Below, in pieces: positions 1-59,004 of a stretch of 59,004 nt of DNA. Source of the DNA: Blastopirellula marina (GTDB lineage: Bacteria; Planctomycetota; Planctomycetia; Pirellulales; Thermoguttaceae). Position numbers and translations under genes: made by a program. The DNA lies in NCBI GenBank assembly GCA_020721965.1, contig DYLS01000010.1:1-59004 (forward strand), read 5' to 3'. The notes under the pieces are model-generated. The model saw only the letters and a program-made list of their open reading frames with translations. It had not been told where the DNA came from and did not search any database. Positions within the stretch are counted from its first letter, which is position 1; every line of letters starts with the position of its first letter.

Positions 1-110
1 GAGAAATCTTAACCCTTGTCAAGAAGATTTCTCGCGTTGCTCGAAATGACAGGAGGGCGAGGGCAGGAGCGCAAGCCGTTTTGCAGTGACGACAACCCCT
101 GTGAACGACT
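1..110 (+). mobile_element. Right half of MITE-like element A (copy A1), cut by the window start
   Basis: This stretch matches the right half of the complete element at 19405-19635. It has the same internal stem arm (AGATTTCTCG followed by GCTCGAAATGACA), the same GCCGTTT-CAGT-ACGA block and the same terminus CTGTGAACGACT. A second inverted terminus, GTGAACGGTTAC, follows at 117-128, so the end may be doubled or abut another copy. The left half lies outside the window. It has no coding capacity. Confidence 0.75.
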
Positions 111-134
111 CCGCCCGTGAACGGTTACTCTGCC

Positions 135-165
135 GGGCACATCATGCATCCGGCGGAGTTTGCGC
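135..165 (+). repeat. Dispersed repeat family B, partial copy B1
   Basis: A short copy of a repeat that recurs at 2202-2310, 18296-18402, 36466-36595 and 49293-49370. The shared core is CACATCATGC followed by ATCCGGCGGA and CTTTGC. This copy keeps only the right end of the family. Confidence 0.6.
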
Positions 166-172
166 TGTAGCA

Positions 173-2065
173 CTAGGCAGCCCCCATCGCCTGCTGGGTC
201 CTCTGTCCGTTGCGGTTCGCTTGGATCATCGCCGCGGCACCCGGCAGGTCGGCCGAGAGCATCTTTCGCACTTGCCCGGCCTGGCCGCGAAGAGACTCCG
301 CGTTTGCGATGAGCAGCTCCAGCTCGCGCCGCCGCGCCGCCAGCGGTTCCAGCACGGTTGGCGCCGTGATCCGAAAGTCCTGGCTAGGATTCAGCCGCCG
401 AAGCTGACCTGCAATCCGGCTGGCGATCAGCCAATGGCCTGGCAAGATGCTGAGACCCAACAGTCCCAGGGCCAAGCCATAAAAGTTGGCGGGCAGATAT
501 TCGGCGTTTTCCGCGCCGGCGTACCAGGCGGTCAGGACCCAAGCGTATCCAATCCGAATCGCGATATCCGCCAGGACGCAAAAGGGGAGCAGGTTGGCCA
601 GCCCATTGACCCAGGGACGCGTGGCGGCGGCGACGATCTGCTCGGCTTGTTCCTCGACGGCCGCCTGGAGGTCTTCGAGCAGGCCGGGATCGCCCGGCTC
701 GCCCATCAAACGATGAAGCGTGCTCTCGATCCAACCCTCGGGGGGCGAGTTGGTGGCCGGGGTGGACGCAGGCGGCGGTGCCGTGGTCCGCGCCTCCTCT
801 TCCGGCAGGACGCCCGGGGTGGCCAGGCGGTGGTCCTCCAAGATTCGGCGTACATCCTGGGCCGTCCTCGACAATTCACGCTTCAGGTCGGGCGTCATGG
901 CATCGACGATCCGCTTCAGCGGCAGGACGCCGGTGAGCGCAGCGCGAAGGGCATAAAACGAGGCCGCCGCCACTTCCCACAGCGATAAACGCCGGAACCC
1001 CAGGCGAACCAGGCGATAAGTCGCCAGGACGTGAAACCACCGGGTCCGCAACCAGGCAGCGAGGGCGGCGAAGCCCGTCGTCCGCTCCGCCGTCCAGCGC
1101 CACGCTTGATGGATCACCGCCTGGCGGAATGCCGCTACGGTCCGCGGCCGCGAGAGGGCCTGGCGGTAGGTCTCGGACAGCCCTTGACGCAGGCCGTTCT
1201 CAGCCTCCTCCAAGGCCGCCGCCAGCTCACGGAGCGGGCCTAAAATCTCGTCTCCCGTGGCATACTGTAGATGGCCGCAGAAGCCGTCCCAGCGCAGATG
1301 CTCCAGATCCTTGCGGTAATCGCGTTCCAGAAGCGTGCGGCGGAACTCCGCGAACTCGAAGCGGTGGGGCTGCAACGCCGAGACGAGAAAGCGGCACGTG
1401 CCGTCGGGGTGCAGGCCTCCCTCTTCCAGGCGACGATCCCAGTCCTGCACCGCTTTTTCGCGACTCTCCTCCGGGATTTGGTCGGCACGGTTCAGGACGA
1501 ACAACCACCGCTTGCGGGCGGCCCAGCAGCGGATTTCATCATGGACGCGGAAGTCGGCCCGCTTTTCTGGTGAGGTGACAACGACCACGATATCGCACTG
1601 TTCAATAAGGCGTCGCGCCACCTCCCAATGCTGTTGCAAAACGCCATCCACGTCGGGGAGATCGCAGAGCAGCAGGTCGCCCAGATCGGCCTCGATGAAG
1701 CATGGATTCAGGGCCTCGGGGATGCTGATGAGCGGCTTCCAGCGCGGGTCACCCGCCACGTAGGGCCGGTCCGTAAAGCAGCGGATGTCATCGGAGACGG
1801 GACTGGCGTTGGCGCGGCGGATCAGGGCGTTGAAGAGCGTGGACTTGCCCGCCCCGGTCGGCCCCAGCAAAACCGCCGTGACGCACTTGGCCGCACCGCC
1901 CCGGCTGAGGAACGCTCGGGCACTGGACAGACGCGTAGCCAATTCCGCCGCCGCGGGGCACAGCAGAAAAGGGCAGCAAAGACCTTCGAGGGTCAGCGAC
2001 CGACGCTCCAAGGTGTCCAGCCAAGGTGCACTCGGCGCTGGGGACGGTTCGTCGATTCGGCTCAT
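173..2065 (-). CDS. Dynamin-like / large membrane GTPase, first paralogue
   Basis: A 630-aa P-loop GTPase probably acting at a membrane. Motifs seen: G1 GPTGAGKS at residues 68-75, G3 DLPDVDG at 135-141 and G4 NRAD at 192-195 (NKxD variant). The middle is helical and two strong hydrophobic segments lie around residues 490-560, which fits the bacterial dynamin-like or YfjP-type layout of N-terminal GTPase and C-terminal membrane anchor. I chose the ATG at 2065 because AAGGAG sits 8 nt upstream; an in-frame ATG at 2092 lacks this. The next gene upstream on the same strand (2604-4490) is a divergent paralogue, and bacterial dynamins often work as such pairs. The substrate is GTP by motif; the cellular role is not known from sequence. 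Confidence 0.7.
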   Translation of the reverse strand: MSRIDEPSPAPSAPWLDTLERRSLTLEGLCCPFLLCPAAAELATRLSSARAFLSRGGAAKCVTAVLLGPTGAGKSTLFNALIRRANASPVSDDIRCFTDRPYVAGDPRWKPLISIPEALNPCFIEADLGDLLLCDLPDVDGVLQQHWEVARRLIEQCDIVVVVTSPEKRADFRVHDEIRCWAARKRWLFVLNRADQIPEESREKAVQDWDRRLEEGGLHPDGTCRFLVSALQPHRFEFAEFRRTLLERDYRKDLEHLRWDGFCGHLQYATGDEILGPLRELAAALEEAENGLRQGLSETYRQALSRPRTVAAFRQAVIHQAWRWTAERTTGFAALAAWLRTRWFHVLATYRLVRLGFRRLSLWEVAAASFYALRAALTGVLPLKRIVDAMTPDLKRELSRTAQDVRRILEDHRLATPGVLPEEEARTTAPPPASTPATNSPPEGWIESTLHRLMGEPGDPGLLEDLQAAVEEQAEQIVAAATRPWVNGLANLLPFCVLADIAIRIGYAWVLTAWYAGAENAEYLPANFYGLALGLLGLSILPGHWLIASRIAGQLRRLNPSQDFRITAPTVLEPLAARRRELELLIANAESLRGQAGQVRKMLSADLPGAAAMIQANRNGQRTQQAMGAA

Positions 2066-2201
2066 GATTCCGGCTCCTTGCCCTCCGGCCATTCCGCCGA
2101 CGGCAATCTGCTCTTAACCACCTTTGGGGCGGTCTGTGGGGATGCATCTTGCCACGCGGTTATCCCCGATGGAGATGACGCCACGGGGGCCTCGTAATCC
2201 T

Positions 2202-2310
2202 GCGATGCAAAGTCCGCTCGATTGCGTGGTGTGCGCAGCTTGTGTCGCCAGGCGATATGTCCGATTACCACAAGCTGGTGAGCCACGCAAGCAATCCTCC
2301 GCTGTAGCAC
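2202..2310 (-). repeat. Dispersed repeat family B, copy B2
   Basis: Read on the minus strand this contains GATTGCTTGCGTGGCTCA, then GCGCACACCACGCAATC and GCGGACTTTGCA, which aligns with the plus-strand copy at 18296-18402. It lies between the two GTPase genes, in a 538-bp gap (2066-2603) that otherwise holds only the 9-bp array. Confidence 0.7.
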
Positions 2311-2421
2311 TGGGAAATCTTTTCCGCTGTGACGCCCTGGGACGGTCCCGGACGAGTTCCGCACTCCTCGAAGGTGTTGCAGCATCGGAAAATCTTTTCG
2401 ATCTCTGGAGTGCATGCCTCT

Positions 2422-2637
2422 GGTTGCGCCGGTTACTTTGGTCGCTGCGGTTGCTCAAAATGCGCGATTCGCATTGATTGCTCTGATTACTCCGGTGACT
2501 GTGGTTGCTCAAAATGCGCGATTCACTCGGGATGCTGAGGTTACCTTTGGTGCTGAAGTTACCTTTGGTGCTCAGGTGGTTCTGCTCTCTACGGTTGCTC
2601 CGGCTATTCTGGTCGCTCAGGTTGCTCGGCTTGCCAC
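2422..2637 (+). repeat. Degenerate tandem array, 9-bp period
   Basis: About 22 units resembling GGTTGCTCN run almost without indels, for example GGTTGCGCC, GGTTACTTT, GGTCGCTGC, GGTTGCTCA. A longer segment beginning GGTTGCTCAAAATGCGCG occurs twice exactly (2449 and 2503). The array overlaps the last codons of the GTPase gene ending at 2604, where it encodes the AEQPERPE tail, and then continues into the gap. Confidence 0.85.
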
Positions 2638-4490
2638 CATGCCCGAATCGTGCGGCAAGCATCCAAAGCCTGCGTCAAGGGGAGGGCGTTGAGTGCGTTC
2701 AGGGTCTGCCGCCAGGGCTGGGTGAGGGAGTCGGCGAATTCGCGATGCAAAAATTGTTCTAGTTCGGCAGCCCGTTCCGCGGCCCAGCCTTCGTAGGCGT
2801 TTTCGGCCACCTTTTCGAGTTCGAGTTTTCCGAGGTGCCGGAGGAGCCAGCCCATGGCAGCGTTGCCCGACGCCAGTGCCGTCCAGCCGCCCAGGGTGCC
2901 AAACATGCCGCCGCTGACCCCCAGGTCCAGGACCACCAGCCCCAAGGCCGAAAGGCCGGCGGCCGCCGGGACCAGGTCAACCGCGTAAGGAGGCCACCAC
3001 TTATCGCGGCACCAAGCTGCCAGCTCTTCGCGGACCGCTGTTTCCCATCGGTTCCCTGCCTGGGGGAGCTGGCAAGCGAAGAGGTGTTGGCGGGCGGCGT
3101 CGCAGCGCTGCGTGGAGAGCATCCCGCCCTGGACGGCATCCTCTGGAAAGCGACTACGGAGGCGATCGATCAAAATTTCCACGCCTTCCCGCAGTTTTTG
3201 CATTTCCAGTTCTTCGCGGCTTGTGCAGCGGACATCCTCGTCGGGGCGTTTGGCAATCAGCATCCCAAGGAATTCGCCGAACGCGCCGGATAGCTCCCGC
3301 AAGGAGCGGGACATGCGGCGTGCCACGCTGCCCACCCAGGATCGCGCGCGGCGCAAAAGGGGCGGCCAGCGGTGACGCGCTTCCTCGATGGCCATCTCCA
3401 TCAGGCGACCGACGGGAAAGCCCCCCCGCGCGGCGAAGGCCGCCGTGTCACCAACGAGACCCCCCATCGCCCGCAGGTCGGCTTCCAACGAGCGATTGCG
3501 TTCCAAGGCTTCGGTAAGCAACTCCTCAGCCGAGGCCACGGCCTCGCGAATCGCTTCCAATAGGCCGGCAAAGACCAATCGCCGGGCGTCCTGGCTCCGC
3601 AGGCGGGACAAGAGGTCGATCCCATCGTCATCCAGCGAGACAACGTCACCCCATTGCGGTCCCACGGCAGGATCGGTAAAGGGGCTGCAATAGAATGGGC
3701 TTTCGGCGAGGAATTCCAGGAGGGTTTGTCCGTCGGCGCGGTGCGTGCGGAAACCCAAGTCCAGCCGCTCCGTCAGGATTTGCAACAGGTGGCGGCGCTT
3801 TTGGATTGCCGCAGTGGGGCTGGTCTTCGTGAACAAATAGATCATGTTCGCGGCGAAACGGCAGCACCAGGCCAGCATCTCCACCGAACGCAGATCGGAG
3901 TAGGCCTCGCCGTAGACGACGAATACCACCAGCTCGGCCCGCGACAGCATCTTCTCGGCGCTTTTCCAGTTGGCGCACTCGACGGTATTGAAGTCGGGGA
4001 CGTCGGCCAAAATCAACGCCGAGTCGTCGTGGTCGGAAGCCCCTGCAACACAGTAGTAGAGACGGTTGCCGGCCGAGGGTTGGCACAACTGCCTGGGGTC
4101 TTCCAATGGGGCAAGCTCGTAATCGGAAAAGACCCCGGCGAGGAAGGCCGCGTCGCAAAGCTTCGGAGGCACGGTGATGACGCATCCTCGTGTGACGGGG
4201 CGAATCGCCTCCCCTGCCGGGACCTCGCTGCCTGTGATCAGCCGGAACCAGGTGCTCTTGCCCGCCCCGCTCGGGCCGATGAGGACAGCAGTGAGCGGCG
4301 GATCGATACCCCGGGCACGGCAGAATTCGAGCGAGGCGTAACGCATGCTCACAGCCGCCTGGCCGGTCCAGGTGCGTCCCTCGCCCAGGATCGCACAGAG
4401 GCGGGGGACCGTCTCCAAAAGCGCGGCCAAACAGCGCCGTAGCTCATCGAAACGGGCCTCGTCCGGGGACAGGAACGCTCGCTGCGACAT
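2604..4490 (-). CDS. Dynamin-like / large membrane GTPase, second paralogue with degenerate G motifs
   Basis: A 628-aa P-loop protein. G1 is GPSGAGKS at residues 72-79 and a candidate G2 Thr is in TRGCV near 100. The G3 position reads DVPDFNT (163-169) without the usual Gly, and the G4 position reads TKTS (221-224) without the Asp that selects guanine. Nucleotide specificity may therefore be relaxed, or the partner may supply part of the site. A hydrophobic region near residues 510-560 could insert into membrane. The last residues are written by a 9-bp tandem array, so the C-terminus is probably not conserved. It is followed by the better-conserved paralogue at 173-2065. The ATG at 4490 has only a weak AAGGGT behind it. 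Function unknown. Confidence 0.6.
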   Translation of the reverse strand: MSQRAFLSPDEARFDELRRCLAALLETVPRLCAILGEGRTWTGQAAVSMRYASLEFCRARGIDPPLTAVLIGPSGAGKSTWFRLITGSEVPAGEAIRPVTRGCVITVPPKLCDAAFLAGVFSDYELAPLEDPRQLCQPSAGNRLYYCVAGASDHDDSALILADVPDFNTVECANWKSAEKMLSRAELVVFVVYGEAYSDLRSVEMLAWCCRFAANMIYLFTKTSPTAAIQKRRHLLQILTERLDLGFRTHRADGQTLLEFLAESPFYCSPFTDPAVGPQWGDVVSLDDDGIDLLSRLRSQDARRLVFAGLLEAIREAVASAEELLTEALERNRSLEADLRAMGGLVGDTAAFAARGGFPVGRLMEMAIEEARHRWPPLLRRARSWVGSVARRMSRSLRELSGAFGEFLGMLIAKRPDEDVRCTSREELEMQKLREGVEILIDRLRSRFPEDAVQGGMLSTQRCDAARQHLFACQLPQAGNRWETAVREELAAWCRDKWWPPYAVDLVPAAAGLSALGLVVLDLGVSGGMFGTLGGWTALASGNAAMGWLLRHLGKLELEKVAENAYEGWAAERAAELEQFLHREFADSLTQPWRQTLNALNALPLTQALDACRTIRAWWQAEQPERPE

Positions 4491-4941
4491 GGCTTACCCT
4501 TGCGATTTCGGGTGGGAACGCTGCTTGGATCGACAGACCTCTCCCGACGTTCCGTGCTTCTCGCGCGTGAGGGGGGAAACGCATCCAGGGGCGCGATGGA
4601 CATGACCGCAAGCCCCAAAACTCGATTGTAATCAGGATCGCCCTCCTGGTCGGGCGTGCCACGGTGGTGGAGTTACCCCGCAGTGGGGCATCGTGCGACC
4701 GAAAAGTTGCAGGCAGCGCCGGCCGGGGCATTGTTTGCAGCCAGAAGCTGCTATCTCTCTTTGAATCCACTCAAAGCCCCTTGTTTTTCTATTTTACCGT
4801 GCCCCGCATTGTATGATACACAATAGAGGGTTTGGCTCGGCCTGCGTTCCGCAAACCTCCCCGCTCATCGTCGGGGGTATTGCGTGTCCCGCTTCGGAAC
4901 GTTCCGCCGCCAGGTGCTTTCTCTGAAATAGCCGAACCTTC

Positions 4942-5069
4942 GCTTTGGTTCGTGCCAATTGCTGAAGCTTTAGTTAGTGCCCGATGCTGAAGCTTTGGTC
5001 CGTGTGAATTGCTGGCACATTTGACAGGGCCAATTGCTGCATTGCTGCTCGGCGTCAATTGCTGAAAGA
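4942..5069 (+). repeat. Degenerate tandem array, 25-bp period
   Basis: About five units of the form CTTTGGTTCGTG-CCAATTGCTGAAG; the first three are 25 bp each, the rest are irregular. The array stops 11 bp before the ATG of the transglutaminase-like gene, so it forms that gene's whole proximal leader. The remaining gap from 4491 to 4941 shows no gene; it holds an imperfect palindrome, TTGTATGATACACAA, near 4809-4823. Confidence 0.75.
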
Positions 5070-5079
5070 CGTAGCGAAG

Positions 5080-6042
5080 ATGTCCAGGAACATGATCGCA
5101 CTTGTGGGTTTGTGTTGGTGGATGGCCACGGGTCAGGCGGTCTTCGCCCAGTTCAAGGCGGACGACGGCAAGGGCTGCCGGCTAGGCGATCCTGTCGTGA
5201 TGCGATGGCAGGCCGGCATGGTGATTACGGCGTCGGGTGGGACCTGCCGCGGAATCAAGGGGACGGCCCCGCTACCGCGAAATTGGCCGGAGCAGCAAGT
5301 CGAGATTGTCGAAGAGGATATCTCGCCGGGGGTCTCTGTCCGATATCAGACCGTGGACCAGTTGGTCGATATGATGGTCGTGCAGATCCCCAATCTCCCG
5401 GGAGGAAAGGAGGCCAAAGCGCTGGTGACCGTGGAGGTGCGGCGCTACGTGCAACTGCCGCCCGAGGATCCATCCATTTTCCGGATACCGCAGACGCGGG
5501 AAATCCCCGCCAATGTCCGACCATTTCTGGGGGCTAGTCCGAAGATCGAGGTCCGCGACCCCAAGATCCTGGCCCAGGCCAAGGAGATTCTTCCCGCCGA
5601 AGGCAAGGATTGGGACCGCGTCAAGGCGATTTACGATTGGGTGCGGGAACACGTTACTTATAAACAGAACACACCCCTGCGGGGGGCGCTGGCGGCCTTG
5701 AAGGATGGGACCGGCGACTGCGAGGATATGACGTCCTTGTTCATAGCTATATGCCGGGCGTCGGGCATCCCAGCGCGGACCGTTTGGGTGCAATCCCACT
5801 GCTATCCCGAGTTCTTCCTCGTGGATGATGAGGGCAAAGGCCACTGGTTCCCCTGCCAGGTGGCCGGTACCGAGGCCTTTGGCGAGATGCCCGACGTCCG
5901 CATCATCCTGCAAAAGGGTGACAATTTCCGCTCGCCCATCAATTCTCGCGAAAGGGTTCGGTACCTGGCCGAGACGCTGACCGGCGGCAGCCTGGGGGCC
6001 GATCCCAGCGTGCGATTCATCCGGCAGCGATTGGCCCAGTGA
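5080..6042 (+). CDS. Secreted transglutaminase-like (papain-fold) protein
   Basis: A 320-aa exported protein with a transglutaminase core. The N-terminus is a signal peptide ending VFA-Q near residue 24. The core has a helix with DWVREHVTY, then TGDCEDMTSLFIAICR with the predicted catalytic Cys at about residue 214, and SHCYPEFFLVDD with the predicted His at about 240; the third acid residue is less certain. Family members in bacteria act as cysteine peptidases, amidases or transglutaminases. I take the ATG at 5080 over the TTG at 5059, because the signal peptide then begins normally. No operon partner is visible; the gene stands alone between the GTPase pair and clpB. Confidence 0.7.
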   Translation: MSRNMIALVGLCWWMATGQAVFAQFKADDGKGCRLGDPVVMRWQAGMVITASGGTCRGIKGTAPLPRNWPEQQVEIVEEDISPGVSVRYQTVDQLVDMMVVQIPNLPGGKEAKALVTVEVRRYVQLPPEDPSIFRIPQTREIPANVRPFLGASPKIEVRDPKILAQAKEILPAEGKDWDRVKAIYDWVREHVTYKQNTPLRGALAALKDGTGDCEDMTSLFIAICRASGIPARTVWVQSHCYPEFFLVDDEGKGHWFPCQVAGTEAFGEMPDVRIILQKGDNFRSPINSRERVRYLAETLTGGSLGADPSVRFIRQRLAQ

Positions 6043-6089
6043 TGCACGGATCATCGGGCGGCGGCCCCGCGACCGAAGAGTTTCTTCCA

Positions 6090-6109
6090 CCACCAGCTTA
6101 CGCTGGTGG
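6090..6109. repeat. Hairpin repeat C1 (CCACCAGC-TTAC-GCTGGTGG)
   Basis: A perfect 8-bp stem with a 4-nt loop. Read on the minus strand the loop is GTAA, a GNRA tetraloop. It lies between the convergent ends of the transglutaminase-like gene and clpB and may help transcription end there, but it has no T-tract. Confidence 0.85.
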
Positions 6110-6152
6110 CTCGGGAATGGGCACGCTGCGAGGGTAGAATCGCGTGCAGGAG

Positions 6153-6172
6153 CCTCGGGCGTCAGCCCGAGG
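6153..6172. repeat. Hairpin repeat C2 (CCTCGGGC-GTCA-GCCCGAGG)
   Basis: A perfect 8-bp stem with a 4-nt loop, in the same intergenic gap as the hairpin at 6090. The two stems occur side by side again at 18641-18796. Confidence 0.85.
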
Positions 6173-6215
6173 TGGCCCCCTCCTGCCGGCGTGCGTCGAT
6201 CGTTCCTGATGGCAA

Positions 6216-8864
6216 TCAGCGTTCCACAGGCTCGGCCTCCACCACGCGTTGGAAGATGAAGTCGCCAAACTCGTAGTCCACGCGGACGGTCATGCCTTGC
6301 CAGTCGGTCTCCTTGAGGAGTTCGACGGCCAACGGGTTCTCGATCCGCTGCTGGATGACGCGTTTGAGCGGCCGGGCGCCGAAGGTCGGGTCATAACCCA
6401 GCTCGGCAATGGCTTCCATCGCGCGATTCGTGACCTCGAGTTGGACTCCCTTTTGGGCCAAACGCTGCTGGAGCCGCTCGGTTTGGATTGCGGCGATCTT
6501 GCGAATCTCCTCTTGCCGCAAGGGGTGGAAGATGATGATCTCGTCGACCCGATTCAGGAATTCCGGCAGGAAGTGATGCCGCAAGGCCTCTTGCACCGCC
6601 CGGCGGATTTCGTCCTCTCGGCCGCCGCTCCGCGAGATTTCCTGGATGGTCTGGCTGCCGATGTTGGACGTCATCACGATGATCGTGTTGGTGAAGTCCA
6701 CGGTATGGCCCTGATTGTCGGTCAGTCGGCCGTCATCCAGCACTTGCAGGAGGATGTTGAACACATCGCGGTGGGCCTTCTCGATTTCGTCCAGGAGGAC
6801 CACGGCGTAAGGCCGCCTGCGGATGGCCTCGGTCAGCACTCCCCCCTCTTCGTAGCCCACGTATCCCGGCGGAGCGCCGATCAGTCGGCTGACGGTGTGC
6901 CGCTCCATGAACTCGCTCATGTCAAGGCGGACGACCGCGTTTTCGTCGTCGAACAGGACTTCGGCCAAGGCCTTGCAAAGCTCGGTCTTGCCGACGCCGG
7001 TCGGCCCGAGAAAGATGAACGAGCCGATCGGCCGCTTGGGGTCCTGCAAGCCTGCGCGATTGCGGCGGACGGCATTGGCTACCGCTTCCACCGCCTCGTC
7101 TTGTCCGATCACGCGTTGGTGCAGCCGGTCCTCCAGCACGATCAGCTTGGCCCGTTCCGTCTCCATCATCCGCGAGACGGGGATGCCCGTCCAGACGCTG
7201 ACCACCTCGGCGATTTCCTCTTGGCCGACTTCCAGCCGCAGCAAGCGGGACTGGTCCGGCACGGGGTAGGCCGACTCTTGGTCTTCGAGGGCCTGCTGCA
7301 ATTGCCGCCGCCGAATATCCAGCTCGTACAATCGCTGATAATCTGCCTCGGGAACCAGGTTTCCCGACGATTGCTTGTCTTTGATTCCCGCCTGAAGTTG
7401 GCTGAACTCGTGCTCCACCTGCTGCAATTCCTGTCGCAGCTTTTGGATCGCTTCGAGGGCGGACTTTTCGCCTTCCCATTGCCTGCGCAAGTCCTGCAAT
7501 TGCTTGCGGAGCCTGGTAATCTCTTCCTGGATTTCGCGGCGGCGCTCCTTGGCGTGCTCTTCGTTCTCCTCGGCGAGCTGCCGTTCCGCCAGTTCCAGTT
7601 GCACCACCCGGCGCTGCAATTGATCGATTTCGACGGGCACGCTTTGCAGTTCCATGGCCAGTCGGCTCATGGCCTCGTCCACCAGGTCGATGGCCTTGTC
7701 GGGGAGGAATCGGTCCGTGATGTATCGGTGCGAGAGATGGGCCGCCGCCACCAGGGCCGAATCCTTGATCTTCACGCCATGATGGGCCTCGTACCGTGGT
7801 TTGAGGCCGCGGAGAATAGCGATGGTATCCTCGACCGAAGGTTCTCCCACATAGACGGGCTGGAAGCGGCGTTCCAGCGCGGCGTCTTTCTCGATGTACT
7901 TGCGGTACTCGTCCAGGGTGGTGGCGCCGATGCACCGCAGCTCCCCGCGGGCCAGGGCCGGTTTGAGCAGGTTCGCGGCATCGGAACCGCCCTCTGCGCG
8001 ACCCGCTCCCACCACCGTGTGCAGCTCGTCGATGAACAGGATGACGCCGCCAGCCGAGGCCTCGACTTCCTTGAGGACCGCCTTGAGCCGCTCCTCGAAT
8101 TCGCCGCGGTATTTGGTGCCGGCTACCAAGGCCCCCAGATCCAGGGCAATGACGCGCTTGTTCTTCAAACTCTCCGGAACGTCGCCATCGACGATCCGCA
8201 GCGCCAAACCTTCGGCAATGGCGGTCTTGCCCACGCCGGGATCGCCGATCAGGACAGGATTGTTCTTCGTGCGGCGCGAGAGGACCTGCATCACGCGGCG
8301 AATCTCTTGATCCCGTCCGATCACGGGGTCGAGCTTGCCACGCCTGGCCCGTTCCACCAGGTCGATGCCGTAACGTTCCAGGGCTTGATACTTGGATTCC
8401 GCATTGGGGTCTTCCACACGGCTGTTGCCGCGGATGGCCCGCATCGCCTCGCGAATCTCCTTCTCTCCCACAGCACAGAGTTGCAGGATGTCCTTGGCCT
8501 TGGACGGGACCTGGGTCAGCGCCAGCAAGAGATGCTCGCTGGAGACGAATTCGTCCTTCATGGAATCGGCCATGCGCTGGGCGCCCTCCAGCACCTTCAT
8601 CAACGTGGCGGAGGGCTGCCGCTGGGCGTCGCCGGAGACGCGAGGCAACCGGCCCAATTCCGCTTGCAGCAGCCGATCCAGTTGTTCCAACGGTGCCCCG
8701 ATGCGTTGCAGTATGGGCTGGACGATGCCGTCCTGCTCCCGCAACATCGCCTCCAACAGGTGCAAGGGGTCGATTTCGGGATTCTGGCGATCGGCGGCGC
8801 GGGACTGGGCCTCGGCCACCGCCTCCTGGGCCTTGATGGTCAGTTTGTCGAAACGAAATGCCAT
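6216..8864 (-). CDS. clpB: ATP-dependent disaggregase ClpB
   Basis: An 882-aa Hsp100 protein, full length for the family. It rescues aggregated proteins with DnaK in the cytoplasm. Order seen: Clp N-domain (1-145), first AAA+ module with Walker A GDPGVGKT at 207-214 and Walker B ILFIDELH, a long coiled-coil middle domain (about 400-530) rich in Gln, Glu and Arg, and second AAA+ module with GPTGVGKT and VVLLDEIEK. The middle domain marks ClpB rather than ClpA or ClpC. A strong GAAGGAGG lies 9 nt before the ATG. dnaK lies upstream on the same strand, but its own terminator (9218-9259) separates the two, so clpB should have its own promoter. The leader consists of a 20-bp tandem array. Confidence 0.97.
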
Positions 8865-8903
8865 GGGAATATCCTCCTTCGTTTTGCTTGCATTTTCCGC
8901 TTT

Positions 8904-9130
8904 GACGTTCGGAATACGGTTTTGAGATTCTCAATGCGTTTTGGACGTTCTCAATGCGTTTTGGGCATCTTGAACGCGTTTCGGACGTTGTGAACGCGAT
9001 TGGATGTCATGAATACGGTTTTGACGTTCTGAATGCGTTTTGGGCGTCCTCGGACCTTGCGAACACGGTTTGGCGTTGCGAACACGGTTTGGACATTGTG
9101 CGTACGGTCGTGACGTTACGAATCCGATGG
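8904..9130 (+). repeat. Degenerate tandem array, 20-bp period, in the clpB leader
   Basis: About eleven units such as GACGTTCTCAATGCGTTTTG and GACGTTCTGAATGCGTTTTG, mostly exactly 20 bp, with a few shortened units near 9043-9072. The array begins 40 bp upstream of the clpB start and covers the place where a clpB promoter would be expected. I do not see CIRCE-like TTAGCACTC sites. Confidence 0.9.
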
Positions 9131-9217
9131 TTCGGCTTTCTATGCTAGGCACGGCCTTGGCCGGCGCAATCGGGAGGGGAAGTATCCCCGGCGGGTCCCC
9201 CTTGTTGGAGTGGCCCG

Positions 9218-9259
9218 AAAAAAAGGCCGCCCGATCGCCGGAGCGACCACAAGCGGCCT
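9218..9259 (-). terminator. Rho-independent terminator of dnaK
   Basis: Read on the minus strand, AGGCCGC pairs with GCGGCCT (outer stem at 9224-9230 and 9253-9259), with a further small GTCGC-TCCG-GCGAT stem inside, followed at once by seven T. It lies about 50 bp after the dnaK stop codon. Confidence 0.85.
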
Positions 9260-9309
9260 GAAGTTTGGGCGAGGCAGCAAGCCAACCGGATCGCTCCGGC
9301 GGGAGCGGC

Positions 9310-11229
<1,920 letters not shown>

Positions 11230-11447
11230 AAAGACAACTCCTAATATGAGGCGTTTTCGCTGGTTTCTTGAAAACTCGTTGGCTTGTTGAAAACTCGTTT
11301 TACCGGACAGGCAACCGGCCCTATTGCCGCGCCGCAGGACCGAACAACGAAGCAAGACCGCTCCCTGCCGCTGGCCTTCGACGCTGAAATCGGATTTGCA
11401 AACCGCGCGCCGTGCTGCTGCCTTCATCGCGAACTTTATCGTAAGTC

Positions 11448-11477
11448 ATTGTATTACAACACTTTATGTAATGTGAA
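11448..11477 (-). promoter_or_regulatory. Likely housekeeping-type promoter of dnaK
   Basis: On the minus strand TTCACA (-35) is separated by 18 bp from TACAAT (-10); each matches five of six consensus bases. Transcription would start near 11441, giving a leader of about 210 nt before the dnaK ATG. Confidence 0.55.
11453..11472. promoter_or_regulatory. Operator-like palindrome inside the dnaK promoter
   Basis: ATTACA and TGTAAT form a perfect 6-bp inverted repeat with an 8-nt gap, lying exactly in the spacer between the -35 and -10 boxes. A bound repressor would block the promoter. It is not the HrcA CIRCE sequence. Confidence 0.45.
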
Positions 11478-11813
11478 CTGTGGTGAGCCTTAGCCCGTGG
11501 ATGTGCCCCGAAGCGTCCGCCTGCCAAAATGGCACCCCGGGATAAACCTCGTGGGTCTGCCGAGCACGCTGGTTTGCCGACCGGGGGCATTGCGGCTCGT
11601 CGTCCTGGCGGTCGCGTTGCTTTGGATGCTTAGTCGCGTAGCTTCGGGTCCTACTGTGAGGATTATAACGGCGATTTGTGACGGGCATTCACCCCTTATT
11701 TGACTTTTTTTAGCTCACGACTGCCAACGGCGTCCAATTTTTGACCTACGTTTTTTTGACCATCCTAGAAAACGCATCCCAAGATCATTGCCCGCATTCG
11801 GAGAGGTTGGTTG

Positions 11814-13526
11814 ATGAGCGAACCCGGAATTTCAGAAATCGGCTTTCCAGCGGCGGTGGGGCCGGAGCCTGCCAAGGCGCAGGGGGCTGCGCGGCCAGAG
11901 TCCGCGCCCATCGTGGAACCCCCGCCGCCGGATGCCCCCGTTAAGGCCCTGGTGGTGGATGACGACGCGACGGTCCGTCGCCTGGTCTGCCATCTCCTTC
12001 GAGGAGGGCAATACGAGGCCTTGGAGGCGGCCGACGGCGCCCAGGCCCTTGAAGTGATCTCGCAGGAGCTGCCCGAGATTGTCCTCACCGACTGGGAAAT
12101 GCCGCACATCGACGGTCCGGCGCTGTGCGACAAAATCCGGGCGATGGCGCTGCCGTATTACATTCACGTCTTGTTGCTGACGGCGAGGAATACCCCGGAA
12201 AACGTGATTCACGGGCTGCAAAGTGGGGCGGACGACTATCTGACCAAGCCGGTTCAGAAGGCGGAGCTTCTGGCCAGGCTCAACACGGCCCGGCGAATCG
12301 TGGTAGCGAACCGGCGAACGGCCCGCCTGGCCCGCACCGACGCCTTAACCGGCCTGTTGACCCAGCGGAGCTTCTTTGAACACCTCCGCCAGCACTTTTC
12401 CCTGGCACGCCGCGGCGGGCAGCCCTTGGCCTGTGCCATGGTGGATCTGGACTATTTTAAGCGAATCAACGACGTGCATGGCCACCTGACCGGCGATGAG
12501 GCCCTGCGTACGGCGGCCGACGTGCTACGCCGTGAGTCGCGGGAATCGGACGTTGTTTCGCGGCACGGCGGAGAGGAGTTTTGCATCCTCCTGCCGAACA
12601 CCGATGAGGACGGGGCCCAAGTTTGGGCCGAACGCGTTCGCCAGGCGATCGCCGCGGCAGCGATTCGCGCCGATTCCGGCGAAAAGTTGACCTTCACATG
12701 CAGCATTGGCGTAGCTGGCCTGTCCGAGGACGTCCTGTCACCGGAGCAATTAATCGACCGGGCCGACCAGGCCCTGCTTTGCGCCAAGCGGAGCGGGCGG
12801 AATCGTGTCTTGGGCTATCTGGCGGCGACAGGGAATGAGGGCGATCCCCAGTACAAATCCGGGAGAGAGGATATCTTTGCGGGCGTCCTAGCGAGGGACG
12901 TGATGACCCCCGTCATCAGTCCCTTGCGGATGGAGACCCCCACCCGCAGCGCTGCCTGTTTCTTTTTACGGTCGCGTATCACATCCGCACCAGTGGTCGA
13001 TGACCAGGGCAAGCTGGTGGGGGTGCTGTCGGAAAAAGATTTGATGGCGGCCATCGCCAGCGTGGACGGGTGGCAGCGGCCGATCTCGCAGCTCATGCAG
13101 CGGCAGGTGATCACTTACGATGAGAGCGTGCCGCTCCGCGCGATCTACGAGTTTCTTTGCCGCGTGTCGATACGGCGGGTGATCATCGTGCGGCAGGGCG
13201 AACCGGTCGGGGCGATCAGCCGCGGGACCTTGCTTCGTTGGTTCCATTGCCGACTGAACGCCTCGGGTGAGCTGCCGCACGATTCCGCGGAAGAACCTTC
13301 ACCTTACGCCCAAGATGGCCGCGAACAGCTCGCCAACATAGCCCGGCGGGTCGCCCAGGAGGCCGAAGAATTCCGTCGCAACCTCGCGGCGGATGACGTA
13401 GACCAGCAAGCCCTGATCATTGCCACCGCCACGCAATTGCAAGGTCTGACGACGGAACTGCTCTCGCAGTCTGGCAGCGAGGGGCTCGCTCGTGGCGCGT
13501 TTTCGCTGGGGGCCAATCCGGAGTGA
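11814..13526 (+). CDS. Response regulator with REC, GGDEF and paired CBS domains (diguanylate cyclase)
   Basis: A 570-aa signalling protein. A Pro/Ala-rich start (1-44) leads to a REC domain (45-165) with acidic patch VVDDD, phosphoacceptor Asp at about 93 (VLTDWEMP) and Lys at about 145 (TKP). A GGDEF domain follows with ARTDALTGLL, VDLDYFKRIND and active-site GGEEF at about 252-256. The product inhibition motif RxxD (RESD) is five residues before it. Two CBS domains follow (about 350-470), of the type that sense adenine nucleotides, then a helical tail. The protein should make cyclic di-GMP in response to phosphorylation and possibly energy state. I use the ATG at 11814; a TTG directly before it would add one residue. 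No histidine kinase is adjacent. Confidence 0.88.
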   Translation: MSEPGISEIGFPAAVGPEPAKAQGAARPESAPIVEPPPPDAPVKALVVDDDATVRRLVCHLLRGGQYEALEAADGAQALEVISQELPEIVLTDWEMPHIDGPALCDKIRAMALPYYIHVLLLTARNTPENVIHGLQSGADDYLTKPVQKAELLARLNTARRIVVANRRTARLARTDALTGLLTQRSFFEHLRQHFSLARRGGQPLACAMVDLDYFKRINDVHGHLTGDEALRTAADVLRRESRESDVVSRHGGEEFCILLPNTDEDGAQVWAERVRQAIAAAAIRADSGEKLTFTCSIGVAGLSEDVLSPEQLIDRADQALLCAKRSGRNRVLGYLAATGNEGDPQYKSGREDIFAGVLARDVMTPVISPLRMETPTRSAACFFLRSRITSAPVVDDQGKLVGVLSEKDLMAAIASVDGWQRPISQLMQRQVITYDESVPLRAIYEFLCRVSIRRVIIVRQGEPVGAISRGTLLRWFHCRLNASGELPHDSAEEPSPYAQDGREQLANIARRVAQEAEEFRRNLAADDVDQQALIIATATQLQGLTTELLSQSGSEGLARGAFSLGANPE

Positions 13527-13566
13527 AGGCCCCCAAGCAGGCGATGGCCCGACTCCACGGGGGCCT
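13527..13566 (+). terminator. Possible terminator hairpin after the GGDEF gene
   Basis: AGGCCCCC pairs with GGGGGCCT (8 bp, 24-nt loop) immediately after the TGA. There is no T-run, so this is only a weak terminator call. Confidence 0.35.
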
Positions 13567-13649
13567 GGGGCTTCGAGGTCTCTCCCGGCCACGGGCGCCA
13601 CGGCCCAGGCGGTCGTCGGTCGGCCTTGGCCTGGCTCAGCGGGAGGCTT

Positions 13650-14993
13650 TCAACCCCCGTGTGCCAGGGCCTTGGCGACATCCGTGCGATAGGCGATCAG
13701 CGCGGGCATGTAGCCCACGATCGAGGCCAACGCAATCAGCCCGGGGATCAAGATCAGCTCAACCGGCTGCGCGCTGAGGGCGCTGACGCGGATGCCCGTC
13801 TGCTCGAAAATCGTGCCCGAAAAGGCGCCGATCAAACTGTGGCCGAGTAGGACGCCGAGGGCCCCGCCACCCAGCGAGAGCAGGATGGATTCCAGCAGGA
13901 CGACGAGCATCACCGTGCTGCGCTTGGCGCCCAGGGCACGCATAATGGCGATTTCCAACTGCCGTTCGGCCATGGAGTTGTAGATGCTGACCATCAGACC
14001 AATGCCGGCCGTGATCACGATCATGACGGCGAAGATCAAGAGCACGGTCTGGATGTCGCCCAGCAACCCCTCGAACATCTTGGCAACTTCCTCGCTAGGG
14101 ACGACGGCTTGCAGCTCCGGCGATTCCTGCCCGATCCGGCGAGGCAATTCCAAGGCCCGAGCGGAGTTGGTCCAGTCGCGTTTGACCAACACCGCCGTCA
14201 CGGAGTGAGCATCTTCGCTTTCTGAAGGCTCCGCCGAATGCTCTGCTGGGTGCTGTACGGAATGTTCTTGTGGATGTTCCTCGCCTGCGGTGGTGGCGTC
14301 GGCCGGCGCACTGCCGGTGTCTGCGGATTCCACGGCGTGCTCGTGCTGGTGCATCTCCCAGAAACCGCGGAGATTGCTGAAAAGCACGCGATCGAAAGGC
14401 GTTCCCGTGGGCTTGAGCACGCCGGTGATCTCGAATTCTTCCGTGTGTTCGTGCGTGCCTTGCCCACTGGTGGTATGCGTGACTTTGAATTTGTCACCCA
14501 CGTCCAAGCCGGTCCGCCGGGCCACCGTGGCCCCGATAACGGCATGCCAAATCTGATTGGCCGAAAAGTTTTGCCCTCTTTCGAATTCGTAGGGCCGATC
14601 GCCGAAATAGCGGAAGGTTTGAAATAGCTCGGGTACCGTGGATACGACGGGAAAGCCGGCATAGAACCCGCCAATGGCGATCGGTATAGCGGCTTCCACT
14701 TCGCCCGCGTAGCGACCGCTGTGCAATTCTTCGTAGACCTCGTAGGGTATCGTGCCGCGCGGATTTTGCAAGTAATAGACGGTACTGAGAACCAGTTCCA
14801 GTGGCCCGCCCCGCGCCGGACCCACGATCAGGTCATAGCCCTGGGAGCTTCGCTTGAACGAACGATCCAGGATTTGATAGATCACCAGGACGGCCACGAC
14901 CAAGGCCACGCCCAAGGCCATGGAAAACGCCGTCAGGGCCGAGGACACGGCCCGGTGCTGAATGCTGCGCCACGCGATTTTCCAGAGATTCAT
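13650..14993 (-). CDS. FtsX/MacB-type ABC transporter permease with His-rich loop
   Basis: A 447-aa permease: one N-terminal membrane helix (about 18-42), a large extracytoplasmic domain, then three C-terminal helices (about 318-345, 362-390, 410-440), the layout of the MacB/LolC/FtsX superfamily. Such permeases use an ATPase to drive mechanical work on lipoproteins, lipids or peptides rather than to form a pore. The unusual part is a His-rich stretch at 215-263 with eight His in Glu/Ala/Pro/Ser surroundings, preceded by THTTSGQGTHEH at about 172-183. This may bind metal. The partner ATPase is 107 bp upstream on the same strand. Substrate unknown. Confidence 0.85.
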   Translation of the reverse strand: MNLWKIAWRSIQHRAVSSALTAFSMALGVALVVAVLVIYQILDRSFKRSSQGYDLIVGPARGGPLELVLSTVYYLQNPRGTIPYEVYEELHSGRYAGEVEAAIPIAIGGFYAGFPVVSTVPELFQTFRYFGDRPYEFERGQNFSANQIWHAVIGATVARRTGLDVGDKFKVTHTTSGQGTHEHTEEFEITGVLKPTGTPFDRVLFSNLRGFWEMHQHEHAVESADTGSAPADATTAGEEHPQEHSVQHPAEHSAEPSESEDAHSVTAVLVKRDWTNSARALELPRRIGQESPELQAVVPSEEVAKMFEGLLGDIQTVLLIFAVMIVITAGIGLMVSIYNSMAERQLEIAIMRALGAKRSTVMLVVLLESILLSLGGGALGVLLGHSLIGAFSGTIFEQTGIRVSALSAQPVELILIPGLIALASIVGYMPALIAYRTDVAKALAHGG

Positions 14994-15100
14994 GGCTTCA
15001 TCATTTCACGAAACGGATCAGACGATACAAGATGCGAACCAAACGGAAGACCTCAGACCCAAGCTAGCAGAGACACTCCGGATGACCGCCGGAACGCCGT

Positions 15101-15796
15101 TCAGGTCTTGCGACTGAGAATCAAGTTAATCTCGGCCAAGGGAACCAAGCGGGGAAATTGGGCCGCCACTTCGGGGCTGTGTGTCACCAGGATCAAGGCC
15201 ACGTTTTCCTCCCGGCAGCCCTCCCGCAGCAGGTCCAGAATGATTTGCTGATTGCCGGTATCGATATTGGCGGTCGGCTCGTCGGCCAGGATCAGCTTGG
15301 GGCGATTGGCCAAGGCCCTCGCCACGGACACCCGTTGCTGCTCTCCTACCGACATTTGCCGCGGTCGGTGGTGCATGCGATGACCCAGCCCCACACGCTC
15401 CACGAGTTGCCGAGCCCGCGCCGCGTCCGGCCTGCCCCGCCCAAAGGTCATCCCCAAAAGGACGTTTTCCAGTGCCGTGAAGGCGGGCAGCAAATTGAAC
15501 GTCTGGAACACGTATCCGATATTCTCCGCCCGAAACCGATCACTCTCCGACTCCGATAGCAGGGTGATATCCCAGCCGTCGATGCGGACTTGCCCCTCGT
15601 CGGGTCGGCCGATTCCGGCTATGACGTGGAGGAGGGTCGTCTTTCCACAGCCGCTTTCCCCCACAATGACTACCTGCTCCCCCGCCTGTACGGTGAATTC
15701 CGGGATGTCCAGGATCGGCAGGACCTCGCCGTCGGGGGTTTGAAACGATTTCCGCACGTCCCGTAGGACCAAGAGCGATTCTTCGGTAAATACCAT
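15101..15796 (-). CDS. LolD/MacB-type ABC transporter ATP-binding protein
   Basis: A 231-aa ABC ATPase with Walker A GESGCGKTT, Q-loop VFQTFNLLPAF, a slightly altered signature MSVGEQQRVSVARAL, Walker B KLILADEPT and switch His in LVTHSPE. Length and sequence fit the LolD/MacB/FtsE class. It is transcribed just before the FtsX-type permease at 13650-14993 and will form the transporter with it. The 107-bp gap between the two holds no feature that I recognise. Confidence 0.92.
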   Translation of the reverse strand: MVFTEESLLVLRDVRKSFQTPDGEVLPILDIPEFTVQAGEQVVIVGESGCGKTTLLHVIAGIGRPDEGQVRIDGWDITLLSESESDRFRAENIGYVFQTFNLLPAFTALENVLLGMTFGRGRPDAARARQLVERVGLGHRMHHRPRQMSVGEQQRVSVARALANRPKLILADEPTANIDTGNQQIILDLLREGCREENVALILVTHSPEVAAQFPRLVPLAEINLILSRKT

Positions 15797-15924
15797 GTGC
15801 TTCGACTCCTTAACTGGTTGCTCCTACGGTCCCAGGGCCGCCAGGGTTCACGAATGTAGCACGGCCGTTACCCATCCTCGGGATGGGGGGGCGGAAGCAG
15901 GCCGTATCCCCACCTCGGTACTAC

Positions 15925-16072
15925 GTAACTGTTCACGGCTGATCTGTAACGGAAAAGCTTTGTGAAACAACGAGGGTGAGAGGTCCCAGAGCTTCCTTGA
16001 GTGTGGAACGGCATGTCATTTCGACGAGCGTCAGCGAGGAGAAATCTTAACCCATGTCGAGAAGATTTCTCC
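15925..16072 (+). mobile_element. MITE-like element A, copy A2, right end missing
   Basis: Starts GTAACTGTTCACGGCTGA and follows the complete element (19405-19635) through TTCCTTGAG, GTCATTTCGACGAGCG and GAGAAATCTTAACCC, then diverges after GAAGATTTCTC. The right terminus is not present. It fills most of the 402-bp gap between the ABC ATPase and the ABC exporter; the rest of that gap shows nothing. Confidence 0.75.
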
Positions 16073-16198
16073 CCGTAGTCCACTCTCGTTGCACACGCCC
16101 ATTGAGGCACAACATATAGCGTTGACAGCAACTTATAGACGCAGCAAATAGTGGTGTGCAATGGAGGTGGGGCACCACGAACACCTTGCGCTGGAGTA

Positions 16199-18196
16199 CT
16201 ATGCCGAGGCCCGAAGCTCGTCGAATTGCAGGCTGAACAGCCGCCGATAGGCCTCGCAGCGGGGCAGGAGGTCGGCGTGGGTCCCCTCCGCGAGAATCTG
16301 GCCGTCCTGAAGGAGCAGCACGCGGTCGGCTGTTTGCAGCGCCGCCAGCCGGTGCGTGATGATGATCGTGGTTCGACCGGCCACGAATTTTTCCAGAGCC
16401 CGCTGAATCAATTGTTCGCTCTCCAGGTCGATCTGGCTGGTGGCTTCGTCCAGGATCAGGATGGCAGGGTCGCGAAGGATGGCCCGGGCCAGCGCGATCC
16501 GCTGCCGCTGACCGCCGGAGAGGAGGCTCCCCATCGGACCGACCACGGTGTGGTAGCCGTGGGGCAGTTCTTCGGTAATGAAGCGGTGGGCATGGGCCGC
16601 CACGGCTGCCGCGACGACCTGCTCTTCACTCGCCCCCGGCGAACCGTAGCGGATATTGTTCATCACGGTATCGTTGAACAAGAGCGGCTCCTGCGTCACC
16701 ACGCCGATTTGCCGCCGCAGGGACCGGAGCCGAATGTTCGGCAAGGGCACACCGTCCAGGCGTATTTCCCCCTCCGTCGGATCGGCGAATCGCGGGATGA
16801 GCGAGGCCAACGTGCTCTTCCCGCACCCGCTCGGCCCCAGGATCACCAACGTTTGCCCGAAGGGTATCTCCAGGTTGATATCGCGTAGGACGGGGCGGTC
16901 CGGGCTGTAGCCGAAACCCACGTGGTCGAACACGATGTGCTGTCGATGCCGCGGTGCCACCACGGCGTGTGCGGCCTGTTGCACCTGGGGCTTGCGGTCG
17001 ATGACGCCGAAGATGCGGTCTGCCGCCGCCGCTGCGCCTTGCAAGCCGGAAAATACGTCCGACAGCTTGCGGATCGGGTCCGCCGCCCCCACCAGGAAGG
17101 CATAGAACAGCACCAAACTCGGCATCGAGATCGGTTGCGCGGCCATCGGTATGCCGAACAGCGTGGTCTGTTGGCGGAGGACCAGGTAGGCCCCGGCCAT
17201 CATGGCCAGCGAGATGATGCCGATCCCCAACACCTCGGTCAAGGGATTGGTCAAGGCGTCGTACCAGGCGATCTTCAACCCGCGCTGGAGATAGCGGCGG
17301 CTGATCTCCCGGAATCGCCGACGCTCGTAAGGCTCCATCGTAAAGGCCTTGACCGCGCGGATCGAGCGAAAGGCCTCCTCCAGCGCACCGTACAGGATGG
17401 ACATCTGCTCCATCGCCCGACGGTTGGCCCGCTTGATGCTCCGGCTCAACTGCCGGACGGCCCAGGCCGCTGGAGGGACGACCAGTAACGAGACCAGCAA
17501 GAGCCGCCAACTGATGACGGCCGCTCCCACCAGGCACGCCGCCATCTTCAGCGGTTCCCGAATCAGCTTGCCCAACAGGATGGATACCCCGCCATATACG
17601 CCCTGGACATCGTGGGTGAACCGGCTCATCAGGTCAGCCACCCCCTCGTTGCTGAGGGTGTTGACGTCCAACTCCAGGGCGCTGCGAAAGAACCGCTGCC
17701 GCAGATCGTACACCACGCTCTGAGCCAGATAGCTCACCAGCACGAGGTTCAGCACCAGGGCCGCGCTCTTGAGCACGGTCCCCACCAGCAACGCGGTAAT
17801 CACTAGAAGCAGCGTGCCGAATGGATCGTCCGGCGTCCACCGCTTGATCCACGGCTGCAACGCCTGGTATCGGGACAACAAGGTCCTCGCATGGTCCAGT
17901 TGGCGGTGGAGGGCAGATTCGGGCGACTGGCTCGGGAAAGTACCCCCGACTGCGATGGTTTCCGCGGTCCGGGCAAGCTCCGCTTCCAGTCGGGCAACGT
18001 CCCGCCGCGTCTCCTCGATCTTCATGTCCACCCAGTAGTGCAGCGACTCCCCGCGGAATGAGACCTCCACGATCGGATACACGGCCGAGATGTTGCCGCC
18101 CCAAAGCACGCCAACCAATAGCGCCGTGGCGGCGACGCCACACAAAACCCAAGGGTGCCGAAACACCAGAGCGAAAACGCGACCGAAATTTCCCAT
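16199..18196 (-). CDS. MsbA-type ABC exporter (fused membrane and ATPase domains)
   Basis: A 665-aa half-transporter. The membrane domain occupies roughly 1-400 with six helices; a long polar, helical loop (about 45-135) separates the first two helices and is larger than in MsbA. The ATPase domain has Walker A GPSGCGKST, signature LLSGGQRQRIALARAIL, Walker B ILILDEAT and switch His in ITHRLAAL. It should act as a homodimer exporting a lipid, peptide or drug; which one cannot be told. The region upstream is repeat-rich and I see no convincing promoter. Start is the ATG at 18196; the ribosome-binding site is poor. Confidence 0.9.
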   Translation of the reverse strand: MGNFGRVFALVFRHPWVLCGVAATALLVGVLWGGNISAVYPIVEVSFRGESLHYWVDMKIEETRRDVARLEAELARTAETIAVGGTFPSQSPESALHRQLDHARTLLSRYQALQPWIKRWTPDDPFGTLLLVITALLVGTVLKSAALVLNLVLVSYLAQSVVYDLRQRFFRSALELDVNTLSNEGVADLMSRFTHDVQGVYGGVSILLGKLIREPLKMAACLVGAAVISWRLLLVSLLVVPPAAWAVRQLSRSIKRANRRAMEQMSILYGALEEAFRSIRAVKAFTMEPYERRRFREISRRYLQRGLKIAWYDALTNPLTEVLGIGIISLAMMAGAYLVLRQQTTLFGIPMAAQPISMPSLVLFYAFLVGAADPIRKLSDVFSGLQGAAAAADRIFGVIDRKPQVQQAAHAVVAPRHRQHIVFDHVGFGYSPDRPVLRDINLEIPFGQTLVILGPSGCGKSTLASLIPRFADPTEGEIRLDGVPLPNIRLRSLRRQIGVVTQEPLLFNDTVMNNIRYGSPGASEEQVVAAAVAAHAHRFITEELPHGYHTVVGPMGSLLSGGQRQRIALARAILRDPAILILDEATSQIDLESEQLIQRALEKFVAGRTTIIITHRLAALQTADRVLLLQDGQILAEGTHADLLPRCEAYRRLFSLQFDELRASA

Positions 18197-18295
18197 CCCT
18201 GGAGCGATCCTGTCAGCAGATCATCAAGCAGCGATCGAAACCCCTCGTCCCCGCGGAGACTGGATAGACCCCCGCAAGCCAGTACTTCAGCGCAC

Positions 18296-18402
18296 GATTG
18301 CTTGCTTGGCTCAGCATGTTGTCGTGACGGGGCACAACGCATCGCAAGCTATGCTGCGAACATCCTGTGCTGCGCACATCATGCAATCCGGCGGACTTTG
18401 CA
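18296..18402 (+). repeat. Dispersed repeat family B, copy B3
   Basis: Contains GATTGCTTGCTTGGCTCAGC, GGCACAACGCATCGCAAGC, TATGCTGCG and CACATCATGCAATCCGGCGG. It is the best preserved copy in the window and serves here as the reference. Confidence 0.7.
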
Positions 18403-18640
18403 CGGTACTATTGCGACCCAGGGCCAAGACCCAGACACCGACGGTCCTACTTTTTAGCAAATTGCCGCGGTATCTCAAAGACGAAACCAAATCTTACATA
18501 TTTCAAGGGATATAATGTAACCTATGCGATGTAGATCAGTGCCCAGGTGACAAGAATCGCGACCGTGCTTGCTATGCGGATGTCGGATTTGACTTGGTAT
18601 GCGGATGCTGTACTTGCCAGCGCTAAATCTAGAATACGAG

Positions 18641-18660
18641 CCACCAGCGTAAGCTGGTGG
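18641..18660. repeat. Hairpin repeat C3 (CCACCAGC-GTAA-GCTGGTGG)
   Basis: A perfect 8-bp stem with a GTAA (GNRA) loop on the plus strand; the inverse orientation of the hairpin at 6090. Confidence 0.85.
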
Positions 18661-18711
18661 TGGGGTATTGCGATGCAACTGTGGATCCACCACCGTCTGG
18701 CGCTGCCTCCA

Positions 18712-18731
18712 CCTCGGGCTGACGCCCGAGG
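18712..18731. repeat. Hairpin repeat C4 (CCTCGGGC-TGAC-GCCCGAGG)
   Basis: A perfect 8-bp stem, 4-nt loop; the inverse orientation of the hairpin at 6153. Confidence 0.85.
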
Positions 18732-18778
18732 CTCGTGCGCTGCCGCGTCCATCCCCGCTGCTAGCGCGACCCGCGAGT

Positions 18779-18796
18779 CACCAGCTTACGCTGGTG
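18779..18796. repeat. Hairpin repeat C5 (CACCAGC-TTAC-GCTGGTG)
   Basis: A 7-bp version of the hairpin at 6090. It directly follows the RHS remnant, as if inserted into that former gene. Confidence 0.8.
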
Positions 18797-18797
18797 G

Positions 18798-18912
18798 CTC
18801 GGGTTGCGACGGGACCTTGCCAAACGTGCCGTAAACGATCGTGTCATAAACGATGTGGTTGACCACGGTGGTAGTGTCCGTGCCGGGATCGTACTTGGCG
18901 ATGTCCGGCACG
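18798..18912 (-). pseudogene. Remnant of an RHS/YD-repeat protein gene
   Basis: On the minus strand, frame starting at 18912, the DNA reads VPDIAKYDPGTDTTTVVNHI followed by VYDTIVYGTFGKV. This is the motif seen at the conserved 3' core of RHS proteins (pattern RD-x-A-x-YD, then TTVVNHIVYD-FG-V). A 15-bp duplication has inserted an extra TIVYG, and the frame then runs into a hairpin repeat. No start codon and no upstream YD repeats remain. RHS genes encode large surface or toxin-delivery proteins; this fragment cannot be functional. Confidence 0.6.
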
Positions 18913-19096
18913 GTTTCTTGTGGTGCGAACCTCCGGTTTGCGATTCAGGCTACCACCAAGCTGTACCACTCGTGACTGTCGGCTGCTCGATGCGCAAGGT
19001 GGTCCGCTGGCGTCTATTGAACCAAGTCTCTTTCGTGGGTGTCAACTCTTTTATGAAAGATGTTTTCGGGGACGGCGGGTGTCCAGCGGTCCGGCG

Positions 19097-19125
19097 CTGA
19101 CGCGACCGGGATGCTACGCTATAAT
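19097..19125 (+). promoter_or_regulatory. Promoter of tRNA-Ser
   Basis: CTGACG (-35, four of six) is followed after 17 bp by a perfect TATAAT (-10 at 19120-19125). Transcription would start near 19132, some 66 nt before the tRNA. Confidence 0.6.
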
Positions 19126-19197
19126 CCTGAGAGGTGAAAGGGTTTGATTGGTCCTCGGGTTCGCCACCAGGGGACCGACAGTAGGGGCCTTGCGCCT

Positions 19198-19280
19198 GGA
19201 GGGTATGCGAATTGGTGAGCAGCCACACTGGAGATGTGGTGCCCCTTTTGGGGTTGCGGGTTCGAGTCCCGTGCCCTCCG
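19198..19280 (+). tRNA. tRNA-Ser (anticodon GGA)
   Basis: Acceptor stem GGAGGGT pairs with GCCCTCC (19273-19279). The anticodon arm is CCACA, loop CTGGAGA with anticodon GGA, TGTGG. A long variable arm (GCCCC-TTTT-GGGGT) marks a class II tRNA, and the T-arm is GCGGG-TTCGAGT-CCCGT. The 3' CCA is not encoded. Base 8 reads A instead of the usual U if a 7-bp acceptor is counted. It decodes UCC and UCU. Confidence 0.88.
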
Positions 19281-19288
19281 CTAGGTAG

Positions 19289-19315
19289 GGGATTCCTGTC
19301 GCTGCCAGGAATCCC
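19289..19315 (+). terminator. Hairpin downstream of tRNA-Ser
   Basis: GGGATTCCTG and CAGGAATCCC form a perfect 10-bp stem with a 7-nt loop, nine bases after the tRNA. No T-tract follows, so it may act in 3' processing or in termination. Confidence 0.55.
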
Positions 19316-19404
19316 GTGCGTCATTGGGAAAGGCGGGGGCAAGTCGCGGCGTCGGAGAAAGCCGCTATTTTTTCCGTGGGATCGGCAAGGTGTTTCTAAT
19401 CGTG

Positions 19405-19635
19405 TAACCGTTCACGGCTGAGCCATAACGGAAAAGGTTTGCAAAACAAGGCGGGTTGTTCAGAAGTTCCCGAGATTCCTTGAGCGTGCAACGGAATGTC
19501 ATTTCGACGAGCGGCAGCGAGGAGAAATCTAAACCCTTTCGAGGAGACCTATCGTTTTGCAAGATTTCTCGCTTCGCTCGAAATGACAAGAGGGTGAGCC
19601 GTTTGACAGTCACGAGAACCGCTGTGAACGACTAC
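19405..19635 (+). mobile_element. MITE-like element A, copy A3, complete with target duplication
   Basis: A 231-bp non-coding element. Its ends are inverted: the left begins TAACCGTTCACGGC, the right ends GCTGTGAACGACTAC. Perfect 9-bp direct repeats CTAATCGTG flank it (19396-19404 and 19636-19644), the footprint of transposition. Inside, TGTCATTTCGA-CGAGCG and its inverse CGCTCGAAATGACA form a long imperfect stem. Partial copies lie at 1-110 and 15925-16072. No transposase is encoded, so it depends on an enzyme made elsewhere. Confidence 0.85.
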
Positions 19636-19680
19636 CTAATCGTGGACCGGGGCTGGTTGGTAACGCATCGCGGTAAATAC

Positions 19681-22600
19681 CTAGCCCTGTTCGATCGTGC
19701 GATCGAAGAGCCGCCGGTTCGCGTGGAGGTAATCTTCAACGGTTTTGAGCAGGGCGGGCGGGCCATCCGAGTCCATCAGATGGCTGAGCTTAGTCAATTC
19801 GGTGGGATCGGTGGGCAGATGATTGCGGGCCGCCACACTGACCAGTCGCAGGCGGCTCTCCAGGGTCCGCAAAAAGGTGTAGCTCTCCAGCAGATACTGG
19901 GAGTCGGCTTCCTCCAATAGCCCCGCTGCTTGCAATTGCCGGAGCGCCTCCCAAGTGGAGGCTACCCGGATGGGCGGGAACTCCTCCCCGTATCGTAGTT
20001 GCAGCATTTGCACCATGAATTCGATATCCACGATGCCGCCTGGTCCGCGCTTGATGTCGAATTCCTGGGAGGCCGTCTCCTCCATCCGCCGCCGCATCTC
20101 GGCGATTTTCCCGGGAAATTCCGGCCGCCAAGGTTCGCCGAAGGCGGCCTCGTGTATCACCCGCTGCACGTGATCTCGGATGTGGGGCGAGGCGAAGACG
20201 ACGCGGGCCTTGCACAGGGCCTGGCGTTCCCAAAGGTCGGCCTGACCTTCGCGAAAATACCGGGCGAATTCGTCCAGGGGGAAGACCAAGGCGCCGCTCT
20301 TTCCGGTGGGTCGGAGCCGGGCATCGATTTGATACAATCGCCCGTGCGGCCCCAAATGCGACACCGCCCGCATGATCGACTGCGCCCATTGGCTGAAGAA
20401 ATGCTGATTCGTCGTGCTCTCTCGGCCGCGGCCGTAGCGTCCCGCCATGATCGGGCCGGTCTGGCCCTCGCCCTCGTACAGGAAAACGACATCCAGGTCG
20501 GATTGGTAGCTCATCTCTTGGCCGCCGAATTTCCCCATGGCCAGGATGATCAGCTCCGCGGCGCGATTCGAGTCCTCGCAGTCGGCCAGCGTCGGTTGGC
20601 CGTACTTTAACACCAAGCGTTCATACTCGCGTGCTGCGATCTCCGTGAGGCAGGTCTCGGCGATCTGGGTGATGACCCGCGTGATCGATTCGCAGTTCTC
20701 CTTGCCGAGGAGGTCGCGGACGCCGATCTGGAGAATCTGGTCGCTTTGGAAGGCGTGGAGGATCGGCTCGATATCCTCGGCCGATTCGCACAGGTCTTGC
20801 AGCATCCGCTCCAGGAATTCGGGCGTGGGAAGCCGGTCCAGCACCAGGCTGTCCATCAGGCTGTCGATCATGCCCGGATGACTGACCAGCAGGCTCGTCA
20901 AATACGGGCTGTACGCGCACAATCGCACGAACAGCTTGAGGGAGGGTGGATTGAAACGAAACAGCTCCCAAAGCACGCCTTTGCCGCCCAGCGAGTCGGC
21001 CACCTGACCGAGCGTCACCAGCGTGGCGTCGGGGTCGGGGGAGGCGCTCACCGCGGATAACAGGGCCGGGGCAATGGAGGCCAGAAAATGGCGGCACCGT
21101 CGCGTGGAGAGGAAGGGAATCCGCTCTTCGGAAAGCGACATGAAGTTGCGGTACGCCTGAAGGGGGTCGCGAAAGCGATAACGCGCGAAGACTTCGAGGA
21201 TCAGTTGCCGGGGCGGATCGGGATCGAGGACCAGATCGACCTCGGCCGTCGTCTCTTCATCGTCTTCAAAGGCCTCTTGAAGCAGGTGGTTGAGGATGCG
21301 GCGATTCCGCTCGGTGAATCGGCGGAAATCGGCTTGAAAGGCACGATCGGCGGACTTGGTCGCGAGGTCGGGATAGCCCATCCGGATGGCCAGCTTGCGC
21401 TGTTCTTCCGGCTGCATGGGCAGCGAGTGCGTCTGGAGATCGAACATGATCTGTAGGCGATGCTCCAGCCGGCGGAGGAAGTGGTAGCTTTGCTGCAAAT
21501 GAAAGCTCTCTTCGTGACTAAGCAGGCCGGCCTCCTCCAAGCGTGCGATGGCCTCCAGGGTGTTGCCCGTCCGCACCGCCGGGATATCGCAGCCGTGCAG
21601 CAATTGCAGAAATTGGATGGCGAATTCGATGTCCCGGATGCCGCCCCAGCCGTTTTTGACGTCTTCGGCTTCGACACCGTCGCGGAGGGCGCGGCTTTCG
21701 ATGCGACGGCGGAGCGATTTGATGCCGGAGATGTCCGCCCGGCCGAGGAACCGCCGGTAGACCCAGCTCTCCAGACGCCGCAGGAATTCAAACCCCAGCT
21801 CGAGATCCCCCGCCACCGGCCGCGCTTTGATAAAGGCCTGCCGCTCCCAGGTTCTGCCCCGTACGTCATAATAGTGCAACGCGGCAGGGACGCTGATGGC
21901 GGCCGGACCTTGATCGCCTTCCGGGCAGAGACGGCGATCCACCCGATACAGCGAGCCTAAGCCGGTCCGCTGCGTCAAAATGCGGACGATCTCTTGTACC
22001 AGACGCTGGAAAAACTCGCTATTCTCCACGCAGCGGGGGCCGGTCGTTGTCCCGTCATCTTCATAGAGGAAGATCAGGTCGATGTCGCTGGAGTAATTCA
22101 ACTCGGTCCCGCCGAGCTTCCCCATTCCCAAGATGAAGAATCCGGCGGTGCCCCCGTTCGGCAACCGCGGCCGACCGTATCGTTCCACGCATTTGATCCA
22201 CGCCGCCCGCGACGCCGCCTCCAGAACGGCGTCGGCCACGTAGGAGATTTGCTGGGCCACGGTCAGCACGCTTTGATTGCAGACGAAGTCCCCGTAGGCG
22301 ATCCGCAGCATTTGCCGCTGCTTGAATCGCCGCAAGGCGTTGAGCACCTCATGATCGTGACGCAGTGCCGAGACCTCGTAGGAGATTTCGTCGACCAACT
22401 CTTCCCGGGTCAGCGGTTCTCCTTGCGACACGTGCAAATAGTCGTAACTTTCCGGATCGCGAACCAGGATGTCGCTGAGGTACTGGCTGGCGGCGAAAAT
22501 CTGGAGCAGCGAACCGAGTGCCGCCGGCTCACGCTCGAAGAAAGCGGCCAGGGATAACGGACTGCGGGCCGCCGCGAAGTAACGCTCGAGGTTGTTCAGC

Positions 22601-22842
22601 GCCATGTCGGGATCGGCGAGCAACGGTAACGCGGCCTGCAATTGCTGACTCAGCGTGTCGGCCAAGTCCGGCGTCATGCCTTGCGACAAGATCTGCGAAA
22701 GATTGGCCTCGGCTCGCTCCGGGTCCTGGACCCGGCAAGCGGTGACCCATTTCACGGCGGTCCGGAAAGAATCTTCGGAACAACGAATTGCGGGAGGTTC
22801 CATGGCCAGGCCGTTACGTCGCAAGGGCAAAAACCGCGGCAT
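19681..22842 (-). CDS. glnE: Bifunctional glutamine synthetase adenylyltransferase/deadenylase
   Basis: A 1053-aa protein with two nucleotidyltransferase halves, as in GlnE: the first core is at about 239-262 (GMGKLGGTELNYSSDIDLIF), the second has AMGKFGGQEMSYQSDLDVVF. Each has the G-S/D-x-D-x-D metal motif and is followed by a GlnD-type helical domain. The N-terminal half removes AMP from glutamine synthetase and the C-terminal half adds it, so nitrogen assimilation follows the glutamine level. glnA and glnB are not in the window. The ATG at 22842 and an in-frame ATG at 22803 (MEPPAIRC) are both possible; neither has a clear ribosome-binding site. The 424-bp gap up to csrA shows no gene. Confidence 0.95.
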   Translation of the reverse strand: MPRFLPLRRNGLAMEPPAIRCSEDSFRTAVKWVTACRVQDPERAEANLSQILSQGMTPDLADTLSQQLQAALPLLADPDMALNNLERYFAAARSPLSLAAFFEREPAALGSLLQIFAASQYLSDILVRDPESYDYLHVSQGEPLTREELVDEISYEVSALRHDHEVLNALRRFKQRQMLRIAYGDFVCNQSVLTVAQQISYVADAVLEAASRAAWIKCVERYGRPRLPNGGTAGFFILGMGKLGGTELNYSSDIDLIFLYEDDGTTTGPRCVENSEFFQRLVQEIVRILTQRTGLGSLYRVDRRLCPEGDQGPAAISVPAALHYYDVRGRTWERQAFIKARPVAGDLELGFEFLRRLESWVYRRFLGRADISGIKSLRRRIESRALRDGVEAEDVKNGWGGIRDIEFAIQFLQLLHGCDIPAVRTGNTLEAIARLEEAGLLSHEESFHLQQSYHFLRRLEHRLQIMFDLQTHSLPMQPEEQRKLAIRMGYPDLATKSADRAFQADFRRFTERNRRILNHLLQEAFEDDEETTAEVDLVLDPDPPRQLILEVFARYRFRDPLQAYRNFMSLSEERIPFLSTRRCRHFLASIAPALLSAVSASPDPDATLVTLGQVADSLGGKGVLWELFRFNPPSLKLFVRLCAYSPYLTSLLVSHPGMIDSLMDSLVLDRLPTPEFLERMLQDLCESAEDIEPILHAFQSDQILQIGVRDLLGKENCESITRVITQIAETCLTEIAAREYERLVLKYGQPTLADCEDSNRAAELIILAMGKFGGQEMSYQSDLDVVFLYEGEGQTGPIMAGRYGRGRESTTNQHFFSQWAQSIMRAVSHLGPHGRLYQIDARLRPTGKSGALVFPLDEFARYFREGQADLWERQALCKARVVFASPHIRDHVQRVIHEAAFGEPWRPEFPGKIAEMRRRMEETASQEFDIKRGPGGIVDIEFMVQMLQLRYGEEFPPIRVASTWEALRQLQAAGLLEEADSQYLLESYTFLRTLESRLRLVSVAARNHLPTDPTELTKLSHLMDSDGPPALLKTVEDYLHANRRLFDRTIEQG

Positions 22843-23266
22843 CGGATGCCGGGGCGGGAGAACCAGCTACATCTCTAGCAAGGGGACGTCGCCTCCTACC
22901 CCTTGATACTCATTGTGGATTGCGACCGGGGACCAGGCAACCATGAGCGAGCTGCCACCGCGGTATTCCAAACCGGAGATTGCCGATCCGGGCCGCATTC
23001 GGAAGGCATCGAAAAAAGTGACAAGGCCGACAGGATGGAAACGCGGGAGAATCGCGAGGCTGCTGCAAACTCGGGAGGCTGGAGTGACTCGGCTTTTACG
23101 CAGCTCGCCTCCGCCACGGAATGCCGACCGGCGGCACGGCGATTTCCGGGTAAAACGAGGTAATCCAAAGCCTGGAAGAGCGGTCGCGGAAGGAATCGCT
23201 TAGGGGGGGCCGACTTCTCGGGGAGGGAAACCATCTATCCGGTAGCCACGATGCCCGACGCGCGTT

Positions 23267-23482
23267 TCAGGATTGCGCGTCTTGGCCAGCCGGCTGATGC
23301 TCGTCCTCGGATTCCAGGGCCTTCGCGTGGATCGCTTCGAAAACCTCTCTTCGATGGACCGGCACGTCCTTCGGTGCCGTGATCCCGAGGCGGACCTTGT
23401 CACCTCGGATGTCAACGATCACAATGGTGATTTCGTCGTTGATCACGATACTCTCGTTCTTCTTTCGAGCCAGAACTAGCAT
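23267..23482 (-). CDS. csrA: Carbon storage regulator CsrA (RsmA)
   Basis: A 71-aa RNA-binding protein. The CsrA core is complete: [18 protein letters not shown], then [19 protein letters not shown] with the RNA-contacting VHR. CsrA dimers bind GGA motifs in mRNA leaders and change translation or stability. The C-terminal 15 or so residues are polar and not part of the fold. No flagellar genes or fliW are adjacent, which is the most usual context; here csrA stands alone between glnE and the complex I genes. Confidence 0.95.
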
Positions 23483-24121
23483 CCTTGAATCCTTTTGCAG
23501 AACATGGCCGCGCTACGAGTGACACGCTTGTGGCGCAGGGAACAAGCGCGCGACAACAATTCTCTATTTCACCATACTTGCCTAAAGTCAATTCGTCAAG
23601 TAAAATCCGCCATTCTTGCGCGCCGATAGTCTAGCTAATTTGGGGGGGCTACTTTTCTGCTGAAACGGCCGAGGTAACTCGCGGCGGGGTTTCTCAAAGC
23701 TGGCGATGCCATCGTCGCTTGCACTGAAATCAGTGCCACCATGTGGAACAACAGGGGCAGGCCGCACTCCCTCGCCCCTATCGCACTCCCGTTGCAACTG
23801 GCCCTTTCCGGCAGTTATGCCGCGCACCCTATTTCACTACTATAACTATACGCATTTTCAGCCCTGTGTCAAGAATGCGACACTTTTCCCGGTTCACGTT
23901 ATGATCGGCAGACAGCAGATTCGCAGATTCGCAAATGGCGAGAGGGCCGTCCTTCCCGGCATGGTCCGAGTCATTATGGTTCCCGGCAAAGCTGTGTCGT
24001 TCCAAAGCTGTATCGTTCGATGGTGCGGACTATCATCCGTATGCTTCGCGGGGTGGGTTCCAAGATAGCGTTCCGAACCGCTTCGTTCGATCGGGCCGCA
24101 CGGCAGCACAAATCGGTTGCG
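23483..24121. other. Non-coding gap between csrA and nuoI
   Basis: I see no gene here. There is a short inverted repeat TGTC-AAGAATGC-GACA near 23868-23883, and a local duplication of AAAGCTGTRTCGTTC near 23990-24020. Frames that are open in this stretch look random in composition. Confidence 0.6.
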
Positions 24122-24149
24122 TTGTCCCTCCGCCCTGGGCGTTTATAAT
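24122..24149 (+). promoter_or_regulatory. Likely promoter of nuoI
   Basis: TTGTCC (-35, four of six) is followed after 16 bp by a perfect TATAAT (-10 at 24144-24149). It would give a leader of about 230 nt before nuoI. Confidence 0.55.
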
Positions 24150-24383
24150 AGTTGTGTCCGTAACGGGGTTGGCCCAGGAAATATGCATACCCCTTGCGGC
24201 TAGGAGATCGAGTTCGCTTGGAAATTGTGTTCAGCATCCCGGGGGTGGCAAAGCCCCAGGGCGGTTATTTCGAGTCTCGAGCGGCGGGCAACGGCCGTAC
24301 CCGCTCCCAAGGGCATCTTTGCCGCGGCCGTAACATTCGTTGAGGCATCACAAGGCCATCATGGCCCGGTTCGGAGGAGTTCC

Positions 24384-24941
24384 ATGAGTGCTCTCGCCAA
24401 TGCGACACAAGGCTTCCTTGGGTGGTGGCGCAACATCTATTTTGCGGTCGCCACCACGGTGGAGGCCCTGGCAGTGACATTGCGGACTTGGGTCGCGACC
24501 TACAGCCCGCGGCGAGGGGCCTTCACCCATGCGTATGAGTACCCGGAAAAACCGGCAGTCGTTGCTCCACGCTACCGCGGCTTTCACCGATTCGATTTGA
24601 CGTCCTGTATCGGTTGCGATCGCTGTGCCCGGGATTGCCCCGTGGATTGCATTTACATCACCAAAGAGCGCGTGTCCGGCCGGAAGGGTTTTCGGGTCAT
24701 GTCGTTCGTGATTGATTATACCAAGTGCATGTTTTGCTCGTACTGCACGGAGAATTGTCCATCGGATTGCATTTTTATGGGATCTACCTACGATTTGAGC
24801 TGCTACTCTCGGGACGGCTGCGTGGTTGATTTCGCAAGGCTGCCCCTGGAAGTGGCTTGGGGAAGGAACACGCTGAACCCGACGGCTGTCGCCCTCTCCA
24901 AGGCTGTCACGGAGCCGGTGGATGAAGGGCCTGGGGCGTGA
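24384..24941 (+). CDS. nuoI: NADH-quinone oxidoreductase subunit I
   Basis: A 185-aa subunit of the peripheral arm of complex I carrying two 4Fe-4S clusters (N6a, N6b) on the electron path to quinone. Two full ferredoxin motifs are present: CIGCDRCARDCPVDC and CMFCSYCTENCPSDC, each with the CxxCxxCxxxCP pattern. The start is the ATG at 24384 with GGAGG about 6 nt before it; the frame is open upstream but not conserved. In most nuo operons nuoI lies between nuoH and nuoJ. Here it is more than 1 kb ahead of nuoA with its own promoter, and nuoH is directly followed by nuoJ. Confidence 0.95.
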   Translation: MSALANATQGFLGWWRNIYFAVATTVEALAVTLRTWVATYSPRRGAFTHAYEYPEKPAVVAPRYRGFHRFDLTSCIGCDRCARDCPVDCIYITKERVSGRKGFRVMSFVIDYTKCMFCSYCTENCPSDCIFMGSTYDLSCYSRDGCVVDFARLPLEVAWGRNTLNPTAVALSKAVTEPVDEGPGA

Positions 24942-25040
24942 CGAACGGGTTGGCGGGCTGGGCTGGGGCCACTTCCGCTTTGCGTGGCCGGCCGTGGATG
25001 CGAACTGCAAGGGCGCCTGATTATCTCGATCTGGATTTCG

Positions 25041-25481
25041 ATGAACCACGAAGATTCCGTGCTCAATGAGGGTACGTGGTTTTCCCTGCGTCAGGCCAAT
25101 GCGGCCTTGGCGGAGGTCCGGCCCATCGCTGAGCGGATGGCCGCCTTGGCCGAGGACGTTTGGGCGCGAAGGGAGCGTTTGGCGGCCCTCGACCGCGGCG
25201 CTCGCGAGCGGCATCCGCTATATCGGGAAGAGATCACCGCCATGGAGCAGTCGCTGGAAAGCGACATGCGGCAACTGCAAGAGTACGTCCGCCAAATCGT
25301 GGAGCTGGGCGCGGAAGTCAAGGGCCTTCGCGAAGGCATCCTCGATTTCCCCGGACGATTGGAGGGACGGCCCATTTGGCTCTGTTGGCGATTGGGTGAG
25401 CCGGAAATCTTATATTGGCACGAGTGGGACGCCGGGTTTGCAGGGCGGCGCTCGGTCGCGGAATTGCCCGACATGGACTAG
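25041..25481 (+). CDS. DUF2203 family protein
   Basis: A 146-aa soluble protein. The family features are clear: FSLRQANAALAEVRPI near the start, a long helical middle, then GILDFPGRLEGRPIWLCWRL and YWHEWDAGFAGRR. No biochemical function is known to me for DUF2203. It follows nuoI by 99 bp on the same strand and may share its transcript, but the family also occurs away from complex I, so a respiratory role is only a guess. I prefer the ATG at 25041 to the ORF start further upstream because conservation begins there. Confidence 0.8.
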   Translation: MNHEDSVLNEGTWFSLRQANAALAEVRPIAERMAALAEDVWARRERLAALDRGARERHPLYREEITAMEQSLESDMRQLQEYVRQIVELGAEVKGLREGILDFPGRLEGRPIWLCWRLGEPEILYWHEWDAGFAGRRSVAELPDMD

Positions 25482-25558
25482 CCCCTCGTCGGCGGCCCCC
25501 GCGCCTGGGCCGAACTGGCAAACGCTTTGGAAAGCATCACGTTTTGTTGGTTTCTCCA

Positions 25559-25578
25559 CCTCGGGCTGACGCCCGAGG
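25559..25578. repeat. Hairpin repeat C6 (CCTCGGGC-TGAC-GCCCGAGG)
   Basis: Identical to the hairpin at 18712-18731, and again followed by CT(C)(R)TRCGCTGCCGCGTC, so the repeat unit is longer than the stem. Confidence 0.85.
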
Positions 25579-25714
25579 CTCATACGCTGCCGCGTCTTTC
25601 AGCCGCGTTGCGTGCCCCATGACCACTATCGTTCGCCGGTTACCTCGTGCTCGCAGATCGCTCTTCGTTTACGTGGTCGTCGCAGGGTACCTTACAGTCA
25701 CTTCGTAAAGCAAT

Positions 25715-25857
25715 CCACGAAGGGCACCAAGGGACACTAAGAGAGGGGCATCAAGAACCAAGAGCAAGAGAAATCCCTCGTGCAACTTCGCCTCCTCACC
25801 TTTCATGCCTCTTCGCGTCGGTAGCCTTCGTGGTCCTTCGTGTTCTTCGTGGATTCA
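25715..25857. repeat. Dispersed repeat family D, copy D1
   Basis: The left arm has CCACGAAGGGCACCAAGGG and the right arm has CCTTCGTGTTCTTCGTGG, in inverse orientation, about 100 bp apart. Related copies flank the TPR gene (53239-53290, 56443-56508). The rest of the 648-bp gap between DUF2203 and nuoA shows no gene. Confidence 0.7.
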
Positions 25858-26040
25858 ATCGTTTCCGTCTGGGTGATGGCCAGGGGTGGCTTGGGGAAGT
25901 GTCGCGGCGTGGGGACGGCAACAGCTTGCGTTTGCCTTGAGCGATCGGCGGGGGCGAGCAGGGCCCTGTTGCCCCACGGCTCGTGAAAAGACCACGTTCT
26001 CCGCATGGTATCACCCGGCAACGGTTGCTGCGTCGCAGAC

Positions 26041-26068
26041 TTGTATCCTCGCCCGTGTTGCTTACAAT
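26041..26068 (+). promoter_or_regulatory. Possible promoter of the nuoA operon
   Basis: TACAAT (26063-26068) fits a -10 box; TTGTAT 16 bp upstream is a poor -35 match. It lies about 60 bp before nuoA. Confidence 0.35.
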
Positions 26069-26129
26069 GAAGCATTTCTAGACGGCATTCGGAAAACCCC
26101 ATAATCCGCGCGTGGAGTCGACGGCTGGC

Positions 26130-26846
26130 ATGTCACCGGTCTTGGTGGTTGGATACCTTCTTTTGTTTTTTGGCGCGGCCGTAGCCGTTGTGCTAGGGGG
26201 GTTGTTGATTGGGCGATTGCTCCGCCCACACAATCCCACACCGGTCAAGGGCGACATCTACGAGTGCGGCGAGCCCGCGCTGGGCACGGCGGACGTGCAA
26301 TTCGATCTCCGCTATTACGTCGTGGCGCTGGTGTTTTTGGTTTTCGACGTGGAAGTGGCGTTTTTCTTTCCCTGGGCTGTGGTCTTTGGCAAGGCTATGC
26401 AGCTTGCCGATCCGCGGTTGCCGGAGGAATCGCAGGTGATGCGACTCCAGGAGCTGGGCTTGATTGCCCCGGACTGGCAAGCGGCATCCGTGCCGACGAT
26501 GCCCAAGCCGGAGGATAAGTTGCCGAAGCCGGGGAGCAGTCCGTTCCAAACGCGCGAAGCCATTGGCGAGGGGCCTTTGGCAGCGGGAGGGAGCGAAAGC
26601 GGTTCGCCGGACGTGCCAAGGGTGGCCGTTGAGATCCCAGGGCCTCGGCTGGAAGTGGAGGGGCTGGGGCCGGGCGGGCAAGTCCAAGCCTTCGGGAAAC
26701 GGCTGGCCAGGCTGGCCATCATCGACATCGCCTTGTTTTTCGGAATCCTGATGGTGGGGTTCGCGTATGTGTGGTATCGGGGCGATTTGAATTGGATTCG
26801 CACGCCGCCGCGCGGTGAAAGCGGGTCGCAGGGCATGAAACGGTAG
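26130..26846 (+). CDS. nuoA: NADH-quinone oxidoreductase subunit A with a long inserted loop
   Basis: A 238-aa protein, about twice the usual NuoA length. The family core is present: first helix near residues 5-28, the conserved YECGEPALGTADVQFDLRYY, second helix VVALVFLVFDVEVAFFFPW, and a last helix IDIALFFGILMVGFAYVWYR. Between the second and third helices is an insert of about 110 mostly polar, Pro/Gly/Glu-rich residues (roughly 100-205) that normal NuoA does not have. NuoA surrounds the quinone channel entrance together with NuoH and NuoJ. A GTG at 26112 could add six residues. nuoC, not nuoB, follows. Confidence 0.9.
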   Translation: MSPVLVVGYLLLFFGAAVAVVLGGLLIGRLLRPHNPTPVKGDIYECGEPALGTADVQFDLRYYVVALVFLVFDVEVAFFFPWAVVFGKAMQLADPRLPEESQVMRLQELGLIAPDWQAASVPTMPKPEDKLPKPGSSPFQTREAIGEGPLAAGGSESGSPDVPRVAVEIPGPRLEVEGLGPGGQVQAFGKRLARLAIIDIALFFGILMVGFAYVWYRGDLNWIRTPPRGESGSQGMKR

Positions 26847-26945
26847 CGAGTGGGCTTTAACGGGAAGGATTTGGCAGAAGGCTTTGGCGGATCGATTCGG
26901 GGGTGCTCGGGGGAAGCGGCTTTTCAAGCGGGAGCGGGAGGAATC

Positions 26946-27476
26946 GTGGAAATCGCTGGGGTTGCGGAACGGTTGAAGGCCCGATTGGGCGGCCTCGTGG
27001 AGGGTCTCCAGTCGCCGGGAGGGGATCAGGCGATTGTGGTGGCGGCCGATGCGCTGCCCGAGGCCTGTCGTTTGCTCCGCGACGACCCCGACCTCCGTTT
27101 TGAAATGCTGAATTGCATTACGGCGGTGGATTACCTGCAAACCGATCCGAAAAAGGTCGCCAAGACGCCCTGGCAACCGCATCTCGAACTTTTGTATCAC
27201 CTGTCGAGCTTGACGCACCGTACCCGACTGGTGCTGAAGGTGATGCTGCCGCGCTGGCAAGACGACGTTCCGGGCCGGTTGCCGCGAGTGCCCAGCGTGA
27301 GCGGGGTTTGGCGGGCCGCGGAGTGGCATGAGCGGGAGGTGTACGATCTGTCGGGGGTGGAGTTCTTCGGCCATCCCGACTTGCGGCGAATTTTGTGCCC
27401 GGAGGATTGGGACGGGCATCCCTTGCGGAAGGACTATCAGATGCCGAAGGAATATCACGGGATTCGTGTCCGGTAA
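26946..27476 (+). CDS. nuoC: NADH-quinone oxidoreductase subunit C
   Basis: A 176-aa 30-kDa-type subunit. The family signature is at the end: WHEREVYDLSGVEFFGHPDL, then RRILCPEDWDGHPLRKDY. The GTG at 26946 follows GGGAGGA closely, so I place the start there; the longer open frame from 26850 has no conserved sequence. NuoC supports the NuoD/NuoB junction in the peripheral arm. In the usual operon nuoB stands between nuoA and nuoC; the gap here is only 99 bp and contains no such gene. Confidence 0.92.
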   Translation: MEIAGVAERLKARLGGLVEGLQSPGGDQAIVVAADALPEACRLLRDDPDLRFEMLNCITAVDYLQTDPKKVAKTPWQPHLELLYHLSSLTHRTRLVLKVMLPRWQDDVPGRLPRVPSVSGVWRAAEWHEREVYDLSGVEFFGHPDLRRILCPEDWDGHPLRKDYQMPKEYHGIRVR

Positions 27477-27550
27477 CGCGATCCGCCCGTGTGGGGGCAT
27501 CCCTTGCGGCGAAGGACGGGCCGGTTCCACGTAGTGAGCGGCGAGAGACC

Positions 27551-28753
27551 ATGTCGGAAGATCGAGAATCCCTCGCAACGGCGGGGGAAGTGCGGACGGA
27601 AGAACTGCTGATCAACATGGGTCCGCAGCACCCCAGCACGCACGGCGTGTTGCGCGTGGTTTTGCGGACCGATGGCGAGTTGGTGCTGGATGCCGTGCCG
27701 CACATCGGGTATTTGCATCGCTGCGCCGAGAAAATCGGCGAGAAGGTGGCCGCTCGGCAATGGATTCCCTATACCGACCGGATGGATTACCTGGCCGGGA
27801 TGAATATGAACCTCGGCTGGTCGCTGACGGTGGAGAGGCTGCTGGGCCTGGAGGTGATGGAGAAGGCCCGGCACCTCCGCGTGTTGATCGCCGAGTTGGG
27901 GCGGATCGCCAGCCACTTGGTGGCGGCGGGGACGTACGGCCTGGACCTGGGCAGCTTCACGCCCTTCATGTACTGCTTTCGGGAGCGGGAAAGGATCCTG
28001 AATCTATTCGAGGCCGTCTGCGGCGCGCGGCTGACGTACAGTTACATCACGATTGGCGGCCTGATGGCGGACCTGCCGCCGGGATGGCTGGAGCAATGCG
28101 AGGCCTTTCTCGATCAATTCGTCCCGGTGATCGACGACCTGCACGATCTGCTTTCCACGAACGCCATTTTCATCAAGCGGACGGCGGGCGTGGGGGTGCT
28201 TTCTCGGGAAGATGCGTTGGATTACGGCTGCACCGGCCCGGTCCTGCGGGGGAGCGGCGTGAATTGGGACCTCCGCCGCGATGGCGACCCGTTTTATACT
28301 CGAATGTACGAGGGCTACCAGTTCGACGTGGTGGTGTGCCGGGACGGAGCATACCCGCAGAACCCGCCCTGTCCCCGTGTGCCGCGGGAGGCCGTGCTGG
28401 GAGATTGCTGGCATCGCTTTTTCGTCCGCATGGTGGAAGTGGCCCAATCCATCCGCTTGGTGCGCCAAGCGATGCAACGGTATCGGCAGGCGGAGGGCGA
28501 CATCGGGCGGCCCATCAAGTTGACCGACAAGCTCCCGCCAGGGGAGGTCTATTTGGAGACCGAGTGCCCCAAGGGCCAAATGGGCTTTCTGGTCGTCGGT
28601 CAGGGCGAGGCGGTGCCTTGGCGTGCCCGCGCAAGAAGTAGCAGTTTTTGCAATTTGTCGGCGCTGCGGCATCTCTGTCGCAACTGCCTGATCGCCGACG
28701 TTCCCGCCATCGTCGGCTCCCTGGATATCGTGCTGGGAGAGGTGGACCGTTGA
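27551..28753 (+). CDS. nuoD: NADH-quinone oxidoreductase subunit D
   Basis: A 400-aa 49-kDa-type subunit forming the quinone pocket with NuoB. Conserved parts: GPQHPSTHGVLR (quinone-site His), GYLHRCAEKI (quinone-site Tyr), YTDRMDYLAGMNMNLGW and the C-terminal DIVLGEVDR. Start ATG at 27551 follows GAGAG; a longer open frame upstream overlaps nuoC and is not conserved. It lies 74 bp after nuoC. It is not fused to NuoC as in E. coli. Confidence 0.96.
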   Translation: MSEDRESLATAGEVRTEELLINMGPQHPSTHGVLRVVLRTDGELVLDAVPHIGYLHRCAEKIGEKVAARQWIPYTDRMDYLAGMNMNLGWSLTVERLLGLEVMEKARHLRVLIAELGRIASHLVAAGTYGLDLGSFTPFMYCFRERERILNLFEAVCGARLTYSYITIGGLMADLPPGWLEQCEAFLDQFVPVIDDLHDLLSTNAIFIKRTAGVGVLSREDALDYGCTGPVLRGSGVNWDLRRDGDPFYTRMYEGYQFDVVVCRDGAYPQNPPCPRVPREAVLGDCWHRFFVRMVEVAQSIRLVRQAMQRYRQAEGDIGRPIKLTDKLPPGEVYLETECPKGQMGFLVVGQGEAVPWRARARSSSFCNLSALRHLCRNCLIADVPAIVGSLDIVLGEVDR

Positions 28754-28775
28754 CCTCGGCCGCATCGGCTAGCAG

Positions 28776-29060
28776 GAGCAATGCTTACAAGAGCAACGCT
28801 ACAAAGAGCAATGTTAAAAAGGGCAACGCAAAAAGGGCAAGGCTAAAAAGAGTGAAGCAAAAAAGAGAAAAAGCAAAGCTGAAAGGGGCGGGGATAAAGG
28901 GGGCAGCGATAAAAGGATCGCAGTTCAAGGGGCAAGGTTCAAGGGAGCGGGGTTCAACGGAGCAACGATAAAAAGGGCGTAATTCAAGCGAGCAAGGATA
29001 ACAAGAACGGGAATAAAGGGATCGCGGCAATAAGAGGCGAGGTCAAAGGGAGCGAGGGCA
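28776..29060 (+). repeat. Degenerate tandem array, 15-bp period, between nuoD and nuoH
   Basis: About 19 purine-rich units such as GAGCAATGCTTACAA, GAGCAACGCTACAAA, GAGCAATGTTAAAAA and GGGCAAGGCTAAAAA; nearly all are 14-15 bp and 19 x 15 equals the full 285 bp. It occupies the centre of the 537-bp gap inside the nuo operon. The remaining part (29061-29290) shows no gene and continues in a purine-rich, less regular way. Confidence 0.9.
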
Positions 29061-29290
29061 TCTGCGAGGCCGGGGCGGCAAAGCCCGCGAAAACGGAAGT
29101 GAAAGCGGAGATTAAAGAGCAAAGAGCCAAGAGCAGGGATCAAAGAGCGGAGAGCAAAGAGAGCGGGGAAAGCGGCAATCGCCGTTGCTCGAAGTCCAGG
29201 GAGCAGCGGCAGCGGCCCAGCCCGGTGGATAAGGGGCGAGCCGAGGCTCTGTGCCGGTTGACCCCGCATAGTAGATGAACCCCAAGTAGC

Positions 29291-30661
29291 ATGGTTCGGA
29301 CCGACATGGCCGATTGGATCATCCAACAATTGGGCGGAGACGCCGCCTCGCCGTGGGGCTGGGTGGTGTATCTTGGCGTGGCGCTTGTCCAGGTGGGCGT
29401 CATCCTGGCGATCGTGATGACGATCGTCCCGTTCGCCACCTGGGCCGAGCGGAAGATTGCCGGCCGGATTCAGGACCGCCTCGGCCCGACGCGGGTGGGC
29501 GGTCGATTTGGGTGGCTGCAACCGATGGCGGACGGTCTGAAACTGCTCTGTAAAGAGGATTTGATCCCGCGGGATGCCGATGGTTTTCTGTTTCGTTTGG
29601 CGCCCTATGCCGCGTTCGCCCCGGCCTTTGCCGTTTTCCTGGCGATCCCCTTCGCCGATGGTTGGGTTGCCCAGCACTTGAATACGGCCGTCTTCTTCAT
29701 CCTGGCGGTGGGCGGGCTGGAGGTCTTCGGGATCGTCCTGGGCGGCTATGCCTCGGGTTCGAAGTGGTCGCTCTTGGGGGCGATGCGGGAAGGGGCACAG
29801 GTCGTGAGCTACGAAGTACCGCTGACCTTTTCCGCGGTGATCCCCGTCCTGATTGCCGGGACGATGGACTTGGCGGCCATCGGCAACATGCAGCGGGGAT
29901 GGTTCTGGAATTGGTTCCTGTTCCACGACCCGTTCACGTTCGCCGCTTTTTGGATCTACATGACTTGCGCCACAGCGGGAACGAACCGGGCGCCGTTCGA
30001 CCTCGCCGAGGCCGAGAGTGAATTGGTGGCCGGGTTCCATACCGAATACTCAGGCTTTCGCTGGAGCGCGTTTTTCATGGGCGAGTATGCCTCCATGACG
30101 GCCTTCAGCGGTTTGGCGGCGATCCTGTTTTTGGGCGGGTGGCATGGCCCTATGCCGGTGGTCTCTGCGCTCGGTTTGACCGCTCAGACAGGCCCCCTGG
30201 CAGGCTTTTTGGGGAATCTACTGGGTGCCGCGAACTTCCTCTGCAAGTGCATGATGGGAGTCGTGTTCATGATGTGGCTCCGCTGGACCCTGCCCCGGCT
30301 CCGCATCGATCAGATCATCACGATGTGCTGGAAATACTGTTTTCCCCTGGTCTGCATCGCCTTCTTTGGAGCCATCTTGTGGACGTACTTTTTGCCCGAC
30401 GGCCTGCTGTTCGGCAGACCCTTGGGGACCGTCCCGGAGGTCGCCTTGCCCGGTGCGCCGGCGAAAGCCCCGGCCGGGGCCGGGATAGCGGGGCACGTGC
30501 CCGATCATGTGCCCGAGGCGGGTCGGGCGGTGGCCGCGTGCCGATGCGTCGCGCGGAACCCTGCTCGGCCGGTGCAGGCAAACCGTAATACGATTGCGGA
30601 CCAGTCGCCGCCTGGGCCGTCCCAGGCGAAATCCGCTCCGGAAGGCCGTCTTGGCGGGTAG
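29291..30661 (+). CDS. nuoH: NADH-quinone oxidoreductase subunit H with extended C-terminus
   Basis: A 456-aa membrane subunit that links quinone reduction to the proton pumps. Family motifs: GRIQDRLGPTRVGGRFGWLQ, then RAPFDLAEAESELVAGFHTE and YSGFRW. About eight helices are predictable. After the last helix, from about residue 385, there is a tail of some 70 residues rich in Ala, Pro, Gly and Arg that standard NuoH does not have. I use the ATG at 29291; an in-frame ATG five codons later (MADW) is also possible. nuoJ starts 6 bp after the stop. Confidence 0.94.
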   Translation: MVRTDMADWIIQQLGGDAASPWGWVVYLGVALVQVGVILAIVMTIVPFATWAERKIAGRIQDRLGPTRVGGRFGWLQPMADGLKLLCKEDLIPRDADGFLFRLAPYAAFAPAFAVFLAIPFADGWVAQHLNTAVFFILAVGGLEVFGIVLGGYASGSKWSLLGAMREGAQVVSYEVPLTFSAVIPVLIAGTMDLAAIGNMQRGWFWNWFLFHDPFTFAAFWIYMTCATAGTNRAPFDLAEAESELVAGFHTEYSGFRWSAFFMGEYASMTAFSGLAAILFLGGWHGPMPVVSALGLTAQTGPLAGFLGNLLGAANFLCKCMMGVVFMMWLRWTLPRLRIDQIITMCWKYCFPLVCIAFFGAILWTYFLPDGLLFGRPLGTVPEVALPGAPAKAPAGAGIAGHVPDHVPEAGRAVAACRCVARNPARPVQANRNTIADQSPPGPSQAKSAPEGRLGG

Positions 30662-30667
30662 AACGCT

Positions 30668-31357
30668 ATGGACTTCAATTGGCTGTTTTTCTGGATTCTC
30701 GCCGCGATTACCGTGACGTCCGCCGTGGCGGCCGTGTTGACCACGCACATTGTGCGCATGGCCTTTTACCTGGTGGTCTGCCTGGGGGCGGTGGCGGGGC
30801 TGTTTTTCCTGGCGGGCGCTTATTTCGTGGGGGCCATGCAACTGATGATCTATGTCGGCGGCACGGTGGTGCTGATCGGCTTCGGCGTGATGCTGACCGC
30901 TCGGACCCCTTTCGTCCGAATGCAAACCACGCCCGACCAATGGTTGCTGGCGATGGTGACGGCGGCGACGCTCGGGGCGATGCTGCTTCAGGCCACGCTA
31001 CGATACCCGAAACCCATCGAACCGCCCGGGATCGGCGAGCCTGCGGTGTCGCCTGGTCGGTTGGGAACGGCATTTTTGGGGCTGCGGTTGGAAGCGGCCT
31101 CGTCTGGAACCTCCAGCCAAACCGGCGGGGACGGAGAAGATGCCGAATCGCTGGGCGTGGCGTACCTGTTGCCGTTCGAGTTGGTTTCGGTGCACTTGCT
31201 AGCGGTGCTGATTGGGGCGGCGTACCTGGCCCGGCCCCGCCGCAGGCCCGATCAAGAAACTGGCCGAGAAGGTGAGCACGCGGGGGCGGAGCGATCGGGA
31301 CCGGGCGAAGAACCCCGGCCGGCCGCGGTCGCCATCGCTTCCGGCGGCGATTCGTGA
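30668..31357 (+). CDS. nuoJ: NADH-quinone oxidoreductase subunit J
   Basis: A 229-aa membrane subunit with five predicted helices. The conserved third-helix region is AMQLMIYVGGTVVLIGFGVM, which contains the pi-bulge Tyr region. A polar segment (about 120-160) lies before the last helix and the C-terminus is a charged, low-complexity tail. It starts directly after nuoH and is probably translationally coupled. Confidence 0.92.
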   Translation: MDFNWLFFWILAAITVTSAVAAVLTTHIVRMAFYLVVCLGAVAGLFFLAGAYFVGAMQLMIYVGGTVVLIGFGVMLTARTPFVRMQTTPDQWLLAMVTAATLGAMLLQATLRYPKPIEPPGIGEPAVSPGRLGTAFLGLRLEAASSGTSSQTGGDGEDAESLGVAYLLPFELVSVHLLAVLIGAAYLARPRRRPDQETGREGEHAGAERSGPGEEPRPAAVAIASGGDS

Positions 31358-31413
31358 CGCACGTTTTCACGCTCCGTGTTTTGACCGTATTTTGCACGCA
31401 GGCTGAACCAAGC

Positions 31414-31761
31414 ATGGAATTACCTTTAGCTCACGCGTCCCAGATTCCGCTCATCGCCTACCTCTTGGTGGGCAGCGTTTTATTTGTGACGGGCATCACC
31501 TGCATGATTGCCAAGCGGAACCTGATTGGAATCTTGATCGGGATCGAGCTGATACTGAATGCGGGCACGGTGAATCTGGTGGCGATGTCGAGCCCCTTCG
31601 TGGCGGGGAGCGGCCTCCCCGCCCTGGATGGCCAGGTCTTCGCCCTGTTTGTCATCCTGTTGGCAGCCGCGGAGGCTGCCGCCGCCCTGGCCATCGCCCT
31701 GACGTACTACGGCGGTTACGCAACGATTGATGTCGATCATGGTGATCGGTTGAACGGATGA
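31414..31761 (+). CDS. nuoK: NADH-quinone oxidoreductase subunit K
   Basis: A 115-aa membrane subunit with three helices. The two proton-path Glu residues are present, in GIELILNA (helix 2) and AAAEAAAALAI (helix 3). The start at 31414 (MELPLAH) gives the normal family length. The stop overlaps the nuoL start in the pattern ATGATG, typical of translational coupling. Confidence 0.95.
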   Translation: MELPLAHASQIPLIAYLLVGSVLFVTGITCMIAKRNLIGILIGIELILNAGTVNLVAMSSPFVAGSGLPALDGQVFALFVILLAAAEAAAALAIALTYYGGYATIDVDHGDRLNG

Positions 31762-34256
31762 TGGATCCTCATACGGCAATTCCGAGTTTCCTGGCGGCGG
31801 CCTGCCTGATTCCGCTAGCCTCGTTCGTGATCATCTTTCTGGCTGGGCCGAAGCTCGGTCACGCTGGACGCTGGGCCGCTTACCTGGCCACGGCGGCCAT
31901 CGCGACTTCCTTCGTGCTTTCCGTGATCGCGGCTTGCCAGTGGTTCGCGGCCTACCCGTTAACATCGGCTGGCCCCGGGCACCATGCGGCGGCCGCGCCC
32001 CACGTGCTGGCGGGTACCTGGTACACGCTTGCCCGCTTCGGGGAACTGCAACTCAGCGTCGGCTATTACGTCGATTCGCTGACCATCGCGATGTTCCTCA
32101 TGGTCAGCTTCATCGCCACATGCATCCACGTCTATTCGTTCGGGTACATGCACGAGGAGCTGCACGACGTCCACGATGGCGAGGTTCGCACGAGCAGTGG
32201 CGAACCGCTGCTCCGCCCCGGCCGTTTCCACCGCTTCTTCCAGTTCTTGTCGCTGTTCTGTTTCAGCATGTTGGGGCTGGTGGCGTCGGGTAATTTGTTC
32301 ATGGTGTTCGCCTTCTGGGAATTGGTGGGCATTTGCTCGTACCTTCTGATCGGCTTCTATATCGAGCGCCGCTCGGCCTCCACCGCCGCCAACAAGGCCT
32401 TCATCGTCAATCGCGTGGGCGATTTTGGGATGGTCTTCGGGCTGATGATCTTGCTGGGAACGTTGGGGACGCTCGATTTTGGGGACGTGCCGGGGCCCCG
32501 CGGCGAGGTGCGTCCGGGCATGTTCTCGCTGGTCCGCGCCGCTGCCACACATCACGCCCTGCGCGTGCCGGCGGGGATGCGAGAGCTGGCAGTACAGGCG
32601 GGCCCGGCGGAAGAGTCAGCGGAAGAGTCAGCCAATAGGGCAGCGGAAAGCACAGCACAAGGGATAGCGGAAACCACAGCAGAAAGGGCTGCGGAAACCA
32701 CAACGAATGGGACAGCGGAAAGCATAACAGAAGGGGCGGGTGAATGGGCTGCGGGAGGGGTTGCGGGAGGGACCGCGGTGAGTCCTGTCGCGGAGCCGGC
32801 CGGTGAACAAGCCAGGGCACGACGCACGCTGCCGCTGGGCTATGCGTGGCTGATTCTGGCGGGGCTGGGCGTGTTCTGCGGCTGCGTGGGGAAGAGTGCT
32901 CAGTTTCCCTTGCACGTGTGGTTGCCCGACGCCATGGAAGGCCCTACCCCCGTCAGCGCCCTGATTCACGCGGCGACGATGGTGGCCGCCGGGGTTTACC
33001 TGGTGGGACGCTGCTATCCCCTGTTCACGCCCGAGGTGCTTTACGTCGTGGCCCTGGTCGGTACGATCACGCTGTTTCTGGCCGCCACCATTGCCCTCAC
33101 GGCCACCGACATCAAGCGGGTGCTGGCCTATTCGACGGTCAGTCAGTTGGGCTACATGATGCTGGCGCTGGGGGTCGGCGGCTGGGTCGCTGGCCTCTTC
33201 CATCTCATGACGCACGCCTTCTTCAAGGCCCTGCTGTTCCTCTGCTCGGGTTCGGTGATTCACGCCTGCGGGACGAATGAGATGCCGCGGATGGGCGGCC
33301 TGTGGCGCAAAATGCCGTGGACCGCCGCTACGATGCTGGTCGGCTGCCTGGCCATTGCGGGGGTGGGCATCCCGCTGTGGTTTGGGCTGAGCGGATTCCA
33401 TTCCAAGGATGCCATCGTCGCCCAGTGCCTGCTCTTCCAGCGAGCCAGCCCGATCTACGGTTGGGTCTATTACGTGGCCGTGCTGGGGGCCGCCATGACG
33501 GCCTTTTATATGTTTCGTCTGTGGTTCCTGACGTTCGCCGGCGCGCCGCGCGACGAGCACGTCTTTGCCCATGCCCACGAGTCGCCGACCTCCATGATTG
33601 CCCCCTTGGTGGCGTTGGCGATCATGGCCATCGCGGCCGGTTGGCGGTTGCCGGGAACGGCCTGGAGTATTCCCGGCATCCTGGAACAAGGGCGGCCGCT
33701 GGGAACAGGGGAGGAGGCGTTCGCAGCAGCGGCCTGGGCGGATTTGACCGTGCCTCCAGAACACGAGTCCCATCAGGCGGCCATCCATGTCGCGGCATCG
33801 TGGTCGGCGTTCGGCGCGGCCGCCTTGGGCATCGTGTTGGCGGTGCTGCTCTACGGGACGCGGACCTGGGACCCGGCCCGGATCGCCGCGGCCGCCCGGC
33901 CCGTTTACGTGTTCCTGAAGAACAAGTGGTACATCGATGAGCTGTACCATTGGGTTTGGGTGCGTCCGACGCTATTTCTCGCCGCCTGCGCTGCCTGGAT
34001 CGACCGGCAGATCATCGACCGCCTGGCCGATGGTTCCGCCGCCGCCGTGCGCAGCCTGGCATACTTGGACGATGGACTGGATCGCCGCTTCGTGGACGGG
34101 CTGGTCAACGGCCTGGCGGAGGCGACCTACCGATTGGGGCTGAGCTTGAAGAGGGTGCAAAGCGGCAGGATCCGCATATATATCGTTTGGTTGGCCGCGG
34201 GGACCGCCGCCTTGTTCGTGCTGGCCTCGCTTTATTGGGGAGTTTTGACGACATAA
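31758..34256 (+). CDS. nuoL: NADH-quinone oxidoreductase subunit L with a repeat-derived insert
   Basis: An 832-aa antiporter-like proton-pumping subunit, some 170 residues longer than usual. Conserved parts: FWELVGICSYLLIGFYIER, GKSAQFPLHVWLPDAMEGPT, PVSALIHAATMVAAGVYLV and AFFKALLFLCSGSVIHA; the long lateral helix region is at the C-terminus (about 700-832). Between the family blocks, at about residues 260-355, is a non-conserved insert whose middle repeats every 8 residues (AESTAQGI, AETTAERA, AETTTNGT, AESITEGA). Either ATG of the ATGATG start can serve. Confidence 0.95.
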   Translation: MMDPHTAIPSFLAAACLIPLASFVIIFLAGPKLGHAGRWAAYLATAAIATSFVLSVIAACQWFAAYPLTSAGPGHHAAAAPHVLAGTWYTLARFGELQLSVGYYVDSLTIAMFLMVSFIATCIHVYSFGYMHEELHDVHDGEVRTSSGEPLLRPGRFHRFFQFLSLFCFSMLGLVASGNLFMVFAFWELVGICSYLLIGFYIERRSASTAANKAFIVNRVGDFGMVFGLMILLGTLGTLDFGDVPGPRGEVRPGMFSLVRAAATHHALRVPAGMRELAVQAGPAEESAEESANRAAESTAQGIAETTAERAAETTTNGTAESITEGAGEWAAGGVAGGTAVSPVAEPAGEQARARRTLPLGYAWLILAGLGVFCGCVGKSAQFPLHVWLPDAMEGPTPVSALIHAATMVAAGVYLVGRCYPLFTPEVLYVVALVGTITLFLAATIALTATDIKRVLAYSTVSQLGYMMLALGVGGWVAGLFHLMTHAFFKALLFLCSGSVIHACGTNEMPRMGGLWRKMPWTAATMLVGCLAIAGVGIPLWFGLSGFHSKDAIVAQCLLFQRASPIYGWVYYVAVLGAAMTAFYMFRLWFLTFAGAPRDEHVFAHAHESPTSMIAPLVALAIMAIAAGWRLPGTAWSIPGILEQGRPLGTGEEAFAAAAWADLTVPPEHESHQAAIHVAASWSAFGAAALGIVLAVLLYGTRTWDPARIAAAARPVYVFLKNKWYIDELYHWVWVRPTLFLAACAAWIDRQIIDRLADGSAAAVRSLAYLDDGLDRRFVDGLVNGLAEATYRLGLSLKRVQSGRIRIYIVWLAAGTAALFVLASLYWGVLTT
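32607..32775 (+). repeat. In-frame 24-bp repeat array inside nuoL
   Basis: Units resembling GCGGAAASCACAGCAGAAGGG recur every 24 bp, encoding an 8-residue period that starts AE(S/T)T. Because the period is a multiple of three the frame is kept. Confidence 0.8.
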
Positions 34257-34436
34257 CCGATCATCCCACTCCGACGCTGGGCGCCAAGCCGCACGCCGTG
34301 CCACGGCCTGTCACGAGGGCTGCCGCGGGGCACGTTTGTTGACTGCGACCGCGGACATCGAGGGTGGGATCCAGCAAGGGAATCGGCACGCCCTCATACG
34401 GCGGGCCCTTGATAACGCCGAAAACAAACGCAGACC

Positions 34437-36404
34437 ATGGCAACCGCAATTGTCTTGAACTTGATCATCTTTTTGCCCACCTTGGCAGCATTGATCCTTT
34501 TATTCGTCCCGGCGTGGGCGACGGAGGCCATCCGCAGGTTGACACTGGGGGCGACCTTGCTGGTGTTCTTGATCAGCTTGCGGCTGATCGTGCCGGGCTT
34601 CGGCGATCCTCACAATCCCCTCGAACAAATCATCTCCCAGGCACGCTTCGTGGCAGGCGAGGGTGGCTATCAAAACATCATCCAGATCCCCTGGATCCCT
34701 TCGTTCGACATCTTCTACTTCCTCGGATTGGACGGCCTGAGCTTGCCGTTGGTCTTGCTGACCACGTTCCTCAGCGTCCTGGCCGCCGCGGCGAGCTGGT
34801 CCATCACCAAGCACGTCAAAGCGTATAGCATCCTGTTTCTTCTATTGGAGACGGGAATGCTGGGCGTGTTCACCGCCTTGGACTTTTTCCTCTTCTACGT
34901 GTTCTGGGAAGTGATGTTGCTGCCGATGTACTTCTTGATCGGCATCTGGGGCGGTCCCCGCCGCGAATATGCCGCCATCAAGTTCTTCCTTTTCACGCTG
35001 GTCGGCTCGGTGCTGATGCTGATCGCGCTGTTGGTGATGTATTACAACAGCGACGTGCGGCGGCTCTCGGAACAACAGCGTCGCGAGGCCTTGCTGCACG
35101 AATCGGTGATTACCAAGTCGCTGGCCCCCAGTGAAAAACCGTTGCACACGTTCAATCTGGTGGCGTTGGCCAAGCTGGGGCAAGCGGAGGATTCGCCCTT
35201 CACGCAGCAGGGGCTGTTCGGCAAGTCGCTGGCCTGGTGGTGTTTTCTGCTGCTGTTGATCGGGTTCCTGATCAAGGTGCCGTCCGTGCCGGTCCACACC
35301 TGGTTGCCCGACGCGCACGTGGAGGCCCCCACGCCCATCTCGATGATCCTGGCGGGAGTTCTGCTGAAGATGGGCGGCTACGGCATCCTGCGCATTTGTT
35401 ACCCCATCTTTCCCTCGGCGGCCTACGAACTGGCTTGGCTGGTTTCTCTGCTGGGGCTGGTGAGCATGGTGTACGGGGCCTTCGCCGCCATGGCGCAAAA
35501 GGACTTCAAACGCTTGGTGGCGTATAGCTCGGTCAGTCACATGGGCTACGTGGTGCTCGGCATTGGCGCCTGGAGCCTGGTGCCCGGCATTTGGGACAGC
35601 CAGTACTGGAAGATGGGCATGAACGGCGCGATGTTCCAGATGATCGCTCACGGGTTGTCCTCGGCCGGCATGTTCTTCATGGTGGGCGTCCTTTACGATC
35701 GGGTGCACCACCGCGAGATCGACCGTTTTGGCGGGATTTACGGAAAGATGCCCGCCTATTCCGCCTTGGCCTTCGGCCTGTTCTTCGCGGCTTTGGGGCT
35801 TCCCGGCTTGTGCGGATTCATCGGTGAGGTGTTGGTCGTGTTGGCCTCCTTCCGCTACAGCGTGACGATAGCGATCATCGCGGCCTCCGTGATGATCCTC
35901 ACGGCGGGGTACATCCTGTGGACGATCCAACGCGTCTATCTGGGGCCGGAATATCGCGGTCCGCACGCCGAGGGGCTGACTCCCCTCACTCCTCGCGAGT
36001 TTTCGATCGGCGCCGCGCTGCTGATTCCGGCCGTCGTTCTGGGCGTTTACCCGCAAGCGCTCTTCCAGTACATGGCCCCCAGTGTGGAACGCACCGTGGA
36101 TGAAATCGCCGGCTGGATGCGCCGCGGGGAGATCGCATCGCCGAATGGGTTGCCAACCGCCGCGCATCCCAACGATGCGATTCGGGAAGGATTCGTGCAG
36201 AACTGGCAACCGGAGGCGAAAGCCAACGCGAATACCAACGCGAATACAGCAGGGAGTACGGAGGAGAGGGTGGATACGAATACAGAGCCGAATACAGAGG
36301 CGAATAGGAAGACGAATATGAATGCGAAGGCGGAGTTGAGTACGCAGCCGAAGGCGGAGGTGAATCTGGTCGCGCATGCGGTGGCGAGTGCGGAAGGAGG
36401 TTGA
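34437..36404 (+). CDS. nuoM: NADH-quinone oxidoreductase subunit M with repeat-derived tail
   Basis: A 655-aa antiporter-like proton-pumping subunit. Conserved: VFWEVMLLPMYFLIGIWGG (with the pump Glu), KVPSVPVHTWLPDAHVEAPT and PISMILAGVLLKMGGYG. The family-like part ends near residue 560. The last 65 residues or so are a low-complexity tail of Asn/Thr/Glu/Ala (pattern NANTNANT, TNTEPNTEA) with no membrane segment. The 180 bp between nuoL and nuoM shows no gene. Confidence 0.95.
   Translation: MATAIVLNLIIFLPTLAALILLFVPAWATEAIRRLTLGATLLVFLISLRLIVPGFGDPHNPLEQIISQARFVAGEGGYQNIIQIPWIPSFDIFYFLGLDGLSLPLVLLTTFLSVLAAAASWSITKHVKAYSILFLLLETGMLGVFTALDFFLFYVFWEVMLLPMYFLIGIWGGPRREYAAIKFFLFTLVGSVLMLIALLVMYYNSDVRRLSEQQRREALLHESVITKSLAPSEKPLHTFNLVALAKLGQAEDSPFTQQGLFGKSLAWWCFLLLLIGFLIKVPSVPVHTWLPDAHVEAPTPISMILAGVLLKMGGYGILRICYPIFPSAAYELAWLVSLLGLVSMVYGAFAAMAQKDFKRLVAYSSVSHMGYVVLGIGAWSLVPGIWDSQYWKMGMNGAMFQMIAHGLSSAGMFFMVGVLYDRVHHREIDRFGGIYGKMPAYSALAFGLFFAALGLPGLCGFIGEVLVVLASFRYSVTIAIIAASVMILTAGYILWTIQRVYLGPEYRGPHAEGLTPLTPREFSIGAALLIPAVVLGVYPQALFQYMAPSVERTVDEIAGWMRRGEIASPNGLPTAAHPNDAIREGFVQNWQPEAKANANTNANTAGSTEERVDTNTEPNTEANRKTNMNAKAELSTQPKAEVNLVAHAVASAEGG
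36215..36400 (+). repeat. Low-complexity repeat at the 3' end of nuoM
   Basis: The DNA repeats GCGAATAC and GCGAAGGCGGAG in steps of 6 to 12 bp and encodes the Asn/Thr/Glu tail of NuoM. Confidence 0.75.
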
Positions 36405-36465
36405 ACGCCCGCGGCTTGGACGGCCGCCTAGCTTGCCCAGCATCCCGTGCTAATACCGTGGCAGG

Positions 36466-36595
36466 GTTGTTGGCTTGGCTCCAGATGGCGCGACATGGCT
36501 CAACCTCTTGTGGTGATGAGATCTTGTGGTGATGGGACATAGCGTCTCGCAACGTATGCCGCGGACATCGTGCGATCAGCCGGGCTTCGCGTTGC
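36466..36595 (+). repeat. Dispersed repeat family B, copy B4
   Basis: Contains TTGTTGGCTTGGCTCC, then GCGTCTCGCAACGTATGCCG, CGGACATCGTGCGATCAGC and CGGGCTTCGC, aligning with the copy at 18296. It fills the 246-bp gap between nuoM and nuoN. A short duplication of CTTGTGGTGATG lies inside it. Confidence 0.6.
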
Positions 36596-36650
36596 CGTGC
36601 TCATGTCGCAGGCTTTTTCCCGAGAACCGTTTTGGGGATATCAGTAGACC

Positions 36651-38435
36651 GTGAATCTGCTTCATTGGATCGGGCAACTGGAAGGCGACGCGTACCGCTC
36701 CTTGCGGCTTTTTGCGCCGGAGGGCCTGGTGTGCGCCACCATGCTGTTGCTATTGCTGTCGCGGATGCTCCTGCCATCGCGGCGGAGGCTCCCTTATTGG
36801 CTCGCCTTTGTCGGGGTGTTCGCGGCCTTGGCTGCGGCGGTCATGCAATGGCCCTTCTTTGCACTCCTCCCGCAGTTGCCGCATACCGCGGTCGGCGGGT
36901 TCACCGGGCTGTTGCGTTTTGATACGCTGGGGCTGTTCTTCCGCATCTTGTTTTTCGGGTTCAGCGCGGTCTTCATCCTCTTCCTGGGCATGACCCGATT
37001 GCCCCCGGATGAGGACGTGGGCGAATTCCTCGTGCTCTACCTGGCCTCGATCCTCGGCCTGTGCGTGATGGCCTCGGCCGATCACCTGCTGATGGTGCTA
37101 TTGGGCATGGAGATGGCGGGGGTGCCGTCGTACATTCTGGCCGGGTTCATCAAATCGCGGCGGGCGTCGGGCGAGGCGGCGGTCAAGTTCGCCTTGTTCG
37201 GCGCGGCCTCGGCCGGGGTCATGCTCTATGGCATGACGCTCCTGGCGGGGAGCCTCGGCTCGCTGCACCTGCCCACGATGGGGATGCGGCTGGCCGCCTG
37301 GACCGATCCCTCGGCGTTTGCCGCCCGTGCCCCCGTGCTCGTCCTGGGCCTGTTGATGCTGCTGGTGGGACTGGCCTTCAAGCTCTCGGCGGTGCCGTTC
37401 CATTTCTGGGTACCCGACGTCTTCGAAGGCTCGGCGGCCGAAGTGGGCGCGTACCTTTCGACCGTGTCCAAGGCGGGGGCATTGATCCTGCTCATCCGCG
37501 TGGCCAGCGGCCTTTTGGGGGCGGATGCCACGATCCCTCGGCTCCCCGATCCTGCCCAATTCGCGGCGGCCGCATCCCGCTTCGATATGCCCGCGGATTC
37601 CCGGCCCGTCATCCGGGAAGGTGTCATACAGGCAGGCGCTGCGGCGGATCGGAACGGTGACCCGAACGTTCGGCCCGTCGCGTTCGCACGGCAAGACAGT
37701 ACCGCCGAGCATAGTACCGCCGAGCATAGTACCTCCGAGCTGGGTTCACCGGCCCAATTGGTGAGCCGTTTTTTGGCCGCCGTGATCGCCGTCTTGGCCG
37801 CGGTAAGCTGCACGTTTGGAAATCTGGCGGCTTATGGCCAAAGGAATTTCAAGCGATTGCTGGCCTACTCCACGATCGCCCACGCCGGCTACATGCTGAT
37901 GCCGGTCGCGGCAGCCGTGGCGATGTGGCGAACCCAGCCGGAACTGGCGCGTTGGGCCTTGGCGGCCTCTGCCTTATACGTCGCGATCTACTTGATCATG
38001 AACCTGGGTGCCTTCGCGACGACGGCCTTTCTGCGCGACGCCTTCCAAAGCGAGACCATCGACGACTTCGCGGGCTGGATTCGCGTGTCCCCCAGCCTGA
38101 CGGTGGCCGTTGCCGTGATCATGTTCAGCCTGATTGGGCTGCCACCGCTGGCGGGTTTCGTGGCCAAATTCGCGGCCTTCGCCTCGCTGACCTACTCGGG
38201 ACTGTGGGCCTTGCTGGTGATCGGCGCGGTGAACACGGCCATCAGCCTGTTTTACTATTTGCGAGTCGTCAAGGTGATGGTGCTGGATGCCCCGAGCGAA
38301 GCGGTCGCCGCGATGCCGCCGATGGGCAAGGGAGCCGTGACGTTCTTGGCCGTGCTGGCCGCCTCGTTGCTCGTATTGGGCGTGCTCTGGCAGCCGCTTT
38401 TCACCTGGGCCAAGGCCGCCGCTGGGGCCTTGTAA
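36651..38435 (+). CDS. nuoN: NADH-quinone oxidoreductase subunit N with inserted loop
   Basis: A 594-aa antiporter-like proton-pumping subunit starting with GTG (MNLLHWIGQ). Conserved: LLGMEMAGVPSYILAGFIKS, then AFKLSAVPFHFWVPDVFEGS and YGQRNFKRLLAYSTIAHAGY. A non-conserved hydrophilic insert lies at about residues 285-365, in which three 15-bp units encode STAEH, STAEH and STSEL. nuoN ends the complex I gene run. Confidence 0.94.
   Translation: MNLLHWIGQLEGDAYRSLRLFAPEGLVCATMLLLLLSRMLLPSRRRLPYWLAFVGVFAALAAAVMQWPFFALLPQLPHTAVGGFTGLLRFDTLGLFFRILFFGFSAVFILFLGMTRLPPDEDVGEFLVLYLASILGLCVMASADHLLMVLLGMEMAGVPSYILAGFIKSRRASGEAAVKFALFGAASAGVMLYGMTLLAGSLGSLHLPTMGMRLAAWTDPSAFAARAPVLVLGLLMLLVGLAFKLSAVPFHFWVPDVFEGSAAEVGAYLSTVSKAGALILLIRVASGLLGADATIPRLPDPAQFAAAASRFDMPADSRPVIREGVIQAGAAADRNGDPNVRPVAFARQDSTAEHSTAEHSTSELGSPAQLVSRFLAAVIAVLAAVSCTFGNLAAYGQRNFKRLLAYSTIAHAGYMLMPVAAAVAMWRTQPELARWALAASALYVAIYLIMNLGAFATTAFLRDAFQSETIDDFAGWIRVSPSLTVAVAVIMFSLIGLPPLAGFVAKFAAFASLTYSGLWALLVIGAVNTAISLFYYLRVVKVMVLDAPSEAVAAMPPMGKGAVTFLAVLAASLLVLGVLWQPLFTWAKAAAGAL
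37698..37742 (+). repeat. Three 15-bp tandem units inside nuoN
   Basis: AGTACCGCCGAGCAT occurs twice exactly and is followed by AGTACCTCCGAGCTG. The units keep the frame. Confidence 0.9.
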
Positions 38436-38584
38436 AGCGTGCGTCGCGGTTGCCGCAAGCGACGAGCCGGCCCGCTGCAATCCGGTCGGCTGTCGCATTC
38501 AAGCGGGCAGGGCGGCGATTCACGCCACGGCACTGGCTCGCGGGAGGCAAGGGAATCCGTTGGGCGAAACAGGGAATCATCGTC

Positions 38585-39154
38585 ATGGAAATCCATTCGG
38601 AGCAATCACTACCCCTCGCCACGCATCGCCCTGCGACCGAGGCAGGGACCGAGGCAGGGGTTGTGTCGCAGGAAAAGAGAAACGGGACGCAGCCTCACGG
38701 GGCCGAAGGGCTGTCTTGGAACCGCATGATCACCTGGACCGCCCGATCGCTACCGAGCTATTTGCAGTGGGCCAGACCTTGGGTGCCGGGGAGATTCGAG
38801 GACCTTTGGGACGCCGTGCAGGAGATCGCTGGCGAGCATCGAGAATTCGCCGCCAGGTTGGCGGAACACGTCACGCGCCGCGGGGGACTGTCCAGCCCGG
38901 GCAACTATCCCGAGGTCTACCCTGCCTGGCACGACCTGGCGCTCGACTTTCTGGCCGAAAAGATGATCCAGGAGCTGCTCGCCGGCGCCGCCGAGTTGGA
39001 CGCGGCACGCAGTGGTCCGCCTTTGGACCCCGACCTCGCGAAGGCCGCCGAATCGCTGCGTGATTTGTTCCGCGACGAGGCCGAGCGGCTGCAATCGCTG
39101 TTGCCCGATCCTCGCAGGTCACCGTCCCCCCCGGCGTCGGGCGATGCGGCTTGA
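38585..39154 (+). CDS. Unrecognised 189-aa protein
   Basis: I do not recognise this family. The first 45 residues are polar and poorly ordered. From SWNRMITWTARSLPSYLQWA on, the protein looks globular and mainly helical, with EIAGEHREFAARLAEHV and YPAWHDLALDFLAEKMIQE, then an acidic helix and a Pro/Ser-rich end. E-x-x-H spacing in the helices recalls ferritin-like bundles but this is not firm. Codon use and composition match the neighbours, and the frame is free of stops beyond chance. It lies 149 bp after nuoN and 107 bp before the TatD-type gene. Confidence 0.55.
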   Translation: MEIHSEQSLPLATHRPATEAGTEAGVVSQEKRNGTQPHGAEGLSWNRMITWTARSLPSYLQWARPWVPGRFEDLWDAVQEIAGEHREFAARLAEHVTRRGGLSSPGNYPEVYPAWHDLALDFLAEKMIQELLAGAAELDAARSGPPLDPDLAKAAESLRDLFRDEAERLQSLLPDPRRSPSPPASGDAA

Positions 39155-39261
39155 GTACCTGCGCCCCGGGCCGCTGGATTGGGCGTAGTCTTTGTATCAT
39201 TCCGTGGGAAGCAATGGGACGGCTTGCCCGCTCCCCCTCAACTAAAAAAGGACCATCCCCC

Positions 39262-40113
39262 ATGCCAGGCGATATCGTTTTGCCCGCTGGTCCGTGGTTC
39301 GATTCCCATGCCCACGTGTATCTCTATGATCTCTTCGACGAGAAATTTGGATTGGGGATGGGAGGTGAGTTCGATTTGGCCTTACGCTTGGTCCATGCCG
39401 CGGAGGAGGCCGGCGTCTGCGGCATCCTTTGCCCGGGCATCGATTGGAAGACCAATCGGTTTGCGATCGAGCTGGCCCGGCGCTGCCCCGGCAAGGTCTG
39501 GGCGGCGGTCGGGATTCACCCCAATTCGGTCGGGAAATGCCACGATTCGGAGTTGGACCGCGTCCAGAGGCTCTCCAGCGATCCTGTTGTCAAGGCCATC
39601 GGCGAGACCGGTCTGGATCGTTACCACGACGACACGCCCTGGGACGCGCAATGCAATTGGTTCCGAGGCCACCTGGAATTGGCGGTAACCCGGAATCTGC
39701 CCGTCATCGTCCACTGTCGCGACGCCGAAGAGGAGATCACGCCGATCTTGCGCGAATATGCGGGCCGAGGATTGCGCGGGGTGATGCACGCCTGTGCGGC
39801 ATCCTGGGAGTACGCCTCCCAGTGGCTGGAGCTGGGGCTTTACCTCAGCTTCGCCGGATCAGTCACCTACCGCAATCGCAAATTCGATGCGGTTCGCGAG
39901 ACGGCACGGCGGGTACCGCTGGATCGGATTCTCGTGGAAACGGACGCCCCGTTCTTGATACCGGAGCCGCTGCGGGGACGCGTGTCCTCTTGCTACGTGC
40001 AATACGTCGCGCTCACCGGGGGATTCCTAGCCGAGTTGCGGGGCATGACCAGCGAAGACTTCGCCGCGCAAACACGCCGCAACGCCGAAACGCTGTTCGG
40101 TCTGACACTCTAA
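39262..40113 (+). CDS. TatD-family metal-dependent hydrolase
   Basis: A 283-aa TIM-barrel hydrolase. Metal-binding and family motifs: WFDSHAHVYL at the start (HxH), GIHPNSVGKC, IGETGLDRY (Glu ligand), VIVHCRDAEEE (His), GVMHACAASWEYA (His) and ILVETDAPFLIPEP (Asp). TatD proteins are Mg-dependent 3'-5' DNases or D-aminoacyl-tRNA-type hydrolases. AAGGA about 9 nt upstream supports the ATG at 39262; the open frame before it is not conserved. The stop codon touches a MITE-like insertion. Confidence 0.9.
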   Translation: MPGDIVLPAGPWFDSHAHVYLYDLFDEKFGLGMGGEFDLALRLVHAAEEAGVCGILCPGIDWKTNRFAIELARRCPGKVWAAVGIHPNSVGKCHDSELDRVQRLSSDPVVKAIGETGLDRYHDDTPWDAQCNWFRGHLELAVTRNLPVIVHCRDAEEEITPILREYAGRGLRGVMHACAASWEYASQWLELGLYLSFAGSVTYRNRKFDAVRETARRVPLDRILVETDAPFLIPEPLRGRVSSCYVQYVALTGGFLAELRGMTSEDFAAQTRRNAETLFGLTL

Positions 40114-40213
40114 TACGGCAGCGCTAGTATCAAGAAAAACCCAACATAAGGCGGCAACAGCCTTGTCTGGGGCACAATAGCTTGGGGTAAATCCGCAATA
40201 TAGCGCTGTCGTA
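40114..40213. mobile_element. Short MITE-like element E with terminal inverted repeats
   Basis: A 100-bp element with inverted ends TACGGCAGCGCTA and TAGCGCTGTCGTA (one mismatch), flanked on both sides by CTAA (40110-40113 and 40214-40217). The left CTAA includes the TAA stop of the TatD gene. After the right flank the sequence TACGGCAGCG starts again, so a second, shortened element may follow. Confidence 0.65.
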
Positions 40214-40227
40214 CTAATACGGCAGCG

Positions 40228-40710
40228 TAAGGCCCGCCTGATTGAATGATGTGCCAGGCAGATCTTGGGAGGTGATGCGTCCCATTACCTCAAGATGTCG
40301 AGCCAAGCAAAGAACCCTGCGCTGGAATATCAAAAAACGGGTTTCAGTAGTTTCAAGTTCGGCCGTTCTTGGCGAAAAGTGGCAAACAGAGTCTAGTTCT
40401 TGCCCGTCGGCTTCACATTGCGAGCGGGACGCGTGGATTGCTTCTTCAACGCCTTTGCATGTGGCCGAGAGGTTTCGGGCAGCGCTGGAGCGTGTCCGAA
40501 ATTGCGGGGCTTTTGCAGTGTGTGTTTGCCCAGGCCGCGTGCTTGACGTGGTCCTAGCGAGCGAACATCATGATCGGATAGGATTGGCGGCTTTGTTACC
40601 CAGCCCAGTCCCGCCCTGAGGAGCGTTCGACTTCCCTTCCTGACGCCGCCGGCTCTGGCTGTGGCTTGGTCGAGCTTATGTTTCCAGTTTTTTCATTCCA
40701 GGAGGTACGC
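40228..40710. other. Gap upstream of the DUF1080 gene
   Basis: I see no convincing gene. Frames open here (for example 40242-40619) lack a ribosome-binding site and recognisable motifs. GGAGG just before 40711 belongs to the next gene. Confidence 0.5.
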
Positions 40711-41472
40711 ATGCGCACGTGGCTCGGAAACGTATGTGGGTGTGTGGTGGTATTGTGGGGCGTTGCCAGCCCCTTGACGGCCGAGGAGTGGGTCAGCGGC
40801 AAGGTCTGGGAAGAGCCCCCGGTTGTTACGCCGGGTCAGAATGGCGCGCCGCCCTCCGACGCCATTGTGCTCTTTGACGGCAAGGACATGTCGCAGTGGG
40901 AGGGGGGCGAAAACTGGATCGTGGAAAACGGCTACGCGATCTCGCACGGCGGCGGAATCTCCAGCAAACAAAAGTTCGGCGATTGCCAAGTGCATCTCGA
41001 ATTCGCCGCGCCAGAGAAAGTGGAGGGATCCGGGCAGGGGCGTGGCAATAGCGGACTGTACATGATGGGACGCTACGAGATTCAAATCCTCGATTCCTAC
41101 GAGAATCCGACCTACTTCGACGGGCAATGCGGCGCGATTTACAAGCAGCATCCGCCGCTGGTCAATGCCTCACGCAAGCCGGGCGAGTGGCAAACCTACG
41201 ACGTACTGTTCACCGCCCCGCGCTTCGATGAGTCGGGAAATCTGGTCAAGCCGGCCTACGTCACAGTCATTCACAACGGCGTGGTCGTGCAAAATCATTT
41301 CGAGATCGAAGGGGCGTCGGCATGGGAAAAGCCGCCGCAGTACACGCCGCACGGCGAAAAAGAGCCGATCTACCTCCAATTTCACGGCAACCCCGTCCGC
41401 TTCCGCAACATCTGGGTCCGGGAGCTGCGGGAATTGGGGTGCCAGGAGGGCGAGGCCAAGGCGGCCCACTGA
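40711..41472 (+). CDS. Secreted DUF1080 (3-keto-disaccharide hydrolase fold) protein
   Basis: A 253-aa exported protein. A signal peptide (about 1-24, ending LTA-EE) precedes a concanavalin-like beta-sandwich of the DUF1080 family: [75 protein letters not shown] and [11 protein letters not shown]. The family is much expanded in planctomycetes and acts on sugars or polysaccharide-derived substrates outside the cytoplasm. GGAGG 7 nt before the ATG fixes the start. Confidence 0.93.
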
Positions 41473-41642
41473 CCCCCGGCCAGCCCTTTCCGCCATTCTG
41501 GGTTTGCGATTGCGTTCCCTCGTCCCCTGCGGCGAGGGAGCTTTTTGCGCGCCCCGCGGTCGGCGCCTCCTGCAATTGGAGGGACGGGGAGACCAGCGCG
41601 GCATCGGTGCGGATCGTTCGGGAAGAGAAGCTCACGCATGGT

Positions 41643-43055
41643 TTATGCGTCGTCTTCCTCCGGGCGCGGCTCCACGTGAATTGTGACCCGATACAGCTCG
41701 GGGAATGTCGCGCGGAGCTGCCGCTCCAGCCCACGCGATATCTCGTGGGCCTCGGGGATCAGTAGGTCGCCGTCCAGGTGGACGTGAAATGAGAGCCACA
41801 GGCCCAGGCTGGTGTGTTGAAAGCGGTAATCGTGGGCGTGTCCCACCACGCCGGAGCCTGACAAGTAATCCGCGACCAGCCTTTCGACGGCGGGTTGGTC
41901 GCCGGAGGTCGATTCCGCCGGTTGACTTGCAGAAGACGGCTCCAGGTGCGTAATCACCGCGTCGATGTCGGACAATTGTTTCTTGAGGTCTTCTTCGAAT
42001 CGCGAGGCCCGTTCGTGGGCCTGCCGCAGGTTGAGGGCGGGGTCCAGCTCGACGTGCAATTCCACGGTTTGCCGCCCATTCTCGTCATGAATGGAGTGCA
42101 AGTCGTGGGCATCCAGCCCGTGGCGTCTGGCGAGTACTCGGATGGTGGTGGCACGATCTTCTTCGCTGCGCGCGGTAGGCTCGGGGTGCACGACGACGTC
42201 GGCATTGGGCACGGCCCGGCGCACGGCGCCGATCACGTCGCGGACCAAGGCATGGGCGGCCTCGATACTCAGCTCGCGGGGGATCACGGCCGTGAAATCC
42301 GCGAAGACTCCGGCCCCGCTTTGCCGCACGCGGACATCCTTGATGTCCAAGACGCGCGGTACGCCACGACCGGCCGACGCGATGCGTGCCACCAGCTCTT
42401 GGGAGGCCTGATCGGAGAGCACGGCCACCGAGCGCAGCCCCAGCCGAATGCTTACCAAGACCACCAGGGCGCTGACCAGAAATGCCGCCACGGCGTCCAG
42501 GTGGATGAACCACGCGATCTGATAGCGATGCCCCAGCCAAACGGCGAACAGTCCCCATAGCACGACGAGGGAGGACCAGATATCGGTGGCGAAATGGAGG
42601 GCATCGGCCTCCAGGGCCTGGCTTTGGTATTTCACCGCCGCGTTGCGGAGCGTCCGGCTCCGCCAGATGTCGATGAAGATGCAGGCCAGAACCACAACGA
42701 AAGCGGAAAGGCTGGGATGGATTTCTTCCACCTCGGGACGAAAAAAGAGGCGTGCGGCAGCCTCGTACACGACCCAACCGGCCGTGACCAGCAGCAGCAG
42801 CGTCTGCCCGAGCGCTGAGAGATTCTCGAACTTGCCGTGGCCGTAGGTGTGATTGCGATCGGGCGGCTTTTGGGCCAGCTTTACCGCCCAAAGCGTCATC
42901 GCCGTGGCGAACAGATCGAGGCCCGAGTGCAAGGCCTCAGCCAGCATTCCCAGGCTGTTCGTCAGCAGGCCGACCACTAGCTTTGCCGCGGTCATGCCCG
43001 CGGCCGCTGCCAACGACCAGGCGGCTACGGTGAGCTTTTCGTGTGTGGAGTGCAT
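41643..43055 (-). CDS. Cation diffusion facilitator (CDF) metal transporter
   Basis: A 470-aa CDF antiporter exporting divalent metal against protons. Six helices fill about 1-215. The metal site is seen as HSGLD in helix 2 and HFATD in helix 5, the HxxxD pair commonly linked with zinc. The C-terminal part is longer than in YiiP and seems to contain two successive CDF cytoplasmic dimerisation domains (about 215-300 and 300-460), the second rich in His. It is the last gene of a minus-strand group with the EboB-like hydrolase and the 81-aa protein. Confidence 0.9.
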   Translation of the reverse strand: MHSTHEKLTVAAWSLAAAAGMTAAKLVVGLLTNSLGMLAEALHSGLDLFATAMTLWAVKLAQKPPDRNHTYGHGKFENLSALGQTLLLLVTAGWVVYEAAARLFFRPEVEEIHPSLSAFVVVLACIFIDIWRSRTLRNAAVKYQSQALEADALHFATDIWSSLVVLWGLFAVWLGHRYQIAWFIHLDAVAAFLVSALVVLVSIRLGLRSVAVLSDQASQELVARIASAGRGVPRVLDIKDVRVRQSGAGVFADFTAVIPRELSIEAAHALVRDVIGAVRRAVPNADVVVHPEPTARSEEDRATTIRVLARRHGLDAHDLHSIHDENGRQTVELHVELDPALNLRQAHERASRFEEDLKKQLSDIDAVITHLEPSSASQPAESTSGDQPAVERLVADYLSGSGVVGHAHDYRFQHTSLGLWLSFHVHLDGDLLIPEAHEISRGLERQLRATFPELYRVTIHVEPRPEEDDA

Positions 43056-43134
43056 GGAAACTTGCCGGATAATCCGCCGGTCAGGCGGCTCCCGACGCGG
43101 GACAACGGACCAAAGCGGCCGGGAAGCCGCGGCA

Positions 43135-43980
43135 TCACGGCGAGGCCAGCAGCCCGGCTTCGCGCGTCTCGACCTGGATCAGTGGCAGGTCGAACTTGGG
43201 GTTCTGCCCGAGGTAGCGCACCGGGTTGTTGTGGAAGACCTCGATCGCCTCCTGCAAGGTATGCCCCCGACGGCGGAAATCGAAGATGCAGTCGTGAAGC
43301 GTGGCGGGATCGCTGGGTCCCCAGTCCGCCGAAGAGTTGATCAAGGTGCGTTCCCAGCCGTAGCGCTCCAGCATGTCCACGGCCCGGCGGGGTGAACACT
43401 TCGTAATGGGGTACAACGTGAAACCGAGCCAGTAACCGGCCTCTTTGACCATCCGAATCGTGTGTTCCTCCACGTGGTCGATCCAGACCTTATCGGGATT
43501 CAGGCGAAAGTTCTTCAGCACCTCCAGAATCCGTTTGGTACCGTACAGTTTGTCGGCCAGATGCGGCGTGTGCACCAAAAGGAGCTGATCGTGGCGCACG
43601 GCCAGATCCACCTGGGCCTCGAAGATCTCGATCTCGTTGCGGGTGCTTTTGTGGAGGCCGGTCTCGCCCACCCCCAGCACGGTGGGCTTTTCGAAGAACT
43701 CGGGCATCTTGGCCAGCACAGCGCGACTCAGCGCCGGGTTCTCTGCCTCTTTGGGATTGACGGCCACCCAGCAAAAGTGCCGGATGCCGTATTGAGCGGC
43801 ACGGGTCGGCTCGAACTCGCTGATTTGCCGGAAATAGTCGATGAACGTCTCGGGATACAAGCGGTCGAACCCTGCCCAGAACGCCGGCTCCGCCACGGCG
43901 ACCACCCCCGCCGCGGCCATGCGTTCGTAATCCTGCGTGGTACGCGAAATGGCGTGATAGTGCGGTTGAACAATGAACAT
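43135..43980 (-). CDS. EboB/TatD-like metal-dependent hydrolase
   Basis: A 281-aa TatD-related amidohydrolase. N-terminal VQPHYHAISRTTQDYERMAA resembles the EboB group (PHxH-x-SRTT-DY), followed by EPAFWAGFDRLYPETFIDYF. Further ligand motifs are GVGETGLHKST (Glu), LLLVHTPH (His), VWIDHVEEHT (His) and LINSSADWGPSD (Asp). EboB belongs to a gene set for transporting a scytonemin precursor or other algal/bacterial metabolites; none of the other ebo genes is here, so I would not transfer that role. AGGAA lies upstream of the ATG. Confidence 0.8.
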   Translation of the reverse strand: MFIVQPHYHAISRTTQDYERMAAAGVVAVAEPAFWAGFDRLYPETFIDYFRQISEFEPTRAAQYGIRHFCWVAVNPKEAENPALSRAVLAKMPEFFEKPTVLGVGETGLHKSTRNEIEIFEAQVDLAVRHDQLLLVHTPHLADKLYGTKRILEVLKNFRLNPDKVWIDHVEEHTIRMVKEAGYWLGFTLYPITKCSPRRAVDMLERYGWERTLINSSADWGPSDPATLHDCIFDFRRRGHTLQEAIEVFHNNPVRYLGQNPKFDLPLIQVETREAGLLASP

Positions 43981-44086
43981 CGGATCGGAATTCCTGCCTG
44001 AAGTTAAAACAGCATATCCTACCAGGGCGTGGCACGGGGGACCGCGATGGCCCTCTTCTTAGCGACCTTGCCCGTCCAGCCGCCCC

Positions 44087-44332
44087 TCACGTGGCGACCG
44101 GTTCCTCGGAGAAATGCAGCAGCAGTTGCTCGGTGCGATCGTCGCGCGAGCCGCCGGCCGCGAGAAACCGCAAGGCCTGTTCGATCTTTTGGCGGCGGGG
44201 ATCATCCCGGGCCACCGCCGCGGCCTCGCCTTCCGCGGCCGCATCGTGGCGATCCAGGGTGGCGGCGATCTCCAGCAGCATCGACCGTACGTCCAAGTAA
44301 TAGGTATCCATCACCTGGCGGGGATTGAGCAT
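44087..44332 (-). CDS. Small conserved-looking protein, 81 aa
   Basis: Not recognised. MLNPRQVMDTYYLDVRSML begins a short protein that looks like two or three helices, with a charged centre and LLLHFSEEPVAT at the end. GGGAGGA lies about 11 nt upstream of the ATG, a strong site that argues for a real gene. It precedes the EboB-like gene by 106 bp on the same strand and may be cotranscribed with it. Confidence 0.55.
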   Translation of the reverse strand: MLNPRQVMDTYYLDVRSMLLEIAATLDRHDAAAEGEAAAVARDDPRRQKIEQALRFLAAGGSRDDRTEQLLLHFSEEPVAT

Positions 44333-44457
44333 GGTCTATTGGTCCTCCCAACGTGGTGGTGCTCGTTGCCTCTCTGTCGATGTTTTTCCCTATTCGGGAA
44401 GCCGACGCCTGACGGCATAACGTATTTTACTCGCGGGCCATCGAAAGGGATACTCGC

Positions 44458-44658
44458 TTGCCAGATCGGCCTGGTTCCCAGATCCACCGGATTGCCGGAT
44501 TGCCCAGCTTCTCAGATTGCGCTGCTTGCCAGATCGCCTATTTCCTAGATCGACCTGATTGCTAGATTGCCCTAGTTGCCAGAGCGGCATGGTTCCCAGA
44601 GCGGCCTGAGTGCGAGATGGGCTGTTTGCTAGATTGGCTTAATGCCAGAGCGGCCTGG
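44458..44658 (+). repeat. Degenerate tandem array, 17-bp period
   Basis: About twelve units of 16-17 bp, for example TTGCCAGATCGGCCTGG, TTCCCAGATCCACCGGA, TTGCCGGATTGCCCAGC and TTGCTAGATTGCCCTAG. It lies in the 555-bp gap between the divergent 81-aa gene and the DksA-type gene; the rest of the gap holds the promoter described next and nothing else that I can name. Confidence 0.9.
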
Positions 44659-44823
44659 CGGTGTCAAACGTCGGCGGCGGGGCCTCTCTTGATCCGCGTG
44701 GTCCGCGATTGCGGCAGCTTGGTGCTAACCGGCTGGCGTAGGGCTTTGGGGAAAGATGGCGACGGCATGGGAAGGGAGCGTGCCAGGGCCTTTGTCGGCC
44801 TCGCGAGACGTGCCCTGTCGCGT

Positions 44824-44852
44824 TTGACAGGCATCCCAGGCTCGCCTAGAAT
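44824..44852 (+). promoter_or_regulatory. Near-consensus sigma-70-type promoter of the DksA-like gene
   Basis: TTGACA (perfect -35 at 44824-44829), a 17-bp spacer and TAGAAT (-10 at 44847-44852, five of six). Transcription would start near 44859, about 30-50 nt before the gene. Confidence 0.8.
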
Positions 44853-44887
44853 CAAAAGTTTGGACACTCCGACACACAATTCCCTAT

Positions 44888-45283
44888 GTGGATGACCAGG
44901 TGTGGTATATGAAAAAAGAGGAACTGGAAAGCTTTCGGTCAGAACTGCTGTCCCTCCGGCAGAGGTTGGTGGGCAACATGCGTTATCTGTCCGAGGCGGC
45001 CCAATCGCAATCCGAAGAGAACGGGAATATGCGGGGCGGCGCACCCCTTCATCCCGCCGAGACCGGGAGCGACAACTTCGAGCAAGAGTTTACGATGTCG
45101 CTGATGGAAAACGAAAATCGCGCGCTGGAGATGGTGGAGCACGCCCTGAAGCGTATCGAGGAGGGGACGTACGGCACCTGCGAATCGTGCGGTGAACGGA
45201 TTCCCAAGGCACGGCTCAAGGCGATCCCGTTCACCTCCCTGTGCGTGAAGTGCGCGGAGGCGCACGAGAAGGGGGAGGCCTGA
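44888..45283 (+). CDS. DksA/TraR-type zinc-finger protein
   Basis: A 131-aa protein with an N-terminal helical hairpin (about 8-90) and a C-terminal four-Cys zinc finger, CESC then CVKC (about residues 98-122). GSDNFEQEFTMSLMENENRA before the finger is typical of the DksA-like/YocK group. These proteins enter the RNA polymerase secondary channel and adjust initiation, often with ppGpp. The DxxDxA tip of E. coli DksA is not evident, so regulation may differ. An in-frame ATG at 44909 (MKKEEL) is an equally possible start. Confidence 0.88.
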   Translation: MDDQVWYMKKEELESFRSELLSLRQRLVGNMRYLSEAAQSQSEENGNMRGGAPLHPAETGSDNFEQEFTMSLMENENRALEMVEHALKRIEEGTYGTCESCGERIPKARLKAIPFTSLCVKCAEAHEKGEA

Positions 45284-45509
45284 ACAACCGTCCCACGGTG
45301 TCCCGCCTCCCGTGCAGCGCCCCATCGCGGCGGACGAGGGGGATGGCCAGGCCGCCAGGCACGCGGGCCAGGCCCGAAGGCTCGTCGCACCCCGCGGATC
45401 GAGGATGCCGGGGCCGGGGCTTGCCACCCTGGCGTGGCAGGCGAGAATGGGGTAGAAAGATTCCGGAAGGGCGAGGTATGCTGTCTTTTTGCGCCCCTTT
45501 TTTACTGCC

Positions 45510-46574
45510 ATGAAGCACTTTCTCGATCTGAGTGTTTCCGAGTTCAAGGAATGGCTCATCCGGCACGGACAACCGTGCTTTCGAGCAGGGCAAGTAGGGC
45601 ATTGGGTGTGCCGTTCGCCGGGCGTGCCCTTCGAGCAGATGAGTGACATTCCCAAAGAGCTGCGGACCCTGCTGTCGCGGGATTTCCGTATTTGGTCGAT
45701 GGAGACTGTGGCCCATCGTACGTCGGCCGACGGCACGGAAAAGCTGCTTCTCAAGACCGCGGATGACGAGCACGTGGAATGCGTGCTGCTCCGCGACGAC
45801 AAGGGCAATCGCACGGCCTGCATCAGCACGCAGGTGGGCTGCGCAATGGGCTGCGTCTTTTGCGCCAGCGGACTCGATGGCCTCGTCCGCAATCTGACCG
45901 CCGGCGAAATCTTCGAGGAATTGCTGCAATTGCGACGCCTCCTGGGGCCTGACGAACGCCTGAGCCACATCGTGGTCATGGGCATGGGCGAACCTCTGGC
46001 GAACTTGCCGCGGTTGCTCCAGGCCCTGAATTGGGCCACCCGAAAAGATGGCCTGAATATCAGCGCCCGGCGTGTGACCATCTCTACCGTGGGCGCGTCG
46101 GCCGGGATTCGACGGCTTGCCGACCATGGCGCCGCCTATCATCTTGCCGTATCGCTCCACGCCCCCAACGACGAGCTTCGCAGCCGCATCGTGCCGACCA
46201 ATCGGAAGGTGGGACTAGGCGCCATCCTCGAGGCGGCCGACTACTACTTCGAGAAGACGGGCCGCCGGGTAACCTATGAGTACGTGCTCTTGGCCGAGGT
46301 CAACGATCGTCCCGAACACGCTGCGAGTTTAGCGGAACTGCTCCGCGGGCGAAACGCCTTGGTCAATCTGATCCCCTTCAACCCCATCCAAGGCCTGCCG
46401 TACCGGACACCTCGGCGGCAGGACGTGCGAGACTTCGCCTCCACGCTCGAAAGCGCCGGCGTCCAGGTGACAATCCGGCATCGCAAAGGCGACACCATCG
46501 ACGCCGCCTGCGGCCAACTCCGACGGGTACGCGAGCAGGCTGTCGTGCTCTCCGACTTCCAACAGGAGGCTTGA
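45510..46574 (+). CDS. rlmN: Dual-specificity 23S rRNA/tRNA adenine C2 methyltransferase RlmN
   Basis: A 354-aa radical SAM methyltransferase that methylates A2503 of 23S rRNA and A37 of some tRNAs. Radical SAM Cys triad CAMGCVFC; SAM motif GMGEPLAN; the methyl-carrier Cys is in DAACGQLR near the C-terminus and its partner Cys in the 110s region. The RRVTISTVG and AVSLHAPND blocks are present. The ATG at 45510 (MKHFLDL) fits the family start. It stands alone. Confidence 0.94.
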   Translation: MKHFLDLSVSEFKEWLIRHGQPCFRAGQVGHWVCRSPGVPFEQMSDIPKELRTLLSRDFRIWSMETVAHRTSADGTEKLLLKTADDEHVECVLLRDDKGNRTACISTQVGCAMGCVFCASGLDGLVRNLTAGEIFEELLQLRRLLGPDERLSHIVVMGMGEPLANLPRLLQALNWATRKDGLNISARRVTISTVGASAGIRRLADHGAAYHLAVSLHAPNDELRSRIVPTNRKVGLGAILEAADYYFEKTGRRVTYEYVLLAEVNDRPEHAASLAELLRGRNALVNLIPFNPIQGLPYRTPRRQDVRDFASTLESAGVQVTIRHRKGDTIDAACGQLRRVREQAVVLSDFQQEA

Positions 46575-46629
46575 AGCCGGACGGGGTCCCGGCTTTGTGC
46601 GTGGCGAGGCCGCAGCTTTGCGCGGAGCA

Positions 46630-46695
46630 GGGTTTGGATTTGGCTTGGAGGGGGTTTGGGTTTGCCTGGGATCGAGTTTGGGTTTGCCTGGGATG
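46630..46695 (+). repeat. Three 21-23-bp tandem units downstream of rlmN
   Basis: GGGTTTGGATTTGGCTTGGAG is followed by two nearly identical copies of GAGTTTGGGTTTGCCTGGGA. The 342-bp gap between the convergent rlmN and lipoprotein genes holds this and a terminator, nothing else. Confidence 0.8.
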
Positions 46696-46770
46696 GCGGC
46701 CCCGCTTTGCGAGGAACAAAGTCGCGGCAAGCCGTAGCTCGGTCATCGAGCTGCCCTTCGACGAACGCGC

Positions 46771-46811
46771 AAAAAAACGGCAGGCCGGGGACCTATGCCC
46801 TCGACCTGCCG
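46771..46811 (-). terminator. Rho-independent terminator of the lipoprotein gene
   Basis: On the minus strand CGGCAGG pairs with CCTGCCG (20-nt loop), followed by seven T. It is about 105 bp after the lipoprotein stop. Confidence 0.8.
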
Positions 46812-46916
46812 AAGTCTTGGCCTGCCACGCGACGGCTCAAAACCGCATATTCACGGCATTTTCACCGGCAGCTCAGGCCGTCAAATCAATCGCGTGCCCG
46901 GCGGCCATCCTTGCCA

Positions 46917-47441
46917 TCACTGTTGCGGAGCCGGTTGTTCGGCGGGAGCCGGCTGCTGAGCAGGGGCGGGCTGTTCCGCGGGCTTCTGTTCTGCAGGTGG
47001 TTGCTCTGCGGGTTTTTCTTCCGCGGGTTTTTGCTCCGCAGGCTGCTCGGCAGGGGCCGGCTGTTGAGGCGGCTGCTCCATCGCCGGCTGCTCCGCGGGG
47101 GCCGGTTGTTCGGCAGGCTTTTGCTCTGCGGGCTGTTCCGCCGGAGCGGCAGGCGGCGCGCTCGGGAACTCCACTTGGGGCGTCGCGGCGGGGGTCATTG
47201 CCTCCGCTGGCTTTTCTTGGGCGGGCTGCTCCGCCGGTTGCTCGGCAGCCGGCTGCTCGGCGGGCATGGCCTGTTCCGCCGCAGGCTGCGTTGCCGGGGT
47301 TGATTCCGCACCACCTGGTTCCGTAACCGGTTGCGCTGTCGTCCCCGATCCCGAAGCCGGTACGTCCTCCGCCGGCTTCGGACAACCTACCGTCAGGGCA
47401 AGGATGCCCAGCATCGCCATCAACGCTAACAGTCGTTTCAT
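46917..47441 (-). CDS. Pro/Ala/Glu/Gln-repeat lipoprotein
   Basis: A 174-aa predicted lipoprotein. MKRLLALMAMLGILALTVGC is a signal peptide with lipobox LTVGC, so Cys20 would be lipidated. Most of the mature part is an extended repeat of PAEQ, with variants AEQKPAEQP and PAQQ, lacking any folded domain. Such stretches span the periplasm or the cell wall. GAGGGGG upstream of the ATG at 47441 supports the start; the longer open frame is not needed. Repeat length is likely to vary between strains. Confidence 0.8.
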   Translation of the reverse strand: MKRLLALMAMLGILALTVGCPKPAEDVPASGSGTTAQPVTEPGGAESTPATQPAAEQAMPAEQPAAEQPAEQPAQEKPAEAMTPAATPQVEFPSAPPAAPAEQPAEQKPAEQPAPAEQPAMEQPPQQPAPAEQPAEQKPAEEKPAEQPPAEQKPAEQPAPAQQPAPAEQPAPQQ

Positions 47442-47710
47442 GATACGTTCCCCCTCTGCATACCGGGTTTCTTGGAAACTCCCAGCGAAGATGTAGGTCC
47501 CGATGACCTCTTTCCAACATCGCTGGATGACCAACTACCTCATACTTAGCATATTCGAATACTCCGACTTGCGGTTGTCAAGCCACCGTGGGGCATTGGC
47601 GTGCTTTTTCGCGAGCGGCGGTGGGAGGGAGCGACCCTGGCCAATCTCCCAGCTTGCGACGTCTTGAGATCCTATTGTCGTGTCTTGCGGCCCTAGTGTC
47701 GTGTGGTTTC

Positions 47711-49012
47711 TCAGGCCGAGGCACGGCAGGGGCTGACCACCGCGGGGCTACCGTGCAACATTTCGCCGTCCCATCCGGTCAAACGCATGCCGATCAATTC
47801 TCCCGGTTTTCCCGATCCAGCGGGGAGGGCCGTGGGAACGTAACGATCGGACATGCCGAGGACGTGATTCGGGCAGATGGGCGAAGTCAAATCGGCCTCG
47901 TCCTCCAAAAGCACTTGGACCTCCATGTCCAGGAGTTGGCTGATGTAGCGTCGCCGGGCCTGCTGCGCTGTCTCCTCTAAGCGGCGGCTGCGTTCTCGCT
48001 TGATTTCCTCGGGCATCTGGTCGGGCATCTCTGCCGCGGGCGTGCCCTCGCGACGGCTGAAACGGAAGACGTGCACCTTGACAAAGCCGATCTCCTCCAC
48101 GGCCCGGCAGGTGGCCTCGAAATCCTCCTCTGTCTCGCCCGGGAAGCCCACCATGGCGTCCGTCGAAAGGGCGGGGCGCGGGAGCAATGCTTTCACCCGC
48201 TCGCAACGCTCGTAGAAGTAGGCCATCGACGCCCGGCGCCTCATCCTCCGCAACACGGCAGGCGATCCGCTTTGCAGGGGGATGTGGAGGTGAGGGCAAA
48301 CGCGGTCGGGCCGCTCGGCCATCACCGCCAGCAATCGGTCCGAGACCTCGTTCACCTCCAGGCTGGAGAGCCGAATCCGGAAACCGTCCCGGACTTGGGT
48401 CAGGCGATCCACCAGCCCTCCCAGGTCGAGACGTTCGTCACGCGGCTTGTCGCGGCCGAAAAGCCCCAGGTGGACGCCCGTCAATACCACTTCCCGATAC
48501 CCACCATCCACCAATCGCCGGACCTCATCCTCGATTTCGGCGGGCGGGCGGCTCCAGACCTCCGGCCGGACCTGCGGGATGATGCAATAGCTGCAAGGCA
48601 GAAAGCAGCCATCCTGGACCTTGACGTAGGCCCGATGGCGGCGCGCGAAGCTCGACAACCCGGTCGGCACTTGCACCAATCCACGCTTGCCCAAAAGCTC
48701 GCCCATGCGGCGCTTGTCCGTCAACACCTCGCTGACTCCGTGGAACTCGCGAAGCTGGTCGGCGGCCTTGGCGGCATAGCAACCCATCACGATGATCTCC
48801 GCCGCCGGGTTCTCCCTCGCCAACCGTCGCAGAATCTTGCGGCACTCGGCGTCCGCCTGGTGCGTGACGGTGCAGGTATTGAAGATGTACAGGTCGGCAG
48901 GGGCGCCCTCCGCGGCGTCGTGATAGCCCAACTGGAGGAATCCCTGGCGAAGATACTCGGTTTCGTATTGATTGACTTTGCAGCCTAGCGTGATCGTCTT
49001 GAGTGTCGGCAT
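47711..49012 (-). CDS. mtaB: tRNA t6A37 methylthiotransferase MtaB
   Basis: A 433-aa radical SAM methylthiotransferase turning t6A37 into ms2t6A37 in tRNAs that read ANN codons. N-terminal UPF0004 domain with TLGCKVNQYET, NTCTVTHQAD and MGCYAAK (three cluster Cys). Radical SAM motif CFLPCSYC. C-terminal TRAM domain (about 370-433). CKVNQ and TVTHQAD separate it from MiaB and RimO. Start ATG at 49012; frame upstream runs through a 14-bp array and is not coding. Confidence 0.93.
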   Translation of the reverse strand: MPTLKTITLGCKVNQYETEYLRQGFLQLGYHDAAEGAPADLYIFNTCTVTHQADAECRKILRRLARENPAAEIIVMGCYAAKAADQLREFHGVSEVLTDKRRMGELLGKRGLVQVPTGLSSFARRHRAYVKVQDGCFLPCSYCIIPQVRPEVWSRPPAEIEDEVRRLVDGGYREVVLTGVHLGLFGRDKPRDERLDLGGLVDRLTQVRDGFRIRLSSLEVNEVSDRLLAVMAERPDRVCPHLHIPLQSGSPAVLRRMRRRASMAYFYERCERVKALLPRPALSTDAMVGFPGETEEDFEATCRAVEEIGFVKVHVFRFSRREGTPAAEMPDQMPEEIKRERSRRLEETAQQARRRYISQLLDMEVQVLLEDEADLTSPICPNHVLGMSDRYVPTALPAGSGKPGELIGMRLTGWDGEMLHGSPAVVSPCRASA

Positions 49013-49088
49013 GGGTATCGGACGCGTTGCGGGGTAGATCGTGATGGACGACGGTGAAAAAGGGTTTTTCGGGTTTCTGGGAAGTCGG

Positions 49089-49186
49089 GTGATTTGGGAT
49101 CGGTGATTTGGGCTTGGTAATTTGGACTTTGTGATTCGGCGTTGGTAATTCGGCGTTGATGATTTGGGATTGGTGATTCGGGGTGA
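49089..49186 (+). repeat. Tandem array, exact 14-bp period, upstream of mtaB
   Basis: Seven units of exactly 14 bp without any indel: GTGATTTGGGATCG, GTGATTTGGGCTTG, GTAATTTGGACTTT, GTGATTCGGCGTTG, GTAATTCGGCGTTG, ATGATTTGGGATTG, GTGATTCGGGGTGA. It lies 77 bp upstream of the mtaB start. Confidence 0.93.
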
Positions 49187-49292
49187 TGGCCAGCGCGGCA
49201 GCAAACGGCCAGCGTTAGGCCCCTGGTATATCTCATGTTTACAGCGCTGACTGCAGCGCGGGCTTGTTCGTTTGGCCCAATATCCTTTGTTG

Positions 49293-49370
49293 ATGGGACT
49301 TGATGCTTGGGGTGATGGAAAGAACGCCTCGCACCCTATGCTGGGCACACCATGCCATCCTGCGGGGCCC
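49293..49370 (+). repeat. Dispersed repeat family B, copy B5
   Basis: Contains GAACGCCTCGCACCCTATGC, TGGGCACACCATGCCATCC and TGCGGGGC, aligning with the copy at 18296. It merges into the 21-bp array that follows. Confidence 0.55.
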
Positions 49371-49499
49371 GCCCTCCATCCGGCGGGGACTACCCTCCAT
49401 CTGGAGGAGTGTGCCCCTAAATCTGACGCAGTGTACCCCTGAACCTGGCGGAATAGGCACTCCATTTGGCGGTTCATGCGTTCCATTTGGTGGACCATG
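49350..49499 (+). repeat. Degenerate tandem array, 21-22-bp period
   Basis: About seven units, e.g. CCCTCCATCCGGCGGGGAC, CCCTCCATCTGGAGGAGTG, CACTCCATTTGGCGGTTC and CGTTCCATTTGGTGGACC. It lies in the gap between mtaB and clpS (49013-49633), where I see no gene. Confidence 0.85.
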
Positions 49500-49633
49500 C
49501 GATGTATTTCAAAAGGACGCTGGCCGCCCCGCTGCCATGTCCCCCTTTGCCCTGCCTTGTGCTCCAGCAGAGCCGCCCTGCCCGACCGCCACGGGACACG
49601 GCGTGGTTCCCGCTCGGCGAGGTCACCTCGCAG

Positions 49634-50026
49634 TCATTCGGCTGGCTCGACGGTTGCGCTCATGGAACCGGCGCAGCCTTTGACCAGCGGGTCCCGCCCA
49701 AAAGCGTGAATTTGATCGCGCTTCAATTCGGCATGTTCTTGCGTGGTTGTCAGCACGATGCAGCGACCCTGGGTGTCCACTTCCTTGGCCATTTGAAAGG
49801 CCTTTTCGGTAGGATAACCAAACAAGGCCGCAAGCATACGAATGACGTATTCGTACGTGTGATCATCGTCGTTCCACAGGACCACGTGATACCGCGGCAC
49901 CTTGCGTGGCCGTTTGCGGTCCTTTTCCTTGGGGTCCGGTCGTGATTTTACGGCGACCGTCGCTTGTTCGGCATCGGCGGCCTGGTTCACGTCGGCCTCC
50001 TCCCATTTCACGCGATTGCGAGCCAA
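49634..50026 (-). CDS. clpS: ATP-dependent Clp protease adaptor ClpS
   Basis: A 130-aa N-end-rule adaptor that hands proteins to a ClpA- or ClpC-type ATPase. Core motifs: YHVVLWNDDDHTYEYVIRML (N-degron pocket), AFQMAKEVDTQGRCIVLTT and EHAELKRDQIHAFGRD. An N-terminal charged extension of about 45 residues and a short C-terminal tail are added. No clpA/clpC is adjacent; ClpB elsewhere in the window is not its partner. The 300-bp gap to the M20 gene shows no gene. Confidence 0.95.
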   Translation of the reverse strand: MARNRVKWEEADVNQAADAEQATVAVKSRPDPKEKDRKRPRKVPRYHVVLWNDDDHTYEYVIRMLAALFGYPTEKAFQMAKEVDTQGRCIVLTTTQEHAELKRDQIHAFGRDPLVKGCAGSMSATVEPAE

Positions 50027-50326
50027 CTACCATCGCCGAGACTGGCGGAGCGCGGCTTTGGTTCCGGCAGTTCCCCCCGTGTCCCGATAGCCCAAGTCCC
50101 ACAATCTCATTATAGTGATGTTTTTGCGGTCTTTAGAAGTTCGGCTGGGGGGGCCGTCATGCCGCACGGACCCGGTGCGACTTCGATGCGGCGATCCGCA
50201 GGGCGCATCGATTGTCCAGTGGAGGCATGGCAGGGTCTCGGGCGCGGTTTTTGCCACGGAGTTTGCAATCGGGTCGGGGGATCGGCTGGGCGGCTGCGTC
50301 CCCGGCCCCGGAGAGATAGACGCATC

Positions 50327-51712
50327 ATGAGCGACGTGAACAAAGTCTTGGAGTGTCTGGAATCGCGGCGGGGAGAGTGGGAGGACCTGCTTTGCGACTT
50401 TTTGCGGATTCCCAGCGTCAGTGCCGATCCCGCCCATGCGGAAGACGTCCGCGCGGCCGCCCAGTGGACGGCGAAGCTGTTTGACGACATGGGCTTCTCG
50501 GTGGAACTCGCGGAGCCGGAACAGCGGCCCATCGTTTATGCCGAATCGCCGCGGGTCGGGGGGGCTCCCACCGTGGTGGTGTATGGGCATTACGACGTGC
50601 AACCGGCGGAAGACCCTACGCTTTGGGAGACCCCGCCCTTTGAGCCGGACATCCGGGACGGTTCCTTCTTCGCCCGGGGGGCCTGCGACAACAAGGGCCA
50701 AATCCTGCCCCATATTCTGGCGGTTCGGGCCTGGAAGGAGGCCGTGGGGCGGCTGCCGTTGAACTTCAAGTTTGTGGTGGAAGGCGAGGAGGAGGTGGGC
50801 AGCCTGCTCTTGGAGCGATTCTTGGACGAGCAGGCCGAGCGGCTGGCCTGCGATTGTGTGGTGATCAGCGACACGGGCATGCCGGGGCTGGATCAGCCTG
50901 CCATCACCTACGGTTTGCGGGGAGTCGCCTATTTCGAGGTTCGGCTTACCGGTCCCAATCGCGATCTGCACTCGGGTTCGTTCGGTGGCGCGGTGACGAA
51001 TCCTTGCAATGCCCTGGCCAAGATGTTGGGTGGACTGATCGACGATGCTGGCCGGGTCCAGATCCCCGGCTTTTACGACGACGTCGTTCCTCTGAGCGAT
51101 GAGGAGCGGGCCAGGTTTCGCGCCGTGCCTTTTGACGAGAAGGCGTTTTTCCGCAGCTTGGGCGTCGAATCCGCCGTCGGAGAGAAAGGTTATACGGTAT
51201 TGGAGCGCCGCTGGGCGAGGCCGACGTACGACGTTTGCGGCGTGTGGGGAGGGTATCAGGGGGCGGGGGCCAAGACGGTCCTTCCCGGTCAAGGCGGCGC
51301 CAAAATCAGTTTCCGCCTCGTCCCGCATCAAGATCCGGTGAAGATCGCCAAGGGGCTGGAAATCCGCTTGCGGCAGCTTTGCCCGCCGGGGATTCGGCTG
51401 GAAATCGTGGATCTGCACGCCTCGCCCGCCGTGCTCACCCCGCTCGACAGCCCCTGCGTGCAGGCGGCGGAGCGGGCCTTGGCGGCGGTCTTTCCCCGCC
51501 CACCGGTGGCCATCCGCGAAGGAGGCTCGATCCCCATCGTGGCTCGCTTCCAGCAGAGGTTGGGGGCCGACGTCCTTCTCATCGGGTTTGCCCTGGAAGA
51601 CGACAACGCTCATGCCCCGAACGAAAAGTATTCCGTGCAGACCTTTCACCGGGCAATGGCGGTTTCGGCACGATTGTGGGATGAAATGAGCCGGCAGCCC
51701 GGCGCGAAATAA
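50327..51712 (+). CDS. M20-family metallopeptidase (dipeptidase)
   Basis: A 461-aa zinc peptidase of the M20/ArgE/DapE superfamily, closest in layout to the dipeptidase group. Ligand and catalytic motifs: VVYGHYDVQPAE (His, catalytic Asp), ARGACDNKGQ (bridging Asp), VEGEEEVGS (catalytic Glu and Glu ligand), VISDTGMPG (Asp ligand) and NAHAPNEKYSVQTFHRAM (last His). The dimerisation domain is at about 190-350. Start ATG at 50327 follows GGAGAG; the frame upstream is not conserved. Likely cytoplasmic peptide breakdown. Confidence 0.9.
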   Translation: MSDVNKVLECLESRRGEWEDLLCDFLRIPSVSADPAHAEDVRAAAQWTAKLFDDMGFSVELAEPEQRPIVYAESPRVGGAPTVVVYGHYDVQPAEDPTLWETPPFEPDIRDGSFFARGACDNKGQILPHILAVRAWKEAVGRLPLNFKFVVEGEEEVGSLLLERFLDEQAERLACDCVVISDTGMPGLDQPAITYGLRGVAYFEVRLTGPNRDLHSGSFGGAVTNPCNALAKMLGGLIDDAGRVQIPGFYDDVVPLSDEERARFRAVPFDEKAFFRSLGVESAVGEKGYTVLERRWARPTYDVCGVWGGYQGAGAKTVLPGQGGAKISFRLVPHQDPVKIAKGLEIRLRQLCPPGIRLEIVDLHASPAVLTPLDSPCVQAAERALAAVFPRPPVAIREGGSIPIVARFQQRLGADVLLIGFALEDDNAHAPNEKYSVQTFHRAMAVSARLWDEMSRQPGAK

Positions 51713-51879
51713 AAGGCGGGGGGGAGCGGAGGCGGAGTTTCGGGCCGCCTTCGGCAGCGGAACGGGCCAAGGCTTCCCGTCACCTGCCGCCGGCGGCGAC
51801 CACCCAGGAGGAGTTGGAAGCTGGCGATGTGAAGCCGCACCGACCGGCGGCGAAACCCCATCGAAGGGAGCTGGGAGCG

Positions 51880-53154
51880 ATGCTGGATCGACGTTGGGTC
51901 ATCGAGCACCTGGACGAGGTAAAACGCAACTGCGCGGAGCGCGGCGTCCGTGTGGAGGTTGATCACCTGGCCGAGCTTGAGGCACGCCGCCGCGAACTGC
52001 GGACGCAATTGGACGCCCTCCATCGCCAGGCCAACGAAATCTCCAAGTCGCTGGGAAAGTGTTGCGACGATGGCGAACGCGAGGCCCAAAAGGAGGAAGG
52101 CCGACGGGTGCGGCAACAGGCGGCGGAAACCGAACGCGACTTGAACGCCGTGGAAGCGGGAGCCGACGCCTTGCTCCGCCTGATCCCAAACCTGACGCAT
52201 CCCGACGCCCCACGCGGCGGAGAGCAGGACTCCCGCGAGATCGCGCGCGGCCCGGCGCCCATTCCCCAGTTCGATTTTCCGCCGCGAGATCACGTCCAAT
52301 TGGCGGAGATGCTCGATCTCATCGAATTCGATGCGGCGGGGAGGGTGACGGGTCACGGCTTCTACTACCTCAAAAACGAGGCCGTCCTCCTCGAATTGGC
52401 CTTGCAGCGCTACGCAATGGATATTCTGATCGCGGACGGTTTCGTCCCCATGACCACCCCCGACCTGGCACGCAACGAAATCCTGGAAGGGATCGGATTC
52501 CTGCCCCGGGGACCGGAGACGCAGATCTACAGCATCGAAAACTCGGACCTCAGCCTGATCGCCACGGCGGAGATCACGCTCGGCGGTTTCCACGCCGGAC
52601 AGATTCTGGAGGCCGATCGGCTGCCCATCAAAGCGGCGGGCATCAGCCATTGCTTTCGCACGGAGGCTGGGGCCCACGGCCGGGCCACACGCGGCATCTA
52701 TCGCGTCCATCAATTCACCAAGGTCGAAATGTTCGCCTTCACCTTGCCCGATCAAAGCGATGCCATGCTCGAACATCTCCGCCAATTGGAGTGCCGCATT
52801 TTCGACGGCCTGGGCATCCCCTACCGCATCATCGACACGGCCGCGGGGGATTTGGGCGGACCAGCCTACCGCAAGTACGATCTGGAAGCCTGGATGCCCG
52901 GTCGCGGAGACTTCGGCGAAATCACAAGCACCTCCAACTGCACCGATTACCAGGCCCGGCGCCTGAACATCCGCTATCGCCCAAAAGGAGAAAAAGGCAC
53001 CCGATTTGTCCATACGCTCAACGGCACGGCCGTGGCCATCAGCCGGGCCCTCATCGCCATCCTGGAGAACTATCAGCAGGCCGACGGCTCCGTGATGATT
53101 CCAGAGGTTTTACGGGCGTGGGTGGGAAAGGACCGCATCTCGCCCCGCCGCTGA
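51880..53154 (+). CDS. serS: Seryl-tRNA synthetase
   Basis: A 424-aa class II synthetase. The N-terminal antiparallel coiled coil (about 30-100) that grips the long variable arm of tRNA-Ser is present. Motif 2: SHCFRTEAGAHGRATRGIYR; the serine-site block TAEITLGG; motif 3 with NGTAVAISRALIAILENYQ. Length is exactly the family's if translation starts at 51880 (MLDRRWVIEHL) behind GGGAG; an ATG at 51814 would add 22 non-conserved residues. Confidence 0.97.
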   Translation: MLDRRWVIEHLDEVKRNCAERGVRVEVDHLAELEARRRELRTQLDALHRQANEISKSLGKCCDDGEREAQKEEGRRVRQQAAETERDLNAVEAGADALLRLIPNLTHPDAPRGGEQDSREIARGPAPIPQFDFPPRDHVQLAEMLDLIEFDAAGRVTGHGFYYLKNEAVLLELALQRYAMDILIADGFVPMTTPDLARNEILEGIGFLPRGPETQIYSIENSDLSLIATAEITLGGFHAGQILEADRLPIKAAGISHCFRTEAGAHGRATRGIYRVHQFTKVEMFAFTLPDQSDAMLEHLRQLECRIFDGLGIPYRIIDTAAGDLGGPAYRKYDLEAWMPGRGDFGEITSTSNCTDYQARRLNIRYRPKGEKGTRFVHTLNGTAVAISRALIAILENYQQADGSVMIPEVLRAWVGKDRISPRR

Positions 53155-53238
53155 GCAGCGCCATCCGCAACGCACATCGAGGGCGGCGCACATAGCCCGC
53201 CCCGCGCGGCAACCGGTCGCCCCGCCGCTAATAAATCG

Positions 53239-53290
53239 ATCCACGAAGGACACGAAGATTCACGAAGGGGCTTTCTTGCTGCCCCTTCGT
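53239..53290. repeat. Dispersed repeat family D, copy D2
   Basis: GATCCACGAAGGACACGAAG, then ATTCACGAAGGGGC, and an inverse arm GCCCCTTCGTGGATCC. Same family as 25715-25857; it lies just beyond the 3' end of the TPR gene. Confidence 0.8.
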
Positions 53291-53396
53291 GGATCCAATT
53301 GCAAATTGATCGCAGGGTGCCCTGCGGGCAGGGCTTGGCTGCAAAGGATGCTGCTCGTCGCGCGTCCCGTGCGGCCGAGCGGGGCGCTGGGCGGCA

Positions 53397-56267
53397 TCAG
53401 AAAAGCGGTTTATCGTCCTCGTCGATTTCGTCGTCATCCTCGTCCGCGTCGAAGGGAAAGTCGCCGTCGGCCGTCCAGTCTTCGTCGTCATCATCCCCTT
53501 CGTCGTGGGATTGCTTGAACAAATCGCCGACTTCCGCTTCGATCGCGCGGTCCAGTTCTCCGGGGACCTCTCGCACCCCTTGCCACACCACTCCCGGACG
53601 ATCACGAAAGCCGATCTCGACTTCCTCGCAGGTCACCAGCGAGGGCGGCAGGGGATAGCAGCGCTGCTGGGCTTGGATGACGTAGTGCTCGGCCTCCTCT
53701 TCGTTTCTCGCCAGAGCGCCCCACGCCGCGTAGTATCGCCGCCAATCCGCCTGACCCGCGAGGCAGGCCGGGTGCCGCGGCCAATCCTCGTCCAGCGGCT
53801 GCTCCACGTCGCACTCGAAATAGATGAGGTCTTCCGTGATTGGCCGATTCGCACGCTCCTCCGAGAAGTACTCTTGAGGGACCATGCCCGCCTGGAACAA
53901 CCGCTCGACGAGCTGACTGGAAAGGGGATCGTCGTCGGGCAAGGTTGTCTTGCAGACACGCCACAGCCGTTGCAGGATCGTCTCGATCCCCTCGGGCGTC
54001 AGGTCTTCCACTGCTGCCAGGGGCCTATCCAAGATGGTTTGCAAGATGTCGCGAAAGGTCTCGCGTTCGCCGTGGGCCGCGTGCCACCATGCCCGCAACG
54101 CTCGCACCGCCAGGTGCTCCTCGCCGTGCCGTTCGGCCGCGGCACGGATCCGCGGGGCGGCCTCCTCCAGACGTTTGCACTCCAAGAGCGCCCAGGCGTA
54201 ATAGTAAGGCAACCAGGGCTGGTCCGCGCCCCATTCCTCGGCCAAGGCGAGGTAGGTAATAGCCTCGGCATAGCGTTCCAGGCGAACGGCCGTCAGCCCC
54301 GCCTCCCAGGCCACGTCCGAATCTCGCGACTGTCCTTCGCGCAGGCACAGGTCCAGCACGAACAAGGCGTCTTCCACGCGATTGGAATTGCGGTACACCT
54401 CGGCCAGGGCCAGGGCGGATGCGGCCTGGGAGCGATCGAGCGCGAAGCTGCGGGCAAAGCACCATTCGGCATCGCCTTGCAGGTCCAGAACGTGAAACAG
54501 CACCCCCGCCCGATAGTAGTGCCGCGGATGATCCGACTTCAAATCCAGCGACTTGCGCATCATGTGTTCCAGGGTCTGCTGATCGGGTAGCTCGGGGTCC
54601 ATGATCCCTTCGCGGACGCTGGAAGGGGTGGCTCCCGTGTCCTGCTGCCCGCCCCCCTCCCCTGGGCTTGTTTCGTCCGACTCCTGGGCCTCCTGCAATT
54701 CGGAGATGATTTGGGCCTGCCGGACCCAGGCGCCGAGTCCCGCCATAGCCGACAGATTGAGCACGTCGGGATGCTCCGGAAAGCGAGCCAGCAACCTCTT
54801 CGCCCAATGCCAAACATCCTTTTCACGCTTCAGGACGGAGGCCATCTGGGCGGCCACGAAGATCAGCCGCGCCCCGTCTTCCGGCAACTCCACGCTCTCC
54901 GGCGGGACGGCCAGCATCTCGTTGAAAATCACCTCCATGTCCTCGGGGCTAGCATCGGTGCCGTTCGGGAGCCGCGCGAACCAGGCGTTGAACCGCGGCC
55001 CCATCGGCGTTTGATCCCAATCCACGGCGGGGATATTGGCCCGTTCGGCGGCCAGTGCCGAGGTCTCTTTCCCCGGAGGCGGGGCGTCCCCTTTGGCCAA
55101 CGGTGGAAGCGGAACGCGATCCGTCCGGGGCGGCCGCAGGTACGCGATGGCACTCGCTGCCACCCTGCCCGACGTCATCGCCTCCAGACGCGAAAAGAAC
55201 AACGCCGCTTCGCCCACCACCACGCGACGGCGGAGGTCTTCCTCCAAGGCGTCGGCCGCCTCGCTTTTGCCCCACAGCCGCAGCGCGGCGATCCGCCGCG
55301 TCCGCGTCTCCAGCCATTGGGGAATGGCCTCCCAACGCGAGAGCCGCCGGTCCCAGTGCTCCAAGATGTCCGCCGCCTCCGCCGTCCGACCGGTGTCCAC
55401 CGCCACCACCGCGTCGAACAGGGCCTTCCGCCAGACCAATTCGGGGTTCTCCTCCTCAGGGGGCAAGAGGGACCAATCCAGCGGCTCGCCCACCTCGGCA
55501 CAGAGAACCTCCAGCTCATCCCCGCGGCCCGCCGCGTGCAGCGCCGTTCCCAGCAGGGCGAAGGCGTCCAGCTTGGCTGCCTGCGGCGTGTGATAGACCT
55601 TGGCCAGCTCCAATGCCCGCCGACTCTGGTCCACCGCCTCCGTCAAGCGCCCCGACAGCAATTGGATGTAGGCATTCATGCGGGCCCCCTCGAAGCGGTG
55701 GTCGCCCTGATCCAAAAGGGGCAGCTTGTTTTCAATGGACCGGGCCACGTGCAGCGCCGTTTGCTCGTCGCCCAGCGTCAAATACACCCAGACCGTGAAA
55801 TCGCGGAAGCACTCCAGGCAGCCCAGCTTCCCCGTCCGACGGCAGACCTCGTTCCCCTCACGCACCACGTCCCGAACCCGCGGCGAACCGTATCCATCGC
55901 GGATCGCCGCGTGCGTCCCCAAGTGATGGTACGCGCAGGTCGATAGCCAAAACACCAGGCCGCGGTATTCCTCCTCGGGAAAGTCGGGCTGAAACTGCCG
56001 GGCGTGGTCCTCGCTCTCCAGCAAGGCAATCATCTCCGCCGCCAATTCCATGCCCAGCTCCGTCTCGAAGGTATCCAACGCCTCATGGCTCACAGCGATG
56101 GTGGCACGGATGTACGGGATCAACCGCCGCTCACGCTTCGCCAGGTTGCGCAGCTCGCGGTACACGCAAAGCGACGAACGCGCCCAGCAGCGATCTTCGA
56201 GCACTTGCCCCCGCTCCCAGAGTTCTTCGATTTGCCGGTCAATGGCATCTCGCGGTTCGGATGGCAT
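53397..56267 (-). CDS. Large tetratricopeptide-repeat protein
   Basis: A 956-aa, almost wholly helical protein. TPR-like helix pairs are seen throughout, best at about 560-720 (YYRAGVLFHVLDLQGDAEWC, ALALAEVYRNSNRVEDALF, YAEAITYLALAEEWGADQPW). No signal peptide or membrane helix. The last 30 residues are extremely acidic (DEGDDDDEDW to DEIDEDDKPLF). AAGGAG in front of the ATG at 56267 fixes the start. It is the next gene downstream of the Hsp90-like gene on the same strand (305 bp apart), and eukaryotic TPR proteins are Hsp90 partners; a similar partnership here is inference. Inverse copies of repeat D lie on both sides of this gene. Confidence 0.75.
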   Translation of the reverse strand: MPSEPRDAIDRQIEELWERGQVLEDRCWARSSLCVYRELRNLAKRERRLIPYIRATIAVSHEALDTFETELGMELAAEMIALLESEDHARQFQPDFPEEEYRGLVFWLSTCAYHHLGTHAAIRDGYGSPRVRDVVREGNEVCRRTGKLGCLECFRDFTVWVYLTLGDEQTALHVARSIENKLPLLDQGDHRFEGARMNAYIQLLSGRLTEAVDQSRRALELAKVYHTPQAAKLDAFALLGTALHAAGRGDELEVLCAEVGEPLDWSLLPPEEENPELVWRKALFDAVVAVDTGRTAEAADILEHWDRRLSRWEAIPQWLETRTRRIAALRLWGKSEAADALEEDLRRRVVVGEAALFFSRLEAMTSGRVAASAIAYLRPPRTDRVPLPPLAKGDAPPPGKETSALAAERANIPAVDWDQTPMGPRFNAWFARLPNGTDASPEDMEVIFNEMLAVPPESVELPEDGARLIFVAAQMASVLKREKDVWHWAKRLLARFPEHPDVLNLSAMAGLGAWVRQAQIISELQEAQESDETSPGEGGGQQDTGATPSSVREGIMDPELPDQQTLEHMMRKSLDLKSDHPRHYYRAGVLFHVLDLQGDAEWCFARSFALDRSQAASALALAEVYRNSNRVEDALFVLDLCLREGQSRDSDVAWEAGLTAVRLERYAEAITYLALAEEWGADQPWLPYYYAWALLECKRLEEAAPRIRAAAERHGEEHLAVRALRAWWHAAHGERETFRDILQTILDRPLAAVEDLTPEGIETILQRLWRVCKTTLPDDDPLSSQLVERLFQAGMVPQEYFSEERANRPITEDLIYFECDVEQPLDEDWPRHPACLAGQADWRRYYAAWGALARNEEEAEHYVIQAQQRCYPLPPSLVTCEEVEIGFRDRPGVVWQGVREVPGELDRAIEAEVGDLFKQSHDEGDDDDEDWTADGDFPFDADEDDDEIDEDDKPLF

Positions 56268-56442
56268 GGCGGATAGCTCCTTCACTTGGGCAACAGGGGG
56301 TTCGTGGCCTGGGCACTCCGGCACTCGGAACGGCTCTCCAGCAGCCCACGCGGCCAGCCGGGTGCGACTCCTCGCAGTCTGTGCAAGTCTCCGATAACGG
56401 CCGACGGGAAAACGTCACGCCGGTCCTCAGGCTTTGTTAAAC

Positions 56443-56508
56443 AAACCACCAAGGGCACGCAGGGGCAGCAAGAAAAATCCTTCGTGAATCTTCGTGTCCT
56501 TCGTGGAT
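56443..56508. repeat. Dispersed repeat family D, copy D3
   Basis: AACCACCAAGGGCACGCAGG, then GGGGCAGCAAGAAA and CCTTCGTGAATCTTCGTGTC, ending CCTTCGTGGAT. It is the inverse of the copy at 53239, and fills most of the 305-bp gap between the Hsp90-like and TPR genes. Confidence 0.8.
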
Positions 56509-56572
56509 AAATCGACATTGGCATTGGGGGCAAACTGGAATGAAAGCGTTGCGTGGGCGGGGTTCGAGTTGC

Positions 56573-58480
56573 TTATTCTTCGCTGGGAGGGGCATCGCGG
56601 CCCCACAAGGCCTCGGCGATCCAAAGCAAGTCCTCTTCCTCGCGGCGGAAGGTGGTGGGATCCGGCACCCAGCCCGCCGTCGCCAAGGCCTTGCCCACCA
56701 ACAGCCGCACCACGCTCGCCAGCGGCGTGCCCGGCGACTGCTCCAGTGCCCGCCCAATCAAACGATGATCCATATTCAGTACCACTTCGTTGGGGCGGGG
56801 CACGTCGCTGGAGAAATGGGCGTCGATCAAGCGTTGGAAGCCCGCCGGTACGTTCCCGCTCTTCTTCAGTTCCTCGAACGTCTTGTACAGCTCCGCCCGC
56901 TCGCTCAGAAACGCCATCACCGGCACCCGCGGCGCAAACCGCCCCACCAGCACGCGGACGCGATCCGATCCCAGGAACTCCTGCCAGTGCTGCGGCGCGT
57001 CGCCCACGTCGCCCATCCCCAAAACGCTGCGTGCGAAGTCGGGGCTGCTGGGGCCGGCGATCCGCGCCTCGATCCGGCTCCCTTCCGATTGCGTGTCCGC
57101 CGCCATCAACGCCAGCAGGGTCTCTTCAAAGCTCCGCAGCGTGTGCACGCAGGGGGCCGCATATTCCAAAAACAGCGCATTCATCCACGACTCCTGGTGC
57201 CGATTGGGATTGTACCACAGGATGTAATCGGCCTCCCCCTCCGCGATCGCACTGGCGCGGCTCCGCGGGAGAATCTCGTCGAAGGTCAGCGGCCCCTGCG
57301 AGGTGCTAAAGCGGTAGCTGCGGCGGAGCAGTTCCCGCAACCGCTCGTGCGCCAACGCCGCCCCCGCCAACAGATAGCGGTGCCAGGCGATCAGCGTCTC
57401 CCAACGCTTGGGGTCCTCCTCGGCCAGCCTCTCGAAGTGCTTGAAAATGGCCTGATCCAGCTCGTCCTGCACCCAGGCAAAACGCGCGTCGCGGACCAGA
57501 TCCTCGCGGCTCACGGTAGGGTTGCAGTCGGGCAGCTCCACCACGCCCCGCAGGAACGACGCCCACTCCGGCAGCAGCCCTTGCAGCCGCTGCGAAATGA
57601 CCATCCGCCGCACGGTGACCGTCACTGTCGGCACGTCGGTAAAACCAGGCGTCCGTTGCGGCGTCGCGTACAACGCCCCGCGGATCGGCAGCGGCTTCTC
57701 CAACCGCAGCGGGATCACCTCCAGCGGCGTCTCCCCAAAGTACGATTCCAGCTCCATCTCCAGGGCGTGGCGATCGGCGGTCGGGGCCAGCCACGAGGCC
57801 GTCGCCACGTTCACTCGCCGCACGCCATCGTTCAGAAAAATCGGCACCGGCAAAAAGTCGGCGTAACGCCGGATCACCGACTCCAGCAGCTCCTCGTCCT
57901 GGGCATAGGCGGCGCACTCCCGCTTCAAATGCAGACGCACCGTCGTGCCGCAGTTTTCCCGCTCCGCCGCGGCCAGCTCGATCTCCGTCCCCGATCCCGC
58001 CTCCCAACGCACCGCCTCCTGCCGGTCCCGATGCCGCGTGAGGACCACGATCCGCTCCGCCAGCAGAAAGCCGCTCAACAGACCCACCCCGAACTGGCCG
58101 ATCAGATTAGCCGCCCCCGGCGCTTCCCCGCCGCCCCGCTTGATCCAGCCGCTCAGCCCCAGGCCCAGCGTCCCCAGGTACGTTTCCGCCTCTTCCGCGG
58201 TCATGCCGATGCCGTCGTCCGCCACCTCCACGATCCCCGCCTCCCTGTCTTGACGCAGGTCGATCCGCCCCTGAAACCTGATCTCCACCGCCCGACGCCG
58301 CATGATCCCGTCGTGCGCATTCTGGATCAGCTCGCGGATGGCGACCTCCGGGCGACTGTACAGCGACTCGCCCATCAATTGGATGATCCCCCCCACATCC
58401 ACCTGGAAGGGGACACGCTTGGACCAGCCGGACGATTCCTGGCGAGAGCCACCGGGGAGCGGTTGTTCGGAATCCATCAT
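56573..58480 (-). CDS. Divergent Hsp90-family ATPase chaperone
   Basis: A 635-aa Hsp90-type protein. The N-terminal GHKL ATPase motifs are complete: REXIQNAHD with Asn54 and Asp57, VADDGIGM (89-93) and IGQFGVG (127-133). The middle domain follows (about 220-480), with NPTVSREDLVRD as in HtpG, but the C-terminal dimerisation part is weakly similar. FQVDVGGIIQLMGESLYS at the start differs from standard HtpG and resembles a separate bacterial HSP90 group found also in actinobacteria (from memory, unchecked). The gene precedes the large TPR gene. Start ATG-ATG at 58480. Confidence 0.85.
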   Translation of the reverse strand: MMDSEQPLPGGSRQESSGWSKRVPFQVDVGGIIQLMGESLYSRPEVAIRELIQNAHDGIMRRRAVEIRFQGRIDLRQDREAGIVEVADDGIGMTAEEAETYLGTLGLGLSGWIKRGGGEAPGAANLIGQFGVGLLSGFLLAERIVVLTRHRDRQEAVRWEAGSGTEIELAAAERENCGTTVRLHLKRECAAYAQDEELLESVIRRYADFLPVPIFLNDGVRRVNVATASWLAPTADRHALEMELESYFGETPLEVIPLRLEKPLPIRGALYATPQRTPGFTDVPTVTVTVRRMVISQRLQGLLPEWASFLRGVVELPDCNPTVSREDLVRDARFAWVQDELDQAIFKHFERLAEEDPKRWETLIAWHRYLLAGAALAHERLRELLRRSYRFSTSQGPLTFDEILPRSRASAIAEGEADYILWYNPNRHQESWMNALFLEYAAPCVHTLRSFEETLLALMAADTQSEGSRIEARIAGPSSPDFARSVLGMGDVGDAPQHWQEFLGSDRVRVLVGRFAPRVPVMAFLSERAELYKTFEELKKSGNVPAGFQRLIDAHFSSDVPRPNEVVLNMDHRLIGRALEQSPGTPLASVVRLLVGKALATAGWVPDPTTFRREEEDLLWIAEALWGRDAPPSEE

Positions 58481-58764
58481 CCATCTCGAAACGGGCCAGG
58501 CACCGGCACCGAAGGCTTACCGCCTCCCAGGCCCGTCCCTTGTCACAAGCCAACGACCGTTACCGCATGGGCGCGCCGAGACGCAACAGGAGCGCCAATC
58601 CAGCATTATCAGGCAGAACCGGGCCGCGGAAAAGGTCGGCGGCGCGGCCCACAAACTCCGCCCCGCCAAAAGAAACCCCTTGACAAACGTGGCAGGGTGG
58701 GTACACTTGGGACAAACGGGCTGCGGCATGACCTGGCCCGAGGCTCTTTGATAACCTGGCGCGT

Positions 58765-58804
58765 CGCGAACCCCCAGCGGAGCGAAAATGCCGGGGGGTT
58801 CGCG
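58765..58804. repeat. Strong hairpin upstream of the Hsp90-like gene
   Basis: CGCGAACCCCC and GGGGGTTCGCG form a perfect 11-bp stem with an 18-nt loop. A related GGGGTTCGCGAA occurs again near 58897. In the 524-bp end region (58481-59004) I see no reliable gene; a 70-codon frame at 58517-58729 (minus) has a CxxC near its start but nothing more. Confidence 0.75.
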
Positions 58805-58950
58805 AATTCGACGTAAATCCTTTACTGGTGGGGAGTAAGGGACGAAAACCGAGCGAAAGCAATGCCCTTTTGGGAGGCTTATGGGCGGGGATTGGCAGGG
58901 GTTCGCGAAACCTGCGTTGGAAGTGCTGCATTTTATGGGAGTTATGACGG

Positions 58951-58986
<36 letters not shown>

Positions 58987-59004
58987 AAGCTTTTTCATTT
59001 TATA

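Follow-up and report, generated by a model that had tools for sequence, protein, structure and literature searches.

A divergent Hsp90 and a large TPR protein form a recurrent gene pair in Planctomycetota, with similar arrangements beside non-HtpG Hsp90s of other phyla

The gene pair and its locus

A gene encoding a divergent, non-HtpG Hsp90 adjoins a gene encoding a large TPR protein in a planctomycete draft genome (4.95 Mb, 97% complete), and this pairing is not a product of chance, as it recurs within the genus and far beyond it. On the reading that we favour, this Hsp90 is specialised and the TPR protein is its obligate partner, probably serving as co-chaperone or adaptor. We refer to the whole stretch of DNA analysed, 59,004 nucleotides, as the window. 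In agreement with a preliminary description of this DNA, both open reading frames lie on the minus strand, the Hsp90 gene at 56573–58480 (635 amino acids) and the TPR gene at 53397–56267. The TPR frame is open from a GTG at 56324; reading of the sequence places a ribosome-binding-like AAGGAG (56277–56282, minus strand) about 9 nt upstream of the ATG at 56267, from which a protein of 956 amino acids is counted. Upstream of the Hsp90 gene, 524 bp remain before the end of the contig, and the neighbour downstream of the pair is a convergent seryl-tRNA synthetase gene (serS). Because the two genes are separated by about 305 bp (56268–56572), their expression from a single transcript is uncertain in the window. 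Short repeats of the CACGAAGG type were read within this gap, at 56460–56520. A search of the window for the heat-shock CIRCE operator found none.

A full-length Hsp90 distinct from HtpG

The window Hsp90 retains the ATPase residues E50 (the catalytic Glu, in RELIQN), N54, D88, G90 and G92 (DDGIGM), together with the GxFGxG lid (residues 128–133), T179 and the middle-domain arginine R325 (SRED). Pfam matches above cut-off cover the ATPase N-terminal domain and the Hsp90 middle domain (HATPase_c_3 and PF00183), and the combination of GHKL ATPase motifs with the middle-domain Arg places the protein in the Hsp90 superfamily. Its structural model (pLDDT 82) aligns with full-length Hsp90 over residues 19–624 (7kw7, Z 22.4) and with TRAP1 over residues 27–625 (7exp, Z 23.1), through the C-terminal domain, consistent with the N-middle-C three-domain fold of full-length Hsp90s. 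Against the NCBIfam HtpG model (NF003555) the protein scores 214 bits, below the curated cut-off of 371; the best NCBIfam match, PRK14083 'HSP90 family' (NF010683), reaches 280 bits and likewise falls below its curated cut-off, 455. In the phylogeny, a long branch sets HtpG apart from several other clades, and the window-type Hsp90s make up one of the latter, with full support. The residues kept, the HtpG score and the separate position in the tree together uphold the initial reading of a full ATPase site in a protein that is not standard HtpG.

The window protein is the sole Hsp90 found in its genome, and seven other genomes also carry the window type only. General replacement of HtpG by this type was rejected, as a canonical HtpG-like gene is also present in about 18 of 25 related genomes. 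A viral origin was similarly dismissed after a viral scan returned distant Hsp90 relatives alone (23–36% identity). One sequence binned as Pelobacter sp. (contig DIWZ01000031.1) nests in the planctomycete Hsp90 clade, by mis-binning or transfer.

The TPR protein

TPR matches in the window TPR protein (P0002) taken alone are weak (TPR_19, 1e-4) and recur family-wide. The P0002 model (pLDDT 83.7) consists of a superhelix (residues 24–824), an alpha/beta domain (830–915) and a tail modeled at low confidence; family-wide matches and the model together indicate TPR helical pairs in the superhelix. The alpha/beta domain, delimited by alignments and the model at about residues 830–915, corresponds to 53580–53837 on the minus strand, coordinates derived from residue numbers, and has conserved QPLD...W, ARNEEEA and CYP motifs. 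The last 45 residues (53400–53534, minus strand) include 23 D/E and are probably disordered. The earlier portrayal of 956 residues of TPR-like helices with an acidic tail is thus sound. Alignments show the tail at full length only within the genus and absent or short in relatives outside it, so we rejected it as a functional core; on this evidence it is a lineage-specific feature that lies outside the conserved system. In another genome, where window-type Hsp90 was not found, a gene whose match to the TPR protein is confined to the C-terminal portion was seen beside a serine/threonine-kinase-like gene (G034:C63:13920-14957, minus strand).

Structural comparison places residues 21–398 of P0002 closest to MalT domain III (Z 25.9) and the Rap/NprR sensors (Z 18–20). 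Residues 665–800 resemble the TPR domains of STUB1 and SGT (Z about 13), as many TPRs would, and the C-terminal repeats generally resemble many TPRs, co-chaperones among them. Because TPR folds match each other widely, the fold of P0002 does not assign it a function.

Conservation of the pair in Planctomycetota

The Hsp90 and TPR genes are adjacent and co-oriented in three further genomes of the genus and family (G002, G003 and G021). The upstream flank of the G002 pair matches another part of the window (30.6–40.1 kb); the flanks of the two loci thus differ, indicating that the pair was kept as a unit while its surroundings moved. Scanning named genomes with nothing but the Hsp90 sequence yielded 80 loci. 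Leaving aside the G003 and G021 contigs, 11 planctomycete-type loci have a TPR-family gene downstream of the Hsp90 gene and co-oriented with it, and the Hsp90 frame is broken in one of the 11 (L091). At a further locus (L059), the TPR gene is upstream of the Hsp90 gene and divergent from it.

The two genes are unlinked in many planctomycetes. Nonetheless, the TPR gene is present in 18/18 named genomes with a window-type Hsp90, including all 16 in which it was not seen beside the Hsp90 gene. Across 392 Planctomycetota genomes, 9 contain both genes, none the Hsp90 gene only, one the TPR gene only (G084) and 382 neither, a co-occurrence with a Fisher p of 2e-17 that is uncorrected for kinship, these genomes not being independent. 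The nine genomes with both span six genera and five families. Hsp90 distances correlate with partner distances (r 0.91), as they would under shared descent alone.

Partner genes beside non-HtpG Hsp90s of other phyla

Partner-family genes flank the Hsp90 gene in 35 of 41 loci of sister non-HtpG clades, a count that is not fully independent because the partner HMMs were built from such Hsp90 neighbours. Cross-hits between partner families and profile comparisons are independent of this seeding. None of six HtpG controls has a partner-family gene alongside; HtpG, which has the three-domain fold and ATPase residues in common with the window Hsp90, therefore differs from it in gene neighbourhood as well as in bit score and by the long tree branch. 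An upstream-neighbour control by Pfam scan gave few TPR matches, and is rough because of shadow ORFs. Twenty-five of the 35 flanking partners belong to TPR-type families A4–A6, which occur in Pseudomonadota, Myxococcota, Chloroflexota, Abditibacteriota, Actinomycetota and Planctomycetota; the other 10 are of a TPR-like family, A7, and extend the range to Cyanobacteriota, Verrucomicrobiota, Acidobacteriota and Thermodesulfobacteriota. An Hsp90 gene beside a TPR gene is also seen in annotated records of a plasmid collection from Streptomyces, Pseudomonas aeruginosa and Xanthomonas. Conservation of the neighbourhood beyond close relatives had been set beforehand as the test by which the pairing could be refuted, and the association reaches well past them into several phyla.

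Profile comparison indicates that the partner N-domains are homologous (A4–A5, 3e-24; A4–A6, 1e-20; A5–A6, 1e-17). The N-terminal domain of P0002 matches other partner families with p values of 4e-4 and 1.5e-3 (controls 0.02 or worse), which is suggestive of a relationship; the kinship of A7 to the other partner families is uncertain. A Cys motif is common to several partner families. The partner gene is tandemly duplicated beside the Hsp90 gene at five loci (L098, L100, L114, L116 and L040), with three copies in L100.

In the A7 sister clade, the Hsp90 bears a C-terminal extension of ~240 residues (L048 7932–10565, L101 4440–10610, L117 5442–8018 and L120 7992–10592 (+)). The extension has a conserved DANPNVMFELG motif, and the best of its TIR- or deoxyribosyltransferase-like matches scores 23.7 bits against a Pfam cut-off of 24.7; the extended genes adjoin a ~380-aa partner gene in most cases. 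This sister clade is a possible Hsp90-TIR-like defence system.

Docking mode, proposed function and alternatives

Eukaryotic-type docking was considered and rejected. The window Hsp90 terminates in ...ALWGRDAPPSEE; the EEVD tail is absent here and in relatives. A strict pattern scan for the carboxylate clamp (K..N/N/K..R over three TPRs), in which Hop TPR1 matched as positive control and which could miss a clamp of unusual spacing, found it in no partner sequence. The conserved C-terminal DWIAEALWG was also discarded as a docking peptide, since it forms the last predicted helix of the Hsp90 C-domain and as such may serve dimerisation only. Of the TPR partnership originally envisaged, the notion of a dedicated partner is strengthened by adjacency, co-occurrence and the arrangement in other phyla, whereas its eukaryotic mode of binding is not supported, EEVD and clamp being missing.

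In the model we propose, the Hsp90, with one domain each for nucleotide binding and dimerisation and a middle domain, would act as an ATP-driven clamp. Its TPR partner, a predicted long superhelix, would most likely bind the Hsp90 and, as co-chaperone or adaptor, recruit or hold client proteins whose identity we can only infer; which protein acts on which, and their physiological role, are likewise matters of conjecture. That the products of both genes form a single chaperone machine, with the TPR protein as a dedicated partner engaged by a means other than the EEVD-carboxylate clamp, is a proposition to which we give about even weight. Its extension to ancient non-HtpG Hsp90s of about ten phyla, with obligate clade-specific TPR-type co-chaperones, docking free of the EEVD clamp and one TIR-like effector branch, is put forward more tentatively, as a credible possibility somewhat short of an even chance.

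The main rival explanation would reverse these roles: the Hsp90 would be the private chaperone, or the ATP-driven switch, of a TPR protein that is itself the client or sensor. By analogy with MalT, Rap and NprR, to which residues 21–398 are most similar, the N-terminal superhelix may be the site at which a ligand or a peptide binds. The partners are moreover large and divergent, with extra C-terminal domains, tandem duplicates at some loci and a shared Cys motif, all of which suit a client or sensor; P0002, however, has no recognised fused effector or DNA-binding domain, and we regard this role as rather unlikely. Less probable still is a role in defence or signalling, with Hsp90 and repeat protein detecting infection or stress. 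The patchy distribution of the window type would fit such a role, as would the extended Hsp90s of the A7 sister clade, whose extensions weakly match CAP12/Pycsar TIR or nucleoside deoxyribosyltransferase folds. These matches, however, are all below Pfam cut-off and a PDB profile search gave just E 0.3, while the window pair lacks a TIR-like extension and has serS for a neighbour. PADLOC assigned no defence family to the window pair: the TPR protein had no match of any kind, and the Hsp90 produced weak cross-hits (REase_II, TmtA) through the shared ATPase fold. A role with large client or defence proteins, as raised in the preliminary description, is conjectural.

Neighbouring genes often persist by descent, and the frequency of unlinked pairs in planctomycetes could be taken to mean two independent housekeeping genes with shared ancestry and a shared location in a few of these bacteria. 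Retention of both genes in genomes where they are unlinked, the near-perfect phyletic match and the similar layouts, with divergent partners, that recur in other phyla argue against this explanation, which is largely refuted, the single TPR-only genome notwithstanding, and which we consider highly improbable. A chaperone machine with a dedicated TPR partner is the reading that the evidence favours.

Relation to known systems

Members of PRK14083, known from Streptomyces and others, are like the window Hsp90 full-length and non-HtpG, and that of Streptomyces globosus immediately adjoins a 1033-aa TPR gene, as in the window; the window protein nonetheless falls short of the family cut-off and in a separate clade. 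Pseudomonas aeruginosa encodes an Hsp90-like ATP-binding protein followed by a 764-aa TPR protein (WP_003082113/WP_003082116), the latter a family A4 partner at most distantly related to P0002. We take this pair to be PA1068/PA1069, with which the neighbouring branched-chain transport genes agree. Our literature search found no characterization of either protein. The one experimental trace of a partner that the search recovered is the enrichment of PA1069 in a BatR co-immunoprecipitation (PMC13411936). In eukaryotes, Hop, CHIP and FKBP52 are likewise TPR proteins paired with Hsp90; the window pair differs from them in lacking EEVD, clamp residues and a common sequence family, and P0002 is far larger.

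Published work recognises no obligate Hsp90 co-chaperones in bacteria (PMC3708813) or for Escherichia coli HtpG (PMC4428384), and a large study of bacterial Hsp90 co-evolution dealt with hsp90A alone, setting other paralogues aside. Within the open-licence literature, we found no paper describing an Hsp90-TPR pair or an obligate bacterial Hsp90 co-chaperone.

Conclusions

Relative to the preliminary description, conservation of the Hsp90-TPR pair is stronger and the eukaryotic analogy weaker. The pair raises the question of whether an Hsp90-TPR partnership that uses a different docking mode arose outside eukaryotes. As a gene pair that crosses phyla, it is a concrete and testable candidate for a bacterial Hsp90 partner, and some carriers are cultured bacteria in which it can be tested. 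If the wider reading, of ancient non-HtpG Hsp90s with obligate TPR-type co-chaperones, is true, bacteria would have their first known family of dedicated Hsp90 co-chaperones.
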